Part shown: positions 1 through 64,000 of the stretch, one piece after another
How positions within the stretch are numbered: position 1 is the stretch's first letter
Layout of the letters: every line of letters begins with the position of its first letter
NCBI GenBank assembly: GCA_026986785.1
Contig: JALSNW010000035.1
Span: 1-64,000, forward strand
DNA length: 64,000 nt
Reading direction: 5' to 3'
DNA from: Deltaproteobacteria bacterium
GTDB taxonomy: Bacteria > Desulfobacterota > Dissulfuribacteria > Dissulfuribacterales > QOAL01
Program-made: the position numbers and the translations under genes
Notes under the pieces: model-generated
Seen by the model: the letters and a program-made list of their open reading frames with translations, nothing else
The model's database searches: none
What the model was told of the DNA's origin: nothing

Positions 1-128
1 CAGGGGACAACGTGAAGATAAAGGCAGAGTTGATCCAGCCCATCGCCATGGAAGAAGGTCTCAGGTTTGCCATAAGGGAAGGCGGCCGTACAGTGGGGGC
101 CGGTGTCGTAAGTAAGATTATAGAATAG
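1..128 (+). CDS. tuf: Elongation factor Tu, C-terminal end (partial)
   Basis: Only the last 41 codons are present, read from base 3; the gene starts outside the window. The visible residues include the phrase [10 protein letters not shown] followed by a short KIIE tail, which is the typical end of EF-Tu domain III. EF-Tu is the GTPase that delivers aminoacyl-tRNA to the ribosome. It is followed after 11 bases by rpmG, the usual order at the start of a secE-nusG-rpl-rpo block. The identification is firm although the fragment is short. Confidence 0.93.
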
Positions 129-139
129 GGATCTTGGAT

Positions 140-295
140 ATGCGTGACAAGATAATTCTTAGGTGTACCGAGTGCAAAAGGCGCAATTATACGACCACCA
201 AGAACAGGCGTACTACGCCTGATAAGTTGGAACTGAAAAAATATTGCCCTTTTGACAGAAAGCATACCATTCATAAAGAAATAAAGATGAAGTAA
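140..295 (+). CDS. rpmG: 50S ribosomal protein L33
   Basis: A 51-residue basic protein of the large ribosomal subunit. The start [12 protein letters not shown] and the central NYTTTKNRR segment are typical of L33. It keeps the first CxxC pair, but the second pair is reduced to a single cysteine in YCPFDRKH, where zinc-binding forms have CxxC. It may therefore be an intermediate between the zinc-binding and zinc-free types. It lies between tuf and tRNA-Trp and is too short for routine gene tracking. Confidence 0.93.
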
Positions 296-305
296 CAAAA
301 TCCGC

Positions 306-381
306 AGGCCAGTAGCTCTAATGGTAGAGCACCGGACTCCAAATCCGGGTGTTGGGGGTTCGAGTCCCTCCTGGCCTGCCA
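306..381 (+). tRNA. trnW: tRNA-Trp (anticodon CCA)
   Basis: The 76-base sequence folds as a cloverleaf. The acceptor arms AGGCCAG (306-312) and CTGGCCT (371-377) pair over seven bases. The D stem is GCTC/GAGC, the anticodon stem CCGGA/TCCGG, and the T arm contains TTCGAGT. The anticodon CCA is at 339-341, discriminator G is at 378 and the 3' CCA is encoded. A tRNA-Trp just upstream of secE is a common bacterial arrangement, suggesting co-transcription with the block. Confidence 0.96.
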
Positions 382-412
382 CCATTTTTTGAGGTCTGTA
401 CAGGGTGACAAG

Positions 413-751
413 GTGACAAAGAAAAAAGTTAGAAAGATCAAGGCTGCCAGACCTGGGGAACCAATAAAGCCGGCAGAGAAACCAACTGCCAAAGATGCCA
501 AGGCCAGCCCTGGAAGTGCGCAGGCGTCTGTTAAAAGGCTTGAGACCAAAGCAGAGCCTGTGGGGAAGATAGCAGCCATAAAACAGTTTCTATCCGATGT
601 AAGGGCAGAGCTCGATAAGATCACCTGGGCCAACAGAAAGGAAACGACATCACTTACCATAGCAGTCCTCGCAATTACCATATTCTTTTCTGCATACCTC
701 GGGTTGGTGGATATCGCACTTTCCAAGTTAGTAGGTACCCTGATCAAATAA
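413..751 (+). CDS. secE: Preprotein translocase subunit SecE
   Basis: A small inner-membrane subunit that clamps the SecY channel. The C-terminal half has the SecE signature FLSDVRAELDKITWANRKE, followed by a single hydrophobic segment (about residues 82-102). The N-terminal part is a long, lysine- and proline-rich cytoplasmic extension. The start is uncertain. GTG at 413 is chosen because GGGTGA lies just before it; an in-frame TTG at 389 would add eight residues but has no ribosome-binding site. It sits between tRNA-Trp and nusG, the standard context. Confidence 0.93.
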   Translation: MTKKKVRKIKAARPGEPIKPAEKPTAKDAKASPGSAQASVKRLETKAEPVGKIAAIKQFLSDVRAELDKITWANRKETTSLTIAVLAITIFFSAYLGLVDIALSKLVGTLIK

Positions 752-771
752 CGCAAGTCAAAGGCAATTAA

Positions 772-1305
772 ATGGCACACAAGTGGTACATTGTTCATAC
801 CTATTCAGGTTTTGAAAACAAGGTAAAATCTTCTTTGGAAGAGCGTATCAGACAGTATGGGATGGAAGACAAGTTTTCTGCCATAGTAGTGCCGACAGAA
901 AAGGTTGTGGAAGTTGTAAAGGGGGAAAGGCGTACCTCTGCCAGAAAGGTTTATCCAGGTTATATACTGATAAAGATGGACTTTGATAAAGAGACATGGC
1001 ACCTGGTGCAGGATACACCCAAGGTCACAGGCTTTGTCGGGGGACAGCACAACCCTGTGCCCTTGCCGGATCATGAGGCCGAAAAGATCATTAGGCAGAT
1101 GGAGGAACGGTCACTAAATCCAAGGCCAAAATACGATTACGAGCCCGGAGACAAGGTCATAGTGACCGAGGGGCCATTTGCCAACTTTACTGGCGTGGTA
1201 GAAGAGGTGAAGCCCGAAAAGGGCAAGGTGCGGGTCTTAGTGTCTATTTTTGGTCGATCTACGCCGGTTGAGTTGGAGTTTGCTCATATCCAGAAGGCAA
1301 GTTAA
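772..1305 (+). CDS. nusG: Transcription termination/antitermination protein NusG
   Basis: A 177-residue NusG of normal length. The N-terminal NGN domain begins KWYIVHTYSGFENKV, includes YPGYILIKM, and binds the RNA polymerase clamp helices. The C-terminal KOW domain contains GDKVIVTEGPFANFTGVVEE. NusG controls elongation and Rho termination and couples transcription to translation. It starts 20 bases after secE, with AAGG about eight bases before the ATG, and leads into rplK. Confidence 0.97.
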   Translation: MAHKWYIVHTYSGFENKVKSSLEERIRQYGMEDKFSAIVVPTEKVVEVVKGERRTSARKVYPGYILIKMDFDKETWHLVQDTPKVTGFVGGQHNPVPLPDHEAEKIIRQMEERSLNPRPKYDYEPGDKVIVTEGPFANFTGVVEEVKPEKGKVRVLVSIFGRSTPVELEFAHIQKAS

Positions 1306-1346
1306 GAGGCTGTTTAAGTTTTTGCAGATATTAAGGAGCGTTCGTT

Positions 1347-1772
1347 ATGGCTAAAAAAGTAGCTGGTTATATAAAATTGCAGATACCTGCGGGGCAGGCG
1401 AGTCCTTCTCCACCAGTAGGTCCTGCCTTGGGACAGCAAGGTGTCAATATAATGGAATTTGTCAAGGCATTTAATGCCAAGACAGCCGATCAGGCCGGTA
1501 TGATCATCCCTGTTGTGATTACCGTCTATTCAGACAGGTCTTTCAGTTTCATCCTCAAGACCCCGCCGGCATCGGTTCTGTTGAAAAAGGCGGCAGGGAT
1601 TGAAAAAGGTTCAGGTGTCCCTAATAGAGAGAAGGTGGGCACTGTGACCAGGGCCCAATGTGAGGAGATAGCCAAGACGAAGATGCCGGATCTGACGGCA
1701 GCCGATCTGGCAGCCGCAGTAAGGACCATCGAAGGTACTGCCCGCAGTATGGGAATTGAAGTTATCGATTAA
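1347..1772 (+). CDS. rplK: 50S ribosomal protein L11
   Basis: A 141-residue protein of the GTPase-associated centre, which binds 23S rRNA and stringent factor RelA. It shows the L11 hallmarks: [29 protein letters not shown] in the N-terminal domain and a C-terminal RNA-binding domain ending in [10 protein letters not shown]. The ATG follows TAAGGAGCG. It is 19 bases upstream of rplA, the usual L11 operon, which in many bacteria is autoregulated by L1 binding to the mRNA. Confidence 0.98.
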
Positions 1773-1791
1773 TCGAGCAGGTGAATGAGCC

Positions 1792-2499
1792 ATGGGTAAA
1801 AGAGGCAAAAGATATCAAAAGGTCAGGGAGCTAATAGATCCCAACAAGAAGTATTCGTTAGATGAGGCCATCCAGAAGGTATTGGAGACCCATTTTGCCA
1901 ATTTTGACGAGAGCGTAGATGTTGCAATCAATCTTGGTGTGGATCCCCGTAAGGCCGATCAAAACATAAGGGGATCTGTTGTTCTTCCCCACGGAACCGG
2001 ACGCACAGTCAGAGTATTGGTGTTTGCCAAGGGCGAAAAGGCCAAAGAGGCAGAAGAGGCAGGGGCCGATTACGTTGGGGGAGAAGAGCTTGCAGAAAAG
2101 ATTCAGAAAGAAGGATGGCTTGATTTCGACAAGGTCGTGGCCACGCCAGATATGATGGCTGTTGTTGGAAAGCTCGGGAGGATATTGGGCCCGAGAGGTC
2201 TTATGCCAAATGCCAAGACAGGCACCGTGACCTTTGATGTGGCGAAGGCCGTAAAGGATATCAAGGGTGGAAAGGTCGACTTCCGAGTAGACAGGGCTGG
2301 AGTAGTCCACATGCCCATCGGGCGGGTATCATTTGGCCCTGAAAAGGTCAAGGAAAATTTTTCAGCAGTGGCTGAGACTATTCTCAGGATGAAGCCCGCA
2401 TCTGCAAAGGGGACATATGTCAAGGGAGCAGCACTGTCCACCACCATGGGCCCTGGAGTGAAGCTGGACCCGGCAGAACTTAAGAGTGCGGCAGCCTGA
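1792..2499 (+). CDS. rplA: 50S ribosomal protein L1
   Basis: A 235-residue ribosomal protein that binds the L1 stalk and, in many species, its own mRNA. Recognisable blocks are [16 protein letters not shown] at the start, [27 protein letters not shown]-like sequence near residue 30, [27 protein letters not shown] and [21 protein letters not shown] near the end. Length and motifs are standard. It is followed by about 185 untranslated bases that hold the L10 leader. Confidence 0.97.
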
Positions 2500-2559
2500 T
2501 TTCAATTATAGGTGAAGGATTCAAATCAATCGTAAATATGCGTCCCTTTGGACGTCCAA

Positions 2560-2664
2560 CAGTCAAAGACAGTAGGTACTTGGTGTTTAATGAGACGATT
2601 CTATAGGCGTCTCGCCTACCGAGGCCGAAGTGGCCTCTGCTTTGGCAGTAAATAAACTGTCTAT
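2560..2664 (+). promoter_or_regulatory. Ribosomal protein L10 leader
   Basis: The untranslated stretch between rplA and rplJ contains the conserved L10-leader pieces: CAAAGACAGTAGGTACT (about 2564-2580) pairing with GCCTACCGAGG (about 2614-2624), followed by a GAGGCC/GGCCTC hairpin. In characterised bacteria the L10(L12)4 complex binds this RNA and represses rplJL translation. A separate small hairpin, CGTCC/GGACG, lies just upstream at 2541-2554. Boundaries are approximate because they were drawn by eye. Confidence 0.8.
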
Positions 2665-2684
2665 GGCAGAAAGGGGGGATAAAG

Positions 2685-3206
2685 TTGCCACTTAATAGGA
2701 GTCAGAAGGAAGCACTGGTTGAACAATTGAAGGATAAGTTCTCCAGGGCGGTATCAGTAACCTTGGTAGATTTTCCAGGTCTCACTGTTTCCCAGGCCAA
2801 TGAATTGAGGGCCAAACTCAGGGAAGTCCAGGGAGAGATCAAGGTTTCCAAGAACACCTTGTTCAGGATAGCGATCAAGGGAACGGAGTCCGAGCCCCTG
2901 GTCGATTCGTTTCAGGGACCCAATGCAGCAGTTTTTGCCTATGAAGATCCTGTACAGGTAGCCAAGGTGCTAATGGATTTCGCCAAGGACAATGAGGTCC
3001 TCAAGATCAAAAATGGCATCCTGAATGGGAAAATGATGGATGCTTCCGGGATCGAGGCGCTGTCCAAGCTACCGAGCAGGGAGGTTCTTCTCGCCCAGAT
3101 GTTGTCGGTTCTGGTTGCAACACCAACCAATCTCGTACAGGTGTTGTCTGGAATCCCCAGGAAGTTGCTCTATGCCCTGAGTGCCATTAAGGAGAAGAAA
3201 CAATAG
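2685..3206 (+). CDS. rplJ: 50S ribosomal protein L10
   Basis: A 173-residue protein that anchors L7/L12 dimers to the ribosome. Typical features are the opening NRSQKEALVEQLKDKF, VDFPGLTVSQANELRAKLRE and VSKNTLFRIA, and a C-terminal helix that carries the L12-binding region. The start is TTG, preceded by the strong AAGGGGGGA site; no ATG fits. It is controlled by the L10 leader immediately upstream and pairs with rplL downstream. Confidence 0.96.
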   Translation: MPLNRSQKEALVEQLKDKFSRAVSVTLVDFPGLTVSQANELRAKLREVQGEIKVSKNTLFRIAIKGTESEPLVDSFQGPNAAVFAYEDPVQVAKVLMDFAKDNEVLKIKNGILNGKMMDASGIEALSKLPSREVLLAQMLSVLVATPTNLVQVLSGIPRKLLYALSAIKEKKQ

Positions 3207-3295
3207 GCATTATTCATTTTTGCTCAATGGAGTAATAGCGTCACTGAGATTATTTCAACAAAAAGTTTTTAATATTCAGGAGGATCATTATAAAA

Positions 3296-3682
3296 ATGGC
3301 TGTAACAAAAGAAGAAGTAATAGAATTCATATCAAATATGACCGTGCTCGAGCTATCAGAGTTCATCAAGGAATTGGAAGACAAATTTGGTGTATCTGCT
3401 GCAGCCCCGGTAGCTGTTGCCGCAGCAGGGGCAGCCCCAGCAGGTGAGGCTGGTGGTGCTGAGGAAGAAAAGACAGAGTTCGACGTAATCTTGACCGATT
3501 TTGGCAGCCAGAAGATCAAGGTTATAAAGGAGGTCAGGGCGGTAACAGGTCTGGGCCTCAAGGAAGCAAAGGACCTCGTGGAAAGTGCTCCCAAGCCGAT
3601 AAAGGAGGGGGTATCCAAGGAAGAGGCAGAAAAGATAAAGGAACAGATCGAGGCAGTAGGCGCAAAGGTAGAGATCAAATAA
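3296..3682 (+). CDS. rplL: 50S ribosomal protein L7/L12
   Basis: A 128-residue stalk protein that recruits translation factors. It has an N-terminal dimerisation helix ([20 protein letters not shown]), an alanine-rich hinge (about residues 37-55), and the conserved C-terminal domain with [24 protein letters not shown]. The ATG is preceded by CAGGAGGATC about 12 bases upstream. It sits between rplJ and rpoB as expected. Confidence 0.97.
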
Positions 3683-3703
3683 ACCAGTCGTTTTGTTTTG
3701 TAA

Positions 3704-3745
3704 CAGGAGGACCTGTTTTGTAACAGGGGCCTCCTGCCTTTTAAT
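3704..3745 (+). terminator. Intercistronic hairpin between rplL and rpoB (attenuator-like)
   Basis: A long stem is formed by CAGGAG and CCTGTT on the left arm with AACAGG and CTCCTG on the right arm, around loop TTGT, followed by CCTTTTAATTTTT. The geometry suits a partial terminator or an RNA-processing site. In E. coli the same interval holds an attenuator and an RNase III site that lower rpoBC expression relative to rplJL, so a similar role is plausible here. The inner arm is built from a direct repeat, GTTTTGTAACAGG, which also occurs just before it. Confidence 0.65.
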
Positions 3746-3801
3746 TTTTCACAGTCACCAATAGTCAGCATCAACATCCAGGCCACCTTGAGGCATCATC
3801 T

Positions 3802-6800
3802 ATGTTAAGTATTCAGAATTTTCCTTTGAGAAAAGATTTTGGCAAGGTCAAAAGGGCGGTTGAAATCCCCCATCTTATCGAGGTTCAACAAAAACCGTAT
3901 GAAAAATTTCTTCAAAGGGATATTGCTCCAGAGGCCAGAAAGAATCTGGGACTCCAGGCGGTATTCAAGAATGTTTTCCCCATAAACGATTTTACTGGGG
4001 CCTCCTCTCTGGAGTTTGTTCAATATTCCATCGGAGAGCCAAAGTACTCTCAAGAGGAGTGCCTGGCCAGGGGTAGTACCTACGAAGCCCCAGTAAAGAT
4101 CGTCATAAGACTCCTGTCCTACGATGTGGACAAGGAGACGGGTGTTCAGAGCATAAGGGACATCAAGGAACAGGAGATCTATTTTGGCACCATTCCCCTT
4201 ATGACCCGCACAGGGACCTTTATCATAAATGGAACCGAGCGGGTCGTGGTTAGTCAGCTTCAACGGTCCCCTGGTGTCTTTTTTGATCACGATAAAGGTA
4301 AGACCCATTCGAGTGGAAAGCTGCTCTATTCCTGTAGGGTGATCCCTGTCCGGGGTTCCTGGTTGGATTTCGAATTCGATCCCAAGGACATCCTACACGT
4401 GAGAATAGACAGACGAAGGAAATTCCCTGCTACCATTTTACTCAAGGCAATAGGTTTTTCCTCTGACGACATCCTCAGGGAATTCTATGACTGGGACACC
4501 TATTATCTCGAGGGGAAGCTGATATATAGGAAAGTGATTCCAGAGCTCTTGAAGGGCCAGAGGGCCTCTATGGACGTTATGCATCCTGAAAGCGGTGAGG
4601 TACTACTGAAAAGGGGTAGGAAGTTTTCAAAGACCATGCTGAGGCGGTTTGCCGAGTTTGGTATTGAGCGGATACCTGTTTCAGAGGATGATCTGATCGG
4701 GAAGATCACTGCTACAGATGTAGTGGACCCAGCTACAGGAGAGATCCTTATTCCCAAAAACACCAGGATTTCGGAAGATGATCTACCCCTCATGCGTGAC
4801 AATGGGATAACCGAGGTCCAGACACTTTTCATAGATGGAATCAGAGTGAGTTCATCCATCCGGGATACCCTTTTGAATGACAAGGTAGACAATTCAGAAG
4901 ATGCAGTTCTTGAGATATATAGGAGGCTCAGGCCATCCAGCCCTCTCATAGCAGAGGTAGCCGAGAAGTTCTTTCAGTCTCTTTTCTTCAATCCAGATAC
5001 CTATGATCTTTCTGAGGTCGGCAGGTACAAGATAAATCAAAGGTTGGGTCTTGATGTGCCTCTCAGCCAGAGGGTGCTCATCCCTTCTGATATCGTCTCC
5101 ATAGTGAAGGAACTGATCCATCTCAAGGATACCCAGGGGCCTGTGGACGATATCGACCATCTGGGCAACAGGAGGGTACGTTCAGTAGGCGAGCTGATTG
5201 AAAATCAGTATCGTATTGGCCTGGTAAGGATGGAAAGGGCCATCAAGGAGAGAATGACCCTTCAGGAGATCGAGGCGTTGATGCCCAACGACTTGGTCAA
5301 TCCAAAGCCCGTCACGTCGGTTATAAAAGAGTTCTTCGGCTCTAGTCAGTTGTCTCAGTTTATGGATCAGACGAATCCCCTGTCTGAAATCACCCACAAG
5401 AGGCGTCTTTCAGCCCTAGGGCCAGGGGGCCTTTCCAGAGAGAGGGCAGGCTTTGAGGTGCGAGACGTACATCCAACACACTATGGCAGGATCTGTCCCA
5501 TCGAGACACCTGAGGGGCCGAATATCGGCCTTATAGTTTCATTGGCCACATTTGGACGGGTAAACGAATATGGTTTTATCGAGACCCCATTCAGGAGGGT
5601 CAAGGACCGAAAAGTTACTGATGAGATTGTCTATATGACAGCCTCCCAGGAAGAGGGAGAGGTAATCTCTCAATCAACCATAGAATTGGATGAGTCTGGT
5701 CGAATTGTAGAGGATTTTGTTGGTGTGAGGAAACAGGGTGAGTTCATCATGGCCCCGGCCGAAGAGGTCACTGCCATCGATGTGGCACCCAACCAGCTTG
5801 TAAGTGTGTCCTCTGGCCTTATTCCATTTCTCGAAAACGATGATGCAAATAGATCCCTGATGGGTTCGAACATGCAGCGTCAGGCAGTGCCACTGCTGAA
5901 GTGTGAGTCCCCGATTGTAGGTACAGGTATAGAGAGGCCTGTGGCCAGGGACTCAGGAGTGACCATCATTGCCAAGAGGGATGGATGGATAGAAGACGTT
6001 GATGCAAATCGTCTCGTGGTCGCATATGAAGAGGACAAGGAATCAGGTAAGCCAGTTGAGGTAGAGATATTCAAACTGATCAAATACCAGAAGTCCAATC
6101 AGACCACCACCATGAACCAGATCCCCATTGTGAAACCAGGTCAAAAGGTAAAGAAAGGCCAAGTCTTGGTGGATGGGGCCTCCACTCATATGGGAGAGTT
6201 GGCCCTTGGAAAAAATGTGGTCGTGGCCTTTATGCCGTGGCGAGGGTACAATTTTGAAGATGCTATCATCGTAAGCGAACGTCTTATCCAGGACGATGTC
6301 TACACCTCTGTGCACATAGAAGAATTCGAGGTTGAGGCCAGGGATACCAAGTTAGGCAGGGAAGAGATAACCAAAGATATCCCGAATGTGGGCGAAGAGG
6401 CCCTCAGGAACCTGGATGAGTCGGGTATCGTAAGGGTAGGGGCTGAGGTCAAGGCAGGTGATATCTTGGTTGGCAAGGTTACACCCAAGGGTGAGACCCA
6501 GTTGTCGCCTGAAGAGAAGCTTTTAAGGGCGATCTTTGGGGAAAAGGCCGGGGATGTCAAGGATACTTCTTTGAGGGTCCCTCCGGGGGTCCAGGGGGTA
6601 GTAGTGGATGCAAGGGTCTTTTCCCGAAAGGGGATTGCCAAGGATGAGAGGGCGAGAAAGATAGAGGATCTCGAGATCGCAGCCATCATGCAAGATCAGG
6701 AAGATGAGATCAATGTAATAAGGCGGACGACCTTCAAGAAGCTGGAGCAATATCTCGTTGGCAAGAAGCCGGCCATGGTCATAAAAGACGCGAGACACAG

Positions 6801-7893
6801 GCTGCTTTTGGAGGCAGAAAGGGAGATTACGTCAGATGCACTGAAAAGGGTTCCTCTCCACAGGCTTCGTGACCTTATCCTTGAAGGCAGGAGCTCGGTT
6901 GATCCCTATGTCACAGAGATCCTTGACTGGTATGAATCAGAGATAGATAGGATAAAGGAACACTTCGAGGGGAAGATAGAACGTCTCAAGAAAGGTGATG
7001 ATCTGCCACCTGGTGTCATCAAGATGGTCAGGGTCTATGTGGCCATGAAGCGTAAACTGGAAGTAGGTGATAAGATGGCAGGCCGTCATGGGAACAAGGG
7101 CGTGGTTTCAAGGATAGTGCCTGTGGAAGATATGCCATATTTTGAGGATGGTACCCCTGTGGATATCATACTTAACCCATTAGGTGTGCCCTCTCGTATG
7201 AATGTGGGACAGATCTTGGAGATCCATCTGGGATGGGGGGCACGAAAGCTGGGAGAGCAGATCGCTGAACTTGCCAGGAAGGCAGATATCGAAGCCGTAA
7301 AGGCAAAGATGTCGGAGATCTATTCCAAGTCGGAACTGGATGCCCTCATTGCAGGGTTGACTGATGAAGAGATCAGGGAATTGGCCATGCATCTGGAGAA
7401 GGGCGTGCCAGTGGCCACTCCTGTATTTGACGGGACTGATGAAAAGACCATCAAACGGCTTTTGAAGTCCTCCGGTCAGCCTGAGGTGGGGCAGGTAACC
7501 CTATATAATGGCCTTACTGGCGAGCCTTTCAAAGAAAAGATCACTGTTGGTGTTATGTACATGCTAAAGCTTCATCATCTCGTCTCAGACAAGATCCATG
7601 CCCGCTCTACCGGGCCATATTCCTTGGTCACACAACAACCCCTTGGAGGAAAGGCCCAGTTTGGAGGACAGCGCCTGGGAGAGATGGAGGTCTGGGCTAT
7701 GGAGGCCTACGGGGCGGCATATTCCCTACAGGAATTCCTAACCGTGAAGTCAGATGACGTGACTGGACGTTCCAGGATGTACGAAAAGATAGTGAAGGGA
7801 AACAACTTTTTGGAGGCCGGGCTTCCTGAGTCCTTCAATGTCTTGGTCAAGGAGCTCCAGGGGCTCTGTATGGATATTGATCTCCTGGAATAG
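3802..7893 (+). CDS. rpoB: DNA-directed RNA polymerase subunit beta
   Basis: A 1363-residue catalytic subunit. The rifampicin pocket reads [17 protein letters not shown] and [15 protein letters not shown] with wild-type-like residues, followed by [21 protein letters not shown]. The C-terminal region has [35 protein letters not shown]-type sequence and a normal end. Beta forms one side of the active-site cleft with beta-prime. The gene follows rplL and precedes rpoC by 93 bases; no strong terminator separates them. Nothing unusual was noted. Confidence 0.98.
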
Positions 7894-7986
7894 GAATGGG
7901 ACGCCAAAAGGCCATTTAAACGCATCATTCAGGGCTCTTATAAAGACGCGCGTGATAATCTTTTAATACTTATATGAGGTCTATTT

Positions 7987-10900
7987 ATGGACGATCTTCT
8001 TTCTCTATTTACTAAGCCAAAAGATCCGCTCAATTTCAAGGCAGTACGTATATCCATCTCTTCTCCTGAGACCATCTTGAAACGATCTCACGGAGAAGTC
8101 AAGCAGCCAGAGACCATTAACTATAGGACATTCAAGCCTGAGCGGGATGGTTTGTTCTGTGCAAAGATATTTGGCCCTGTAAAGGACTATGAATGTCTTT
8201 GTGGCAAATACAAAAGGATGAAACACCGGGGTGTAGTCTGTGAAAAATGTGGTGTCGAGGTCATTCAATCAAAGGTGAGGCGTCAACGTATGGCCCACAT
8301 ATCCCTTGCAGCCCCGGTAGCCCATATATGGTTTTTGAAGAGTTTACCCAGCAAGATAGGCTCTCTCCTTGATTTGAGCCTGAAGGAACTGGAAAGGGTC
8401 CTATATTTCGAATCCCATATCGTAATAGAGTCTCAACTCCCAGAGATCCCTGTGGGCATGCTCATGTCGGATGAGACCTATCAGAAGAACTACGAGCAAT
8501 TTGGGGATAAATTTCAGGTAGGCATAGGGGCAGAGGCTGTTCATTATCTCCTCAGTCATCTGGATCTCGATGCCATCTCGGTGGAACTCAGGGAGGAGAT
8601 GCAAAAGACAAGGTCTGAGGCCAAGAGGAAAAAGCTTGGTAAGAGGCTACGTGTGGTGGAGGCCTTTCGTGGCTCTGGCAACAAGCCGGAATGGATGATA
8701 CTAAATGTCATCCCTGTCCTTCCGCCTGATCTGAGGCCCCTTGTGCCCCTTGATGGTGGTCGGTTTGCCACCTCTGATCTCAACGATTTGTACCGCAGGG
8801 TGATAAACAGGAACAACAGATTGAGAAGGCTCAAGGATCTGGATGCTCCAGATATTATCATACGCAATGAAAAACGCATGCTTCAGGAGGCAGTCGATGT
8901 CCTGTTTGACAATGGCAGGAGGGGCAGGGTTGTTACTGGTCCAAACAAGAGGCCTTTAAAGTCCCTGTCGGATATGCTCAAGGGGAAACAGGGCCGTTTC
9001 CGTCAGAATCTTCTGGGGAAACGTGTGGATTATTCAGGCCGCTCTGTCATCGTGGTCGGTCCTGAACTCAAACTTCATGAGTGTGGCCTTCCAAAGAGGA
9101 TGGCCATAGAGCTCTTCAAACCATTCATTTACAACAAGTTGGAGGAGAAGGGGCTCGTCTCCACCATCAAGAGTGCAAAAAGGATGGTGGAAAAGGAACT
9201 TCCCGAGGTCTGGGATGCCTTGGATGAAGTAGTCAGGGAACATCCTGTCCTCTTGAACCGTGCCCCAACTCTCCACCGACTCGGTATCCAGGCCTTTGAG
9301 CCAGTACTCGTGGAAGGCAAGGCCATAATGCTTCATCCCCTTGTTTGTTCGGCCTACAACGCTGACTTTGATGGGGACCAGATGGCCGTCCACGTACCCC
9401 TTTCCGTAGAGGCCCAGTCCGAGGCCAGGGTTCTCATGATGTCCACCAACAATATCTTGTCTCCTGCCCATGGTGGTCCAATAATCACTGCTACCCAAGA
9501 TGTGGTCCTCGGTGTCTACTACATGACCAGGGACAGGGTGAATGCAAAGGGAGAGGGAAAGTCTTTCAGTTCCTTGGACGAGGTGATCATGGCCTATGAA
9601 CAGGGAATCGTAGACGTACAGGCCAAGATAAAGGTGATGATGGATGGTGAACTGGTGGAGACCACGGCTGGCCGTGTTCTGCTCTACGATATCGTGCCTG
9701 AAGAAGTACCCTTTTCCCTAGTGAACAAGGTCATGAGAAAAAAAGACTTGGCCAGTCTCATCGACAAGGCATACAGGCTTGCGGGTGCCAAAAAGACCTG
9801 TATCATGGCAGATCGCCTAAAGAATCTTGGTTATCATCATGCTACCCTGGCAGGTATCTCAATCTCTATCAATGACATGAACATCCCTGCCAGGAAACAG
9901 GAGATCCTTGACAAGGCACGAGAAGAGGTGGCAGAGGTACAGCGCCAGTATGCAGAAGGTTTGATAACCGATGGAGAGCGCTATAACAAGGTCATCGATA
10001 TCTGGACCAGGGCCACTGACGAGGTGGCCAAGGAGATGATGAATGACATCTCCACGGAAATCTATGAGACGAAAGATGGAAAGAAGCTTGAGATCCCATC
10101 TTTCAACCCCATCTTCGTTATGGCTGATTCAGGGGCCAGGGGCAGCAAGGACCAGATAAGGCAGCTTGCTGGAATGCGCGGGCTCATGGCAAAACCTTCT
10201 GGAGAGATTATCGAGACGCCCATTATGGCGAACTTTCGGGAAGGCCTCAGTGTGCTGGAATATTTCATCTCCACCCATGGGGCCAGGAAGGGACTTGCCG
10301 ATACTGCCCTGAAGACGGCCAATTCCGGATACCTGACCCGCAGGCTCGTGGACGTGGCCCAAGATTCGACTATCACTCAATCTGATTGTGGAACCATTGA
10401 CGGGATAGAGATAGAGCACCTCATGGAAGGTGGTGAGATCATCCAGCGCGTAGGGGAAAGGGTCTTGGGTAGGGTTGCCCTCATGGACATAGTCGATCCT
10501 GTCACTGGAGAGGTGTTGGTAGAGGCCAACCAGGAGATAGATGAAGAAAAGGTCAAAAAGTTGGAAGATGCCGGTATCTCCAAGGTCGAGATCCGTTCGG
10601 TGTTGGCCTGTCGAGCCCCCTTTGGTGTCTGTGCAAAATGCTATGGCCGAGATCTTGCCCGTGGTCGGATGGTAGCCCCTGGTGAGGCAGTTGGGATAAT
10701 AGCTGCCGAGTCCATTGGAGAGCCAGGTACACAGCTTACCATGCGTACCTTTCACATCGGTGGAACCGCAAGTGGTAAGGTAGAGCAGGCAGAGATCAGG
10801 TGTCATGGCACGGGGACTGTGAAATTTGAAAGAATCGTCTCCGTGGTGAATAGCGAGGGCAGGGAAGTGGTGCTCAACCGAAACGGCGAGATTGTCATAA

Positions 10901-12069
10901 CCGAGCCTGATGGCCGGGAAAGAGAGCGATATCCTGTCATCTATGGTGCAGAACTGCTGGTGAAAGAGGGCCAGAAAGTGGAACCTGGTACCAAGTTGGC
11001 CCAATGGGATCCTTTCACTATCCCAATACTAACGGAGGTAGATGGGAAGGTGAAATTTGGAGACATCATAGAAGGTGTGACCATACAGGAAAAGGTAGAT
11101 CCTGTAACTGGAAAGTCCAGCAAGGTGGTCATCCAATACAAGGCTGCAGAATACAGGCCGAGGATCTCTATAAAGGATGATCGTGGCCGGACCAAAAAAC
11201 TCATCAAGACCAAAGGGGATGCACGTTATCTGCTTCCAGTGGGGGCCATCATCACGGTGAACGAGGGAGATATGGTGCAGCCAGGTCAGGTGCTGGCAAA
11301 GATACCCAGGGAGACCACCAAGACCAAGGACATAACAGGTGGTCTGCCAAGGGTGGCAGAACTTTTTGAAGTGAGAAAGCCCAAGGAATATGCGATAATT
11401 TCAGAGATCGACGGGGTTGTCTCCTTTGGAAAGGACATAAAGAATAAGCGCAGGATCGTTATCACCCCTGAATTCGGCGAGCCTCGAGAGTATCTTGTCC
11501 CCAGGGGTAAACATATAAACGTACATGAGGGCGATTATGTGCGTGCAGGTGAGCCCCTTATGGATGGTGTGATCAATCCCCATGACCTCTTGCGGGTCAA
11601 GGGTGAGAAGGAGTTGGCCCGTTATCTTGTCAACGAGATCCAGGAGGTCTACAGGCTTCAAGGAGTAAAGATCAATGACAAGCATATAGAGATCATTGTT
11701 CGCCAGATGCTCAAGCGGGTCAAGATAACAGGTGTAGGAGACAGCAATTTCATGCTGGGCGAACAGGTGGAAAGGCATCGGTTCGAGGAGGAGAACGAAC
11801 GTATCCTCGCCAAGGGTGGGGAGCCTGCAACTGCTGAGCCCATGCTTCTGGGGATAACCCGTGCTTCTCTTACTACGGATAGCTTCATCTCGGCTGCGTC
11901 CTTCCAGGAGACGACCAAGGTACTGACAGATGCCTCCATAGCGGGTAAGGTGGATTATCTAAGGGGCCTGAAAGAAAATGTGATAATGGGACGTCTGATC
12001 CCTGCTGGTACAGGTCGGGTATTCTATGAACAGAAGGAAAAAAGGCGCATGGAAAGGCAGGCTGTCTGA
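7987..12069 (+). CDS. rpoC: DNA-directed RNA polymerase subunit beta-prime
   Basis: A 1360-residue subunit carrying the catalytic magnesium loop, seen as [17 protein letters not shown]. The N-terminal zinc finger appears as [23 protein letters not shown], and a second cysteine cluster as [15 protein letters not shown]. The trigger-loop and bridge-helix region contains [20 protein letters not shown]-like sequence. The stop codon overlaps the next gene's start by one base, which implies translational coupling to a methyltransferase. The expected rpsL-rpsG-fusA continuation is absent. Confidence 0.98.
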
Positions 12070-12815
12070 TGTTAAAACTAAAGCTATCCACTGAACGGGG
12101 CAGGGCTGATGTCCAGGGCAGAGCCAGGAAATTAGAGGTGCCCCAAGAGGCCATGCCAATAGTGAAAAGGCTCATGGCCAAGTATCAGCTTGATTTTGAA
12201 TGTGTAAATGTCTTGGGTAGGACGTTTTATTTCCTTCATGTGTCGGATCTAACCCCTCTGCTGACAGGAGATGTGTTTAAGAATGCCCCAGACTTCCCCT
12301 TTTGGGTAAAGATATGGGAGGCATCCTTGGTGTTGGCAGAATTTGTGGCCAAGATGCCTCCAGATCCAACCAAGAGATTACTTGAGGTGGGGGCAGGTTT
12401 AGCAGTGCCAGGCATGGTTGCCAGTTCATTCGGGCACGATGTCACTGTGACCGATTACGAGGATGAAATCCTTGATTTTGCCAGGGCATCTGCCATTATC
12501 AACAATTGTCCTGATCTTAAGTGTTCTCCATTGGATTGGTTTGAACCCTCTGATCTTGGAAAATTCGATATCATATTGGCCTCTGAGGTGCTTTTTCACA
12601 AGAGGTTTTTCCAGCCCTTGTTGGATGTGTTGAATGAGTATCTGGCGCCAGGAGGTGTGATTTATATGTCACACGAGGCAGATAGGGAGACCCTCCTGCC
12701 CTTTTTCAGGATGTGTGAAGATCAATTCCGGATAGCCATGCAGAAAAGGCACTTCAAAAGGGGAGACAAGGAACTGGATATCCTGTTGACGCGGCTTACA
12801 AGGATAACCCACTGA
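12069..12815 (+). CDS. METTL/Methyltransf_16-type SAM-dependent methyltransferase
   Basis: A 248-residue class I methyltransferase. The pattern FPFWVKIWEASLVLAEF, then LLEVGAGLAVPGMVAS (SAM-binding motif I), VTVTDYEDEIL (motif II) and ASEVLFHKRFF resembles the METTL21/METTL20-like protein-lysine methyltransferase group rather than rRNA methylases. The family is known to methylate lysines of chaperones, elongation factors or ETF; the target here is not known. The ATG overlaps the rpoC TGA, so the gene is presumably translated together with rpoC. A translation- or polymerase-related substrate is an inference from position only. Confidence 0.78.
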   Translation: MLKLKLSTERGRADVQGRARKLEVPQEAMPIVKRLMAKYQLDFECVNVLGRTFYFLHVSDLTPLLTGDVFKNAPDFPFWVKIWEASLVLAEFVAKMPPDPTKRLLEVGAGLAVPGMVASSFGHDVTVTDYEDEILDFARASAIINNCPDLKCSPLDWFEPSDLGKFDIILASEVLFHKRFFQPLLDVLNEYLAPGGVIYMSHEADRETLLPFFRMCEDQFRIAMQKRHFKRGDKELDILLTRLTRITH

Positions 12816-13130
12816 GGACCCCTTTTTCTCCAGGCAATTCTTTTGATCATTTCTCCTCGTCTATTTGCTCCCTTTGGCCTGATTGCACTTATATGGCTAC
12901 CTCTTCCCCTCCTGAGCAGCTAAAAGATGTTCCTGTAAGCTGTCAGAGATATATAGTAGCTTGAAAAGCCGCGAGGGGGCTTTCGTTTTCACTGAATCCG
13001 CTGTGTGCTCAAGGCATTGGAATATCCAAGTATCCATGCACCCTTGATGTCTCTGGCCTCTTCAGCAAACTTGCGAGCTGCATAATCTGGGTTAAAATGG
13101 CTGAAATCATTGGGTGGATGGAGGAAAATC
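12816..13130. other. Intergenic stretch after the rpoC operon
   Basis: This 315-base gap has no plus-strand gene. It holds a terminator-like hairpin near 12965-12983 and a possible 47-codon gene on the minus strand, both listed separately. The first 140 bases are pyrimidine-rich on the plus strand and show nothing recognisable. Confidence 0.6.
12965..12988 (+). terminator. Terminator-like hairpin after the rpoBC-methyltransferase genes
   Basis: AAAGCC (12965-12970) pairs with GGCTTT (12978-12983) around a short G-rich loop and is followed by CGTTTTC. It could end the rpoBC transcript. Read on the other strand it lies directly after the stop of the candidate small ORF at 12989-13132, so it may act in both directions. 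Confidence 0.5.
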
Positions 13131-13132
13131 AT
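12989..13132 (-). CDS. Candidate small protein (47 aa), unrecognised
   Basis: A minus-strand reading frame of 47 residues beginning MIFLHPPNDF and containing AARKFAEEARDIKGAWILGY. The composition looks protein-like, with an amphipathic helix. Its ATG is preceded on the minus strand by GGAAGG at seven bases, and a hairpin follows its stop. It overlaps the first two bases of the DUF748 gene, divergently. No family is recognised. It may be a real small gene, a remnant, or chance. Confidence 0.3.
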   Translation of the reverse strand: MIFLHPPNDFSHFNPDYAARKFAEEARDIKGAWILGYSNALSTQRIQ

Positions 13133-16100
13133 GAAAATGCCTTCCAGGTATGGACAATTGCCACCTATTGTGAGAATAGGTCTTTGGTTCGTTATAGCCT
13201 TGGCCTTTTATTCCCTCGTCGGTTTCTTGGCAGTTCCTGCCCTTACAAGGTATCTATTGCAGGCCAAGTTGCCTTCTATATTGCATAGACAGGTCGTGGT
13301 CCAAAAGGTCTATTTCAATCCATTTACGCTGGACATGAGGTTGGAGGGGCTTGCCATTGGGAAACAGGGCAGTCCAAGACAGTTTGTCACTACGAAAGAG
13401 CTGGAGGTTAATCTCCAGGCCATATCTGTCATAAAGCAGGCCTTGGTAATGTCCACCATAAGGGTCGTAAGACCACAGATCTATATCAGTCTCGATAAAA
13501 AGGGCAGGTTCAATTTCCAGGATATTCTAAACAGTGGGAATGAGAAAAAGAAAGAGGCAGGAGATGAAGGACGGTTTCTCTTTTCCCTGAATAACATAGA
13601 GATAGTCAACGGGTCTGTATTCTTTGAGGACAGACTCAAAGGGGTTAGTCATAAGATGGAAGATATCAAGATAGGTATCCCCTTTATCTCTAATCTCAAG
13701 ACCAAGATAAGGATATATACAAAACCTTATTTTTCTGCCGTGATCAACGGTTCTGCCGTGGAATTCAAGGCAGAGACAAGGCCCTTTGCCAAGGATCATT
13801 CTACGAGGCTTCGTATAAAGCTGACAGATGTAAGCCTGGCCCATTATCTGGCCTATCTTACCGAATTCATCAACTTCAAGATAGATTCTGGTAGTCTTGC
13901 CACCGATCTGGACTTGGCCTTTGATGTAACAGAAGATGGATCCCAATCCATAAAGTTAGATGGGAACATGACAGTAGCTTCATTGGCCCTGTCCCAGGCT
14001 GGCAGGCCGTTTTTCAGGGTAAAGGCCTTGGGATTTAAGTTGAGACCATCCAATCTTTTCAAGAAAGAGATCCTGTTTTCAGATATCTTGGTGGAAAGAC
14101 CTCAACTTGAGGTGGTAAGACACAAAAATGGTTCTTTGAACCTGGAACACCTTGTAAAGACCAGCAGGGAGGCGGCAAACGATGGTTCTACCCCTTCCAA
14201 GGGCCGGGACAAGACCCTGCCCCTTGACCTCAGGGTAGAAAGGGCCAGGGTCAAGGCTGGAAGGATACATTTCAGGGATCTTGCAGCAGGAAATGGCACC
14301 TATGAGGCCACCTTGGAGCCAATAGATCTTCTCATAAAGGATCTTGGAACCCTTGACAAGGAACCTGCCAGGCTTGAGCTTGCACTGTCTACAGCACGCG
14401 GGGAGAGATTTTTGGCAAAGGGGGAGGTTGATTTCAATCCCATTGGTGTCGATCTGGCTCTAAAACTCGATAGGCTTTTCATTCCAAGTTATAGGCCCTA
14501 TTACGGCGGTCTTATAAATGGCGACGTTAAAGACGGTGTTGCCAATGTCTCTCTGAGTCTGCATCTCGATTCCACTGAGCCCACAGGCCCTTTTGTGACT
14601 ATTTCCGATCTCGCCGTAGAGGTGTCCAAGTTGACTCTTGGGGACAAGTCAGTAAAGACTCCTCCTTTGATCAACATCCCAAAGATTGTGTTGACTGGCG
14701 CAGAGGTGGATCTGTCCCAAAAGGATGTCCATATTTCCTCCATTTTGGTAGAAGGCCTGGAGACACAAGTAGTCATTGATAGGCATGGACAGGTGAACCT
14801 TTCCAAGATGGTCAAGGAAGTGGATCGACCATCTGAAAAGGATGATGTAAAAGATGAAACAGGAGGCTCCTTCCATTTCGCCCTGGACAAGTTTGCCTTG
14901 AAGGGGGCCAAGTGTTTCTTCAAAGATTTCTCTGGGGGCCAGCCTGTCGAATTACTCATATCTGGCATGGATGCCAGTATCGCCCATTTGGTAAATAGCC
15001 CGGGGAAGAGGGCCTCTTTTGACATCTCGTCCACCGTCGGCAGGAAAGGCAGGCTGAAGGTAATTGGCAGTACCGATTTTGAAATCAAGGACTTAGAGGC
15101 ATCTGTCAGTATTGACAGACTCGGAGTGAGACAGTTTCAGGGCTATGTGTCCAGGTTTTCAAATGCCATTCTCTACAAGGGCAGACTCTATGCAAAGGCC
15201 GAGCTAAAGCTTGTCTCCTCTGGGGATAGAGGTCTAAAGGTGTCTGCACGTGGTAGCAGTTCTCTTACTGGGGTATCCATCCTTGATCCTGTGACCAAAC
15301 GTTCGGTATTTCAATGGAAAAACATAGAGGCAAGGGATTTTCTGTTTGAAAATGAGCCATTCAAGCTCCACATAAAAAAGGTGATCTTGGATAGGGTGGC
15401 TGCAGATGTATTCTTTGACAAAGAGGGGAGGCTGAACCTTCTTGCCCTTAAAAAGAAAGAGCCGACCCAAAAGGGTAAGAACATCTCGGCTGAGGTCCCT
15501 GCATCTCGAAAGTCAAAGGGTGTCAATGCCAATCCCGACATAAGTATAAAGCTCGTGGCGTTCAAGGATTGTGCCCTCGAGATCAAGGACTTCAGTGTAA
15601 GCCCTCCATTTGTCAGGTCCATAAGCAGGTTGAACGGCCAGATCAAGTCTCTTTCCAGCCGTCCAGACATGCGGGCACAGATAGATCTGAGAGCACTTGC
15701 CGACAACAGTGCCAACATGGAGTTAAAAGGCCTCATCAATCCCCTTGCAAGGCCTTTGTTCGTGGATGTATGGCTCAGGGCAGGTGGTATAGGGATGACG
15801 AGATTCAGCCCTTATACCGCCAAGTTTCTCGGGTATGTAATCGACAAGGGCAAGCTTACATCAAAGGTGCATCTTGTTGTCCAGGGGGATCAGATCAAGG
15901 TGGACGACAAGGTCTTCCTGGACCAGTTCGACTTTGGCCACTCTGTGGAGAGCAAGGATGCAGTGAGTCTGCCTGTAAAGTTGGCTATTGCCCTTCTCAA
16001 GGACAGACAGGGGCATATAAATCTGGATATTCCTGTGAGGGGTAGTATGGATGATCCAGAATTTAGCATTGGCAGGGCCATAATGAGGGTCATAATAAAC

Positions 16101-16724
16101 ATCTTCATAAAGGCTGCCACATCTCCCTTCTCCCTCCTTTCCGCCATAGCAGGAAGTGGGGAGGACCTCCAGCAGGTAGAGTTTGTCCCTGGAACGAGCA
16201 GGCTCGATGAGAAGGCGAAAAAGAAGCTTTCCACGCTCGCAAAGGCCCTAAAGGACAGGCCAGCCCTCAAGGTTGAACTCACTGGTTATTATGATCCAAA
16301 AGCCGATCCCAAGGCCCTTGCCGATCTCAGGTTCTTGAGACTTCTCAGAAAGGAGAAGATGAAGGACCTGGATGACGAGGATAGGGAAAAGATAAAGTCT
16401 GTAGACGATGTGGAGATAGGAAAAGAAGAGTTTAAAAAATATCTGACCAAGGCTTACAAGGAGGCCCCTTTTGATAAACCCAAGATGTTCATAGGGCTGC
16501 TCAAGAAACAGCCACCAGAGGTCATGGAAAAGATGTTGCGTGATCATATCAAGGTAACCGAGGGAGATCTGGAGAATCTTGCTCTGGCCAGGAGCCAGGC
16601 AGTGCAAGATTATCTGAAGGGCGTGGGGGGCATAGAAAACAGCAGGATCTTCATCACGTCCCCAATGCGTTTCGATGGTAAAGGGAGTGGCTTTGGCTCA
16701 GTGGTGAGACTCTCTCTGAAATGA
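13131..16724 (+). CDS. DUF748 / AsmA-like envelope protein
   Basis: A very large protein of about 1197 residues. One N-terminal membrane helix (residues about 16-38) is followed by repeated beta-rich segments typical of AsmA/DUF748 proteins, which are thought to form elongated grooves for lipid transport or outer-membrane homeostasis. The C-terminal part has the DUF748 pattern AATSPFSLLSAIAGSGEDL and VEFVPGTSRLDEKAKKKL, with a lysine-rich OmpA-like tail. The start is ATG 13131, seven bases after GGAGG; an upstream in-frame TTG at 13110 has no such site. It appears monocistronic. Confidence 0.82.
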   Translation: MKMPSRYGQLPPIVRIGLWFVIALAFYSLVGFLAVPALTRYLLQAKLPSILHRQVVVQKVYFNPFTLDMRLEGLAIGKQGSPRQFVTTKELEVNLQAISVIKQALVMSTIRVVRPQIYISLDKKGRFNFQDILNSGNEKKKEAGDEGRFLFSLNNIEIVNGSVFFEDRLKGVSHKMEDIKIGIPFISNLKTKIRIYTKPYFSAVINGSAVEFKAETRPFAKDHSTRLRIKLTDVSLAHYLAYLTEFINFKIDSGSLATDLDLAFDVTEDGSQSIKLDGNMTVASLALSQAGRPFFRVKALGFKLRPSNLFKKEILFSDILVERPQLEVVRHKNGSLNLEHLVKTSREAANDGSTPSKGRDKTLPLDLRVERARVKAGRIHFRDLAAGNGTYEATLEPIDLLIKDLGTLDKEPARLELALSTARGERFLAKGEVDFNPIGVDLALKLDRLFIPSYRPYYGGLINGDVKDGVANVSLSLHLDSTEPTGPFVTISDLAVEVSKLTLGDKSVKTPPLINIPKIVLTGAEVDLSQKDVHISSILVEGLETQVVIDRHGQVNLSKMVKEVDRPSEKDDVKDETGGSFHFALDKFALKGAKCFFKDFSGGQPVELLISGMDASIAHLVNSPGKRASFDISSTVGRKGRLKVIGSTDFEIKDLEASVSIDRLGVRQFQGYVSRFSNAILYKGRLYAKAELKLVSSGDRGLKVSARGSSSLTGVSILDPVTKRSVFQWKNIEARDFLFENEPFKLHIKKVILDRVAADVFFDKEGRLNLLALKKKEPTQKGKNISAEVPASRKSKGVNANPDISIKLVAFKDCALEIKDFSVSPPFVRSISRLNGQIKSLSSRPDMRAQIDLRALADNSANMELKGLINPLARPLFVDVWLRAGGIGMTRFSPYTAKFLGYVIDKGKLTSKVHLVVQGDQIKVDDKVFLDQFDFGHSVESKDAVSLPVKLAIALLKDRQGHINLDIPVRGSMDDPEFSIGRAIMRVIINIFIKAATSPFSLLSAIAGSGEDLQQVEFVPGTSRLDEKAKKKLSTLAKALKDRPALKVELTGYYDPKADPKALADLRFLRLLRKEKMKDLDDEDREKIKSVDDVEIGKEEFKKYLTKAYKEAPFDKPKMFIGLLKKQPPEVMEKMLRDHIKVTEGDLENLALARSQAVQDYLKGVGGIENSRIFITSPMRFDGKGSGFGSVVRLSLK

Positions 16725-16861
16725 TCGCATCTGTATCATGAAAAATGCTATTTTGTTGTCTTTCTTGACTTTTACTCCAGGGATTGATATCGAGCGTAGA
16801 GATCTTTCAAGGCAAGGCAAAAGATCATTCCAATGATACAAGGAGCAGATAAGAAGGATTT

Positions 16862-18130
16862 ATGCAAGAGATCAAAAGTGAGCAGGAATTAAAGGAGATA
16901 CAGCTTGAAGGGCTGAAGTGGACGGTAAGACATGCCTATGAGAATAGTCCTTTTTACAAGAGGCATTTTGACAGGGCGGGTGTGGGCCCTGACGATATAA
17001 AAGGCATCGAAGACCTGAAAAAGTTACCGTTTACAGAGGCGGATCATCTAAGGGATGGTTACCCTTTCCCCCTTCTCAGTGTGCCCTTGGAGAAAGTGGT
17101 GAGGATCCATTCTTCATCTGGCACGACTGGCAAGAGGAAGATCCTCGCCTATACCAAGAAGGACATCCAGGACTGGACAGACTTTTTTGCAAGGGCTTTT
17201 CACATGGCTGGCATAGGGCCGGAAGACAGGGTTCAGATAGCCGTAGGCTATGGCCTTTGGACTGCCGGGGCTGGATTCCAGGCAGGCTGCGAGGAAGTAG
17301 GCGCCATGGCCATACCAGTGGGCCCAGGTAACTTGGAGCTCCAGTGCAAGTTCCTCCAAGACATGGCCTCCACATGTCTTTGTTGTACCTCCAGCATGGC
17401 CCTTCTCCTTGGAGAGGAGATAAATCGCAGAGGCTTGAGGGACAAGATAAACATCCATACGATCATCCAGGGATCTGAAAGGTGTAGTGACTCCATGAGG
17501 AAGGCCATATTGGAACACTTTGGTGCAAGACACCTATTCGATATCACAGGATTGACAGAGCTCTATGGTCCTGGTCCTGGTATAGATTGTAAGGAGCATG
17601 AGGGCATCCATTATTGGGCAGACTATTACATACTCGAGATCCTGGACCCAGATACATTGGAACCAGTGGAAGATGGTCAGATTGGTGAGATGGTAGTGAC
17701 GACCCTGAGGAAAGAGGCTAGCCCTCTCATACGTTATAGGACAAGGGATCTTACGCGAAGGATATCAGGCCCCTGTCCATGTGGAAGTATATTCCCAAGA
17801 CATGACAGGATCCTTGGTCGTAGTGACGACATGATAATCTTCAGGGGTGTGAATATATATCCTGGACAGATAGATGAGATCCTTTCAGATATAGAGGGCA
17901 TTTCCAGCGAATATCATGTCTTGCTCGAGCGCCGTGATGGCAAGGATTTCATGATGGTCAAGGTGGAGCGAGACAGTGCCGGGGACCAGGCCTGGGATGA
18001 CGATATACAGCGGCAGATAGAAAAGGAGATAAAGAGCCAGATCATGGTCTCCGCTGAGATCCAGATTGTGGATTATGGGGCACTGCCACGGTCTGAGAGA
18101 AAGTCAAAGAGGATATATGACCAGAGATAA
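16862..18130 (+). CDS. paaK: Phenylacetate-CoA ligase
   Basis: A 422-residue AMP-forming acyl-CoA ligase of the PaaK type, normal in length. It activates phenylacetate or a related aryl acid to its CoA thioester. Key pieces are HSSSGTTGKRK (phosphate loop), ITGLTELYGPG (adenylate site), IRYRTRDL, and DRILGRSDDMIIFRGVNIYPGQID leading into the small C-terminal domain. AAGGA precedes the ATG. The TRAP transporter genes start about 105 bases downstream, which suggests that the imported acid may be its substrate; this is inference. Confidence 0.9.
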   Translation: MQEIKSEQELKEIQLEGLKWTVRHAYENSPFYKRHFDRAGVGPDDIKGIEDLKKLPFTEADHLRDGYPFPLLSVPLEKVVRIHSSSGTTGKRKILAYTKKDIQDWTDFFARAFHMAGIGPEDRVQIAVGYGLWTAGAGFQAGCEEVGAMAIPVGPGNLELQCKFLQDMASTCLCCTSSMALLLGEEINRRGLRDKINIHTIIQGSERCSDSMRKAILEHFGARHLFDITGLTELYGPGPGIDCKEHEGIHYWADYYILEILDPDTLEPVEDGQIGEMVVTTLRKEASPLIRYRTRDLTRRISGPCPCGSIFPRHDRILGRSDDMIIFRGVNIYPGQIDEILSDIEGISSEYHVLLERRDGKDFMMVKVERDSAGDQAWDDDIQRQIEKEIKSQIMVSAEIQIVDYGALPRSERKSKRIYDQR

Positions 18131-18236
18131 AAATAGATGTCCCCATTCTTGTCCATAATGTATAACTGTATATCGATCTTGAATCAGAACCGTTCATTGT
18201 ATGGATGAACTGAAATTGAGAGGAGGCAAAAGGATT

Positions 18237-19268
18237 ATGAAGAACAGGATCTCGACAGCTATGTTGGTGACAATGGCTATTTCAGCCCTTGCTCTCTTTT
18301 CTGGGAGTGCAACCGCCCAGAAGATTGTACTTACATATGCGAATTTTCCACCCGCATCCACATTCCCTTGTGTGCAAATGGAGAAATGGAAGACCGAGGT
18401 CGAACTCAGAAGTGCAGGCGAGGTTGAGGTGAAGACGTTCCCTGGTTCCACCCTCCTCGGGGCCAAGAACATGATGGACGGGGTGGAAAGCGGGGTCGCA
18501 GACATAGGTGTGGTGGTATTTGCTTATCAGCCAGGCCGTTTCCCCTTGTTGGAAGGTGTGGATCTGCCCATCGGTTTTCCCGGTTCCAAGGTGGCCAATG
18601 CTGTGCTTTTCGATCTGTACGAGAAATATCAGCCAAAGAGCCTTTCAAAGGTCAAGGTACTGGCCCTTTTTACTGCCCCGCCAGCAGATATAATGTCTAA
18701 AAAGCCCATTAGAGATCTGGCAGACCTCAAGGGCTATGAACTAAGATGCACGGGGGCTGGCGTCAAGCCCCTAAAGTTATTGGGTGCCGTGCCAGTGGCA
18801 ATGCCCATGTCTGAAACCCCTGAGGCCTTGCAGAAAGGGATCGTCAAGGGGATCTTTTCATCCCTCGATATATTAAAGGATTTCAACTTTGCCGAATCCT
18901 GCCGCTATGCCACCATTTGCCATATGCAGACAACATCTTTCGCTGTTGTCATGAACATGAAGAAATGGAATAGTCTGCCCCAGAAGGTCAAGAAGATCAT
19001 GAACGACCTTGCCAGGGAACACTCCCTTTGGACAGGTGAATATATTGATCGCCATGTCAAGGAGTCCACCAATTGGGCAAAGAAAAAATACGGCGAGGAG
19101 ATTATAGTCCTGGACAGCTCTGAATACCAACTTTGGCACAAAAAGGTGGAACCCATAAAGGATGAGTGGCTTGCAAAGGCTAAGGCAAAAGGCCTGCCTG
19201 CTGATGCCTTCCTGAAGGATCTTTTCAGTCTCAAGGCCAAGTATGAAAGAGAGTTTTCATCGAATTAG
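18237..19268 (+). CDS. dctP: TRAP transporter substrate-binding protein (DctP family)
   Basis: A 343-residue periplasmic solute-binding protein. A signal peptide covers about residues 1-27 (MKNRISTAMLVTMAISALAL, ending SATAQ). The mature part has the DctP fold, including FPGSTLLGAKNMMDGVESGVADIG and the ligand-contacting arginine region ELRCTGAG. ATG 18237 is chosen over an in-frame ATG at 18201 because it follows AGAGGAGGC and directly begins the signal peptide. It would deliver an organic acid to DctQM. The ligand cannot be read from sequence; the adjacent PaaK hints at an aromatic acid. Confidence 0.92.
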   Translation: MKNRISTAMLVTMAISALALFSGSATAQKIVLTYANFPPASTFPCVQMEKWKTEVELRSAGEVEVKTFPGSTLLGAKNMMDGVESGVADIGVVVFAYQPGRFPLLEGVDLPIGFPGSKVANAVLFDLYEKYQPKSLSKVKVLALFTAPPADIMSKKPIRDLADLKGYELRCTGAGVKPLKLLGAVPVAMPMSETPEALQKGIVKGIFSSLDILKDFNFAESCRYATICHMQTTSFAVVMNMKKWNSLPQKVKKIMNDLAREHSLWTGEYIDRHVKESTNWAKKKYGEEIIVLDSSEYQLWHKKVEPIKDEWLAKAKAKGLPADAFLKDLFSLKAKYEREFSSN

Positions 19269-19278
19269 ATGATGCATC

Positions 19279-19310
19279 GAGGGCCTGAATACATTGACAG
19301 GCCCTCTTTC
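19279..19310 (+). terminator. Intercistronic hairpin between dctP and dctQ
   Basis: GAGGGCCTG (19279-19287) pairs perfectly over nine bases with CAGGCCCTC (19298-19306), followed by TTTCTC. It ends ten bases before the dctQ start. It probably causes partial termination or protects the dctP message from 3' decay, giving more binding protein than permease. It also occupies the place where a dctQ ribosome-binding site would be expected. Confidence 0.75.
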
Positions 19311-19315
19311 TCGTC

Positions 19316-19783
19316 GTGAGTAGAATAAATATCATATTCCTTTCAGTTGCTTGTATAATACTGCTCATGGGTCTCCTTGTTGCCGTGATCAACATGATCC
19401 TAAGGCCCTTCGGCCATCCCTTGACCGGTTCCTTTGAACTGATGGGTTATGGCAGTGCAATTATAACAGCCCTTGGTCTTGGTTTTAGCCAGGAGAAGAA
19501 GAGTCATATCGCCGTTGATATATTGTTCAAGAAGTTTCCATCTGGCCTGAAGAAGTGGCTAAATATCGTTGGTCTTTTGTTGTGCACCATCTTTTTCTCT
19601 GCAGTAGCTGTGAGGCTCTTTCTCTTTGCCTTGGACCTCAAGGCCAATGGAGAGCTTTCAGAGACCCTCATGGTGCCCTTTTATCCAGTGACTATGATAG
19701 TGAGCTTGGGGTTTGTGGTGCTCACCCTGAACCTGATCCACGATATCTTCGCGCTTGTGAACTCAAGGGGTAGAAAGGGCTGA
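19316..19783 (+). CDS. dctQ: TRAP transporter small permease (DctQ)
   Basis: A 155-residue membrane protein with four predicted helices, the normal DctQ size. The pattern LGLGFSQEKKSHIAVDI between helices two and three is typical of DctQ. It forms the membrane part of the TRAP transporter together with DctM. The GTG start has no clear Shine-Dalgarno sequence, because a hairpin occupies the upstream bases; expression may depend on read-through from dctP. dctM follows within eight bases. Confidence 0.88.
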   Translation: MSRINIIFLSVACIILLMGLLVAVINMILRPFGHPLTGSFELMGYGSAIITALGLGFSQEKKSHIAVDILFKKFPSGLKKWLNIVGLLLCTIFFSAVAVRLFLFALDLKANGELSETLMVPFYPVTMIVSLGFVVLTLNLIHDIFALVNSRGRKG

Positions 19784-19790
19784 TTCAACC

Positions 19791-21098
19791 TTGATGGACC
19801 CAGTCACAATAGGCATCTGTGGAATAGTCTGTCTCATTCTCGTACTTTTTTTGTTCAACATGCCAGTGGGATTTGCAATGGCCCTTGTGGGGTTTACAGG
19901 CTTTTCTCTCGTGGTGAGTCCTGAGGCAGCCCTGACCTCTGTGAGTACAGAGATATGGCATATATTTTCTTCGTATGGTCTGGCTGTCATCCCCTTTTTC
20001 ATCTTCATGGGCAATATTTGTTTCCAGGCTGGGGTCAGTGAGAGGATCTATAGAACGGCACATACATGGTTTGGGCAGGTGCGGGGAGGCATTGCGATGG
20101 CTACCGTCATGGCCTGTGCAGGCTTTGCCTCGATTTGTGGGTCAAATGCAGCCACTGCTGCCACAATGAGCTCTGTAGCCCTGCCAGAGATGGAAAGACT
20201 TGGTTACCACAAGGCCTTGAGCTCTGGTTGTGTTGCAAGTGGGGCAACATTGGGTGTAGTCATCCCCCCTAGCGTTGTATTGATAGTAATAGGTCTCTAT
20301 ACTGGGGAATCCATTGCAAAGCTCTTTTTTGCATCAATAATCCCTGGCATTTTTCTCTCAGTGCTCCTCATGGTCACCGTGGGGATTGTATGCTTCCTGC
20401 GGCCTGAGTGGGGGCCAGCAGGGCCTAAAACCACTCTCAAGGAAAAGATAAAAAGCCTTCCTGGTTCCATAGAGATGGTGCTCCTCTTTCTCCTTGTCAT
20501 GTCGGGTCTCTATATGGGATGGTTTACTCCTACTGAAGCAGGGGCAGCAGGGAGTTTTTTTGCACTCATCATAGCGGCTATTGGAAAGGGTCTTGATTTT
20601 TCAGGTCTCAAGACAGCCCTGGAAGATACGGTGAAGACCTCTGCCATGATCATAATGATCGTGGCGGGTGCTGTGATATTTGGAAAGTTCATGACCATTA
20701 CCAGGATACCCTTCGAGGCGGCCGGTTTTGTGGCAGGTCTCAGTGTGCCCCGGGGGCTTATCCTTGCCCTCATGCTTGTAATCTTCATAGTGGGTGGGGC
20801 TATTATGGATGCCTTGGGCCTATTGATGATTACCATCCCCATCTTTTTCCCTGTGGCAGAGGGCCTTGGGTACGATCTAATCTGGTTTTCCATACTCATA
20901 ACCATCATAACCACCCTTGGGGCCATTACCCCACCAGTGGGCATAAATACCTTCGTGGTTGCAGGTACTGCCAAGGATATCCCCCTTGAGACAGTATTCA
21001 AGGGGGTTACATACTTCCTGCCCGCCTTTTTGATCTGTATAATATTACTGTTGCTATTCCCCGAAATGGCATTGTATCTGCCATCTCTGTCTGGTTAG
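19791..21098 (+). CDS. dctM: TRAP transporter large permease (DctM)
   Basis: A 435-residue transporter with about 11-12 hydrophobic helices. DctM signatures include YGLAVIPFFIFMGNICFQAGVSERIYRTA, ACAGFASICGSNAATAATM and VIPPSVVLIVIGLYT, and near the end GAITPPVGINTFVVAG. It moves the substrate across the inner membrane using an ion gradient. TTG 19791 and ATG 19794 are both possible starts. It closes the dctPQM set. Confidence 0.94.
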   Translation: MMDPVTIGICGIVCLILVLFLFNMPVGFAMALVGFTGFSLVVSPEAALTSVSTEIWHIFSSYGLAVIPFFIFMGNICFQAGVSERIYRTAHTWFGQVRGGIAMATVMACAGFASICGSNAATAATMSSVALPEMERLGYHKALSSGCVASGATLGVVIPPSVVLIVIGLYTGESIAKLFFASIIPGIFLSVLLMVTVGIVCFLRPEWGPAGPKTTLKEKIKSLPGSIEMVLLFLLVMSGLYMGWFTPTEAGAAGSFFALIIAAIGKGLDFSGLKTALEDTVKTSAMIIMIVAGAVIFGKFMTITRIPFEAAGFVAGLSVPRGLILALMLVIFIVGGAIMDALGLLMITIPIFFPVAEGLGYDLIWFSILITIITTLGAITPPVGINTFVVAGTAKDIPLETVFKGVTYFLPAFLICIILLLLFPEMALYLPSLSG

Positions 21099-21267
21099 CC
21101 AGGGCCTCTTCATGTCTGGTCTCCAAACACTTTTTTCGAGATCTCAAAGGGGCATGCCCAAAAGTACAATCGTCTTCTTGGGTTTTACATGGATAGTTTT
21201 TTGTCTGGATTAATTGTCTGAAAGGCAATATCCTATATCTTATCATCGATAAAGGGAGGTTAAGCCT

Positions 21268-22509
21268 ATGGGACCCCAAAAATTGTCTTTAGTAACACTC
21301 GTCGTGTCTTTTTTATTACTGTGTTGGTCATCACCTGGATGGGCAAAGCCATCTAAATGTGAAGAGTGTCATGTCAAGCTCAACCCTGGCCTTGTCAAGG
21401 ATTTTAACCGGGGCAAGATGGCCAAGGAACTAACTTGTGAGGCATGTCACGGCAATAGACATATGAGCGCCAACGACGTGGACAAGGTGGAATTGCCCAC
21501 GATTTCGACCTGCAAGAAATGCCATGAAAAGCAGACAGAACAATACATGAGCGGAAAACATGCCTTGGGTCTGTTGCCAGTCACTGCATTCCCCGATTTT
21601 GCTCACAAACAGCCCGAGGCCTTCATTGCAGGACAGAAGGGATGTAATGGTTGCCACAACCTGGGCATTACAGATGAAGGAGCCAGGCATAATGCATTCA
21701 GGAAATACTACAAGTATGGCATGGATTGTCAGAATTGCCATACTCGCCATGCCTTCTCAAAGGCAGAGGCCCTGCGTCCAGAGGCCTGTAACTCTTGTCA
21801 TACTGGTTTTGATCACGCCCAGTGGGAGATGTGGCAGCATTCCAAGCATGGGGCGGCCTATCAAGCCGATCCAGCAACCCATCGTGGCCCTACCTGCCAG
21901 GATTGCCACATGGAAAACGGTAACCATCGTGTCATGACTGCATGGGGTTTCCTGGCCCTTCGTCTGCCAGAGACAGACAAGGAATGGATGGGTTATCGGA
22001 CTACCATCCTTCAGGCACTCGGCGTGTTGGATGCAAAGGGGAAGCCTACAGCCAGGCTCGAGGTTGTCAAGGCTGCCAATATGGCCCGGCTGGACAAGAA
22101 GAGCTGGGATGACGAGCGTGCCCGTATGGAGGCAATATGTGAGAAGTGTCATTCAGCCACCTTCTCCAAGGAAAACCTGAAAAATGCTGACCTCATGATC
22201 AAGGCATCGGACAAGTTACTGGCAGAGGGCATAAATATCGTCAAGTCTCTCTATGAAGACGGCATTATCAAAAAGGGTACCAATGCCTTCACTTATCCAT
22301 ATCCAGACCTGTTGACCTTTTATGAGGTGGATACACCAATTGAAGAGGTCCTTTATGAGATGTTCATGGATTACCGGATGAAAACCTACCAGGCAGCCTT
22401 TCACATCATGCCCGATTATACTACATGGTATGGTCTGGCCAAGATGAAGAAATCCATAGTGGATATGAAGGAGATGGCCAAACAGATGCGCCTGAATGCA
22501 AAAAAATAG
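21268..22509 (+). CDS. Octaheme c-type cytochrome, hydroxylamine-oxidoreductase-like
   Basis: A 413-residue exported cytochrome. A signal peptide covers about residues 1-26. Eight CxxCH motifs begin near residues 31, 57, 82, 126, 154, 174, 210 and 291, with the long C-terminal helical region that HAO-family octaheme proteins have. A Tyr/Trp-rich segment, AAFHIMPDYTTWYG, lies near residues 376-389, the region where oxidising HAO enzymes carry a haem-linked tyrosine; whether that link exists here cannot be told. Family members oxidise hydroxylamine or hydrazine, or reduce nitrite or other N/S oxyanions. GGGAGG precedes the ATG. No quinol-oxidising partner is adjacent. Confidence 0.85.
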   Translation: MGPQKLSLVTLVVSFLLLCWSSPGWAKPSKCEECHVKLNPGLVKDFNRGKMAKELTCEACHGNRHMSANDVDKVELPTISTCKKCHEKQTEQYMSGKHALGLLPVTAFPDFAHKQPEAFIAGQKGCNGCHNLGITDEGARHNAFRKYYKYGMDCQNCHTRHAFSKAEALRPEACNSCHTGFDHAQWEMWQHSKHGAAYQADPATHRGPTCQDCHMENGNHRVMTAWGFLALRLPETDKEWMGYRTTILQALGVLDAKGKPTARLEVVKAANMARLDKKSWDDERARMEAICEKCHSATFSKENLKNADLMIKASDKLLAEGINIVKSLYEDGIIKKGTNAFTYPYPDLLTFYEVDTPIEEVLYEMFMDYRMKTYQAAFHIMPDYTTWYGLAKMKKSIVDMKEMAKQMRLNAKK

Positions 22510-22557
22510 TAGATCTCTGAAGAATCAGGCCGGTCATTTGGGTCTTGAAGAAGAGCG

Positions 22558-22600
22558 AGGCGTGGGGTTGAGAAGTCAGTCCCGCGCCTTTTTGTTTTTT
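22558..22600 (+). terminator. Rho-independent terminator of the octaheme cytochrome gene
   Basis: AGGCGTGGG (22558-22566) pairs with CCCGCGCCT (22581-22589), with one G-T pair, and is followed by a T-rich tract TTTTTGTTTTTT. It is a strong canonical terminator about 50 bases after the stop codon. Confidence 0.88.
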
Positions 22601-22750
22601 GAAATACGAAGCCTGACCCTAGCGGACAATAGCCAATCTTGGCATGAGGCCGACTTGCAAAAGACACGACATCGTTTCTCATTTGGTCTGTTGGGGACGA
22701 CAGGTTGGCTCTCTTTTTGATTTGCCGTATTTTCAAAGAGAATGTTTTTA

Positions 22751-22795
22751 TTGACAATGCGTTGTTTCTTTATAGTATATAAACAAATATTTATA
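22751..22795 (+). promoter_or_regulatory. Promoter and ArsR-type operator upstream of arsR
   Basis: TTGACA (22751-22756) serves as a -35, with TAGTAT (22773-22778, spacer 16) as a reasonable -10. Overlapping the -10 and start region is an AT-rich inverted repeat with arms ATAAA and TTTAT (22779-22794). An imperfect palindrome of this kind overlapping the promoter is typical for ArsR/SmtB repressors, so autoregulation is likely. This is read by eye and has not been tested. Confidence 0.6.
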
Positions 22796-22852
22796 GGCTG
22801 ATATTATCCTTTTGTCCAAGAAGTGGAAATGGGGAAAAATGTTCTATCATAG

Positions 22853-23227
22853 ATGATGTCAGGGAAACGAGTAGAGGACAACAAGGTATTCCTTTCAACG
22901 ATGGCTGGTATTTTCAAGGCTCTTGGGGATCCCAACAGGCTTCGGATAGTATTGTGTCTTTTGGATTCGCAAGACTCTGATCTTACTGTCTCAGAGATTG
23001 TGGAAAGGCTTGGGATATCACAGCCACTTACCTCACACCACCTAAGAGAACTTCGTCATGCCTGTATCGTTCGTCCTGAGCGCAGAGGGCCTTTTATTCA
23101 TTATAGGATTTCTTCCCGCAGTATTATAGGGATATTGAAGGAAGCAGCGATGTTCATGGAAAACTGTAGCAGGGCGGATGAAATGTCCAGCATCATGGCG
23201 CTCAAGGTCTTACAAATAAAGTTATAG
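22853..23227 (+). CDS. ArsR/SmtB-family transcriptional regulator
   Basis: A 124-residue winged-helix repressor. It begins FLSTMAGIFKALGDPNRLRIV, the ArsR entry helix, and the recognition helix is in VSEIVERLGISQPLTSHHLREL, followed by a beta wing (RRGPFIHYRISS). The classic metal-binding ELCVCDL motif is absent. Cysteines occur near residues 39, 67 and 104, so a thiol- or oxyanion-based signal is possible but unknown. Two starts two codons apart or less are available (22853, 22856). It leads the operon containing two apparent selenoprotein genes and a porin. Confidence 0.88.
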   Translation: MMSGKRVEDNKVFLSTMAGIFKALGDPNRLRIVLCLLDSQDSDLTVSEIVERLGISQPLTSHHLRELRHACIVRPERRGPFIHYRISSRSIIGILKEAAMFMENCSRADEMSSIMALKVLQIKL

Positions 23228-23245
23228 TATTTCGGAGGGTCTTTC

Positions 23246-23692
23246 ATGTCTGAAATTCGAGAGTTGATGAGCAAGATGACTCTGGAAGAGAGCAAGAAGC
23301 TCCTGCTCTATCTTGCCCATGAGATCTTTTCTGTTTTGGACCAGGACGAAAAGAGAGAATTTGTCTTGGAAATGGTTGATAGGACAGGGAAGGACAAGAT
23401 AGGCAGTATGGTACAGTTGTGAATTGCAAAGTGTATGGATGAAGGTATCGATCCACAGAATATGTGTAGACATCTTTATGGGGCAATGGGTATTTTGCGC
23501 GAGCTTTCCAGCCATGCCTCAGAAGAGCTCTTGGTTATCTTTCATGAGTGGCTTGAAGAGGTCGAAAATGAATGCGCTGAGATATGGGAAAAAGAGCCTG
23601 GATGTTCTGTAAAACGTATGGCAAGGCTATTGGGCATACCTGCCCAAGGGGCGGCCTTTATCATGGAAAGAATAAAAGCAGGAGAGGAATAG
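23246..23692 (+). CDS. Uncharacterised protein with in-frame TGA; possible selenoprotein
   Basis: Two short frames (23246-23422 and 23435-23692) lie in the same reading frame, separated only by one TGA at 23420-23422. Read through, they give a 148-residue, mostly helical, acidic protein with the TGA at residue 59, in the context VQL-U-IAKC. GGAGGG precedes the first ATG, whereas the ATG at 23435 has no ribosome-binding site, which favours one gene. A hairpin sits 13 bases after the TGA (see 23436-23455). I do not recognise the family. Alternatives are two small genes with reinitiation, or a nonsense mutation. The next gene, which starts four bases later, shows the same feature much more clearly. 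Confidence 0.55.
23436..23455 (+). promoter_or_regulatory. Candidate bacterial SECIS hairpin (first TGA gene)
   Basis: TGGAT pairs with ATCCA around a ten-base loop that begins with G. The loop starts 18 bases after the TGA at 23420-23422. These values fit the usual bacterial SECIS rules (short stem, small apical loop with an early G, roughly 16-37 bases from UGA), but the stem is only five pairs long and the lower part pairs poorly. It is suggestive, not conclusive. Confidence 0.4.
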
Positions 23693-23695
23693 AAC

Positions 23696-24013
23696 ATGCA
23701 AATCGTCGTGATCATCTGTCAAGACAACCCTGAGATAATCTGGAACTGTTTCAGGCTCGCCAACTTGATGCTCGAAGGCATGGACGAAGTGACAATCTTC
23801 TTGAATGGACCTTCTGTAAGGTATCAATCCCTGGATTCAAAACATTTCCCCATCAAGCACCTGTCCAAGGTCTTTACCCTTTCTGAGGGCAGATTGTTCG
23901 CCTGAGGCAAGTGCCTGGATCTCCACGGTGTGGAGCAAGGACAGCACCAAAGGGCGACCCAGAAGGTACTGTATGAGCTTATAAAAGAAAGCGACACGGT
24001 CTTGACCTTTTGA
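23696..24013 (+). CDS. DsrE-family protein, probable selenoprotein (UxxC)
   Basis: A DsrE/DsrF-like small protein of 105 residues. The N-terminus MQIVVIICQDNPEIIWNCFR is the usual DsrE start and the C-terminus LYELIKESDTVLTF is the usual DsrE end, both in one frame. A TGA at 23903-23905 (residue 70) falls exactly where family members have the first cysteine of their ACGxC motif, giving FA-U-GKCLDL. A perfect SECIS-like hairpin follows. DsrE proteins handle persulfide sulfur through this cysteine; selenocysteine there would make a UxxC redox motif. DsrE-like selenoproteins have been described in environmental surveys. The alternative is a Cys-to-stop pseudogene. The ATG has GGAGAGGA upstream. 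Confidence 0.82.
23911..23941 (+). promoter_or_regulatory. Bacterial SECIS element in the dsrE-like gene
   Basis: CTCCAC (23921-23926) pairs perfectly with GTGGAG (23930-23935), leaving loop GGT, or loop CGGTG if the top pair opens; CCT and AGG outside it can extend the stem. The apical loop begins 21 bases after the TGA at 23903-23905 and has G at its start. This is the expected layout of a bacterial SECIS, the RNA element bound by SelB to insert selenocysteine. Confidence 0.75.
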
Positions 24014-24027
24014 AAGGCATATTATCC

Positions 24028-25212
24028 ATGAAAAAGTCCATGTTTATACTGATTGTTTTTTTCTGTTTCGTAAGTGCCCAGGCTTTGGGTATGGAGGTCT
24101 ATAAAAATGAAAATCTTGCCCTCAAGTCAGGCTTCTGGGGGCAGGTTTGGTATCAGACAATCAGTGATGGACGAGATACGAATGGGGATGGGAGACAGGA
24201 TTCGGGCATATATGATACATTGATACGTCGTGCATATTTTTATGCCAGGGCTGACATTTTTAGGAAGATCGTCGTATTCGCACATCTGGCTGGAGATCGA
24301 ATAGGTCAGGATTATATGAAAAGACGTCCCAGCCTTGGGCTTGGGGCCAATCTCGTGCTTCGGGATGGCTGGATCGCCTTGGATCCCTGGGGTGGCATTT
24401 TCAAGATACAAGTAGGGCGGATGTACGTACCCCTGACTAGGAACTATGGCACGACCTCCACTAAGACCCTGCTCAATTTAGATCTGAACTGGAGTCAGGG
24501 AGGTTTAAGGGGTGGCATATTCTATCCCAGCAAGGTGGGAAGGGACGATGGGATATGTCTCTGGGGCAATATCCTTGAAAAGAGGTTGCAATACCGTTTG
24601 ATGGTAGGCCGAGGTATCTACGATGATGACGTTAATCCTGACGACCATCCCCGTTTTGCAGGAAGGCTCAGTTGGGCCTTTATGGAACCAGAAACCGGCT
24701 GGTTCAACCAAGGTACCTATCTTGGCAAGAAACACATCCTTACCATTGGAATAGGAGCTGACTTCCAGGGGGATCTTCATATCATCTCTCCACAAAGAAA
24801 GCAGGACTATTCGGCATATACTTTTGATATCCATTGGGATCGACCTCTCAATACAGGCCTGGGGGCAGTTACAGTAGAGGCTGCTTTTGTTCATGTGAAC
24901 AATGAACCAAACAGACTGGCCTTTACCCATCTCACCAAGGCGTCAGACGTATCCATTTATTCCCTGAAGGGTGGATATCTTTTGCCCTGGGAGCCTCATT
25001 TGGGAAAGATTCAGCCAAATTTTCATTATGAAAGGATCGACCCTGAAGATGGAGGGGCTACAAACATTTTTGGTGGTGGAATCAATTACTTCTTGAAGGG
25101 CCATGCCAATAAGCTGTCGTTTGATCTCACCTCTGTAGACCAAACAGATGCGACACCAGGGGCTGTGCAGGACCATCTGCTTTTCACCATGCAGCTTGCT
25201 TTGGGATTTTGA
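24028..25212 (+). CDS. Outer-membrane porin
   Basis: A 394-residue exported protein with signal peptide MKKSMFILIVFFCFVSAQAL. Many alternating polar/hydrophobic strands, a GFWGQVWYQTISDGRD start, RAYFYARADI and a terminal aromatic residue (QLALGF) are typical of a 16-strand-type porin. Similar porins belong to the OprO/OprP-like or oxyanion-reduction-operon groups, but the substrate is not readable. ATG 24028 begins the signal peptide directly; an upstream in-frame TTG at 24010 overlaps the previous stop. It is 14 bases after the dsrE-like gene, so it is in the ArsR operon. Confidence 0.8.
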   Translation: MKKSMFILIVFFCFVSAQALGMEVYKNENLALKSGFWGQVWYQTISDGRDTNGDGRQDSGIYDTLIRRAYFYARADIFRKIVVFAHLAGDRIGQDYMKRRPSLGLGANLVLRDGWIALDPWGGIFKIQVGRMYVPLTRNYGTTSTKTLLNLDLNWSQGGLRGGIFYPSKVGRDDGICLWGNILEKRLQYRLMVGRGIYDDDVNPDDHPRFAGRLSWAFMEPETGWFNQGTYLGKKHILTIGIGADFQGDLHIISPQRKQDYSAYTFDIHWDRPLNTGLGAVTVEAAFVHVNNEPNRLAFTHLTKASDVSIYSLKGGYLLPWEPHLGKIQPNFHYERIDPEDGGATNIFGGGINYFLKGHANKLSFDLTSVDQTDATPGAVQDHLLFTMQLALGF

Positions 25213-25494
25213 GCCTTGATCGTACATGGTTTTTTTCCAAATTTCTAACAATATCAGATAAACAACCCCGTGAAGTTTTTGTTCTCTTTGATAGGCCTCC
25301 TGCCTTGACGCTCCATTAGGGAATACATAGCGTATCTTAGGTATTTGAAACGACCTGGATTGCTCGATCCGATCCCCCCTTTCCTGGCACTTTTACCCCA
25401 CGGGCCTGAAAGAGGTAGATAGACCTGGCACCAGGTACGTCGCTTCCCTCTTGGGGGCACAGTTGAATAGAGTTGATTGAGAAGGAGAAAAATT

Positions 25495-26496
25495 ATGAAA
25501 CGGATCGCTATCAATGGCCTTGGGCGGATAGGAAGGCTGGTATTGAGACATTATATGGATATGCAGCCCGATTCATTCGAGATAGTAGCTGCAAACGATT
25601 TGGTGCCTACAGAAGATATCGCCTATCTCATAAGATACGATTCTGTCCATGGCAAGGCCAGCTATCCCATTGGTCATGGAGATGATTACGTGCAGCTTGG
25701 TGAAAAGAAGATCAGGATCTTTTCTGAAAAGGATCCCGCCAACCTTCCATGGAAGGACCTGGGGATTGATGTAGTCATAGAGTCTACTGGCAGATTCACA
25801 AAAAGGGAGCTTGCAGCCAAACACTTGGATGCTGGGGCCAAGAGGGTGATCATAAGTGCTCCATCCAAGGATGCCGACTTTATGGTGGTCCTTGGGGTCA
25901 ACCAGGATAGATTTGATCCTGACAGACATTTCATAATTTCCAATGCCTCCTGTACAACCAATTCCCTGGCACCTGCCTTAAAGGTGCTATGTGACAATTT
26001 CGGGGTGGAAAATGCACTCGTAACTACTATACATGCCTATACTGCAACTCAAGGCCTGGTTGATCGCCCAGCAAAAAAACGGATCAGGGGTAGGGCCGCT
26101 GCAGTCTCCCTCATTCCCACTACCACTGGAAGCGACATAGCAACCACCAGGGTTCTTCCCGAGCTGGAAGGTAGGCTCAGGGCATTGGCTGTAAGGGTGC
26201 CGATACCAGATGGTGCCCTGACCGATATAAGTGCCATAGTCAAAACCAGTATTACCGAGGAGACGGTAAATCAGGCCTTCAAAGAGGCATCACAAGGGTC
26301 TCTCAAGGGGATATTGGGCTATTCAGAGGAGGACCTTGTCTCCATCGATATCATAAACGATACGCATTCTGGCATAGTACATGCCCTTTCCACCAGGGTC
26401 ATACAGTCGAATGCTGTAAAGGTACAGGTATGGTATGACAACGAATACGGTTATTCCAGACGTCTGTTGGACTTGATGGATGCCCTTCCTATCTGA
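25495..26496 (+). CDS. gap: Glyceraldehyde-3-phosphate dehydrogenase
   Basis: A 333-residue NAD(P)-dependent glycolytic enzyme. It has the Rossmann start RIAINGLGRIGRLVLR, the active-site SNASCTTNSLAP with catalytic cysteine (near residue 151) and the partner histidine in TTIHAYTATQGLVD, and it ends NEYGYSRRLLDLM. ATG 25495 follows GAAGGAG; an earlier in-frame TTG at 25477 is less likely. The 282 bases upstream (25213-25494) contain no gene or clear regulatory element that I can identify. It is followed by a dehydrogenase gene. Confidence 0.96.
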   Translation: MKRIAINGLGRIGRLVLRHYMDMQPDSFEIVAANDLVPTEDIAYLIRYDSVHGKASYPIGHGDDYVQLGEKKIRIFSEKDPANLPWKDLGIDVVIESTGRFTKRELAAKHLDAGAKRVIISAPSKDADFMVVLGVNQDRFDPDRHFIISNASCTTNSLAPALKVLCDNFGVENALVTTIHAYTATQGLVDRPAKKRIRGRAAAVSLIPTTTGSDIATTRVLPELEGRLRALAVRVPIPDGALTDISAIVKTSITEETVNQAFKEASQGSLKGILGYSEEDLVSIDIINDTHSGIVHALSTRVIQSNAVKVQVWYDNEYGYSRRLLDLMDALPI

Positions 26497-26564
26497 GCAC
26501 TAATGGGCCTTGGATATATACATTGTATCTAAGGTGGACCAAGAGAGACAAAAAAGGAGAAGCC

Positions 26565-27614
26565 ATGAAGATAATGGTCTTTAGTGCCCGTTCCTATGAC
26601 AGGGAATTTCTTGAAAGGGCAAACAACCAGGGTCTTTGTTCATTTCATTTTACAGAAGCAGAACTCAAGCCAGATTCAGTAGTCATGGCAAAGGGGTTTG
26701 ACGCAGTGTGTTGCTTCGTGAATGATGATTTGGGTGCCAAGGTCTTGGAGAGATTGGCCTCTTATGGGATCAGATTGATACTCCTTAGATGTACTGGATT
26801 CAACAATGTGGACCTGGAGATGGCAGAACGTCTCGGTATCACGGTCATGCGTGTGGCAAAGTACTCCCCCTATTCTGTTGCTGAGTTTGCAGTAGGGCTC
26901 ATGCTGACCCTGAATCGCAAGATACATAGGGCCTACAACAGGGTGAAAGAAGAAAATTTTCTCCTGGATGGGCTCATGGGCTTTGATATGCATGGCAAGA
27001 CCGCAGGTGTACTTGGCACTGGCAAGATAGGTACTGTGGTGACCAAGATCCTATCCCATGGGTTTGGGATGAAGGTGCTCGCCTATGATGTTGTTGAAAA
27101 TCCCAATATAAAGGCATGTGGTGGGGCCTATGTGTCCTTGGACGAGCTGTTGGCACTTTCAGACATTGTGACATTACATCTCCCCCTGACTCCCGATACT
27201 TATCACCTCATCAACAAGGAAAGGCTGTCCATGATGAAAAGGGGGGCCCTGCTCATAAATACCAGCAGAGGCGCCATCGTTGATACACCTGCACTAATAG
27301 AGAGCCTGAAATCAAGGCATCTTGGAGGTGCAGGTCTCGATGTATACGAGGAAGAAGGAGACATCTTCTATAAAAACCTGTCTGAGCAGATCATAGATGA
27401 TGAGGTGTTCTTGCTACTTTTGACCTTTCCAAATGTGGTTGTGACAGGCCATCAAGCATACTTTACCAAGGAGGCCTTGACGCATATTGCAGAGACGACC
27501 ATGAAAAATATCCATGACTTCATGAAGGGAGAGGCAAACGAAAATCTCCTGGTGGCAAGCAAGGTCATAAGACATCTGGTTGATGCAGAAAAGAAGGGAC
27601 AACATAAACATTGA
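26565..27614 (+). CDS. ldhA: D-2-hydroxyacid dehydrogenase (D-lactate dehydrogenase-like)
   Basis: A 349-residue D-isomer-specific 2-hydroxyacid dehydrogenase. The order FDAVCCFVNDDLG, RCTGFNNVDLEMA, YSPYSVAEFAVGLML, then the NAD motif GVLGTGKIGTVV, LHLPLTPDTYHLI and NTSRGAIVDTPALI matches the LdhA subgroup, which reduces pyruvate to D-lactate. The expected catalytic Arg, Glu and His positions appear to be kept (RGAI, EEEGDIF, VTGHQAYFT). ATG 26565 follows AAAGGAGAAG. It lies about 70 bases after gap, so the two may form one carbon-metabolism transcript. Confidence 0.88.
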   Translation: MKIMVFSARSYDREFLERANNQGLCSFHFTEAELKPDSVVMAKGFDAVCCFVNDDLGAKVLERLASYGIRLILLRCTGFNNVDLEMAERLGITVMRVAKYSPYSVAEFAVGLMLTLNRKIHRAYNRVKEENFLLDGLMGFDMHGKTAGVLGTGKIGTVVTKILSHGFGMKVLAYDVVENPNIKACGGAYVSLDELLALSDIVTLHLPLTPDTYHLINKERLSMMKRGALLINTSRGAIVDTPALIESLKSRHLGGAGLDVYEEEGDIFYKNLSEQIIDDEVFLLLLTFPNVVVTGHQAYFTKEALTHIAETTMKNIHDFMKGEANENLLVASKVIRHLVDAEKKGQHKH

Positions 27615-27714
27615 CTCCTGCTGTCCCAAAAGGCAAAAAACTATATCATGTAGGGATCATGCCGACAAAGGCTGAATTTGGCAAAACCCCATAGCCTTCT
27701 TGACCTTTTTGTAA

Positions 27715-27870
27715 CAGGTTGGTAAAACTTATCTCAAAGAACTGATTGGGCGGAAAGCAGAGAAGGGGAAGTACATTGAAGGTCTTAAGCCTCTCCATTT
27801 TAACCGGGAAAGATATATGGCGATGGTGGGCCTTTTGTGTAGACAGCAGTCCACCCTTCTGAAATCATAG
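27715..27870 (+). pseudogene. Possible gene remnant (51 codons, no start)
   Basis: An open stretch immediately after a TAA and without a start codon near its beginning reads GKTYLKELIGRKAEKGKY, then HFNRERYMAMVGLLC and ends LLKS-stop. The residue mix looks like real coding sequence, and a strong terminator follows 20 bases later. It may be the 3' end of a lost gene or mobile element. I do not recognise the family, and chance is possible. Confidence 0.3.
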
Positions 27871-27890
27871 GTTGACAGTAAAAGACAGAA

Positions 27891-27931
27891 AGGCCGTGGA
27901 CATTGTAGGTTGTGTCACACGGCCTTTTTTT
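27891..27931 (+). terminator. Rho-independent terminator between the ldhA region and trpE
   Basis: AGGCCGTG (27891-27898) pairs with CACGGCCT (27918-27925) and the right arm runs into seven T residues. It would insulate the trp operon from upstream transcription. Confidence 0.85.
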
Positions 27932-28165
27932 ATTTTACAAAAAGCGCACCTATTTCCTTATTTTTACTTGAAAGCGAAGATGATCCTCAACAATGGGCTG
28001 CCTCTAAAAATTAGAGATTTTGTTGGACAACAAGGCGCATGAGAAAAATGACCGGAGACATGTTAGTGATATTTCAACGGTTATTTTTTTGAATGCAATA
28101 CAGTTTATTGAAAGCTCGATCTTTAGAGGTAATCAATAGCTATATTAGCTGGGAGAAACGAATTT

Positions 28166-29641
28166 ATGGTCAGTCCCGACCTTGCAACTTATGAAATGCT
28201 ATACAACGATCACGATGTGGTCCCCGTATTCAGAGAAATGTCTGTGGATTATGATACACCTGTCTCTCTTTTCGACAAGGTGGCATCTGGAGACTATGCC
28301 TTCTTGCTGGAGAGCCTGGAGGGGGGCGAAAGGTGGGGCCGATACAGCTTCATAGGCTTTCGTCCCTTTCTTCTGGTCAAGATCAGGGGGAGGAAAATCT
28401 TTTTGGAGGACAGGGACGGCAGTAGGGTTCAGGAGGTGGGAAATCCCCTGGATTTCTTGCATGGGCTGATGAAACAGTTCAAGATGGCGGATATTCAGGG
28501 GTTGCCGCGTTTTTCAGGTGGTGCAGTAGGATATCTTGGTTATGATATGGTGAGATTCGTGGAAAGGCTGCCAGATCTTCTTCCAGATACGACGGGCTTT
28601 CACGACTCGGTTTTCATGTTTCCAGAGGTGCTTCTTTGTGTTGACAACCTCAAGCAGTCTTTGAAGATCATCGTCAACACACTATCCGATCCTCAGAGAT
28701 CGCCCAAGGATGTCTATGACAAGGCCTGCTCCATCATAGAAGGGGTCATCAGGAAGATCCGAAGAGGCATTGATTATCCTGAGCCTGAGATGGGCAATAT
28801 TTCCCACACCAGGCTGGAGCCAGAAGTACCCAAGGAACGCTTCGAAGAGATTGTAGAAAGGGCCAAGGAATATATCAGGGCTGGTGATATAATACAGGTG
28901 GTCCTTTCCCAACGCTTTTCCGGCCGTTCCAAGATCCCACCCTTTGAGCTATACAGATCTGTCAGACGCATAAATCCATCTCCATATCTGTATTATCTAA
29001 AGCTTGGTGACGAGGTCCTGGTTGGTTCTTCTCCAGAGATTCTTGTCAGATTGACAGGCGAGGAGATAGAGCTTCGACCCATTGCAGGGACCCGGCCAAG
29101 GGGCAAGACAAAGCAAGAAGACTCGGACCTTGAAAGGGAGCTCCTAAGGGATCCCAAGGAAAAGGCAGAACATGTGATGCTTGTGGATCTTGGGCGAAAT
29201 GACGTGGGCAGAGTAGCCGAGATGGGTAGCGTGAAAGTGAAAGATTTTATGGTCATTGAGCGATATTCCCATGTCATGCATATTGTCAGCAGTGTCACAG
29301 GGCGTCTCAAAAAGGGCCTTGACATGTTCGACGTGTTCAAGGCCTGTTTCCCGGCAGGTACGGTGTCTGGCGCGCCAAAGATCAGGGCAATGGAGATAAT
29401 AGAGGAACTCGAACATGCCAGAAGGGGGCCTTATGCCGGTGCTGTGGGATATCTTGGTTTTTCAGGCAGTATGGATCTTGCCATCGCCATTAGGACCCTC
29501 TGTCAAAAGGCAGATATGCTCTATCTGCAGGCAGGTGCTGGTATAGTTGCCGATTCGGTCCCTGAGAATGAGTGGACCGAGACCTTGAATAAGGGAAGGG
29601 CATTGATGCGTGCCATAGAAGATGTTCAGACCAGGAGTTGA
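28166..29641 (+). CDS. trpE: Anthranilate synthase component I
   Basis: A 491-residue enzyme that makes anthranilate from chorismate, using ammonia supplied by TrpG. The catalytic half contains [22 protein letters not shown] and [19 protein letters not shown]. An LLES motif near residue 49 is the conserved tryptophan-feedback site, so the enzyme is probably inhibited by tryptophan. GGGAGAAA precedes the ATG. It opens a complete trpEGDCFBA operon. Confidence 0.97.
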
Positions 29642-29655
29642 GCAGGATAGAATTC

Positions 29656-30231
29656 ATGATACTCTTAATTGATAATTACGATTCCTTTACCTACAATCTG
29701 GTACAAGCCCTTGGAGAATTGGGTGCAGAGACAAAGGTGATACGAAACGATGAGATGGGGCTCCAGGCAGTCAAACGCCTCAATCCCACCAGGCTGCTCA
29801 TCTCACCAGGGCCATGTACTCCCAATGAGGCCGGAATCAGTGTAGATGCCATAAGGGCCTTTGCTGGCAAGATCCCAATACTTGGGGTCTGTTTGGGGCA
29901 CCAATCAATAGGTGTGGCATTCGGGGCACAGGTTGTGAGGGCCAAGAGGCTCATGCATGGCAAGACTTCCATGATAAGGCACGATTCAAAAGGGATTTTC
30001 AAAGGCCTTCCCAATCCTTTTGAGGCCATGAGGTATCATTCCCTCATAGTGGATGAGGCCTCCTTGCCAGAGTGTCTCGAGGCAAGTGCCTGGTCTGAGA
30101 AGGATGAGCTCATGGGTATGAGGCACAGGCAATTTTTCGTGGAAGGGGTACAGTTTCATCCAGAGTCGATCCTGACCCCAGAGGGTAAGAATCTTTTGAA
30201 AAATTTTTTAGAGGAAGGTAACAGATCATGA
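29656..30231 (+). CDS. trpG: Anthranilate synthase component II (glutamine amidotransferase)
   Basis: A 191-residue class I glutamine amidotransferase. Catalytic cysteine is in [10 protein letters not shown], and the His/Glu pair is in VQFHPESIL. It supplies ammonia to TrpE. ATG 29656 begins the typical [14 protein letters not shown]; a GTG-type start at 29638 would overlap trpE and adds residues not seen in the family. The stop overlaps the trpD start (ATGA). Confidence 0.96.
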
Positions 30232-31277
30232 CCGGGCCAGTCGGCAGCAAGATCGTCCAGGCATTGAAAAATGTGGTAGATGGCAAGGACCTTAGCCGGG
30301 GCTCAATGCAAGAAGTGATGGATGAGATCATGGAGGGTAAGGCCACCGATGCCCAGATCGGGGCATTCCTGACTGCCCTGCGCATGAAAGGTGAGACCGT
30401 GGAGGAGATCTCTGGTGCTGCCCATGTCATGAGGCAAAAGGCCACAAGGATAAGCCCTATATTGGCCTCTGGTGAACCCCTACTCGACATCGTAGGTACG
30501 GGAGGAGATCAGGCTGGAACCTTCAATATTTCTACTACAGCGGCATTCGTGGTGGCTGGGGCAGGGGCCAAGGTGGCCAAGCATGGCAACCGTTCCGTTT
30601 CTTCGAGGTCTGGAAGCGCTGATCTTCTGGAACAGCTTGGTGTCAAGTTGGACGTGGCCCCTGAACTCGTTTCAATCTGTATAGAAAAGATAGGGCTTGG
30701 ATTCTTGTTCGCCCCAAGGCTCCATCCTGCCATGAAAAATGTCATTGGCCCCAGGCGACAGATGGGTATTAGGACAGTGTTCAATGTCCTTGGTCCCTTG
30801 ACCAACCCTGCTGGTGCAGAGATAGAGCTGCTCGGTGTATTCACCAAGGGGCTTTGTCCTGTTATGGCAGAGGTCATGGCAGAACTCGGGGCAAGGAGGG
30901 CATGGGTCGTACATGGCCACGGTGGTCTCGACGAACTTTCTCTTTCAGGGCCATCTGTGGTATCCAGTCTGGATGGAGGCCGCATTGAGACATTCGAGGT
31001 AGGCCCTTCGGACTTTGGGCTACCCGAGGCCCCACTTTCAGAGATTGCTGGTGGTGGGCCTGAAGAGAATGCCCAGATCACAAGGGCTATATTGCAAGGT
31101 GAAAGAGGGCCAAGGCGTGATATGGTTGTACTCAATGCCAGTGCAGCCATCTTCTTGGCTGGCAAGGCAGACAATCTGAAAAAGGCGGCGGAGGTGGCCA
31201 TTGAGAGCATAGATTCTGGACGTGCCCTCGAAGTTTTGGATCAGCTTGTGGAATTTACGAATAGAGGGCATGTGTAG
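30228..31277 (+). CDS. trpD: Anthranilate phosphoribosyltransferase
   Basis: A 349-residue enzyme joining PRPP and anthranilate. Family hallmarks are [19 protein letters not shown] and [21 protein letters not shown] (PRPP and metal site), and [26 protein letters not shown]. Its ATG overlaps the trpG stop by four bases (ATGA), implying translational coupling. It is unfused, unlike the trpGD fusions of enteric bacteria. Confidence 0.97.
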
Positions 31278-31321
31278 TCAGTAAGGTAAAAACTATTTTC
31301 TGTGTTTTGTGCGAGGGTGAT

Positions 31322-32098
31322 ATGACAATCCTGGATAAGATAGTGGAAAAGAAACGCTCGGAGATCGAAGCCCTCAAAAAAACAGGCATTTTGGAGCCTC
31401 CTGGTGAACCCGCTCCAAGACGCGGTTTCAAGGAGGCCTTGATCACCCGTCCTGGTGTTTCCATCATTGCAGAGGCCAAGAAGGCATCCCCGTCAAAAGG
31501 GCTTCTTTGTCCAGAATTCGATCCTGTGGCCATTGCCAGGGATTACGAGGAGGCTGGAGCCAGGGCTATTTCTGTCCTTACAGACGAGCATTTTTTTCAA
31601 GGCAGCTTGCAATATCTCTTCGAGGTGCGGTACAACATTTCTCTTCCGGTCCTTAGAAAGGATTTTATCCTGGATCATATCCAGGTGGAGGAAGCGGATA
31701 AATGGGGTGCAGATGCGATACTGTTGATTGTGGCCGTCTTGGAACAGGACAGGCTTTCTGATCTCCTCGAAGACGCGAGGGCCCGTGGCATGGATGTGCT
31801 CGTGGAGATACACGACGAATACGAGGCAGAAAGGGCACTATCTGTTGAGGCGGATCTCATCGGCATAAATAATAGAAATTTAAAAGATTTTTCTGTCTCT
31901 ATTGATACCACGCTCAGGCTGAGACAGATAATACCTGCAGCTATTCCTGTGGTAAGTGAAAGCGGCATAAGGGGACGCAAGGATATAGAAATACTTGTTG
32001 CCAACGATGTTGAGGCTGTTTTGATCGGAGAAACTCTGGTGACTGCCCAGGACAGGAAGGCAAAACTGCAGGAATTCTTGACCGAACAGGCCGGGTGA
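31322..32098 (+). CDS. trpC: Indole-3-glycerol phosphate synthase
   Basis: A 258-residue TIM-barrel enzyme. It starts ILDKIVEKKRSEIEALK and carries SIIAEAKKASPSKG (catalytic Glu and Lys), LRKDFILDHIQVEEA, IGINNRNLKDFSV and VSESGIRGRKDI. ATG 31322 follows GCGAGGGTG and is preferred to a GTG-type start at 31307. Its last bases overlap the proposed trpF start. Confidence 0.96.
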   Translation: MTILDKIVEKKRSEIEALKKTGILEPPGEPAPRRGFKEALITRPGVSIIAEAKKASPSKGLLCPEFDPVAIARDYEEAGARAISVLTDEHFFQGSLQYLFEVRYNISLPVLRKDFILDHIQVEEADKWGADAILLIVAVLEQDRLSDLLEDARARGMDVLVEIHDEYEAERALSVEADLIGINNRNLKDFSVSIDTTLRLRQIIPAAIPVVSESGIRGRKDIEILVANDVEAVLIGETLVTAQDRKAKLQEFLTEQAG

Positions 32099-32793
32099 GC
32101 AGAATGGATTTTCAAGACCAAGACAACCATCCTAAAATGGTTAGGATAAAGATATGTGGATTTACCGATCCAGAGCAGGCATGTCTGGCTTGTGAAGCCG
32201 GTGCCGATGCCATAGGCTTCGTGTTTGCACCCAAGAGCCCACGTCTTATCTCAAAGGAAGATGCAAGGCAGATAATCAAGAAGTTGCCCCCTTTAATCCA
32301 AACCGTAGGGGTATTTGTGGATGAATCGGCTGATACCATAAGGCAGGTATTGAACTTTTGTGGACTGGATCTCGTCCAGTTTCATGGAAGCGAACCCCCT
32401 GGTTTTTGCAAACTTTTTGCTCCAAGGGCCATAAAGGCATTGAGGGTTAAGAACGAGACGGTATTGGATGAGATCTCTGATTATCGTGGGACAGTAAGGG
32501 GCATTCTCCTCGATGCCTGGTCCAGAAAGGCTCAGGGTGGGACTGGAAAGGTCTTCGACTGGGAGATTGCAAGACAGGCAGTCCTTTCTGCAGATATGCC
32601 CGTCATCCTTGCGGGAGGTCTAAGTGTTGACAATGCATCAGAGGCAGTGCGTCTCGTCAGACCCTGGGGGGTGGACGTGAGTTCCGGGGTTGAGTCAAGC
32701 CCTGGAGTAAAGGACATAGAAAAGGTGAGACGGTTTGTCAATACCGTCAGGATAGGGGTTTTTGACCTATACGGAAAACAGGAGAGTCTTTAA
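32095..32793 (+). CDS. trpF: Phosphoribosylanthranilate isomerase
   Basis: A 232-residue TIM-barrel isomerase. It has IKICGFTDPEQA, GADAIGFVFAPKSPR, GVFVDESADTIRQVL, VQFHGSE and LDAW near the catalytic site. Start choice is open: GTG 32095 overlaps the trpC stop (GTGA), ATG 32104 is three codons in, and ATG 32137 would give the shorter MVRIKICGF start common in the family but has no ribosome site. The separate trpC and trpF genes differ from the enteric fusion. Confidence 0.94.
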   Translation: MSRMDFQDQDNHPKMVRIKICGFTDPEQACLACEAGADAIGFVFAPKSPRLISKEDARQIIKKLPPLIQTVGVFVDESADTIRQVLNFCGLDLVQFHGSEPPGFCKLFAPRAIKALRVKNETVLDEISDYRGTVRGILLDAWSRKAQGGTGKVFDWEIARQAVLSADMPVILAGGLSVDNASEAVRLVRPWGVDVSSGVESSPGVKDIEKVRRFVNTVRIGVFDLYGKQESL

Positions 32794-32805
32794 AGGGGGT
32801 ATTCA

Positions 32806-34032
32806 TTGAAAAGACAGACGAAGAATTTGAAAGCCAGTAATCCAGACAGGCATGGCCATTTTGGGATCTTTGGTGGCAGGTTTGTCCCAGAGACCTTGAT
32901 GCCAGCCATCTTGGAGCTTCAGAAGGCATATAGCAAGGCAAGGAGGGACAGTTCCTTCAAGGGGCAGTTTCAGCAGATCCTGAAAGACTATGTGGGAAGA
33001 CCAACGCCCCTTTATGAGGCCAAGAGGCTTTCAGATGCCCTTGGCGGTGGGTTCAGGGTCTTTCTCAAACGAGAAGACCTTACTCATACAGGTGCCCACA
33101 AGATCAACAATACTATTGGTCAGATACTTCTTGCGAAGAGGATGGGCAAACGTCGAATAATAGCAGAGACAGGCGCAGGCCAGCATGGAGTGGCCACAGC
33201 CACTGCTGCAGCCCTTATGGGCCTCCAATGCGAGGTGTACATGGGCAGAAAGGATACTGTCAGGCAGGCAATGAACGTCTTTCGCATGGAGTTGACAGGT
33301 GCCAAGGTTATTCCAGTGGATTCTGGCACAAAGACCTTGAAGGATGCAATAAACGAGGCCATAAGGGACTGGGTGGCAAATGTCTCGGATACCCACTACA
33401 TAATAGGTTCTGTCGTCGGGCCTCATCCGTATCCTGTTATGGTTAGGGATTTCCAGAGCGTGATAGGCAAGGAGGCCAAGGCCCAGCTCAAGAAGGTGAC
33501 AGGAGGTCTGCCAGACGTGGTAGTTGCATGCGTTGGTGGTGGCAGCAATGCAATGGGTATCTTCTATCCATTCTCCACCGAGCCTTCGGTCAGGCTTGTG
33601 GGGGTCGAAGCGGCAGGAAAAGGTACGGATACCGAGTATCATTCTGCCACACTTACCTGTGGCGATCCGGGGGTACTCCATGGAACCATGAGTTACCTGC
33701 TCCAAGACAAGTGGGGCCAGATAAAAGGGGCCCATTCCGTGGCACCTGGACTCGATTATCCTGGTGTAGGTCCTGAACACAGCTATTTCAAGGACTCAGG
33801 CCGGGCTGAATACCATACGATTGACGATAAGGAGGCCCTCGAAGGTTTTCAACTGCTTTCCGAGACAGAGGGGATCATCCCTGCCCTTGAGAGTGCTCAT
33901 GCCATTGCCTGGCTCAAGAGGTTAGTGGGCAAGATCAGGAAGGGGAGCATAGTATTGGTGAATCTTTCAGGTCGGGGGGACAAGGACGTGGAAGTAGTAA
34001 GGGAGATCTTCATGGGAGGCACTACCGTATGA
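32806..34032 (+). CDS. trpB: Tryptophan synthase beta chain
   Basis: A 408-residue PLP enzyme condensing indole and serine. The PLP lysine is in [14 protein letters not shown], followed by [36 protein letters not shown] and LSGRGDKDV. The start is TTG, with AAAGGGGGT upstream. It belongs to the canonical TrpB1 group that works with TrpA, whose gene overlaps it by four bases. Confidence 0.97.
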
Positions 34033-34841
34033 ATCGCATAGAGAAGGTATTCAAGAAGCTCGAAAAACGAGGTGAAACAGCCCTTATTCCATTTATCACA
34101 GCAGGTGATCCCTCCATAGAGGTCACCAAGGGCCTGGTTCTGGAGATGGCCAAAAGAGGTGCAGATATAATAGAATTGGGGCTTGCCTTTTCTGATCCCC
34201 TGGCAGATGGGCCCACCATCCAAGCTGCAAGTTTCAGGGCATTGGAGGCAGGCATGAACACAGAAAAATATTTTTCATTGGTGGCCTCCATCCGCAAAGA
34301 ATCCGATATACCCCTTGTGCTTATGGGGTATTACAACCCGGTTCTCAGATATGGTCTTGAGGCCTTTGCAAGGGATGCGGCAGAGGCAGGCATAGACGGT
34401 ACAATCATTCCAGATTTACCCCTGGAGGAGGCTGGGCCCTGGATCAAGGCCTGTAATACATATTCTCTGTCAAATATCCTCCTCGTGGCACCCAACACGC
34501 CCCAGGAGCGCATCAAAAAGATAGTAAGGGCATCCAAGGGGTTTATCTATTATGTCTCGGTACTGGGGATAACCGGTGCCAGGACAAGCCTGCCCCCTCA
34601 GGTGGCCGAGGGGCTTGAAAAGGTCAAGTCGTTTACAAGAAAGCCCGTGGCTGTAGGTTTTGGGATTTCAAGGCCTGACCAGGTAAAGGCCCTCTCCAGT
34701 AGCTCTGATGGCATTATAGTCGGCAGTGCAATAGTAAGGCTGGTAGAAAAGGAGTTCTCTGGGAAGGACGACCCTGGTGGGCCTAAATCGTATCAACGTA
34801 TTGGGGACTTTGTAGAGTCTCTCAAAAAGGCTACTGTTTAG
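34029..34841 (+). CDS. trpA: Tryptophan synthase alpha chain
   Basis: A 270-residue TIM barrel releasing indole from indole-3-glycerol phosphate. [32 protein letters not shown] (catalytic Glu and Asp) and [11 protein letters not shown] are present. The ATG overlaps the trpB stop (ATGA), keeping the subunits coupled. The operon does not obviously end here: the next start is nine bases downstream with a good ribosome-binding site. Confidence 0.97.
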
Positions 34842-34850
34842 AGGAGGAAT

Positions 34851-36218
34851 TTGTCCTTTCATAGAGCCCTAAAGATTGTTTTTGATAGGACCCCTGAGGA
34901 TACGATTGATCTTTTTCAGGTCTTTCCAAGCCTTAGGCGTTTTTTCGAGAGGCGAAGGCTCCATGCGGTAATTCGTACCTTTGGGGATCTTGTTTTTACG
35001 TTTATTATCTTGGCAGGGCTTTTTGGCCCGCAAGACCCGGCGAGGAATTGCACGCTTTATCTTTCCTGGGGGCTTTGGTGGCCTACTATAGTCCTTAGTT
35101 GGTTTTTTGTTGGCAGGATGTGGTGTGGTTTTTGTCCCTTCCCTGGTATAGGGCGAATCGTCCAGAAGCTTGGCCTTTGCCTCCACAAGCCCATTCCAGG
35201 TTTCATAAAGAGAAACGGTCCCTATATCTCTGTTTTCTTGTTGGCGATCATTATATGGCTCGAGGAATCGACAGGCATAAAAGAATCCCCCAGGGGCACG
35301 GCCCTTTTGATCCTTTCCATAATGGCAGGTGCCACCTTGATGGCTGTCTTTTACCCCAAACAGGCCTGGTGCCGTTATCTGTGCCCTATGGGAAGACTTC
35401 TCGGGGTCGGCGCCACCCTATCCATAATGGAATTTCGCCCCAACCTCGAAAAGTGCCGGACATGCAAGACATTCGCCTGTAAAAGAGGAGTGGAGGGAAA
35501 GGGAGGTTGCCCTGTATATCTTGGGGCATTCAATGTGAAAAACAATCTGGATTGTCTCATCTGTGGTCACTGTCTAAGCCTTTGTGACAAGGGCTCTCCA
35601 ATGTTGAATCTCAGGAGCCCTTTCAAGGAATTGCTTTTGAACAAGGGGAGGTTCGTCACATGTTCCTTCATCATCCCCTTCTTGATGGGCTCTCAACTTG
35701 TTCGTTTTCTTGAAAGTAGCAACTATTCCCTGGTGTTGAAGCAGGGTCTGAGTAGCCTGAATACCATGGTGACCTATTCAGGGCTCCTCGTAATAGCCTT
35801 TTTTTATATCCTGACAATAATAAAGGTAGGTGCTAAGTTTTTTGGCCAGACAGAAGATGAGTTGTTTGGTAAATTTTCTCCCATGGTGCCCATATTGATT
35901 CCAATGGCATTCAGCGGAGAGTTGGCCTATAGGCTGGATTATGCCATTAGTGGCGCCCCTGAGTTTTTCCCTGTGCTTGGGAGGCAGTTTGGTCTGGATT
36001 CACTTCTGCATTGGACATTTGGTTTGCCATCATGGATTCTCGAGGTGATGAATATATCTTTGATAGCCAGTGCAGTTGCTGCCTGTTGTTATTTGCTGTA
36101 CAGGTTTGTGAAGGACGAATTTGAAGAAGGCTTGATACCTTGGTGGCGGAGCCTGCTGGTAGCATGCCTGATCCTTATCACAGGCGCATCGTATATCTTC
36201 TTCATGGCGAATATGTGA
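34851..36218 (+). CDS. NapH/MauN-like membrane 4Fe-4S protein
   Basis: A 455-residue membrane protein with several hydrophobic helices and four cysteine clusters: WCGFCP (residue about 91), WCRYLCPMG (about 173), CRTCKTFAC (about 202-210) and [11 protein letters not shown] (about 235-245). The first two resemble the NapH/MauN/NosR polyferredoxins, which carry electrons across the membrane; the latter two would be iron-sulfur sites. GGAGGAAT precedes the TTG start. It follows trpA in the same apparent transcript, although a link to tryptophan synthesis is not evident. The redox partner is unknown. Confidence 0.78.
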
Positions 36219-36238
36219 TAGAAAAAGGAGTGAAGAAC

Positions 36239-37126
36239 ATGGAAATTTTCGAGACCTCGATTCCTGAGCTGGAGCTCATCAATAGGGGTAAGGTCAGGGA
36301 TCTATATAGCATTGATGATCTTATCCTCATGATTGCTACAGACAGGCTTTCTGCATTTGATGTCGTGTTCCCGGATCCAATCCCGGACAAGGGCAGGGTC
36401 TTGGCACAACTTTCCATATTTTGGTTCAGGATGCTGGAGGACCTGGTGCCAAATCACATCGTTGAGACAGATGTGGATAAATTTCCTCCAGTGCTGAAAA
36501 AGCACAGGCAGATTCTGAAAGACAGAAGCATGCTGGTCAAACGGGCAAGGCCCTTGGCAATAGAGTGCATTGTGCGTGGCTATATCACGGGTTCGGGTTG
36601 GAAGGATTACCTCAAGACTGGAAGTGTATGCGGTATACGCCTGCCCGAAGGCCTGAAAGAGTCCGACAAGCTTCCAGAGCCCATTTTTACTCCATCAACA
36701 AAGGCAGAGCTCGGCCTGCACGATGAAAATATCTCTCTTGATCAGGCGGCTGAAATAGTGGGAAAGGAGACTTTCGAAGAGGTATCCCAGCTCAGTCTCG
36801 AGATCTATAAACATGCGGCAGAATATGCCCTTTCCAAGGGAATTATAATCGCCGATACCAAATTCGAGTTTGGTTTCATCGATTCACGTCTTTGCCTGAT
36901 CGATGAGGTATTAACGCCTGACTCTTCCAGATTTTGGCCCCTTGATTCCTACGAGCCTGGCAGGCCCCAGCAGAGTTTTGACAAACAGTTCGTTCGCGAC
37001 TACCTGGAGTCTATAGACTGGGACAAGACCCCTCCTGCCCCTCATCTACCGCCGGATATCATCAAAAAGACTAGACAGAGGTATCTGGATGCATACAGAC
37101 GGCTCACAGGCCAGGAACTCAAATGA
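36239..37126 (+). CDS. purC: Phosphoribosylaminoimidazole-succinocarboxamide synthase
   Basis: A 295-residue enzyme of purine synthesis (SAICAR synthase), of the longer PurC type. Features include [14 protein letters not shown] (ATP loop), [35 protein letters not shown] and [14 protein letters not shown] 36239 follows AAAAAGGAGTG; a longer in-frame start at 36140 lies inside the previous gene and is rejected. Its stop overlaps the nuclease gene (ATGA). Confidence 0.97.
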
Positions 37127-37812
37127 GAAGGTACAAGCTCATGTCTATAAAGCCCAGTCAGAGACATGCCTTTTTTATGAGGCTTGGTCTCATCCTTATG
37201 GGGGTTTTTTGGTTGGTGTGCTGTTCTACACCACAAGTAGATGGCGCCCGAAGACAAAGGGTCTTTTGCAGGCATGTGATAGATGGAGACACTATAGTAC
37301 TTTCTGATGGCAGAAAGGTGAGATATCTTGAGATCAATGCACCGGAAATCTCTCATAGAGACAGTCCAGGAGAGCCTTTTGGAAGACAGGCAGCCTATTT
37401 CAATAAAAAGCTCGTTGAGGGAAAGAGGATAGACATCCTCACTACTTCTAAGGATCACTATGATCAATACGGCCGGCTTTTGGCCCATGTGTTTTTGCCA
37501 AATGGAAAATTGGTCAGCGAAGAGCTCTTGAGAAAAGGCCTGGCCCACTGTTGTTTTTATCAGAGGCCGGACAGGTATGCCAGAAGGCTCTTGGCCGCAC
37601 AGAGGTCTGCCATCATGGCCAGAAGGGGCATCTGGGGAATAAGACACCAAGACACGGAAAGATATTACATTGGCAACAAGAGATCACTTAAGTTCCACAG
37701 GCCTTGGTGTCCTCTTGGCCGGGATACGTCTGCCAAAAACAAGATTCTTTTTCAGACGAGGAAAGAGGCCTTCTTGAAAGGATATTGCCCATGCAAAAAA
37801 TGTCGTCCCTGA
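37123..37812 (+). CDS. Thermonuclease-family secreted nuclease with C-terminal Cys motif
   Basis: A 229-residue staphylococcal-nuclease-like protein. After an N-terminal hydrophobic segment with a lipobox-like LVCCS (near residue 34), the SNase fold keeps [25 protein letters not shown] and [11 protein letters not shown], which carry the catalytic Arg/Glu/Arg. The last ~45 residues form a Cys/His module with FHRPWCPLG and [10 protein letters not shown], similar to Ada-type metal-binding tails, so it may bind a metal. It may be a lipoprotein. It overlaps purC at its start and the next gene at its end. Confidence 0.75.
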
Positions 37813-38846
37813 TAATAAAAGACCAGATTTTCCTAAAACACGATCCGGGCTTTGGCCATCCTGAATCACAGGAGAGATTGCGGGCTATTTATCATCGCCT
37901 GCAAAAGGGGGACCTGGAGAGCCTTATCGTGGAAAAGAGACCCAGACGGGCATCCAAGGAAGAAATCGCCTGGAATCACACTCCTGGCTATATAGACAGG
38001 ATAGAGAGGACTGCCGGGGTGGATCATTTCCAGTTAGACCCCGATACCGCAACTTCAGCAGATTCGTGGGATGCGGCCTGTTTTGCCGTTGGTGCAGGTT
38101 TCGAGGCCCTGGACCATATTTACAGTGGGCAGTTCGATACTGCATTCGCCTTGATCAGGCCTCCTGGGCACCATGCTGAAAAAGATCATGCCATGGGTTT
38201 TTGTCTCTTCAACAACGTGGCTTTGGCAGCCCATTATGCAATAGAGAGACTGGGGGCAGAACGTGTACTCATAGTGGATTGGGACCTCCATCATGGAAAT
38301 GGCACCCAGCACAGTTTTTATGACGACAACAGGGTACTCTATTTTTCAACCCATCAGTATCCATATTATCCTGGTACTGGTGCTGCCATGGAAACAGGTT
38401 CTGGTAAAGGGAAAGGATTTACTGTAAACGTTCCCCTATCACCAGGGGCAGGAGATCGGGAATATGCCTCTGTGTTCAACCTTCTTCTCAGGCCCGTGGC
38501 CCTTGAGTTCAAACCGGATGTTATGTTGGTATCGGCAGGTTTTGATATATATAAGGATGATCCCCTTGGAGGAATGAAGGTTACAGAGGCCGGTTTTGCA
38601 TATCTGGCCCAGGCACTCCATGAAATGACTGCCCTTTGCAGGGCAAGAGGGCTGCTTTTTTGCCTGGAGGGTGGTTATAACCTAACTGGTCTAAGTGAAG
38701 GGGTGGCAGAAGTCATAAAGAGTTGCAGTGGGAAACTGGATGAAGATGAGAAGGAGATTTGTGAAATCCTTAAAGGTGTCGATAAGACATTCAAAGAATT
38801 GGATTATGCAATAGATATCCAGAAAGGGTTCTGGAAAGACCTCTGA
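37791..38846 (+). CDS. Histone deacetylase-superfamily amidohydrolase
   Basis: A 351-residue zinc-dependent deacetylase-fold protein (AcuC / acetylpolyamine amidohydrolase type). Motifs are IRPPGHHAEKDHAMGFCLFN, VLIVDWDLHHGNGTQ, FSTHQYPYYPGTG, VSAGFDIYKDDPLGGM and CLEGGYNL, which supply the tandem histidines and zinc ligands. The substrate could be acetylpolyamine, an acetylated protein or another amide. ATG 37791 is 22 bases inside the preceding gene; an ATG at 37800 is also possible. Confidence 0.86.
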   Translation: MQKMSSLIIKDQIFLKHDPGFGHPESQERLRAIYHRLQKGDLESLIVEKRPRRASKEEIAWNHTPGYIDRIERTAGVDHFQLDPDTATSADSWDAACFAVGAGFEALDHIYSGQFDTAFALIRPPGHHAEKDHAMGFCLFNNVALAAHYAIERLGAERVLIVDWDLHHGNGTQHSFYDDNRVLYFSTHQYPYYPGTGAAMETGSGKGKGFTVNVPLSPGAGDREYASVFNLLLRPVALEFKPDVMLVSAGFDIYKDDPLGGMKVTEAGFAYLAQALHEMTALCRARGLLFCLEGGYNLTGLSEGVAEVIKSCSGKLDEDEKEICEILKGVDKTFKELDYAIDIQKGFWKDL

Positions 38847-38868
38847 TCTGTCCTCATGGAGAAAAATT

Positions 38869-39888
38869 GTGGCTCGAACAGATTCGCTACAGGACCAATG
38901 CCAAGTGGAAGAAGAATGGAAAGACACCCTGAGGGATATTTGTGAAGTAGCCAGAAACTCCCTTCACAATCTGGTTTCTTCAGGCACTCCTCCCCTGCCA
39001 AGGTGTTATCAACAGGAATTTATCCTGGCGGCCGATATGCTCCAGAAAGAAGACATCCTCGAGATGGTACGGACCGATGAAGACAGGCAAGCCCACCGTT
39101 ATCGTAAGGTTATCCTAAGGGCAAGAGACCGGATGACGGCTGCCAGAAATATCCTCTCTAATTTTGAAGAAGAGGCAAAGAGGAATATTGCTCACCTGGA
39201 TCATCACCTGGGCTCCTTGAATGTCCGAAATGCCCGGGTACCCTACGAGGCGATCGAGGAGATCGAGGCAAGCGCCAAGGCCATCAGGGACAGCAGCCTC
39301 GGCTTTATGGAGAATATTTCCGGGGTCTTGGCCCAGATAGAAAGACAAGAGGGCCTGCTGGCGTCCCTGGCGCAAAAGGTCTATGAGGATCCGTTGACAG
39401 GTGCCCTCAATAGGAGGGCATGGGAGAGGGACCTGAAAGAGATCGTTTCTGGGCATGATGGGACAGGGGCTGCTCATTCCCCTATGGTGAGTATTGTAAT
39501 AGCTGATCTCGATTTTTTTAAAAAGGTAAATGATTCCTATGGGCATCCAGTAGGTGATGCTGTCCTCAGGCAATTTGCCACCCTCCTGAAGGGCCATTTT
39601 GCTGGTATTGGTTCTGTTTATAGGTATGGGGGGGAAGAGTTCGGCATAATACTTCCCGGGATTTCTGGTAAGGATGCGGTTGAGAAATTGGAGGAATTCA
39701 GAAATAGCCTTCGAAAGGCCTTGTTTATTGCAAAGAAAGGCCAAGTGAAGATCAAGATATCAGCCTCTTATGGCGTGGCTCAATGGACAGCTCAACAGGG
39801 GATGGCTGAGGTGATTTCTAAGGCAGATCGAATGCTTTACAAGGCCAAAGAGGCTGGCAGGGACTGTGTCATGTTCGATCCGCTTTGA
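38869..39888 (+). CDS. GGDEF-domain diguanylate cyclase
   Basis: A 339-residue cytoplasmic protein. About 165 helical N-terminal residues with no recognised sensor are followed by a GGDEF domain with DPLTGALNRR, VIADLDFFKKVNDSYGHPVGD and the active GGEEF (residues about 254-258). The RxxD inhibitory site is not seen before GGEEF. It probably makes cyclic di-GMP. The GTG start follows GGAG. Its last 20 bases overlap the convergent glgC-like gene. Confidence 0.88.
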   Translation: MARTDSLQDQCQVEEEWKDTLRDICEVARNSLHNLVSSGTPPLPRCYQQEFILAADMLQKEDILEMVRTDEDRQAHRYRKVILRARDRMTAARNILSNFEEEAKRNIAHLDHHLGSLNVRNARVPYEAIEEIEASAKAIRDSSLGFMENISGVLAQIERQEGLLASLAQKVYEDPLTGALNRRAWERDLKEIVSGHDGTGAAHSPMVSIVIADLDFFKKVNDSYGHPVGDAVLRQFATLLKGHFAGIGSVYRYGGEEFGIILPGISGKDAVEKLEEFRNSLRKALFIAKKGQVKIKISASYGVAQWTAQQGMAEVISKADRMLYKAKEAGRDCVMFDPL

Positions 39889-41125
39889 TGGTTTCCCCTG
39901 TTGGGTAATATCTCTTTGAAAAGACCTCTCCGGTCAGTCTCGGATAGATTGTCACTCCATCTTCAAAAGTAAGGTCTTTGGGTACCTGGGTCTGCATGCC
40001 TACAAGGCTTATCTGGCCATCCTTGGTGCCAATGTTGGTGTTGGTCCCTATACTCACTCCGATGTCTGTTATGACCCGGTTGAGGCTGGCTCCAGTGCCT
40101 ACCTGGGTGTCGAAAAAGAGGATAGAGTCTTTGACCTCTGCCCCCGTTCCCACATGCACTCCAGGAAACAAGATAGATCGTTCCACATGGCCATCGATCC
40201 TTACCCCATGATAGATCCTCGAATCTTGGATATGTGTATGTTCGTTCTCACTGCTGTCTATGATGGCAGGTCCCATGTCTCTGATGGCCTCGTGGTCCAG
40301 ATTTGTTCTCACACACCAGTTTGAGAGTTCTATCCTCGGGTGTTCTCCAATGAGGTCCATGTTTGCTCGCCAATACTCGTCTATCGTGCGGCAGTATGCC
40401 CAATAACCTTTGAACTTGTATCCATATACCCTGTAGGCCTTCAGAAGGGCAGGGAATATGTCCCTGCCAAATTCGTGGGAATCAGCTTGGGCATTTTCTT
40501 CAAGGATTTCTTGAAGCACCTTGAAATTGAATAGATAAATGGTCATGGATGCCCATGAGGAAATGGGTCTTTCAGGTTTTTCTGCATATTCTATGAGTCT
40601 TCCACCTCTGGAATCGTCGTCAGCAATTTTTCCAAGGCCAAATCTGGAGGAACCAGGAAGTGGCACGTTCACAAAGGCGGCAGTCACATCTGCATTCATG
40701 TCGTGGTGGAAGTCTATGAGATCGTTGTAGTCCATGTTATAGACATGATCTCCAGATACGATCAACACATGGTCTGGCTGATGTGAGGATATGAAATCGA
40801 GATTTTGATAGACTGCATCAGCTGTTCCTTTATACCAGTCAGAGGCGTGAAGGCCTTTGAAGGGAGGAAGTATGGTAATGCCCCTGTGTCTGCCGATCAT
40901 GTCCCACGATACACCTGTTCCGATATGTTCCACAAGGGAGCTCGATCTGTATTGACTTAGGAGTCCTACCCTCTGGATGCCCGAAAACATCAGATTACTC
41001 AATGGAAAATCTATGAAGCGATAGAGACTCCCAAAGGGGACTGTGGATTTGGGTCTATAAAAGGTCAGGATGCCCAGTTCTCCCACCCTGCCTCCAGCCA
41101 ATATCATAGCGATGGTTTTAGCCAT
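39869..41125 (-). CDS. glgC: Glucose-1-phosphate adenylyltransferase (GlgC-like, divergent)
   Basis: A 418-residue nucleotidyltransferase with a left-handed beta-helix C-terminus. It has LAGGRVGELGILTFYRPKS in place of the usual GlgC LAGGxGSRL...KPA, but keeps VPFGSLYRFIDFPLSNLM, GTADAVYQN, SGDHVYNMDY and FEFGRDI-like sequences. It most likely makes ADP-glucose for glycogen or another NDP-sugar. It is transcribed from the minus strand behind the DHH gene with an 18-base gap. Confidence 0.78.
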   Translation of the reverse strand: MAKTIAMILAGGRVGELGILTFYRPKSTVPFGSLYRFIDFPLSNLMFSGIQRVGLLSQYRSSSLVEHIGTGVSWDMIGRHRGITILPPFKGLHASDWYKGTADAVYQNLDFISSHQPDHVLIVSGDHVYNMDYNDLIDFHHDMNADVTAAFVNVPLPGSSRFGLGKIADDDSRGGRLIEYAEKPERPISSWASMTIYLFNFKVLQEILEENAQADSHEFGRDIFPALLKAYRVYGYKFKGYWAYCRTIDEYWRANMDLIGEHPRIELSNWCVRTNLDHEAIRDMGPAIIDSSENEHTHIQDSRIYHGVRIDGHVERSILFPGVHVGTGAEVKDSILFFDTQVGTGASLNRVITDIGVSIGTNTNIGTKDGQISLVGMQTQVPKDLTFEDGVTIYPRLTGEVFSKRYYPTGETIKADRT

Positions 41126-41143
41126 AACTTCAATTATCCCAGA

Positions 41144-42184
41144 TCAATCCAGATGTTTCATGAAGAGTTTAATGAGAAGCTTGGTGTCGAATTCGTGTGA
41201 GAATTTATCAGGTAGGTTTTTCAAGGGGATTTCAGCCCTGGCGCTCTGTTTATGGCCACCTGCTGGTCCATATTTCCCCAGAACCCTCTCTGCGAGCTTC
41301 CCTGCATTCTTCTTGTATCCGTCGCATCTGAAGACAACGACCAATTTTTCGCCAACCTGTCCAGATACGATCACCCAGCCTATGTCATGCACATGGGTGA
41401 GAAAGTCTGCTATTACCACCAGGATGTCCGGATTGCCTATCCTTCCAATGTGGACATATATCCTGTGTTTTCTCACCTTCAGATTCAAAAAGGCTGTCTT
41501 GAAGTATTTTAGTTCAGATCTCCTTATATCTGACTGCTCTATTTTATTGAGCCAGTATTGGTTTATACGTTTGAATAGATATTGAAAGCAGGACACATCA
41601 TAGGTAGTGGCCTTTTTGGTAAAATTGTGTGTGTCCACCTTGATCCCATAGAACAGGGCAGTAGCAAGGGCTGCTGCAGGCTTGATGCGTGCAGATTTCA
41701 AATATTCACTCATCATGGTGCATACAGCTCCATATTCCTCTCTGACATCGATGAAATCGGCATACCAGCCCTCGGTCAGGGGGTGATGATCAATGACCAC
41801 ATTGAATTGCAGGTGGGCAAATTCTTTGCGATGGGGTGGCTGGGAGTCTATCAGGATGAATTTTGAATAATCCTCTTTCTTTGTGCCCCTGAGGGGCTGC
41901 ATTGGGATCTTGAGAATATTTTTCATTGCAAGATTGTTGAGTCGCTTTATCTGGTTGGGATGTACTATGGTTATCTCACTGACACGGCGGCTCAAAAGCC
42001 TTTTTACAGCGAATGCCGAGGCCATGGAATCGGGATCAGCCACTATGACGATCAGTACTCTGTCTTCTCTCTTGAAAAGGCTGAGCAGATTCTTCAATCT
42101 CTCCTTATTGGAAAGTCTTTTGTTCTGCTTATAGGCCTGAAGTACAGAAGACGCTTCTGATTCTGAGTTTTGGGATTTATTCAT
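41144..42184 (-). CDS. DHH/DHHA1-family phosphoesterase
   Basis: A 346-residue protein with an N-terminal DHH domain: VLIVIVADPDSMASAFAV, FILIDSQPP and VVIDHHPL, and a C-terminal DHHA1 domain with GPAGGHKQSARAEI. Such proteins are manganese-dependent nanoRNase or cyclic-dinucleotide phosphodiesterases (NrnA-like). The first DHH motif has DPDSM where NrnA has DxDxxG. AGAGGTG lies upstream of the ATG on the minus strand. It leads the two-gene operon with glgC. Confidence 0.8.
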   Translation of the reverse strand: MNKSQNSESEASSVLQAYKQNKRLSNKERLKNLLSLFKREDRVLIVIVADPDSMASAFAVKRLLSRRVSEITIVHPNQIKRLNNLAMKNILKIPMQPLRGTKKEDYSKFILIDSQPPHRKEFAHLQFNVVIDHHPLTEGWYADFIDVREEYGAVCTMMSEYLKSARIKPAAALATALFYGIKVDTHNFTKKATTYDVSCFQYLFKRINQYWLNKIEQSDIRRSELKYFKTAFLNLKVRKHRIYVHIGRIGNPDILVVIADFLTHVHDIGWVIVSGQVGEKLVVVFRCDGYKKNAGKLAERVLGKYGPAGGHKQSARAEIPLKNLPDKFSHEFDTKLLIKLFMKHLD

Positions 42185-42327
42185 AAAGATGGCTGCACCT
42201 CTTTAATCATAAGGATAATTTGGCTTTCATTTGCCAGTCAAGAAGTTTTTTGTGGTGTCTTTGGTAGGGGAGAATAAGAAGCCAGTTTCTTGCAGGGCCA
42301 CTAAGACAACGGCCTTTGGTCAATGTG

Positions 42328-42349
42328 AAAGGGGCCTTGAGGCCCCTTG
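42328..42349 (-). terminator. Hairpin downstream of the initiator tRNA
   Basis: AAGGGGCC and GGCCCCTT form a tight eight-base-pair stem with a four-base loop, 12 bases past the tRNA 3' end on the minus strand. The T-run that follows is short (CTTTCAC), so this is a plausible but not ideal terminator. Confidence 0.5.
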
Positions 42350-42360
42350 TGGTTTCAGTT

Positions 42361-42437
<77 letters not shown>

Positions 42438-42548
42438 CCGGAATGTGTTAAACTAAATAATCACCATGGCTGCGTTTGTCAATAACTGTAACAGGGTTAT
42501 ATTGGCATTCTTCATCCTTGCGATATGGAAAGGGGGGCTTCCTGAGGT

Positions 42549-43187
42549 ATGTCTAAAATGCCAGCATGTTCTCCAGCAGATTCAGCCACCATTGTGGTCT
42601 TGGCAGGGGGGGAAAGTAGCAGGTTTGGAACCAACAAGGCCCTTGTGCCATGGAACAAAAGGGGCACCATCTTGGACAATGTCATAGAAAAGGCCTTGAA
42701 GGCATATCCGGATGTAGCTCTTTCGGTCAAGAGGGCAGGAGACTATCCTGACAAACATCTCAAAAAATTTCCAGATGTGGTAAGGGGGAAAGGCCCTCTT
42801 GGTGGACTTTATTCGGCATTCTTACAGGCAGAGGCCGATTGGATGATGATCCTGGCCTGTGACATGCCTTTAATAGACTCGTCTCTATTGAGGTATATGC
42901 TGGGTATAAGGACATGGGCACCTGTTATCATTCCCTTTTGCAGGGGTAGATTTGAACCATTACATGCTATTTATCACAGATCTCTCTTGCCAATAGTGGA
43001 ATATCTCATTGAAACTGAAAGGCTCAGAATGAAGCAATTGCTGGACCTGGTGCCAAAGAGATTGGTGTTGGAAGATGAGATAGAGGGTAAGTCAGATTGC
43101 CTAAGATGTTTTTGCAATATAAATACGGTTTCAGACTTGGAAGAATTTATCCATGGGACCGGTCTTGAAAAAAATACCGATTCTTAA
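42549..43187 (+). CDS. mobA: Molybdenum cofactor guanylyltransferase
   Basis: A 212-residue nucleotidyltransferase that attaches GMP to molybdopterin, as used by DMSO-reductase-family enzymes. Motifs are VVLAGGESSRFGTNKALV near residue 16, GKGPLGGLYSAF, ACDMPLIDSSLL and FCNINTVSDLEEF. It implies molybdo- or tungstoenzymes elsewhere in the genome. A weak CTGAGG precedes the ATG; it appears to be expressed separately from the genes that follow. Confidence 0.87.
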   Translation: MSKMPACSPADSATIVVLAGGESSRFGTNKALVPWNKRGTILDNVIEKALKAYPDVALSVKRAGDYPDKHLKKFPDVVRGKGPLGGLYSAFLQAEADWMMILACDMPLIDSSLLRYMLGIRTWAPVIIPFCRGRFEPLHAIYHRSLLPIVEYLIETERLRMKQLLDLVPKRLVLEDEIEGKSDCLRCFCNINTVSDLEEFIHGTGLEKNTDS

Positions 43188-43277
43188 ATACTAAAGTTGC
43201 CTGCTATACCGTAGTGGAATAGACTATCCTTTTACACTCTGTTTACAGGCAGAAATACATGAGGAAAAAGAGAGAAC

Positions 43278-44186
43278 ATGGGACTTAAACATATAGAAGA
43301 GAGGATAGACAAGGCCCTCAAAAAAGGCAAGGCAGGTAGTCCTATACAGCCTGTCAGACTTGAAAGGGACAGTACTTTCAATTTCAGGTGTTATCCTGGT
43401 GTCAGTTGCTTCACCAAATGCTGTAGGAACATGAATATCATCCTTACCCCTTATGACATAGTGAGGATGAAACACCGTCTTGGTCTTACTTCTGATCTTT
43501 TTCTCAGGCTTTATACAGAACCTGAACTGCTTGGAATAACGAGGGTACCAGTTGCCAGGCTCAAGATGTTGGAAGACGAGGGGGGCAGGTGTCCTTTCGT
43601 CACCAAGGATGGTTGTCAGATATACACGGATAGGCCGGTGTGCTGTCGTTATTATCCTATAGGGTTGGCCAGTCTCCGTCAGGCTGAAAAGTATTCTGGT
43701 GAAGAGGAAGAGTTCTTTTTCCTTGTGAAAGAAGATCACTGCAAAGGGTTCGAAGAGGATACGGAATGGACAGTTGATTCATGGAGACAGGATCAGGAGT
43801 CAGACCTCTACGACCGGATGAATCGGGACTGGATGGAACTTCTTCTCAGGAAAAAATCCTTTGGTGAAGAGACAGAGATGCCGGAGAGGGCCAAAGAGCT
43901 CTTCTTCATGGTCTCTACCAACATGGAGAGGTTTAGGAGCTTTGTATTCGAGAGCAGATTCCTGGATACATACATAGTTGACTCCAAGCTTCTCAGAAAG
44001 ATACTCGAAGACGATGTAGCACTCATGCAATTTGGGTTCGAGTATCTAAAGGTGGCAATATTCGGTGCAGATTCTGACATGGTGAAGTTGAGAGAGGACA
44101 TCTTGGATGCCACTGTAAGAAAGATCATAAAAAGGAGAAAAAAGCGTCGTCGTAGGCTCCAGCGTCTGGCCAAGGGGCGTAAATAA
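43278..44186 (+). CDS. YkgJ-family cysteine-cluster protein
   Basis: A 302-residue protein with the Cys-rich YkgJ (zinc/iron-chelating) domain. FRCYPGVSCFTKCCR near residue 37 and CQIYTDRPVCCRYYP near residue 115 provide the cluster of cysteines. The C-terminal half is helical and ends in a strongly basic arginine/lysine tail. The biochemical role of this family is not known. AGAGAGAAC precedes the ATG, and the ABC transporter gene follows after 11 bases. Confidence 0.78.
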   Translation: MGLKHIEERIDKALKKGKAGSPIQPVRLERDSTFNFRCYPGVSCFTKCCRNMNIILTPYDIVRMKHRLGLTSDLFLRLYTEPELLGITRVPVARLKMLEDEGGRCPFVTKDGCQIYTDRPVCCRYYPIGLASLRQAEKYSGEEEEFFFLVKEDHCKGFEEDTEWTVDSWRQDQESDLYDRMNRDWMELLLRKKSFGEETEMPERAKELFFMVSTNMERFRSFVFESRFLDTYIVDSKLLRKILEDDVALMQFGFEYLKVAIFGADSDMVKLREDILDATVRKIIKRRKKRRRRLQRLAKGRK

Positions 44187-44197
44187 GTGGTCTAATA

Positions 44198-44911
44198 GTG
44201 GAAATTATCTGCCAGGATCTATCTTTTTCATACCCAGAAGGAGATCATGCCCTATTTACCGGCCTGAATTTTTCCATCTCGGGGGGCGGTTTTTTTTCCT
44301 TTTTTGGCCTGTCTGGTTCTGGCAAAAGCACCTTGGCCAGGCTTATTGGCGGACTGCTTCAACCTGATTCAGGCCAGATAAAAAAGGATGGGGTCGTCAA
44401 TGGCCTTCTTTCATACAATACAGAGCGGCTTCCTGGGTGGATGACTGTGGAGGAGCATCTGAAAAAGGTGGTATGTCCAGGACGAGAGCTCCTTCTCGAT
44501 GAGCTTATTACCCGTTTTGGTCTCAGGGATTTCATAGAACACAAGTTTACCAGGCTCTCCATGGGGCAGAAAAACAGGGCGAATCTCGTGAGATACCTTG
44601 TACAGGATTTCGATCTTCTAATAGCAGACGAGGTCTTGGCCAATGTGGACGAGCCTTCGAGAAACAGCATATTGGCCTTCATAAAGAGGCGTTTTCCCAG
44701 CAAGACCTTTATCTACATTTCACACAATGCCAATGAGGTCGCCCTGTTCTCAAAATTGATTTTCGTCTTGCCCCAGGCAGGGCCAAATGGCATAAGTTCA
44801 TTGGTAGTCATCTCTGGCCTCGATGCCTTTGGGCCTGAAGAGACAGATCATTCCATCGTTGGAGACAAGATCCTGGAGATACTCAGGGCCTCTTCCCAGG
44901 GGCATTGGTAA
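44198..44911 (+). CDS. ABC transporter ATP-binding protein
   Basis: A 237-residue ATPase. Walker A is GLSGSGKST (residues about 37-45), the signature is LSMGQKNR near residue 118, and the Walker B region is DLLIADEVLANVD. It is most similar to nitrate/sulfonate/taurine-type (NitT/TauT) importer ATPases. GTG is the best start. The permease gene starts seven bases after its stop, but no periplasmic binding protein is nearby. Confidence 0.88.
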   Translation: MEIICQDLSFSYPEGDHALFTGLNFSISGGGFFSFFGLSGSGKSTLARLIGGLLQPDSGQIKKDGVVNGLLSYNTERLPGWMTVEEHLKKVVCPGRELLLDELITRFGLRDFIEHKFTRLSMGQKNRANLVRYLVQDFDLLIADEVLANVDEPSRNSILAFIKRRFPSKTFIYISHNANEVALFSKLIFVLPQAGPNGISSLVVISGLDAFGPEETDHSIVGDKILEILRASSQGHW

Positions 44912-44918
44912 AAGGGCA

Positions 44919-45656
44919 ATGAGGCTTTTGCAGTTTTTAGTCATTTTTTTGACAGGGATGTTGATCCTCATGTCAGTGAAGTATCTGGCTGGGCTGTCGG
45001 ACTACCTAATCCCACCACCCAATGAGATAGTAGTCCTGATCACCAGAAAAAGCGGGGATTTTTTGTTCCCGGCAATAAATACCACCCTTGTAGCAGTGGC
45101 TGGTCATTTTCTGGCAATATTGGTTGCTGCAGCCGTAGCCTTCCTGGCACGGACTGGTTCAAGGTTTGCCAACATGGTAAGGACTGCTGCATACAATCTC
45201 CAGGCATATCCAGTTGTTGCCATAGCCCCCATCGTCTTCATCTTTTTAGGCGACGGTCTTGCCTCAAGACTACTGATCGCCTCTCTCATTTGTTATTTCC
45301 CTCTATTATTGAGCTTTCTTGGCATATTTTCCGATCCGGTAACAGATGTAGAGCATTTTTTTTATCAGACAGGTCGGCTTGATTCCCTTACGGAGTTGGC
45401 CATAAGGACCTTTGAAAACCTCGACAAGATTATCACTGTTGTGGCAGGAAGTGCAACCTTGGCAATGGTGGGTACGATTGTTGCCGAATTTCTCGCTGCC
45501 ACGAATGGCATAGGTTATGTCATAAGAAAATCCCTGTATCAGAACAATCTTGCAGTCATACTTGCGAGCCTTTTCTTCATAGGCCTGTGTTCATCCATGT
45601 ATCTGATGGCAGTGGAGACAGCGGGGAAAATAGTTAAATCGAGGCTGTTGAGATAG
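44919..45656 (+). CDS. ABC transporter permease (NitT/TauT type)
   Basis: A 245-residue membrane protein with about six helices and the EAA loop in VEHFFYQTGRLDSLTELAIRTFENL, a position typical of SsuC/TauC-like permeases. IVAEFLAATNGIGYVIRKSL is the family-typical later segment. ATG 44919 is used; an in-frame ATG at 44823 lies inside the ATPase gene and lengthens the protein without hydrophobic sequence. The substrate is unknown because no binding protein is adjacent. Confidence 0.84.
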   Translation: MRLLQFLVIFLTGMLILMSVKYLAGLSDYLIPPPNEIVVLITRKSGDFLFPAINTTLVAVAGHFLAILVAAAVAFLARTGSRFANMVRTAAYNLQAYPVVAIAPIVFIFLGDGLASRLLIASLICYFPLLLSFLGIFSDPVTDVEHFFYQTGRLDSLTELAIRTFENLDKIITVVAGSATLAMVGTIVAEFLAATNGIGYVIRKSLYQNNLAVILASLFFIGLCSSMYLMAVETAGKIVKSRLLR

Positions 45657-45679
45657 AAGCCTGGATTGTTTCCCCAGAG

Positions 45680-46318
45680 CTATTCTATCCATTTCCCGAT
45701 TCGGTCAAGGCGGGGTAAAAAACTCTCCGAGTCCCAGCTCCAATAGATTATAAATGCCTTTCCTCTGACATCCTTCAGGGGTACGAATCCCCAAAATCTA
45801 CTGTCAAAGCTTTGATCCCTGTTATCTCCCATAACAAAGAGCTTCCCAGGTGGCACCTTTATGGGACCCATGTTGTCCCTTGGCTGGATATTGCCAGGGA
45901 TGATATTGGGATCTGTATGTTGTACCCCAGGAGGCTCGTGAAACAGCTTGCCGTTTACATAGACCTTTTTGTTCACAATCTTGATAGTGTCTCCTCCTAC
46001 CCCGATCACCCTTTTTATAAAGTCCTTGGATCTATCCAGGGGAAATATGAATACTATGACGTCTCCCCTGGCTGGTTTTCGTCCCGGGATCAATGTGGCC
46101 CTGTTTATTGGGTTTTTGACCCCATAAATGAACTTGTTTACAAGGATGTGATCGCCTATCAGGAGGGTTTGGATCATGGAGCCCGATGGTATCTTGAACG
46201 CCTGGATCACAAAAGTACGGATGAAAAGGGCAAAGATTAGGGCGATCAGGACAGCCTGGGCATATTCCTTGAAGAGGATCAATAATTTGTTGTCTGGATA
46301 GTTGTCTTGAAGTTTCAT
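45680..46318 (-). CDS. lepB: Signal peptidase I
   Basis: A 212-residue inner-membrane serine/lysine protease removing signal peptides. One N-terminal hydrophobic helix is followed by QAFKIPSGSMIQTLLIGD (catalytic serine), RGDVIVFIFPLDRSKDFIKRVIGVGGD (catalytic lysine) and GDNRDQSFDSRFWGFV. ATG 46318 gives the usual short cytoplasmic N-terminus; a longer TTG start at 46360 is less likely. It follows lepA on the minus strand, a conserved pairing. Confidence 0.95.
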   Translation of the reverse strand: MKLQDNYPDNKLLILFKEYAQAVLIALIFALFIRTFVIQAFKIPSGSMIQTLLIGDHILVNKFIYGVKNPINRATLIPGRKPARGDVIVFIFPLDRSKDFIKRVIGVGGDTIKIVNKKVYVNGKLFHEPPGVQHTDPNIIPGNIQPRDNMGPIKVPPGKLFVMGDNRDQSFDSRFWGFVPLKDVRGKAFIIYWSWDSESFLPRLDRIGKWIE

Positions 46319-46428
46319 GGCAGCAATGTTAGTCCCAGTTAATAGAGGGTGCAATAACAAACGACAAAAGAAGATATTTCACTTACAATGGTAGCGTGAA
46401 AGAGAAAGAGGCGGTGTCAGAAAAATAT

Positions 46429-48228
46429 CTATACCTTGAGGATGCTTAGGAATGCCTCCTGGGGTATCTCTACGGACCCCACCTGTTTCATCCGCTTTTT
46501 GCCCTCCTTTTGTTTCTCGAGGAGCTTCCTTTTCCTGGTGATATCCCCACCATAACACTTTGCAGTAACATCCTTGCGCAGGGGAGGGATCCTCTCCTTG
46601 GCGATTATCTTACTCCCGATTGCTGCCTGAATTACGACCTCGAAGAGTTGTCTGTGTATGATTTTCCTGAGCCTGGATACCAGATCCCTACCCCTGTAAT
46701 ATGCCTTGTCCTTGTGAACTATGACAGAGAGGGCATCCACAGGTTGTTTGTTGATGAGTATATCCATCTTGACAAGATTGGCTGGCCTGTAGTCGAGGAA
46801 TTCGTAATCGATGGAGGCGTAGCCTCTCGTTATCGATTTGAGCCTATCGTAAAAATCAAGGACGATTTCATTGAAGGGAAGCTCGTATTTCAAAAGGACC
46901 CTTTCGGAAGTGAGATAGGTCATGTTTAGTTGCCTGCCACGTTTTTCATCACACAGGCCCATGACTGCACCTACAAAATTTTTGGGCACATATATCTCCA
47001 TCTCCACAAACGGCTCCAGGATGCGCTGGATTTTGGCTTGTTCAGGCATTTGGGCAGGGTTGTGGATGGTTGATTGCTCCCCTGTCGTCAGTTCAATCCT
47101 ATAGGCAACAGCCGGTGCAGTGCTGATGAGGGAGAGTTCGAACTCCCGCTCCAGGCGTTCCTGGACGATCTCCATGTGCAGGAGTCCCAAGAAGCCGCAC
47201 CTGAAGCCAAAGCCCAGGGCGGCAGAACTTTCAGGTTCATAGGAAAATGCTGGATCATTTAGCCAGAGCTTTTCCACTGCCTCTTTTAATTGATCATACT
47301 GGCCTGGGTCTACAGGATAGAGTCCGCAAAAGACCATTGCCTTCACTGGTTTGAATCCAGGAAGAGGCTCCTTGGCTGGTCTCTTTTGTTCTGTGATGGT
47401 GTCTCCTATCCTGACGTCCCTGACATTTTTTATGCCTGCCACCAGGAATCCCACCTCTCCAGCATGGAGTTCTTCCACGTCAAGGATATCAGGGGTGAAG
47501 ACCCCGATCCTCAGGGCTTCATACTTGCGTTCATCCGACATCATCTTGAGGGCCATGCCCTTTCTCAGCCTTCCTTCAACAATCCGTACAAGCACTATTA
47601 CCCCTTGATATGGATCAAACCAGGAGTCGAAGACCAGGGCTCGGAGAGGTTTTTCTGGTGTGCCCTTTGGTGGAGGGATCTTCTTTATTATTGCCTCGAG
47701 AACCTCTTTGGTGCCCACACCCTCCTTGGCACTGGCAAGTACTGCATCCGATGTATCCAGGCCTATTATGTCCTCTATCTCTTGGGCGACCCGGTCGGGA
47801 TCGGCACTGGGAAGGTCTATTTTGTTGAGTACAGGGATGATCTCGAGGTCGTTCTCCATGGCAAGATATACATTTGCCAGGGTCTGGGCCTCTACCCCCT
47901 GGGTAGAATCCACCACGAGCAGTGCCCCATCACAGGCTGCCAGGCTTCTTGACACCTCATAGGAAAAATCTACATGGCCGGGGGTGTCGATGAGATTCAA
48001 GAGATATTTCTGCCCATCCTCGGCCTTATAGGTAATGCGGACGGTTTGTGCCTTGATGGTGATGCCACGTTCTCGTTCCAGATCCATCTGGTCCAAGAAT
48101 TGCTTTTTCATTTGTCTTGAATTCACACTACCAGTGTATTCCAGGATGCGATCGGCCAGAGTGGATTTGCCATGGTCTATATGGGCGATTATGGAGAAAT
48201 TTCTTATACGGTCTTTTTCTATAGTCAT
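46429..48228 (-). CDS. lepA: Elongation factor 4 (LepA)
   Basis: A 599-residue translational GTPase. G1 [13 protein letters not shown]3 DTPGHVDF and G4 NKIDLP are present, with the LepA-specific [23 protein letters not shown] and [17 protein letters not shown]. It back-translocates or assists stalled ribosomes. ATG 48228 starts [18 protein letters not shown]; a frame extension to 48378 lacks support. It is co-directional with lepB downstream. Confidence 0.97.
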
Positions 48229-48326
48229 GGGTGATAAATTACAGTGAAAATTTTTTTGTCGCCATTGTTCAATGATATCTATGGCTACTTGGATGATCTG
48301 TGGAAAAACACAACCTATAAGGGAAG

Positions 48327-48347
48327 AAAATCCCCAAGGGATTTTTT
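48327..48347 (+). terminator. Hairpin with T-tract in the lepA-pilM divergent region
   Basis: AAATCCC and GGGATTT form a seven-base-pair stem with loop CAA, followed by TTT on the plus strand. It lies between two divergent genes, so it does not end either transcript as annotated. It could be an attenuator in the leader of the pil operon, or incidental. Confidence 0.4.
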
Positions 48348-48485
48348 CAGGTACGAATCCAGTAATCATACAATTCAATTTTTTTTAAACAAGTCTTTTT
48401 AATTTGCCTTAAGAAAATCGTATTTGAAACCGAATAAAAGAGTAGTCGTTGAAAAAGGGGAGCTGGAATCTGGAAACAATTTGAA

Positions 48486-49565
48486 ATGAATATGAAAAAT
48501 TTTAAAATAACAAGCCTGTTCAAGAAAAAAGAAAAGCCCACACTTGGTATAGATGTTGGCTCACATACAATAAAACTTGCCGAATTTTCAGGCTCTGGCA
48601 GTTCCAGGACTCTCAGGAGGGTGGGCAGGGCCCTACTGCCGCCTGGTGTCATCGTAGATGGTTCAATAAAGGACCATGATACGGTGGAAAGTGTACTCAG
48701 GAGCCTCATCTCAAATTGCCAACCCAAGGTGAAAAGGGTCTCGACCTCCATCTCAGGTTATTCAGTCATAGTCAAGCGTATACGTGTCCCATATCTCACC
48801 GAAAAGGATATAGAAGAAAATCTCTTGGTAGAGGCCGAGAAGTTCGTCCCATTCGAGATCGATGACGTATATATCGATTTCAGTATGCTGAAACAGGACG
48901 AAGATGAGGCAGAAGGATCGGATATATTTTTGGTCGCAGCCAAGAAGGAGATTGTAGATGCATATGCTGGCCTGTTAGAGGCGATAGGCTTGACCCCAGC
49001 AGTAATTGACGTTGATGCCTTTACCCTGGTCAACGCCTTTGAAATGGCCTTCGGGGATGTTTCTGAGACAGCGGTTTTGATAGATATTGGGGCGAGCAAG
49101 ACAAATCTAAATGTAATCCAAAATGGAATGCCTGTTTTTGCCAGGGATATGGCAATAGGGGGGGAGCAGCTTACAGAGGCCATACAGGAAGCTACCGGCC
49201 TCAATAGAGACGATGCAGAGGCTGCGAAAATATCGGGAACCAAGGACAAGATCCTCGCAGAAGAGATTAGGCAGGTGGTTGTTGAGATGGTGGATCTCTG
49301 GCTGGAGGAGATAAAAAAGGCCATCAATTTTTTCAAGGCCAATGCAAAGCCTGAACAATTTCCCACACATGTGTTTCTAAGTGGAGGCTGCGCACTGCTT
49401 ACCGATTTAGAGAAGCAATTTTCGAAACGTTTGGGCATAGAGGCCAATAAGCTCAATCCATTCTCCAGCATTGGGCACGTCAAGGAGATAGACGCAGCCT
49501 ATTTAGACGCTGTTTCACCACAAATGGCCATAGCCAGCGGCCTGGCGATGAGGAGTGCAGAATAG
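48486..49565 (+). CDS. pilM: Type IV pilus assembly protein PilM
   Basis: A 359-residue actin-like cytoplasmic ATPase that binds the PilN tail. TLGIDVGSHTIKLAEFSG, VKRIRVPYLTEKDIEENLLVEAEKFVPFEIDDV, AVLIDIGASKTNLNV and VFLSGGCALLTDLE are the family blocks. It heads the pilMNOP-secretin set, and the stop overlaps the pilN start by one base. About 257 bases of divergent region precede it. Confidence 0.94.
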   Translation: MNMKNFKITSLFKKKEKPTLGIDVGSHTIKLAEFSGSGSSRTLRRVGRALLPPGVIVDGSIKDHDTVESVLRSLISNCQPKVKRVSTSISGYSVIVKRIRVPYLTEKDIEENLLVEAEKFVPFEIDDVYIDFSMLKQDEDEAEGSDIFLVAAKKEIVDAYAGLLEAIGLTPAVIDVDAFTLVNAFEMAFGDVSETAVLIDIGASKTNLNVIQNGMPVFARDMAIGGEQLTEAIQEATGLNRDDAEAAKISGTKDKILAEEIRQVVVEMVDLWLEEIKKAINFFKANAKPEQFPTHVFLSGGCALLTDLEKQFSKRLGIEANKLNPFSSIGHVKEIDAAYLDAVSPQMAIASGLAMRSAE

Positions 49566-50110
49566 TGATTGCCATAAACCTTTTACCAGTAAGGGAATGG
49601 AAAAAGAAAGAGGCTGTCAGACAGCAGATATCGATATTTCTCCTGTCCATCGTGTTGCTTGTCTGCCTGCTGTTTGCCGTGGGCTTTGGTATCCAGGGAA
49701 AGATCTCTGCCCAGAGAGCAGAGCTAAAAAGGTTAGAGGCCCAGAAGGCAAGACTCGCTTATGTAAACGACAAGATTAAACAGGTCCAGGAGAAGAACAA
49801 GGAAATAGAGACCAAATTCAAGGCCATAGAAAAACTTCAAGAAGGGCGGACCAGGACAGTGAAGGTGCTCGATGAAGTAGTCAGCTCCCTGCCAATTGAT
49901 CGTCTCTGGCTTACCAAGCTCGATCTCAAGGGAAAAAAACTACTGCTTTCTGGTATAGCCTTGGATAATCATACCGTTGCTTTGTTCATGCGTCGACTTC
50001 AGTCGGCCTCTATCTTCAAAAAAGTCAGGTTGGGTACCACCCATCGCAAGAAGGTACAGGGCCATAATCTCATGGAATTTGACCTTGATGTGCTGATTGC
50101 TGGGTCATGA
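49565..50110 (+). CDS. pilN: Type IV pilus assembly protein PilN
   Basis: A 181-residue inner-membrane protein. The short cytoplasmic start VIAINLLPVREWKKKEA (GTG, read as Met) carries the INLLP motif that PilM binds, followed by one membrane helix, a coiled coil (about residues 47-90) and a periplasmic ferredoxin-like domain. It forms the PilN-PilO alignment complex. It overlaps pilM by one base. Confidence 0.92.
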   Translation: MIAINLLPVREWKKKEAVRQQISIFLLSIVLLVCLLFAVGFGIQGKISAQRAELKRLEAQKARLAYVNDKIKQVQEKNKEIETKFKAIEKLQEGRTRTVKVLDEVVSSLPIDRLWLTKLDLKGKKLLLSGIALDNHTVALFMRRLQSASIFKKVRLGTTHRKKVQGHNLMEFDLDVLIAGS

Positions 50111-50144
50111 GCACAATTAACGAATGGATGAGTGAGCATATAAC

Positions 50145-50906
50145 GTGAAGGTTAAAAGAACAAATTTCCGGATTCCACAGCAGTTGTTCGACACAGTGTA
50201 CCGGATGCCCTTGTGGCAGAAGGCATTGGTGATAGTGGTTACTTGGACAGTGCCTCTTGTATTGTTCTGGTTCCTGTTTCTGTCTGCCAGAATTGGAGAG
50301 ATAGATAGCATTTCCACAAAGATCCCCAAGCTCAAGCAGGAGATCGCTCTGTTGGAGATCAAGAGTAGGCAACTGCCCAAACTGGAGAAAGAATTGAAGG
50401 CCATGCAGGACATCCTCAAGCAGGCAATGAAGCTGCTTCCTGAAAAGGAAGACATCCCTTCTGTACTGACAGAGATATCCTCTCTTGGGAATGAGGCGCG
50501 TCTTGAATTCCAGGCCTTCAAGCCAGGCCCGGAGAAAAAGGAAAAGTTTTATGCCTCCATCCCAGTAACCCTTGAATTCAAAGGACCTTTCCACAACACT
50601 GTGGTCTTTTTCGACAGGGTCAGCCGTATGGCCCGCATTGTCCATATAAAGGATGTCTCCATGGGTAATGCTAAGGAGAGCTCCCAGATATGGAGTCAGG
50701 CCATGGACAAAGCCGGTACGGCGTCTTCTTCTGGCTCAGTTCAGTCCTCAGACAAGGGCTCTATAGAAAGTGGAGACGCTGGTGGCGAAACTGGAGGGGT
50801 TCAGAGGGGAAGTAACTGGATTATTCAAACAAAGTGTACTGCAGCAACATATCGTTTCCTGACTCCTGAGGAGCAGAAGGCGAACAAGAAAAAGAAGAAG
50901 AAATGA
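50145..50906 (+). CDS. pilO: Type IV pilus assembly protein PilO
   Basis: A 253-residue inner-membrane protein: N-terminal helix (about 25-45), a periplasmic coiled coil, and the PilO domain with LPEKEDIPSVLTEISSLG and VTLEFKGPFHNTVVFFDRVSRM. A serine/glycine-rich stretch near residues 185-215 and a lysine-rich tail are unusual additions. GTG start. It partners PilN and overlaps pilP by four bases. Confidence 0.92.
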   Translation: MKVKRTNFRIPQQLFDTVYRMPLWQKALVIVVTWTVPLVLFWFLFLSARIGEIDSISTKIPKLKQEIALLEIKSRQLPKLEKELKAMQDILKQAMKLLPEKEDIPSVLTEISSLGNEARLEFQAFKPGPEKKEKFYASIPVTLEFKGPFHNTVVFFDRVSRMARIVHIKDVSMGNAKESSQIWSQAMDKAGTASSSGSVQSSDKGSIESGDAGGETGGVQRGSNWIIQTKCTAATYRFLTPEEQKANKKKKKK

Positions 50907-51511
50907 TGAAGGATTTAATGGACAAATTCTACTCAATCTTAGGGCTTGCCAGAGAGGTAGCCCTTGCGCTCTTCATTCTATCGTTATGTTCTCCTGGCTT
51001 GTGGGATAGAGGGTGTATGGCAAAAAATGGTCCCCCAATAGTGAACCAAGCCCAGGCCAGTGCCAAAAAGATTGCGTTATTTCAGAAGAGGCTCAACAAG
51101 CTTCTTGCACCAGTAGTATATCGCTATAGTCCTGCTGGCAAGCCAGATCCATTCCGTCCCTTTTTCCGGACTGCCACTTCTGCCAGGAGGGTCCCGGCCA
51201 AGACGGCAAAGAAATCCAAAAAGGCCACCAAGTGCAGCACACCTCTAGAGTGTATGGACGTGGGACAGTTGACCCTGGTTGGGATAGTTCGAGAAGGCAA
51301 TGGCCAAGCCATAGCCATGGCCCAAGACGCTTCTGGGATAGGTTATACCTTGAAACCGGGCATGAGGATTGGGTTTCAGAAGGGCAAGATAGTGGCGATA
51401 GAAAGAGAAAAGGTCATTGTAAGGGAACAGGTAGAGGACATAAAGGGTAAGTTACAGTATCGAGACAGGATTTTATATCTTCATCCGGAGGAAAGCGATG
51501 AAGCCGATTAG
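50903..51511 (+). CDS. pilP: Type IV pilus assembly protein PilP
   Basis: A 202-residue PilP, which links PilNO to the secretin in the periplasm. The C-terminal beta domain is MDVGQLTLVGIVREGNGQAIAMAQDASG-type sequence with YTLKPGMRIG and RILYLHPEE. The N-terminus is hydrophobic but lacks a good lipobox, unlike many PilP lipoproteins. It overlaps pilO and the following gene. Confidence 0.85.
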   Translation: MMKDLMDKFYSILGLAREVALALFILSLCSPGLWDRGCMAKNGPPIVNQAQASAKKIALFQKRLNKLLAPVVYRYSPAGKPDPFRPFFRTATSARRVPAKTAKKSKKATKCSTPLECMDVGQLTLVGIVREGNGQAIAMAQDASGIGYTLKPGMRIGFQKGKIVAIEREKVIVREQVEDIKGKLQYRDRILYLHPEESDEAD

Positions 51512-52763
51512 GAAAAGGTTCATGGATCTCCCAGCATTTTTGTTGATACTCTTTTTTGTATCCATAGGACTTCAGGCAAGCTGGGACTGTTCGGCAGCTG
51601 CGAAGGAAAAACTGGCCAGCTCGGACGTGAATTTCTGGCTAAAAGAACTGAAGAACAGGAAGCCTGTGGCCAGAAGAGCCTCAAAGGCGGAAAGGCTGGC
51701 CAGGACAGAATCCCAGGCCACTGGGATTGACGGGGTGTCGGGCAAGGTTACTGCAAGATCAAAAAAGCTCAGGAATGAAAAGGCCAAGAAAGGCCCCAAA
51801 AAGATCAGTGTAGATTTCTATAAGGTTGATCTCCACAATGTGTTCCGGCTCCTTGGCCAGGTAAGTGGAAAGAATGTTGTGGTTGATGAAGGAGTCAAGG
51901 GCACCTTGACCCTCGCCTTGGACAATGTCCCCTGGACCTTTGTCTTAGAGGTGATAAAAAACCTGAAGGGCCTGGATAGTATTGAACGAAACAACACCAT
52001 AATGATATATCCCAAGAAGAAGTCTATTCAGTGGGTCGGAGATAATGGGACAGGTGGTACCCTTGAGACACAACCAGCGGTTGTGGAGGTGACAGGAAGG
52101 ACAACTTCGGGCGTCAGCAAGGCGAAGAGGCTGCTGATAGATAAGAAGAGAAAGTCTAAGACCCCTCTCAAGCATATCATCAAGGCAGAAAAATTGATCA
52201 AGAAGGCTGCCTCTCAGGAGAAACACGGCAATCTCATGGGGGCCTATGAAAATCTGAAAAAGGCAGCCAATCTTTGGCCTGACAATCAGGAACTGAATAG
52301 GAAGCTTGCAGCAATAGCACTTCAGCAAGATGATCCTCTTTCAGCTTTTAACTATGCAAAAGAGGCCCTCAAGATAGACAGTAGAGATGGAGAGGCTGCG
52401 GCTATTGCAGCCGTTGCCCTTGCACGCTTGGACAGGGTGAAGGATGCCCATGCATATTTTGAGATGGCCATATCGGAAAAGCCCTCGAGGGACATCCTCT
52501 GGAATTATGCCGTGTTCGCCTTTTCCCAAGGCGATTACAGACAGGCGTTGAGGCTTATCAATCGTCTTGAGGCAAACTATAAGGTCGATCCAGATATCAT
52601 AATGCTGAAGGCGCAATGTTATGAGTATCTCGCCAAGACCCCACAGGCAATAACAGAATACAAGACTATTTTATCTGCAGGTCCCAGTGTGCCTGCCGAT
52701 ATGGTCAGTTTTGCCCAGTTGAGGCTCAAGGCCCTGACAGGCTCAGGGTATTCAGGTCAGTAA
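51498..52763 (+). CDS. STN-domain and TPR-repeat pilus-associated protein
   Basis: A 421-residue exported protein. After a signal peptide (about residues 1-35) there is a basic linker, an STN/secretin-N-like domain (KISVDFYKVDLHNVFRLLG, VVVDEGVKGTLTLALDNVPW, about residues 101-170), and then at least four TPR-like repeats (about residues 230-410). STN domains usually occur inside secretins or TonB receptors. Here the domain is joined to a TPR protein placed between pilP and the secretin gene and overlapping pilP by 14 bases. It may act as a pilotin or assembly scaffold for the secretin; this is inferred. Confidence 0.7.
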   Translation: MKPIRKRFMDLPAFLLILFFVSIGLQASWDCSAAAKEKLASSDVNFWLKELKNRKPVARRASKAERLARTESQATGIDGVSGKVTARSKKLRNEKAKKGPKKISVDFYKVDLHNVFRLLGQVSGKNVVVDEGVKGTLTLALDNVPWTFVLEVIKNLKGLDSIERNNTIMIYPKKKSIQWVGDNGTGGTLETQPAVVEVTGRTTSGVSKAKRLLIDKKRKSKTPLKHIIKAEKLIKKAASQEKHGNLMGAYENLKKAANLWPDNQELNRKLAAIALQQDDPLSAFNYAKEALKIDSRDGEAAAIAAVALARLDRVKDAHAYFEMAISEKPSRDILWNYAVFAFSQGDYRQALRLINRLEANYKVDPDIIMLKAQCYEYLAKTPQAITEYKTILSAGPSVPADMVSFAQLRLKALTGSGYSGQ

Positions 52764-52774
52764 GGGAGGTAAAA

Positions 52775-54610
52775 ATGGTATTTTTTAATAGATCTGGGCA
52801 TAATAGGATCAGGTGCTGGCTTATTTTCATAGGTGTCATGTCCGGGCTTCTTATCCAGGGCTGCGCCCAGCACAGTGTGCAGAACACTTTGGATGGCAAG
52901 GCGCTTAACAAATCCCAGCCCACAAGGACATCAAAGAATTCTCCCCTGTCAGCACAGTTGGAAGCAAATCGGGTGCTTGCCCCAAGCACTGGATTGGCCA
53001 CTGACAGGCCAGCCATAAGATGGAGACCTTCATACAGCTTGAGCGAGGTTCACGTTACTTCAGAGGATGCGAAATTGCCCGATATGCTGGTAGGGGCCAA
53101 CATAAACACGAAGAATGGAAAGGTCCCTCTCCATACAATAATTCGATCCCTTGCAGATCTGAAGGGTATGAATGTCAGCTGGTCGAGTGATGTGAACCAA
53201 GAGGCATTGGTGAGTGTCAACATAAAGGCAGATAGCAGTTTTTGGGATGCACTGAATGATGTATTGAGACAGGTAGATTATTTCTATGAGTTTGAAAACG
53301 ATACCATAATAGTAAAGTATAAGGATACCCAGAGATTTCATATAACCAGTCCGTTTCTTACAGGTAGTTACAGGACTGCTGTAGGGGGGGATTTCTTGGG
53401 TAATGCAGGAGACCTGGATACAGGTCTTCAGGGTGAGTTGTCTGTCGAGCATAATGATGACAACATAGACCTTTGGGCCACGATCCAGGAAAATATCAGT
53501 CGAATTCTTGATCTGGCAACCCTGAATGTACCAGAGACTGCCTCAGACAATGAGCAAGATATGGCAAGGATCAGGAATCTATGCAGACAGCGCTATCCTG
53601 CCAACCCTGCCCGCCAGGCCCTGTGTGTTCAACAACAACAGGCGGACCGACAGTTGCAACAATCCAACCAGGCTGACAGCCAACACAGAGGTCAAGGCCA
53701 GGGGACCAAGGTCGCATCTGGTACTGGGCGGGGTACGAGGGAAGGTTTCTATTTCACAATTGACAAACCCCTTGGCATTATTACTGTAACCGCCCCACGT
53801 TCCATTCTCGAAAAGGTCAAGGCCTATGTGGACAATCTCCATGAGGCCCTTTGCAAACAGGTGATTATCGAGGCAAAGATCATTGAGGTACAATTGGACG
53901 ATTCCTCGAGTAAAGGTGTGGATTGGAGCCAATTGCTCAAGGAGTCACCTTTCACATTCAACATGACCTTTGGTAAAAACGGTCAGATATATCCTACAGA
54001 TGGCATCAAGTTCCTTGAAAGCGTGACAATGACCCGTGCCCCATTTGATCTCGTTTTGAATTTCCTGAATGAATTTGGAAACGTGAAGGTCCTCTCCAAT
54101 CCCAAATTGTCTCTTTTGAATGGCCAGCCTGCAATGATTACCGGAGGTAGGACCACACGGTATATCGATTCCGTCACCACTGTAGTGGACAATTCAGCAG
54201 GGGGGGCCACCACGTCTTATACCATCAAAACAAAAGACATCCTATCTGGTATTGGCTTAGGGGTCATAGCAAACATAGAATCCGATGACGAAATAATCCT
54301 TCAGCTTACACCAGTGAACAGTCGTCTTGCAAACATCACAACAAGAGAGTTTGGTTCCTTTATGACAGGCTATGCAGAAGTGGATCTGCCTGAGGTGAAT
54401 CTGAGGGAGATGACCACAATGGCCAAAGTCAAAAGTGGCCAACTGCTTATCATAGGAGGGATCATAGACGAAACGACTGGCACTCAAGGAAACAAGGTGC
54501 CCATATTGGGTGATATCCCCTTGATAGGTTACGCATTCAAGAGCGAGACAAAATTTACAAAGAAACGAGAGCTCGTCATTCTATTGAGGCCACAGATAGT
54601 AGAGATTTGA
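52775..54610 (+). CDS. pilQ: Type IV pilus secretin, PilQ/MshL-like
   Basis: A 611-residue outer-membrane secretin. The signal peptide ends in a lipobox, LLIQGC (Cys near residue 30). An STN/N-domain near residues 100-190 (LHTIIRSLADLKGMNVSW), the MshL-like YRTAVGGDFLG near 205, and the C-terminal secretin domain VKVLSNPKLSLLNGQPAMITGGR through GDIPLIGYAFKSE and LRPQIVEI are all present. A Gln-rich, Cys-containing insert sits at residues about 262-310. GGGAGG precedes the ATG. It forms the pilus exit channel. Confidence 0.9.
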   Translation: MVFFNRSGHNRIRCWLIFIGVMSGLLIQGCAQHSVQNTLDGKALNKSQPTRTSKNSPLSAQLEANRVLAPSTGLATDRPAIRWRPSYSLSEVHVTSEDAKLPDMLVGANINTKNGKVPLHTIIRSLADLKGMNVSWSSDVNQEALVSVNIKADSSFWDALNDVLRQVDYFYEFENDTIIVKYKDTQRFHITSPFLTGSYRTAVGGDFLGNAGDLDTGLQGELSVEHNDDNIDLWATIQENISRILDLATLNVPETASDNEQDMARIRNLCRQRYPANPARQALCVQQQQADRQLQQSNQADSQHRGQGQGTKVASGTGRGTREGFYFTIDKPLGIITVTAPRSILEKVKAYVDNLHEALCKQVIIEAKIIEVQLDDSSSKGVDWSQLLKESPFTFNMTFGKNGQIYPTDGIKFLESVTMTRAPFDLVLNFLNEFGNVKVLSNPKLSLLNGQPAMITGGRTTRYIDSVTTVVDNSAGGATTSYTIKTKDILSGIGLGVIANIESDDEIILQLTPVNSRLANITTREFGSFMTGYAEVDLPEVNLREMTTMAKVKSGQLLIIGGIIDETTGTQGNKVPILGDIPLIGYAFKSETKFTKKRELVILLRPQIVEI

Positions 54611-54660
54611 TATAACAGTTCTTCATAGGTTCTTCTCCTCACAACCTTCTCCTCTCACAG

Positions 54661-54696
54661 GGCCCCTTGAAGAAATGATTTCAAGGGGCCTTTTTT
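54661..54696 (+). terminator. Terminator after the secretin gene
   Basis: GGCCCCTTGAA (54661-54671) pairs fully with TTCAAGGGGCC (54680-54690), followed by six T residues. It is a strong Rho-independent terminator for the pil operon. Confidence 0.93.
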
Positions 54697-54787
54697 ATTG
54701 TTTGTCTCGAGAAAAACATGCCCAAGACAATGCCCCTATTCCCTTAGTGTGTTAAAATTAAACGTCAAATTTTTGGAGGAGGGCTAC

Positions 54788-54811
54788 ATGCCTCTTGACC
54801 GGCTGCTTTAA
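54788..54811 (+). CDS. Possible seven-codon leader ORF before rlmL-like gene
   Basis: GGAGGAGGG sits seven bases before an ATG that encodes MPLDRLL and a TAA. The rlmL-like gene starts 24 bases after this stop in another frame and has no ribosome-binding site of its own. The tiny ORF may lead ribosomes to it by reinitiation, or it may be incidental. Confidence 0.3.
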   Translation: MPLDRLL

Positions 54812-54834
54812 GTATTGGACATAATCTAACTCCC

Positions 54835-55983
54835 ATGAAACCAAATGGATCCAATACCAAGTTTAAACTATTTGCAGTTTGTCCCCCAGGTATAGAAGAT
54901 ATCTTGTCCCTTGAACTTTCATCCCTTGGAATAAAGGGAAGGAAGGTGGCTGGAGGTGTAGAGTTTTCTGGGGATCTTTTCACCATTTATTCTGTGAACT
55001 TGTGGTCCAGGGTGGCTAGCAGGATACTGCTGAGAGTGGGTAATTTCAGGCTACTTTCTCTAAAGGAGGCAACTGATCGCTTTTCCAGATATCCCTGGGA
55101 ACTATATATCCCAGATTCCACAGATATTAGGATCAGGGCCACGGCTCACAAGTCAAGGATATACCATTCCGGGGCATTGAAGCAGAGGCTATTGGAAGGG
55201 ATATCAAGGCGGCTTGGCCACCCAATTCGTCTCGCCTCAGAAAGGGCTGGAAGGAATTGTCCCCTCCTGCTTGTACGCATGTTCAGGGATCGATGTCAGG
55301 TCAGTGTGGACAGTTCAGGAGAACACCTGCACAAAAGAGGTCTGAAGAAATTTACAGTCAGGGCCCCTCTCAGGGAAAACCTAGCCGCTGCCATGTTGTT
55401 GGCCTCTGGGTGGGATAGGGCCTCTGATCTTGTGGACCCATTTTGTGGTTCAGGGACAATTATCATTGAGGCAGTCTTAATGGCTTGTATGATCCCACCT
55501 GGCAGAAGGAGAAAGTTCGCCTTCATGAAATGGAAGAATTTCGATCAGGGCCTCTGGAAGCATCTGCTCAGGCGTTCCGACCGCCTCGCTATTGAACCAA
55601 CGGGAAGCATAATAGGCCTGGACAAGGACCCTGCTGCCGTGGAGACATCCATTTTGAATCTAGAATATGCTGGCCTCATCCCTTTCGCAAGGATCATACA
55701 AGAGGACGTCTCTTGCCTTGAAAGGCACTGTAGATCCGAGAGGGGATTTATCGTAACAAATCCTCCATATGGTCAGAGGTTGAAGGAAAACTATAGCCTT
55801 ACAGATCTTTTCGCCACTTTTGGGCGAATCGTAAAAAAAAGGTTACCGGGCTGGAAACTCACCCTCCTATGTCCCCAGAATCCTCCATCTCTTCGCCGTA
55901 GTTTGGGCTTGTCCCTTGACTCCCGTTATCGTTTCTTAAATGGTGGTCTGAAGGTAGAGCTTCTCTCATCAGCCATTGATTGA
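54835..55983 (+). CDS. rlmL: THUMP-domain RNA methyltransferase (RlmL-like)
   Basis: A 382-residue protein: a N-terminal ferredoxin-like/THUMP region (about residues 1-160) and a Rossmann methylase with DPFCGSGTIIIEA (near residue 201) and NPPYGQRLKE (near 309), the signature of N2-guanine rRNA methylases of the RlmL/UPF0020 family. It lacks the RlmK half found in enteric fusion proteins. It would probably modify 23S rRNA. The ATG has no ribosome-binding site. Confidence 0.82.
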   Translation: MKPNGSNTKFKLFAVCPPGIEDILSLELSSLGIKGRKVAGGVEFSGDLFTIYSVNLWSRVASRILLRVGNFRLLSLKEATDRFSRYPWELYIPDSTDIRIRATAHKSRIYHSGALKQRLLEGISRRLGHPIRLASERAGRNCPLLLVRMFRDRCQVSVDSSGEHLHKRGLKKFTVRAPLRENLAAAMLLASGWDRASDLVDPFCGSGTIIIEAVLMACMIPPGRRRKFAFMKWKNFDQGLWKHLLRRSDRLAIEPTGSIIGLDKDPAAVETSILNLEYAGLIPFARIIQEDVSCLERHCRSERGFIVTNPPYGQRLKENYSLTDLFATFGRIVKKRLPGWKLTLLCPQNPPSLRRSLGLSLDSRYRFLNGGLKVELLSSAID

Positions 55984-56122
55984 TCTTGTTGCCTTAGCAT
56001 CTTTTTTCTTTTTTTAGACATGTTTCCTGGAATTTTCTGCCAGAAATCCCCTGTTTTATCTTGAATAGGGCATTTTTTTTGTCGAAACAGCAGCTTGCTC
56101 AAAAATTGACATAAATTGTCAC

Positions 56123-56190
56123 TTGACAGGAGGATCTTTTTCCCAATATAGTGGTAGCAGGTGGGATAAAGTGGGAAAAAGGGGAACAAG
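56123..56190 (+). promoter_or_regulatory. dcw promoter and MraZ operator
   Basis: TTGACA (56123-56128) and TATAGT (56147-56152) with an 18-base spacer form a strong sigma70-type promoter. A second TTGACA lies at 56106. From 56152 a ten-base period of TGGTA, TGGGA, TGGGA and GGGAA (56152, 56162, 56172, 56182) matches the known MraZ operator, direct repeats of TGGGN with five-base spacers. The repeats cover the transcription start, so MraZ autorepression is expected. Confidence 0.82.
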
Positions 56191-56195
56191 CTGAA

Positions 56196-56645
56196 ATGTT
56201 CAGGGGCAGGTCAACCCATAACCTTGATTCAAAAGGCAGACTCAGTATACCTGCCCGTTTCAAGGACATATTGAAGGCCAAATATGACATGAAGCTCATA
56301 GTTACCAATCTGCCCTCTTGTCTTGCTGCATACCCCTTTGAGGAATGGAAGGCTGTCGAAGACCAGTTCAGCAAATTTCGTTTTGGCCCACCCAAGGTCC
56401 TTGCCTTCAAGCGCTATCTGCTTGGTGCTGCCATAGAGTGTGCACTCGACGCACAAGGAAGAATCTTGCTTCCAGCAGGTCTACGCAAGGAGGCAAATAT
56501 CCAGAAGGAGGTCGTGCTCGTGGGGATGCTCAATTATTTTGAGATCTGGAGTAAAGATCTCCTGGAAAGTCAACTGGCTGAAACAAGAGATAATTTTGAT
56601 ACTATCAGCGATGATATCATTAAAGAATTCGGCATTGGAATCTGA
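56196..56645 (+). CDS. mraZ: Transcriptional regulator MraZ
   Basis: A 149-residue MraZ: two tandem SpoVT/AbrB-like halves, MFRGRSTHNLDSKGRLSIPARF in the first and ALDAQGRILLPAGLRK in the second. It forms a ring and binds its own promoter repeats to control the dcw cluster. ATG 56196 is chosen; a GTG at 56151 would lie in the promoter -10. It overlaps the proposed rsmH start by 35 bases. Confidence 0.95.
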   Translation: MFRGRSTHNLDSKGRLSIPARFKDILKAKYDMKLIVTNLPSCLAAYPFEEWKAVEDQFSKFRFGPPKVLAFKRYLLGAAIECALDAQGRILLPAGLRKEANIQKEVVLVGMLNYFEIWSKDLLESQLAETRDNFDTISDDIIKEFGIGI

Positions 56646-57534
56646 ACTTTCCCGGGTGCATACACCTGTGATGACCGCTGAGGTCTTGAGGTTTTTGCGT
56701 CCAATGCCAAAGGGGTTCTACCTTGATGCAACGGCTGGCCTGGGAGGCCACTCAGAGGCCATATTGCAGGCAGAACCTTCCATCAAGAGGCTGGTGGCCA
56801 TGGACTGGGATCAGGAGGCACTGGAGATAGCCAAGGCAAGGCTAAAGAGATTCAATGACAAGGTTGGATTTTACCAAGCGAATTTCAAGGACATGGATCT
56901 GGTCCTGGAAGAAGAATCAGAACCAGGATTCAACGGGATATTGATGGATCTCGGTCTTTCATCGTTTCAGATAGATTACAGTGGCCGTGGTTTCAGCTTC
57001 ATGAAGGATGAGCCTTTGGATATGCGGATGGACAGGTCTGGGACGGTCATGGCATCGGACATGATCAACAATTTGCCCAGGGAGCGGATAGAGGAATTGA
57101 TAAGGATCTACGGAGAAGAAAGATGGGCTGGAAAGATCGCCGAGGCTATTGAAAAGCGGAGAAGGCAAAGGCCTATACTGAGCAGTGCAGAGCTATCCGA
57201 CATTGTTTCAAAGGCGATTCCCAGGAGATTTCATCCCAAGAAGATCCATCCTGCTACCAAGACGTTTCAGGCTATCAGGATAGCGATAAACAGGGAATTT
57301 GAGAACCTGACCGAGGCTCTCGAAAAGGCAGCACAATATCTATTACCAGGAGGGATGCTGGTGATTATCAGCTTCCATTCCTTGGAAGATCGGATAGTTA
57401 AGCATCATTTCAGACAGGATGCCAGGCTGGAGCCCTTGACCAAAAGGCCTGTAACGCCACAGACAGGAGAAATCCTTTCAAATCCCAGGGCCCGCAGTGC
57501 AAAACTCCGTGCTGCCAGAAAAGTTGTCAAGTAA
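56611..57534 (+). CDS. rsmH: 16S rRNA (cytosine-1402-N4)-methyltransferase
   Basis: A protein of about 307 residues. VHTPVMTAEVLRFL, YLDATAGLGGHSEAIL (SAM motif), GILMDLGLSSFQID, GRGFSFMKDEPLDMRMDR and ISFHSLEDRIVKHHF are classic RsmH (MraW) motifs. The start is uncertain: ATG 56611 lies inside mraZ, TTG 56635 and GTG 56656 are alternatives, and no ribosome-binding site decides it. It is the second dcw gene. Confidence 0.95.
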   Translation: MISLKNSALESELSRVHTPVMTAEVLRFLRPMPKGFYLDATAGLGGHSEAILQAEPSIKRLVAMDWDQEALEIAKARLKRFNDKVGFYQANFKDMDLVLEEESEPGFNGILMDLGLSSFQIDYSGRGFSFMKDEPLDMRMDRSGTVMASDMINNLPRERIEELIRIYGEERWAGKIAEAIEKRRRQRPILSSAELSDIVSKAIPRRFHPKKIHPATKTFQAIRIAINREFENLTEALEKAAQYLLPGGMLVIISFHSLEDRIVKHHFRQDARLEPLTKRPVTPQTGEILSNPRARSAKLRAARKVVK

Positions 57535-57551
57535 GTGGAGGTGCATTAAAC

Positions 57552-57908
57552 ATGGCTACAAAATCAGCAACCCTCAGAATGCCCCAGAGACGGTTATATT
57601 CTCCTTCTATACGGAGAAGGAAGACGAAAAGAATACTGTCTGCCCAGCCAGGCATATCGCTGAAGGCCGTGGTCGCAGTGCTGGTACTATGTCTCTTCTT
57701 GGGGTTATCCTTCGTCACGAGTTATAAGATTCAAACAGTAGCACAGGATATGAAGTTGTTGGAGCAGCGTTATTCCAATCTCTTGCAGGAGAATGCAAGC
57801 CTGTCAAAGGAATTTTCTGCTATGGCGAGCCATGAAAGGCTTGTGAGACTGGGCAAGAGGCTTGGATTACATAAGCCAAGTGAAGATCAGATAATAACCT
57901 TGCGCTGA
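57552..57908 (+). CDS. ftsL: Cell division protein FtsL
   Basis: A 118-residue bitopic protein: a basic cytoplasmic start, one helix near residues 37-57 and a coiled-coil (MKLLEQRYSNLLQENASLSKEF), followed by a LGLHKPSEDQIITL end. The FtsL layout, size and position between rsmH and ftsI identify it. It scaffolds the FtsQLB complex that activates septal wall synthesis. TAAGTGGAGG precedes the ATG. Confidence 0.87.
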   Translation: MATKSATLRMPQRRLYSPSIRRRKTKRILSAQPGISLKAVVAVLVLCLFLGLSFVTSYKIQTVAQDMKLLEQRYSNLLQENASLSKEFSAMASHERLVRLGKRLGLHKPSEDQIITLR

Positions 57909-57969
57909 GTGTGAATTCTGGTGAATAAAGTTTGTCAGGGGCAGCAGTAAAGAAAGAGGTGATAGGGAG

Positions 57970-59544
57970 TTGACAAAGAGGATCTTCATCCGCATCCTGT
58001 TTTTGCTTATCGGTCTAGTATTTTTTGGACTGGTGTTTTCTGGATGTTTTGGAGAAAGGGTCCCAGAAGGAGACAAGACGGAGGCCAGTCTCCAAGCTGC
58101 CCCTGGCAGTCTTGTTACAGAAAATAGGTTGTTGTGTAGGCTCCCGATTGTTGACAGAAGCGGATCGGTCCTTGCGATTTCAAGGCTCAATCAAGATGGC
58201 ACCATAGTCAGGTACAGGCCCTATGGAGATCTGGCATCTCCAGTACTTGGTTATCTGGACAAATACGGCAGGGGACTTGATGGCATAGAATTCACCTATG
58301 ACAAGGTGTTGACACCCCAAATCTGTAAGCCTCAAGAGGAGCCTCAGGAGGCATTGTCCCTTAGCCTCGACAGGAAAATCCAGGCCCTGTCCGAGAAGAA
58401 TCTCAGATGGCAAATGAGGAGATTGAGGGCTGCAAGGGGGTGTCAGATAATCATGGATCTGAACACAGGCCATATTATTGCCATGTCGAATTATGCCGTG
58501 GACGAGGACCTGTCTGATAGGGAAGCTATCTCTAACAATTATGCCCTTGAAGACGGGTTGAATCCATGGGGGCTGGTCATGAACCTTGCATGGCTCAACG
58601 GCCTTGAGAGGGATTATCAGGAATTGCTAAAGGATCAGGAAGACATGGATGAACAGGCCGACGAAGGGTCCCTTCCAGACATCGGCAAGTCCCCATGGCA
58701 CTGGCTATCCATTGGTGATAGAGGCAGGCTTTGGACCAGGATGACAGAGGCGGATCTGAAAGGGCTTTCTGTAAATAGCAGTATATTGAGGCAGCTCATA
58801 AAACTGGGGATGGGACAGCCCACAGGCATAGATCTTCCAGGTGAAAAACAGGGAGCCTTGCCGGTTTCCATTTCAGACAATGTGACCACTATCATAGACG
58901 CCGGCATAGATACCTCCCCTATCCAGTTGCTTTGTACATTTTCTTCCATATTGCAGGGTGGAAGGCACTTGCACCCACAAATTGGCCTTGTTGATCATGA
59001 CAGTCACACCAAAGAAGGTCGAAGTGGGTTCTTCGATCAAGATGTCCTTGGGAAATTCATAAAAAATATAGGAGATAATCATGGACCTTCCATTGCCACT
59101 GTAACCCAAAAGACTTATGGCAGTGGACAGGGCTATGAGGTATTAGGTATGGGGCTATGGCCAGCAAGATCTCCAAAAATAAGCTATATTACTGTGCTGG
59201 AAAATGCCCAAATCGATCCGGAGAGAAGGCGAGGCACCATTGGCAGAACTGCCGAAATCGCCCGAGCTGCTGCCTGTCTTCCCCACTCTGCGGGTTTTGC
59301 CAGGGGTACAGGGGTATCTGTCTCAGGACTGAATGAGAGAGTGGGGAATGGGCACATCTTGAAAACACCGTCTTCGATAATGCCAGACTTGAGGGGCAGA
59401 TCCCTTAGAAGCGCCCTTGAGGCAGTAAGCAGTCTCGGCCTCAAATTGGAAGTCAAAGGAGCCGGTACCGTGACGAGGCAATACCCACTTCCTGGTTCCA
59501 GGATAAGAAAGGGCAAAAGATGCGTGATTGTCTGCGAAGGCTGA
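57970..59544 (+). CDS. ftsI: Degenerate FtsI/PBP-like protein with PASTA domain
   Basis: A 524-residue class B penicillin-binding-protein homologue at the normal ftsI position, shorter than typical FtsI. It keeps DRSGSVLA (residues 62-69), GLDGIEFTYDKVL, LSLDRKIQ and TGIDLPGEKQG. However, the SxxK nucleophile region (YEPGSTFK in active enzymes) reads LEDGLNPWG (193-201), so the serine and lysine are lost. SVN (267-269) remains, but KTG is KTYG (381-384). The C-terminal PASTA-like domain is at about 470-524. A lipobox-like FSGC follows the N-terminal helix. TTG start. It is predicted to be catalytically inactive, perhaps structural or regulatory. Confidence 0.85.
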   Translation: MTKRIFIRILFLLIGLVFFGLVFSGCFGERVPEGDKTEASLQAAPGSLVTENRLLCRLPIVDRSGSVLAISRLNQDGTIVRYRPYGDLASPVLGYLDKYGRGLDGIEFTYDKVLTPQICKPQEEPQEALSLSLDRKIQALSEKNLRWQMRRLRAARGCQIIMDLNTGHIIAMSNYAVDEDLSDREAISNNYALEDGLNPWGLVMNLAWLNGLERDYQELLKDQEDMDEQADEGSLPDIGKSPWHWLSIGDRGRLWTRMTEADLKGLSVNSSILRQLIKLGMGQPTGIDLPGEKQGALPVSISDNVTTIIDAGIDTSPIQLLCTFSSILQGGRHLHPQIGLVDHDSHTKEGRSGFFDQDVLGKFIKNIGDNHGPSIATVTQKTYGSGQGYEVLGMGLWPARSPKISYITVLENAQIDPERRRGTIGRTAEIARAAACLPHSAGFARGTGVSVSGLNERVGNGHILKTPSSIMPDLRGRSLRSALEAVSSLGLKLEVKGAGTVTRQYPLPGSRIRKGKRCVIVCEG

Positions 59545-59701
59545 GTCTGTTTAGTAATGATTGTTTTTGTTGGTTTTGATAGAGGAGCAGAGGGGTCCCT
59601 TGTTGCCACAGAGGAAGTTTTGATCCGAGATATCATTCCTGTTTTTTTTCGGTAATTTCATAACTAATTAAATTATTAGAGGGTTAACTAAAGCTGCGTA
59701 G

Positions 59702-62647
59702 ATGCGAAAGAGTCTGTTGGGCCTGTTACAGGATCTGAAGGCTATAGAAGTCATAAAAGGACCATGTGATACGTGCAAGATCACAGGGGTCTGTTTGGAT
59801 TCCAGGATGGTAGAGCCTGGGATGGTTTTTTTTGCTCTGTCTGGCTCAAGGCTCGAGGGCATGGATTTCATACGACAGGCCGTGGACAGGGGCGCATCTG
59901 CAGTGTTAGTGCCAAGTGAATTCGTGGAAAGGATACAAAAAGACATCCCTGATGATGTTGTCCTGCTGTGTTCAGATAGGCCTGCCACAGTCCTTGGCCT
60001 CTTGGCAAGTGCTTTTTGGGGACATCCCAGTAGAAGGCTTGATGTTATTGGCATTACGGGTACTAATGGTAAGACTACTTGCTCCTTTCTTCTCGAGAAG
60101 ATACTGCTCGCTGCTGGTGCCAGTTGCGGCATGTCAGGGACGATCTTTCAGAGAACCCCCAGGGATAGCTGTCCTGCTAACCTGACTACACCTGATGCAG
60201 CCTCTTTTCAGGCTTTTCTGGCCAAACTCGTGGATCAAGGGGCTGAATATGCCATATCGGAGGTCTCTTCCCACGGGCTGATCCAGGGCAGGGTGGAAGG
60301 ATGTCGTTTCAGGCTGGCCATCTTCACCAATCTCAGCCACGATCACCTGGATTACCATGGTGACATGGAAAGCTATTTTCAGGCCAAGAGGCTCCTTTTC
60401 ACAGCCTATGCCCCAGAAGATGCCGTCATCAACCTGGACGACCAGTGGGGTCAAAGACTCTGGAACCAGTGTAATGGCAGAAAGATCTCCTATGGCCTTA
60501 CGAGCAAGGCCATGGTTAGACCTATCGATTATCAGATACATACCTCGGGTATCGAGGCCGTTGTCAGCATCCGTGGCCAACAGCTCCGTATAATGTCCCA
60601 TCTCATAGGACGACACAACCTCTATAATATCCTGGCTGCCACTGCAGCAGCTACTGCCCTCGGCATCGAACCCGAGTACATTCAAAAGGGATTATATGAT
60701 CTGGAGATTGTGCCAGGCCGACTCGAGCGGGTCTCATCCCCCCCTGGCATCACTGCCCTGGTCGACTATGCCCACACCCCTGATGCCCTGAAGAATGTAC
60801 TCCAGTGTCTGAAGGACCTCGGGCCTGCCAGGCTGATAACGGTCATAGGGTGTGGGGGAGACAGGGATAGAAGCAAGCGGCCTGAAATGGCGGAAATAGC
60901 CGTCTCCATGTCCGATCTTTGCGTATTGACCTCAGACAATCCCAGGACCGAATCTCCCGAGGCCATAATCCAGGATATGCTTGCTGGTGTGCCTCCAGGG
61001 TATTTAGATAGGCTGAAGGTTGTCACAGACAGGAGAAGCGGGATCTCCTGGGCTGCCTCCAAGGCTCGCCCTGGAGACGTGATCTTGGTGGCCGGCAAGG
61101 GACATGAAGATTACCAGATAATAGGGAGTGAAAAAATTCCATTTGATGACAGAAGGGTATTGGAAGAATCCTTCGATTCTGGTAAGCTTGCATCTTCAAT
61201 TAAAAGGGATGGTAAAAATCTTCTTTGTCTAAATGATATCAGGGCTGTTGTATCTGGGAACTTGTTACAGGGTGGAGATGTAGCTTTTTCCTCCATATGT
61301 ACAGACAGCCGCACCATATGTCCTGGTCAGTTATTTTGGGCATTGAGGGGAGAAAATTTTGATGGTCATTCATTTGTCAAGGCTGCAGTAGATAAGGGCG
61401 CAGTTTGCGCAGTGGTAGAATATCTGCCAGAGGGATTACCGACTGATTTTCCTATCCTGCAAGTCGACGATTCCCTCAAAGGCCTGGGGGCTTTTGCGCG
61501 GTGGTACAAGAGACGTCTGGGCTTCAAGGTCTTTGCAATTACTGGCAGCTGTGGAAAGACCACCACAAAAGAGCTGCTTATATCTATTCTCAAAACTACC
61601 TTCAATGCCACTGGGACAAAGGGGAATTTCAACAACCTGATAGGCCTACCCCTTACTATGCTCGGTGTCAGTCCGGGTACACAATGGGTTGTGTTGGAGA
61701 TGGGTACAAATATGCCAGGAGAAATCGAAAGGCTCTGTCAGATCGCAGAGCCAGATGCAGGCCTTGTCACATGTATCAGGCCTGTTCATCTTGAAGGCCT
61801 GGGAAGTGTTGAAAATATAGCCAGGGAAAAGATCGTCTTGCTAAAGGATATCCCAGCAGAAGGTACAGTGGGTCTGAACCTGGATGAGGCCTTGATCTGC
61901 AATTTTTCAAAGGAATTGATCTGTCGGAATATCGTGGGTTTTACCTGCAAGAGGAGATGCGAGACCGATATCCCTATTTCCCAGTGTGTAACTGTCAAGG
62001 ACATTTGCCAGACTCCAAAAGGGCTGGAGCTCGAGGTGTCTGTTGGAGATAAGGGTATTCGGATAAGTTCTCCTCTTTCGGGCAAAGTAAATGCCTCAAA
62101 CATCCTTGCAGCCGTAGCCGGGGGCGTTGGCCTTGGCATCGATCTCGAGGAGATGGCACAGGCCATCCAGGCCGTCCAGGCCCAAAAGGGCAGGATGAAG
62201 ATGGAAAGATATGGTAGCTGGATGATCCTGGATGATTCTTACAATGCCAATCCATCTTCGGTTAAGGCGGCTATTGAGGCCATGGATGAACTGGAGGATA
62301 TGCCAGCGGAAAAGATCCTTATACTTGGCGATATGCTGGAGCTCGGTACTGAGGCAGAGACCTTTCACAGGGATATAGGTGCATTTGTTGCCATGCGTAA
62401 TCCAGCCCTTTTCATTACTGTCGGGCCCTTGGCAAGGCTCATGGCAGAAGAGGCTTTGGGCTCAGGTCTTGATCAAGACAGGGTCTTTTCCTTTGAGTCA
62501 ACCAGTCTGCTTTTGGACTGGTTGACCACAAATCCTTCAGCATTTTTCCGTGGAGACAGACGGGCGGTATTGGTTAAAGGTTCAAGGGGGGTGGGCCTTG
62601 AAGATGTTGTTTTTTTCATAAGAGAGAGACTGGAAAGGGAAACCTGA
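59702..62647 (+). CDS. murE-murF: Fused MurE-MurF ligase
   Basis: A 981-residue fusion of two cell-wall ligases. Residues 1-490 are MurE (UDP-MurNAc-Ala-Glu ligase) with GITGTNGKTT (about 115-124) and the meso-DAP-selecting DNPR (about 412). After a linker near 490-520, residues 520-981 are MurF (adds D-Ala-D-Ala) with ITGSCGKTTTKE (about 613) and LDDSYNANPSSVKAA. Both ATP sites look intact. Such fusions are known in a few bacteria such as Bordetella. The mraY ATG directly follows its stop. No convincing ribosome-binding site is seen, and 157 bases of unannotated sequence precede it. Confidence 0.95.
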   Translation: MRKSLLGLLQDLKAIEVIKGPCDTCKITGVCLDSRMVEPGMVFFALSGSRLEGMDFIRQAVDRGASAVLVPSEFVERIQKDIPDDVVLLCSDRPATVLGLLASAFWGHPSRRLDVIGITGTNGKTTCSFLLEKILLAAGASCGMSGTIFQRTPRDSCPANLTTPDAASFQAFLAKLVDQGAEYAISEVSSHGLIQGRVEGCRFRLAIFTNLSHDHLDYHGDMESYFQAKRLLFTAYAPEDAVINLDDQWGQRLWNQCNGRKISYGLTSKAMVRPIDYQIHTSGIEAVVSIRGQQLRIMSHLIGRHNLYNILAATAAATALGIEPEYIQKGLYDLEIVPGRLERVSSPPGITALVDYAHTPDALKNVLQCLKDLGPARLITVIGCGGDRDRSKRPEMAEIAVSMSDLCVLTSDNPRTESPEAIIQDMLAGVPPGYLDRLKVVTDRRSGISWAASKARPGDVILVAGKGHEDYQIIGSEKIPFDDRRVLEESFDSGKLASSIKRDGKNLLCLNDIRAVVSGNLLQGGDVAFSSICTDSRTICPGQLFWALRGENFDGHSFVKAAVDKGAVCAVVEYLPEGLPTDFPILQVDDSLKGLGAFARWYKRRLGFKVFAITGSCGKTTTKELLISILKTTFNATGTKGNFNNLIGLPLTMLGVSPGTQWVVLEMGTNMPGEIERLCQIAEPDAGLVTCIRPVHLEGLGSVENIAREKIVLLKDIPAEGTVGLNLDEALICNFSKELICRNIVGFTCKRRCETDIPISQCVTVKDICQTPKGLELEVSVGDKGIRISSPLSGKVNASNILAAVAGGVGLGIDLEEMAQAIQAVQAQKGRMKMERYGSWMILDDSYNANPSSVKAAIEAMDELEDMPAEKILILGDMLELGTEAETFHRDIGAFVAMRNPALFITVGPLARLMAEEALGSGLDQDRVFSFESTSLLLDWLTTNPSAFFRGDRRAVLVKGSRGVGLEDVVFFIRERLERET

Positions 62648-63727
62648 ATGCTTTTTCATATCCTTTACCCTCTTCATGAATATTGGGCAGCCTTCAATGT
62701 ATTCAGATACATCACGTTCAGGACGATCTATGCAGCGGTTACCGCCCTTGCCATAACCCTGTTTCTCGGCCCATGGTTTATCAGAAAGATCAAGGCCTTG
62801 CAGTTTGGCCAAGTGGTCAGAGATGATGGTCCAAAGACTCATCTGCAAAAGACTGGTACCCCGAGCATGGGAGGTATTCTCATAAATGGAGCCATAATAG
62901 CAGCCACCCTGTTGTGGGCAGATCTGACGAATATTTACGTATGGGGAGGCCTCATCATTCTGGCAGGTTTCGGGGCAATTGGTGCTGCAGATGATTTTTT
63001 GAAGATAAAGAAAAAAAATAGTGCGGGTCTTCCTGGCAGATGGAAGTTAACGATACAGGCTGTGTTGATCTGTTGCTGTGCAGTGATACTCTGGTGTCAT
63101 GGTAACTGGGACACCCATCTCGGCATTCCATTTTTTAAGAATATAAGGCCTGATCTTGGAATTTTTTATATCTTTTTCGCCTTTTTGGTGATTGCAGGTT
63201 CTTCCAATGCAGTAAATTTGACAGATGGACTGGATGGCCTTGCAACTGGCCCTTTTGTGGTTTCGGCTGCGGTTTACACCCTTTTTTGTTACCTCGCAGG
63301 CCATTCAGGTCTGGCCCGATATCTGCAGATATTTTACGTACCAGGGGTTGGAGAGCTTGCAATATTTTGTGGTGCAATGGTTGGCGCAGGCCTTGGTTTC
63401 CTCTGGTATAACAGTTATCCAGCCGAGTTGTTCATGGGCGATGTCGGGTCCCTGGCCATGGGGGGTGCTTTGGGGGTAGTTGCAGTGCTTTCCAAACAGG
63501 AGATACTCTTGGCCATAGTCGGAGGGGTCTTTGTAGCAGAGGCTGTTTCAGTGATGATGCAGGTAGGATATTTCAAGGCCACCAAGGGAAGGCGCATCTT
63601 CAAGATGGCCCCATTGCATCACCATTTCGAAATGTTGGGGTGGCCGGAGCCAAAGGTCATAGTACGTTTTTGGATCGTATCCGTACTTCTTGGCCTTGTG
63701 GCAATTAGTACATTGAAACTCAGGTAA
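62648..63727 (+). CDS. mraY: Phospho-N-acetylmuramoyl-pentapeptide-transferase
   Basis: A 359-residue integral enzyme making lipid I with about ten helices. The catalytic [68 protein letters not shown] and PLHHHFE motifs are intact. Its ATG is immediately after the MurEF stop, so it is coupled. It precedes murD. Confidence 0.97.
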
Positions 63728-63733
63728 CAGTCA

Positions 63734-64000
63734 ATGGTCCTGGAAGGGAAAAAGATCGCAGTATTAGGCGTGGGTGAGGCCGGCAGAGCGGCTGCCAGAT
63801 GGCTATATGGCCAGGGGGCAGAAATCTTTTGCTGTGACTGTCTAAGGTTGGAGAAATGGCCTCCAGAATTCTTGTCCTGGTGTGAAGGGAAAAGGATCCC
63901 AGCGGTTCCAGAAGCGGTTCTTTCCTACGAAGATATAGCTGGTTGCGACCTTGCAGTGGTAAGCCCTGGCATTCCATTCAAAGCCGGACTGTCCAGATAC
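63734..64000 (+). CDS. murD: UDP-N-acetylmuramoylalanine--D-glutamate ligase (5' part)
   Basis: Eighty-nine codons of murD are visible before the window ends. The start KKIAVLGVGEAGRAAARWL is the Mur-ligase N-terminal Rossmann fold and VVSPGIPF is the typical MurD signature. It adds D-glutamate to UDP-MurNAc-Ala. It begins six bases after mraY; the rest, and any ftsW, lie outside the window. Confidence 0.9.
   Translation, partial: MVLEGKKIAVLGVGEAGRAAARWLYGQGAEIFCCDCLRLEKWPPEFLSWCEGKRIPAVPEAVLSYEDIAGCDLAVVSPGIPFKAGLSRY

Follow-up and report, generated by a model that had tools for sequence, protein, structure and literature searches.

The 64,000-nucleotide stretch of DNA analysed here (the window), which belongs to a deltaproteobacterial contig, probably encodes a TsoR-TsoA-DsrE cluster with two selenoproteins, TsoA and DsrE; in it DsrE most likely stands in for TsoB, and it is proposed to do so as a chalcogen carrier. 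Tso denotes a three-selenoprotein operon system with the components TsoA, TsoB, TsoC, TsoX, TsoY and TsoR (Haft and Tolstoy 2025, taken here as cited in the review PMC13188914). The Sec codon of DsrE, its SECIS element, the decoding machinery, the recurrent adjacency of TsoA and DsrE and their exclusivity with TsoB are all supported by comparative sequence data. The preliminary description of this DNA had treated the DsrE gene singly; it is better read as the second selenoprotein gene of the cluster. Ordinary annotation shortens both genes, the TsoA-like one as well as DsrE.

Evidence for recoding of the in-frame UGA in the DsrE gene

The DsrE/DsrF-like gene occupies positions 23696-24013 of the plus strand and encodes 105 residues, with Sec at residue 70 (U70). 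Translation of this segment (MQIVV...SEGRLFAUGKCLDLHGVEQ...LYELIKESDTVLTF) bears out the earlier claim that the frame is interrupted solely by the TGA at 23903-23905, and alignment to Cys-containing DsrE homologues places this codon, as had been proposed, at the first Cys of the ACGxC motif. Under the standard code the product would be of only 69 amino acids, and a standard ORF call does end there, which is the truncation that had been foreseen. The terminal stop codon, a second TGA at 24011-24013, is taken as the real end of the gene because relatives end at the same position; in one of them (G001) the corresponding codon is TAA. Homologues remain intact past the in-frame TGA, and differences from the nearest relatives are concentrated at third codon positions after it just as before it, which indicates that coding constraint persists beyond this point.

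In the search for relatives, nearly all of the best DsrE matches contained one in-frame TGA, in the same alignment column. A codon scan of the named genomes gave 45 loci readable at the Sec column, with TGA in 37 and TGC or TGT in the other eight (one of them misaligned). Independent genomes have TGA, and Cys homologues TGC or TGT, at the position corresponding to 23903. One relative (L026, 1394-1707, in the single-contig genome G023) is split by a frameshift just before its Sec codon, through either an error or decay. The preliminary description had called for a search for selA, selB and selC; the 2.59 Mb, 99% complete genome to which the window belongs encodes SelA (603 bits), SelB (371 bits summed over its frame) and a tRNA-Sec with the anticodon TCA. 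None of the three findings that the preliminary description had listed as refuting was made.

The hairpin that had been noted downstream of the TGA, with six base pairs and a G-led loop, is found at 23921-23935 on the plus strand (DNA letters CTCCAC-GGT-GTGGAG), where a CUCCAC/GUGGAG stem closes a GGU apical loop and 15 nt separate the UGA from the stem. Taken alone this bacterial SECIS-type hairpin is weak evidence, because the same six pairs arise in approximately 10% of codon-usage-weighted synonymous recodings of the window stretch and the fold z-score is only -1.4. It becomes significant through its conservation across TGA loci and its covariation. The hairpin is kept in 37/37 TGA loci, each with seven pairable stem positions, and the loop is GG-led in all but one; in the eight TGC/TGT loci the stem is mostly lost. 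An alignment of 40 distinct sequences has 99.6% of its stem cells paired, and in four of the seven stem pairs both sides have changed (12 cells). None of 500 shuffles matched this covariation, and controls slid along the alignment dropped to 44-63% paired.

With the TGA in register, the covarying hairpin and the Sec machinery all in support of the selenocysteine-containing DsrE that had been proposed, the UGA at 23903 is almost certainly decoded as Sec. Two other readings of the codon were weighed. It could have arisen by simple nonsense mutation in a decaying DsrE gene of the Cys type, or be a sequencing error, as the 69-residue ORF call and the frameshift near the same place in L026 might suggest; however, dozens of genomes with full-length frames share the TGA at this codon, the hairpin covaries, and third codon positions dominate the differences past the TGA. 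A pseudogene or sequencing error was rejected on the conservation of the TGA across independent genomes, and its probability is negligible. The presence of in-frame TGA in two adjacent genes might instead reflect a genome-wide change in the code by which UGA specifies one of the canonical amino acids (genetic codes 4 and 25 are examples). Against this, the other surrounding genes are long uninterrupted frames under table 11, SelA, SelB and tRNA-Sec are present, conserved hairpins accompany both TGA sites, and the residue at the DsrE site in homologues is Cys rather than Trp or Gly. Reassignment was also rejected, being very unlikely indeed given the Sec machinery and the Cys/Sec pairing.

Fold of the DsrE protein and the residue at U+3

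None of the NCBIfam models fits the window DsrE protein, and the match to the PF02635 profile lies below the family threshold (19.9 bits against a cut-off of 22.7; E 0.00089). The AlphaFold2 model has a pLDDT of 97.9. Six PDB entries match it at E <= 0.001, namely YchN, DsrE/DsrF-like proteins and a single conserved protein whose function is unknown. The counterpart of U70 in Escherichia coli YchN is a Cys, and Sec would sit at the active site of the DsrE fold, where a β-strand ends and a helix starts. We infer from the DsrE fold that the protein may handle persulfides, as the preliminary description had proposed.

That description had also placed the Sec in a UxxC redox motif. The window protein does have UGKC, with Cys at U+3, but the motif is not a conserved redox pair, since U+3 is Cys in only 10 of the 37 scanned Sec loci and is Leu in 26 and Ile in one. 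The residue is Cys in 7/8 of the non-Sec DsrE loci. Because the second Cys is Leu in most close Sec relatives, the Sec probably acts alone, and a protein that has Sec seems able to do without the second Cys. Most Sec forms have lost the partner Cys and Cys forms have not, a difference which suggests that with Sec this DsrE subfamily no longer depends on a two-Cys mechanism. In a tree of 56 DsrE sequences, in which many forks are weak, the distribution of Sec and Cys forms needs at least three changes and the window clade is separate from a UGVC subfamily.

The TsoA-like gene and the composition of tso loci

Three bases upstream of the DsrE start ends a TsoA-like selenoprotein gene (23246-23692, plus strand), which the preliminary description had missed. 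It encodes 148 residues with Sec at residue 59, in the motif LUIAKC (family LULAXC), and its frame is interrupted only by the in-frame UGA at 23420-23422; every TsoA locus that is readable at this codon has TGA. A SECIS-type hairpin follows at 23436-23455 (plus strand; seven pairs, one bulged A and an AGGUA loop) and covaries across TsoA loci. The protein scores 132.9 bits to NF045695 against a cut-off of 170 and is treated here as a homologue rather than a called member; its AlphaFold2 model is of low confidence (pLDDT 76, pTM 0.40). Elsewhere, a second, more distant TsoA-like frame of L092 (1286-1627, minus strand) contains a TGA in frame (MVEYUINEC); this locus also has an ArsR-type gene.

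Just before the TsoA-like gene lies an ArsR/SmtB-type regulator gene (22853-23227, plus strand), for which TsoR is the best NCBIfam match and the nearest function-specific model, at 92.5 bits and so below the 115-bit cut-off. One Cys near the expected place raised the idea of a BigR-like dithiol persulfide sensor, which was rejected because the Cys residues are unconserved in ten TsoR sequences; the comparison of these ten gave no conserved Cys set indicating the sensed signal. An AT-rich inverted repeat precedes the gene at 22762-22787, with arms of 10-11 nt placed 3 nt apart, and is a possible operator.

TsoB is a rhodanese/DsbD selenoprotein, and the rhodanese domain, like DsrE, is a sulfur-transferase fold. 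TsoA itself is rare, with a match in 45/395 genomes of the phylum. From these matches 30 TsoA loci were sampled and the 1.5 kb downstream was searched for TsoB. TsoB was found downstream in 18 loci, a DsrE selenoprotein in seven and neither in three, two loci being cut by contig ends; TsoB and DsrE occurred together in 0/30 of the sampled loci. The hypergeometric chance of zero overlap is approximately 1e-4 for the 28 usable loci (C(10,7)/C(28,7)) and 4e-5 in a scripted calculation on 27 loci, relatedness being ignored in both. No TsoB match above the cut-off was obtained in any DsrE-type genome tested, and in the window genome only single-domain matches were seen, of up to 37.6 bits against the cut-off of 805. 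TsoX was also not found in the window genome, although this absence is less firm because the same search matched in no control genome. Replacement of TsoB may be partial, since G312, G272 and G227 keep a DsbD-like relative that has neither the rhodanese half nor any TGA.

DsrE follows TsoA in G000, G145, G190, G312, G272, G407 and G227 and in the loci L092, L099 and L114. The last three, together with L126 (a fragment only), are further DsrE-type loci from named genomes outside the sample of 30. The TsoA-adjacent DsrE genes represent no fewer than two DsrE subfamilies. This favours a functional bond, and a functional link between DsrE and TsoA is judged very probable from these arrangements. 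Some DsrE-type loci also have TsoX and TsoY. In L099 TsoR, TsoA, TsoX, DsrE and TsoY are consecutive. L114 combines a TsoA of the Sec form, a DsrE of the Cys form and a TauE-type exporter. The TsoY frame of L099 (5339-6304) stops at a TGA that corresponds to position 321 of the 366-position profile and may be a Sec codon; if it is one, four selenoprotein genes stand there in a row. In L126 (2742-2980) the DsrE that follows TsoA and TsoX comprises the first 43 residues only and then runs into unrelated sequence, through either an insertion or an assembly join.

In this DsrE subfamily most of the 45 loci are not near TsoA, which shows that DsrE also occurs outside tso loci. When the neighbours of these distant genes were clustered, no shared partner was found. 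Beside the DsrE selenoprotein gene of L061 (9069-10551, in G096) there are two DsrC/TusE-type genes, one recognized by profile and the other clustering with it.

Directly downstream of DsrE in the window is a gene for an ExtI-like outer-membrane porin (24028-25212, plus strand; 109.5 bits, below the 150-bit cut-off). Downstream genes vary between DsrE-type loci (porin, TauE-type exporter or SLAC1-type TsoY), so the substrate and the direction of flow are not fixed by the neighbourhood. A fixed role for the porin was rejected, as it is not common to the other DsrE-type loci, though G001 keeps a truncated remnant. There, a short frame after DsrE (L058, 5453-5786) begins like a signal peptide and continues with the C-terminal third of the ExtI-like porin; it is apparently a deletion remnant of the arrangement seen in the window.

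Possible function and relation to known systems

A working model can be put forward in which the ArsR-type regulator would switch on the TsoA-DsrE pair, and SelB and tRNA-Sec would read the UGA at 23903 with the aid of the hairpin just downstream. DsrE would most likely fill the place of TsoB in this type of locus. Its Sec selenolate could accept sulfane sulfur, or else selenium or tellurium, hold it as a Sec-bound chalcogenide and hand it over, the probable partner in transfer to or from DsrE being TsoA. Since TsoB and DsrE are both sulfur-transferase folds, TsoA probably has a partner that donates or accepts chalcogen. The chalcogen transfer, its direction of flow, TsoA as the partner and the sensed signal are all matters that we infer, and carriage of a chalcogen by the DsrE Sec is offered tentatively, as quite possible. 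An evenly balanced proposition is that tso loci come in two alternative builds. One has TsoB; for the other, a DsrE selenoprotein, frequently accompanied by TsoX and TsoY, would have been recruited more than once from different subfamilies, its Sec being able to carry a chalcogen as a single residue without a resolving Cys.

DsrE could instead be a stand-alone thiol-redox selenoprotein placed beside TsoA for operon convenience only. DsrE-like UxxC selenoproteins are an established family and most members examined here are not next to TsoA, yet the adjacency recurs in about ten genomes and in two DsrE subfamilies, DsrE is never found with TsoB at the sampled TsoA loci, and 27/37 Sec loci have lost the second member of the presumed redox pair, the partner Cys; this reading is thus considered improbable. 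Somewhat less improbable, though still unlikely, is a detoxification role for the cluster, directed at a metal(loid) or oxyanion (selenite, tellurite, arsenic or mercury), with Sec serving as a metal(loid) ligand rather than as a sulfur carrier. The regulator does belong to the ArsR family and TsoY to the SLAC1 family, and ExtI, the best match of the porin, takes its name from selenite/tellurite reduction; moreover, many recently found selenoproteins of such a kind are implicated in metal or metalloid resistance (PMC13188914). However, the porin scores below its family cut-off and is not common to other DsrE-type loci, TsoR lacks a conserved Cys, and TsoB and DsrE are both sulfur-transfer folds.

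The favoured TsoR-TsoA-DsrE cluster can be set beside three known groups of proteins. The window DsrE shares a common fold and the active-site Cys/Sec position with E. coli YchN and the solved DsrE/DsrF-like proteins (1jx7, 3mc3 and 3pnx), but has Sec instead of Cys and a sequence identity of about 20% or less. DsrE-like UxxC selenoproteins (PF02635) were reported from the Sargasso Sea in 2005 and from Desulfovibrio vulgaris in 2006 (PMC1088965, PMC1794560, PMC13188914), and because the family has been known since 2005 the window DsrE by itself only adds a member. It resembles that family in the DsrE/DsrF fold, Sec at the first motif Cys, the downstream SECIS hairpin and deltaproteobacterial hosts. 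It differs in that its clade is distinct from the UGVC...C subfamily, which many of these genomes encode, in that Leu replaces the second Cys in most members of its own subfamily, and in that its gene comes after TsoA.

The Tso selenoproteins have, to our knowledge, no demonstrated function. The window resembles the Tso system in its TsoR-TsoA pair, in-frame TGA and covarying SECIS, and related loci add TsoX and TsoY. Unlike that system, it has DsrE where TsoB stands elsewhere, its genome has no detected TsoB or TsoX, and its TsoA and TsoR score under the NCBIfam cut-offs. The review that cites the Tso work lists DsrE and the Tso proteins separately (PMC13188914), and, as far as Tso is known here through that review, both the disappearance of the partner Cys and a tso locus that has DsrE but no TsoB may be new. 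The mutual exclusion of TsoB and DsrE beside TsoA gives a concrete, testable clue to the function of the Tso system.
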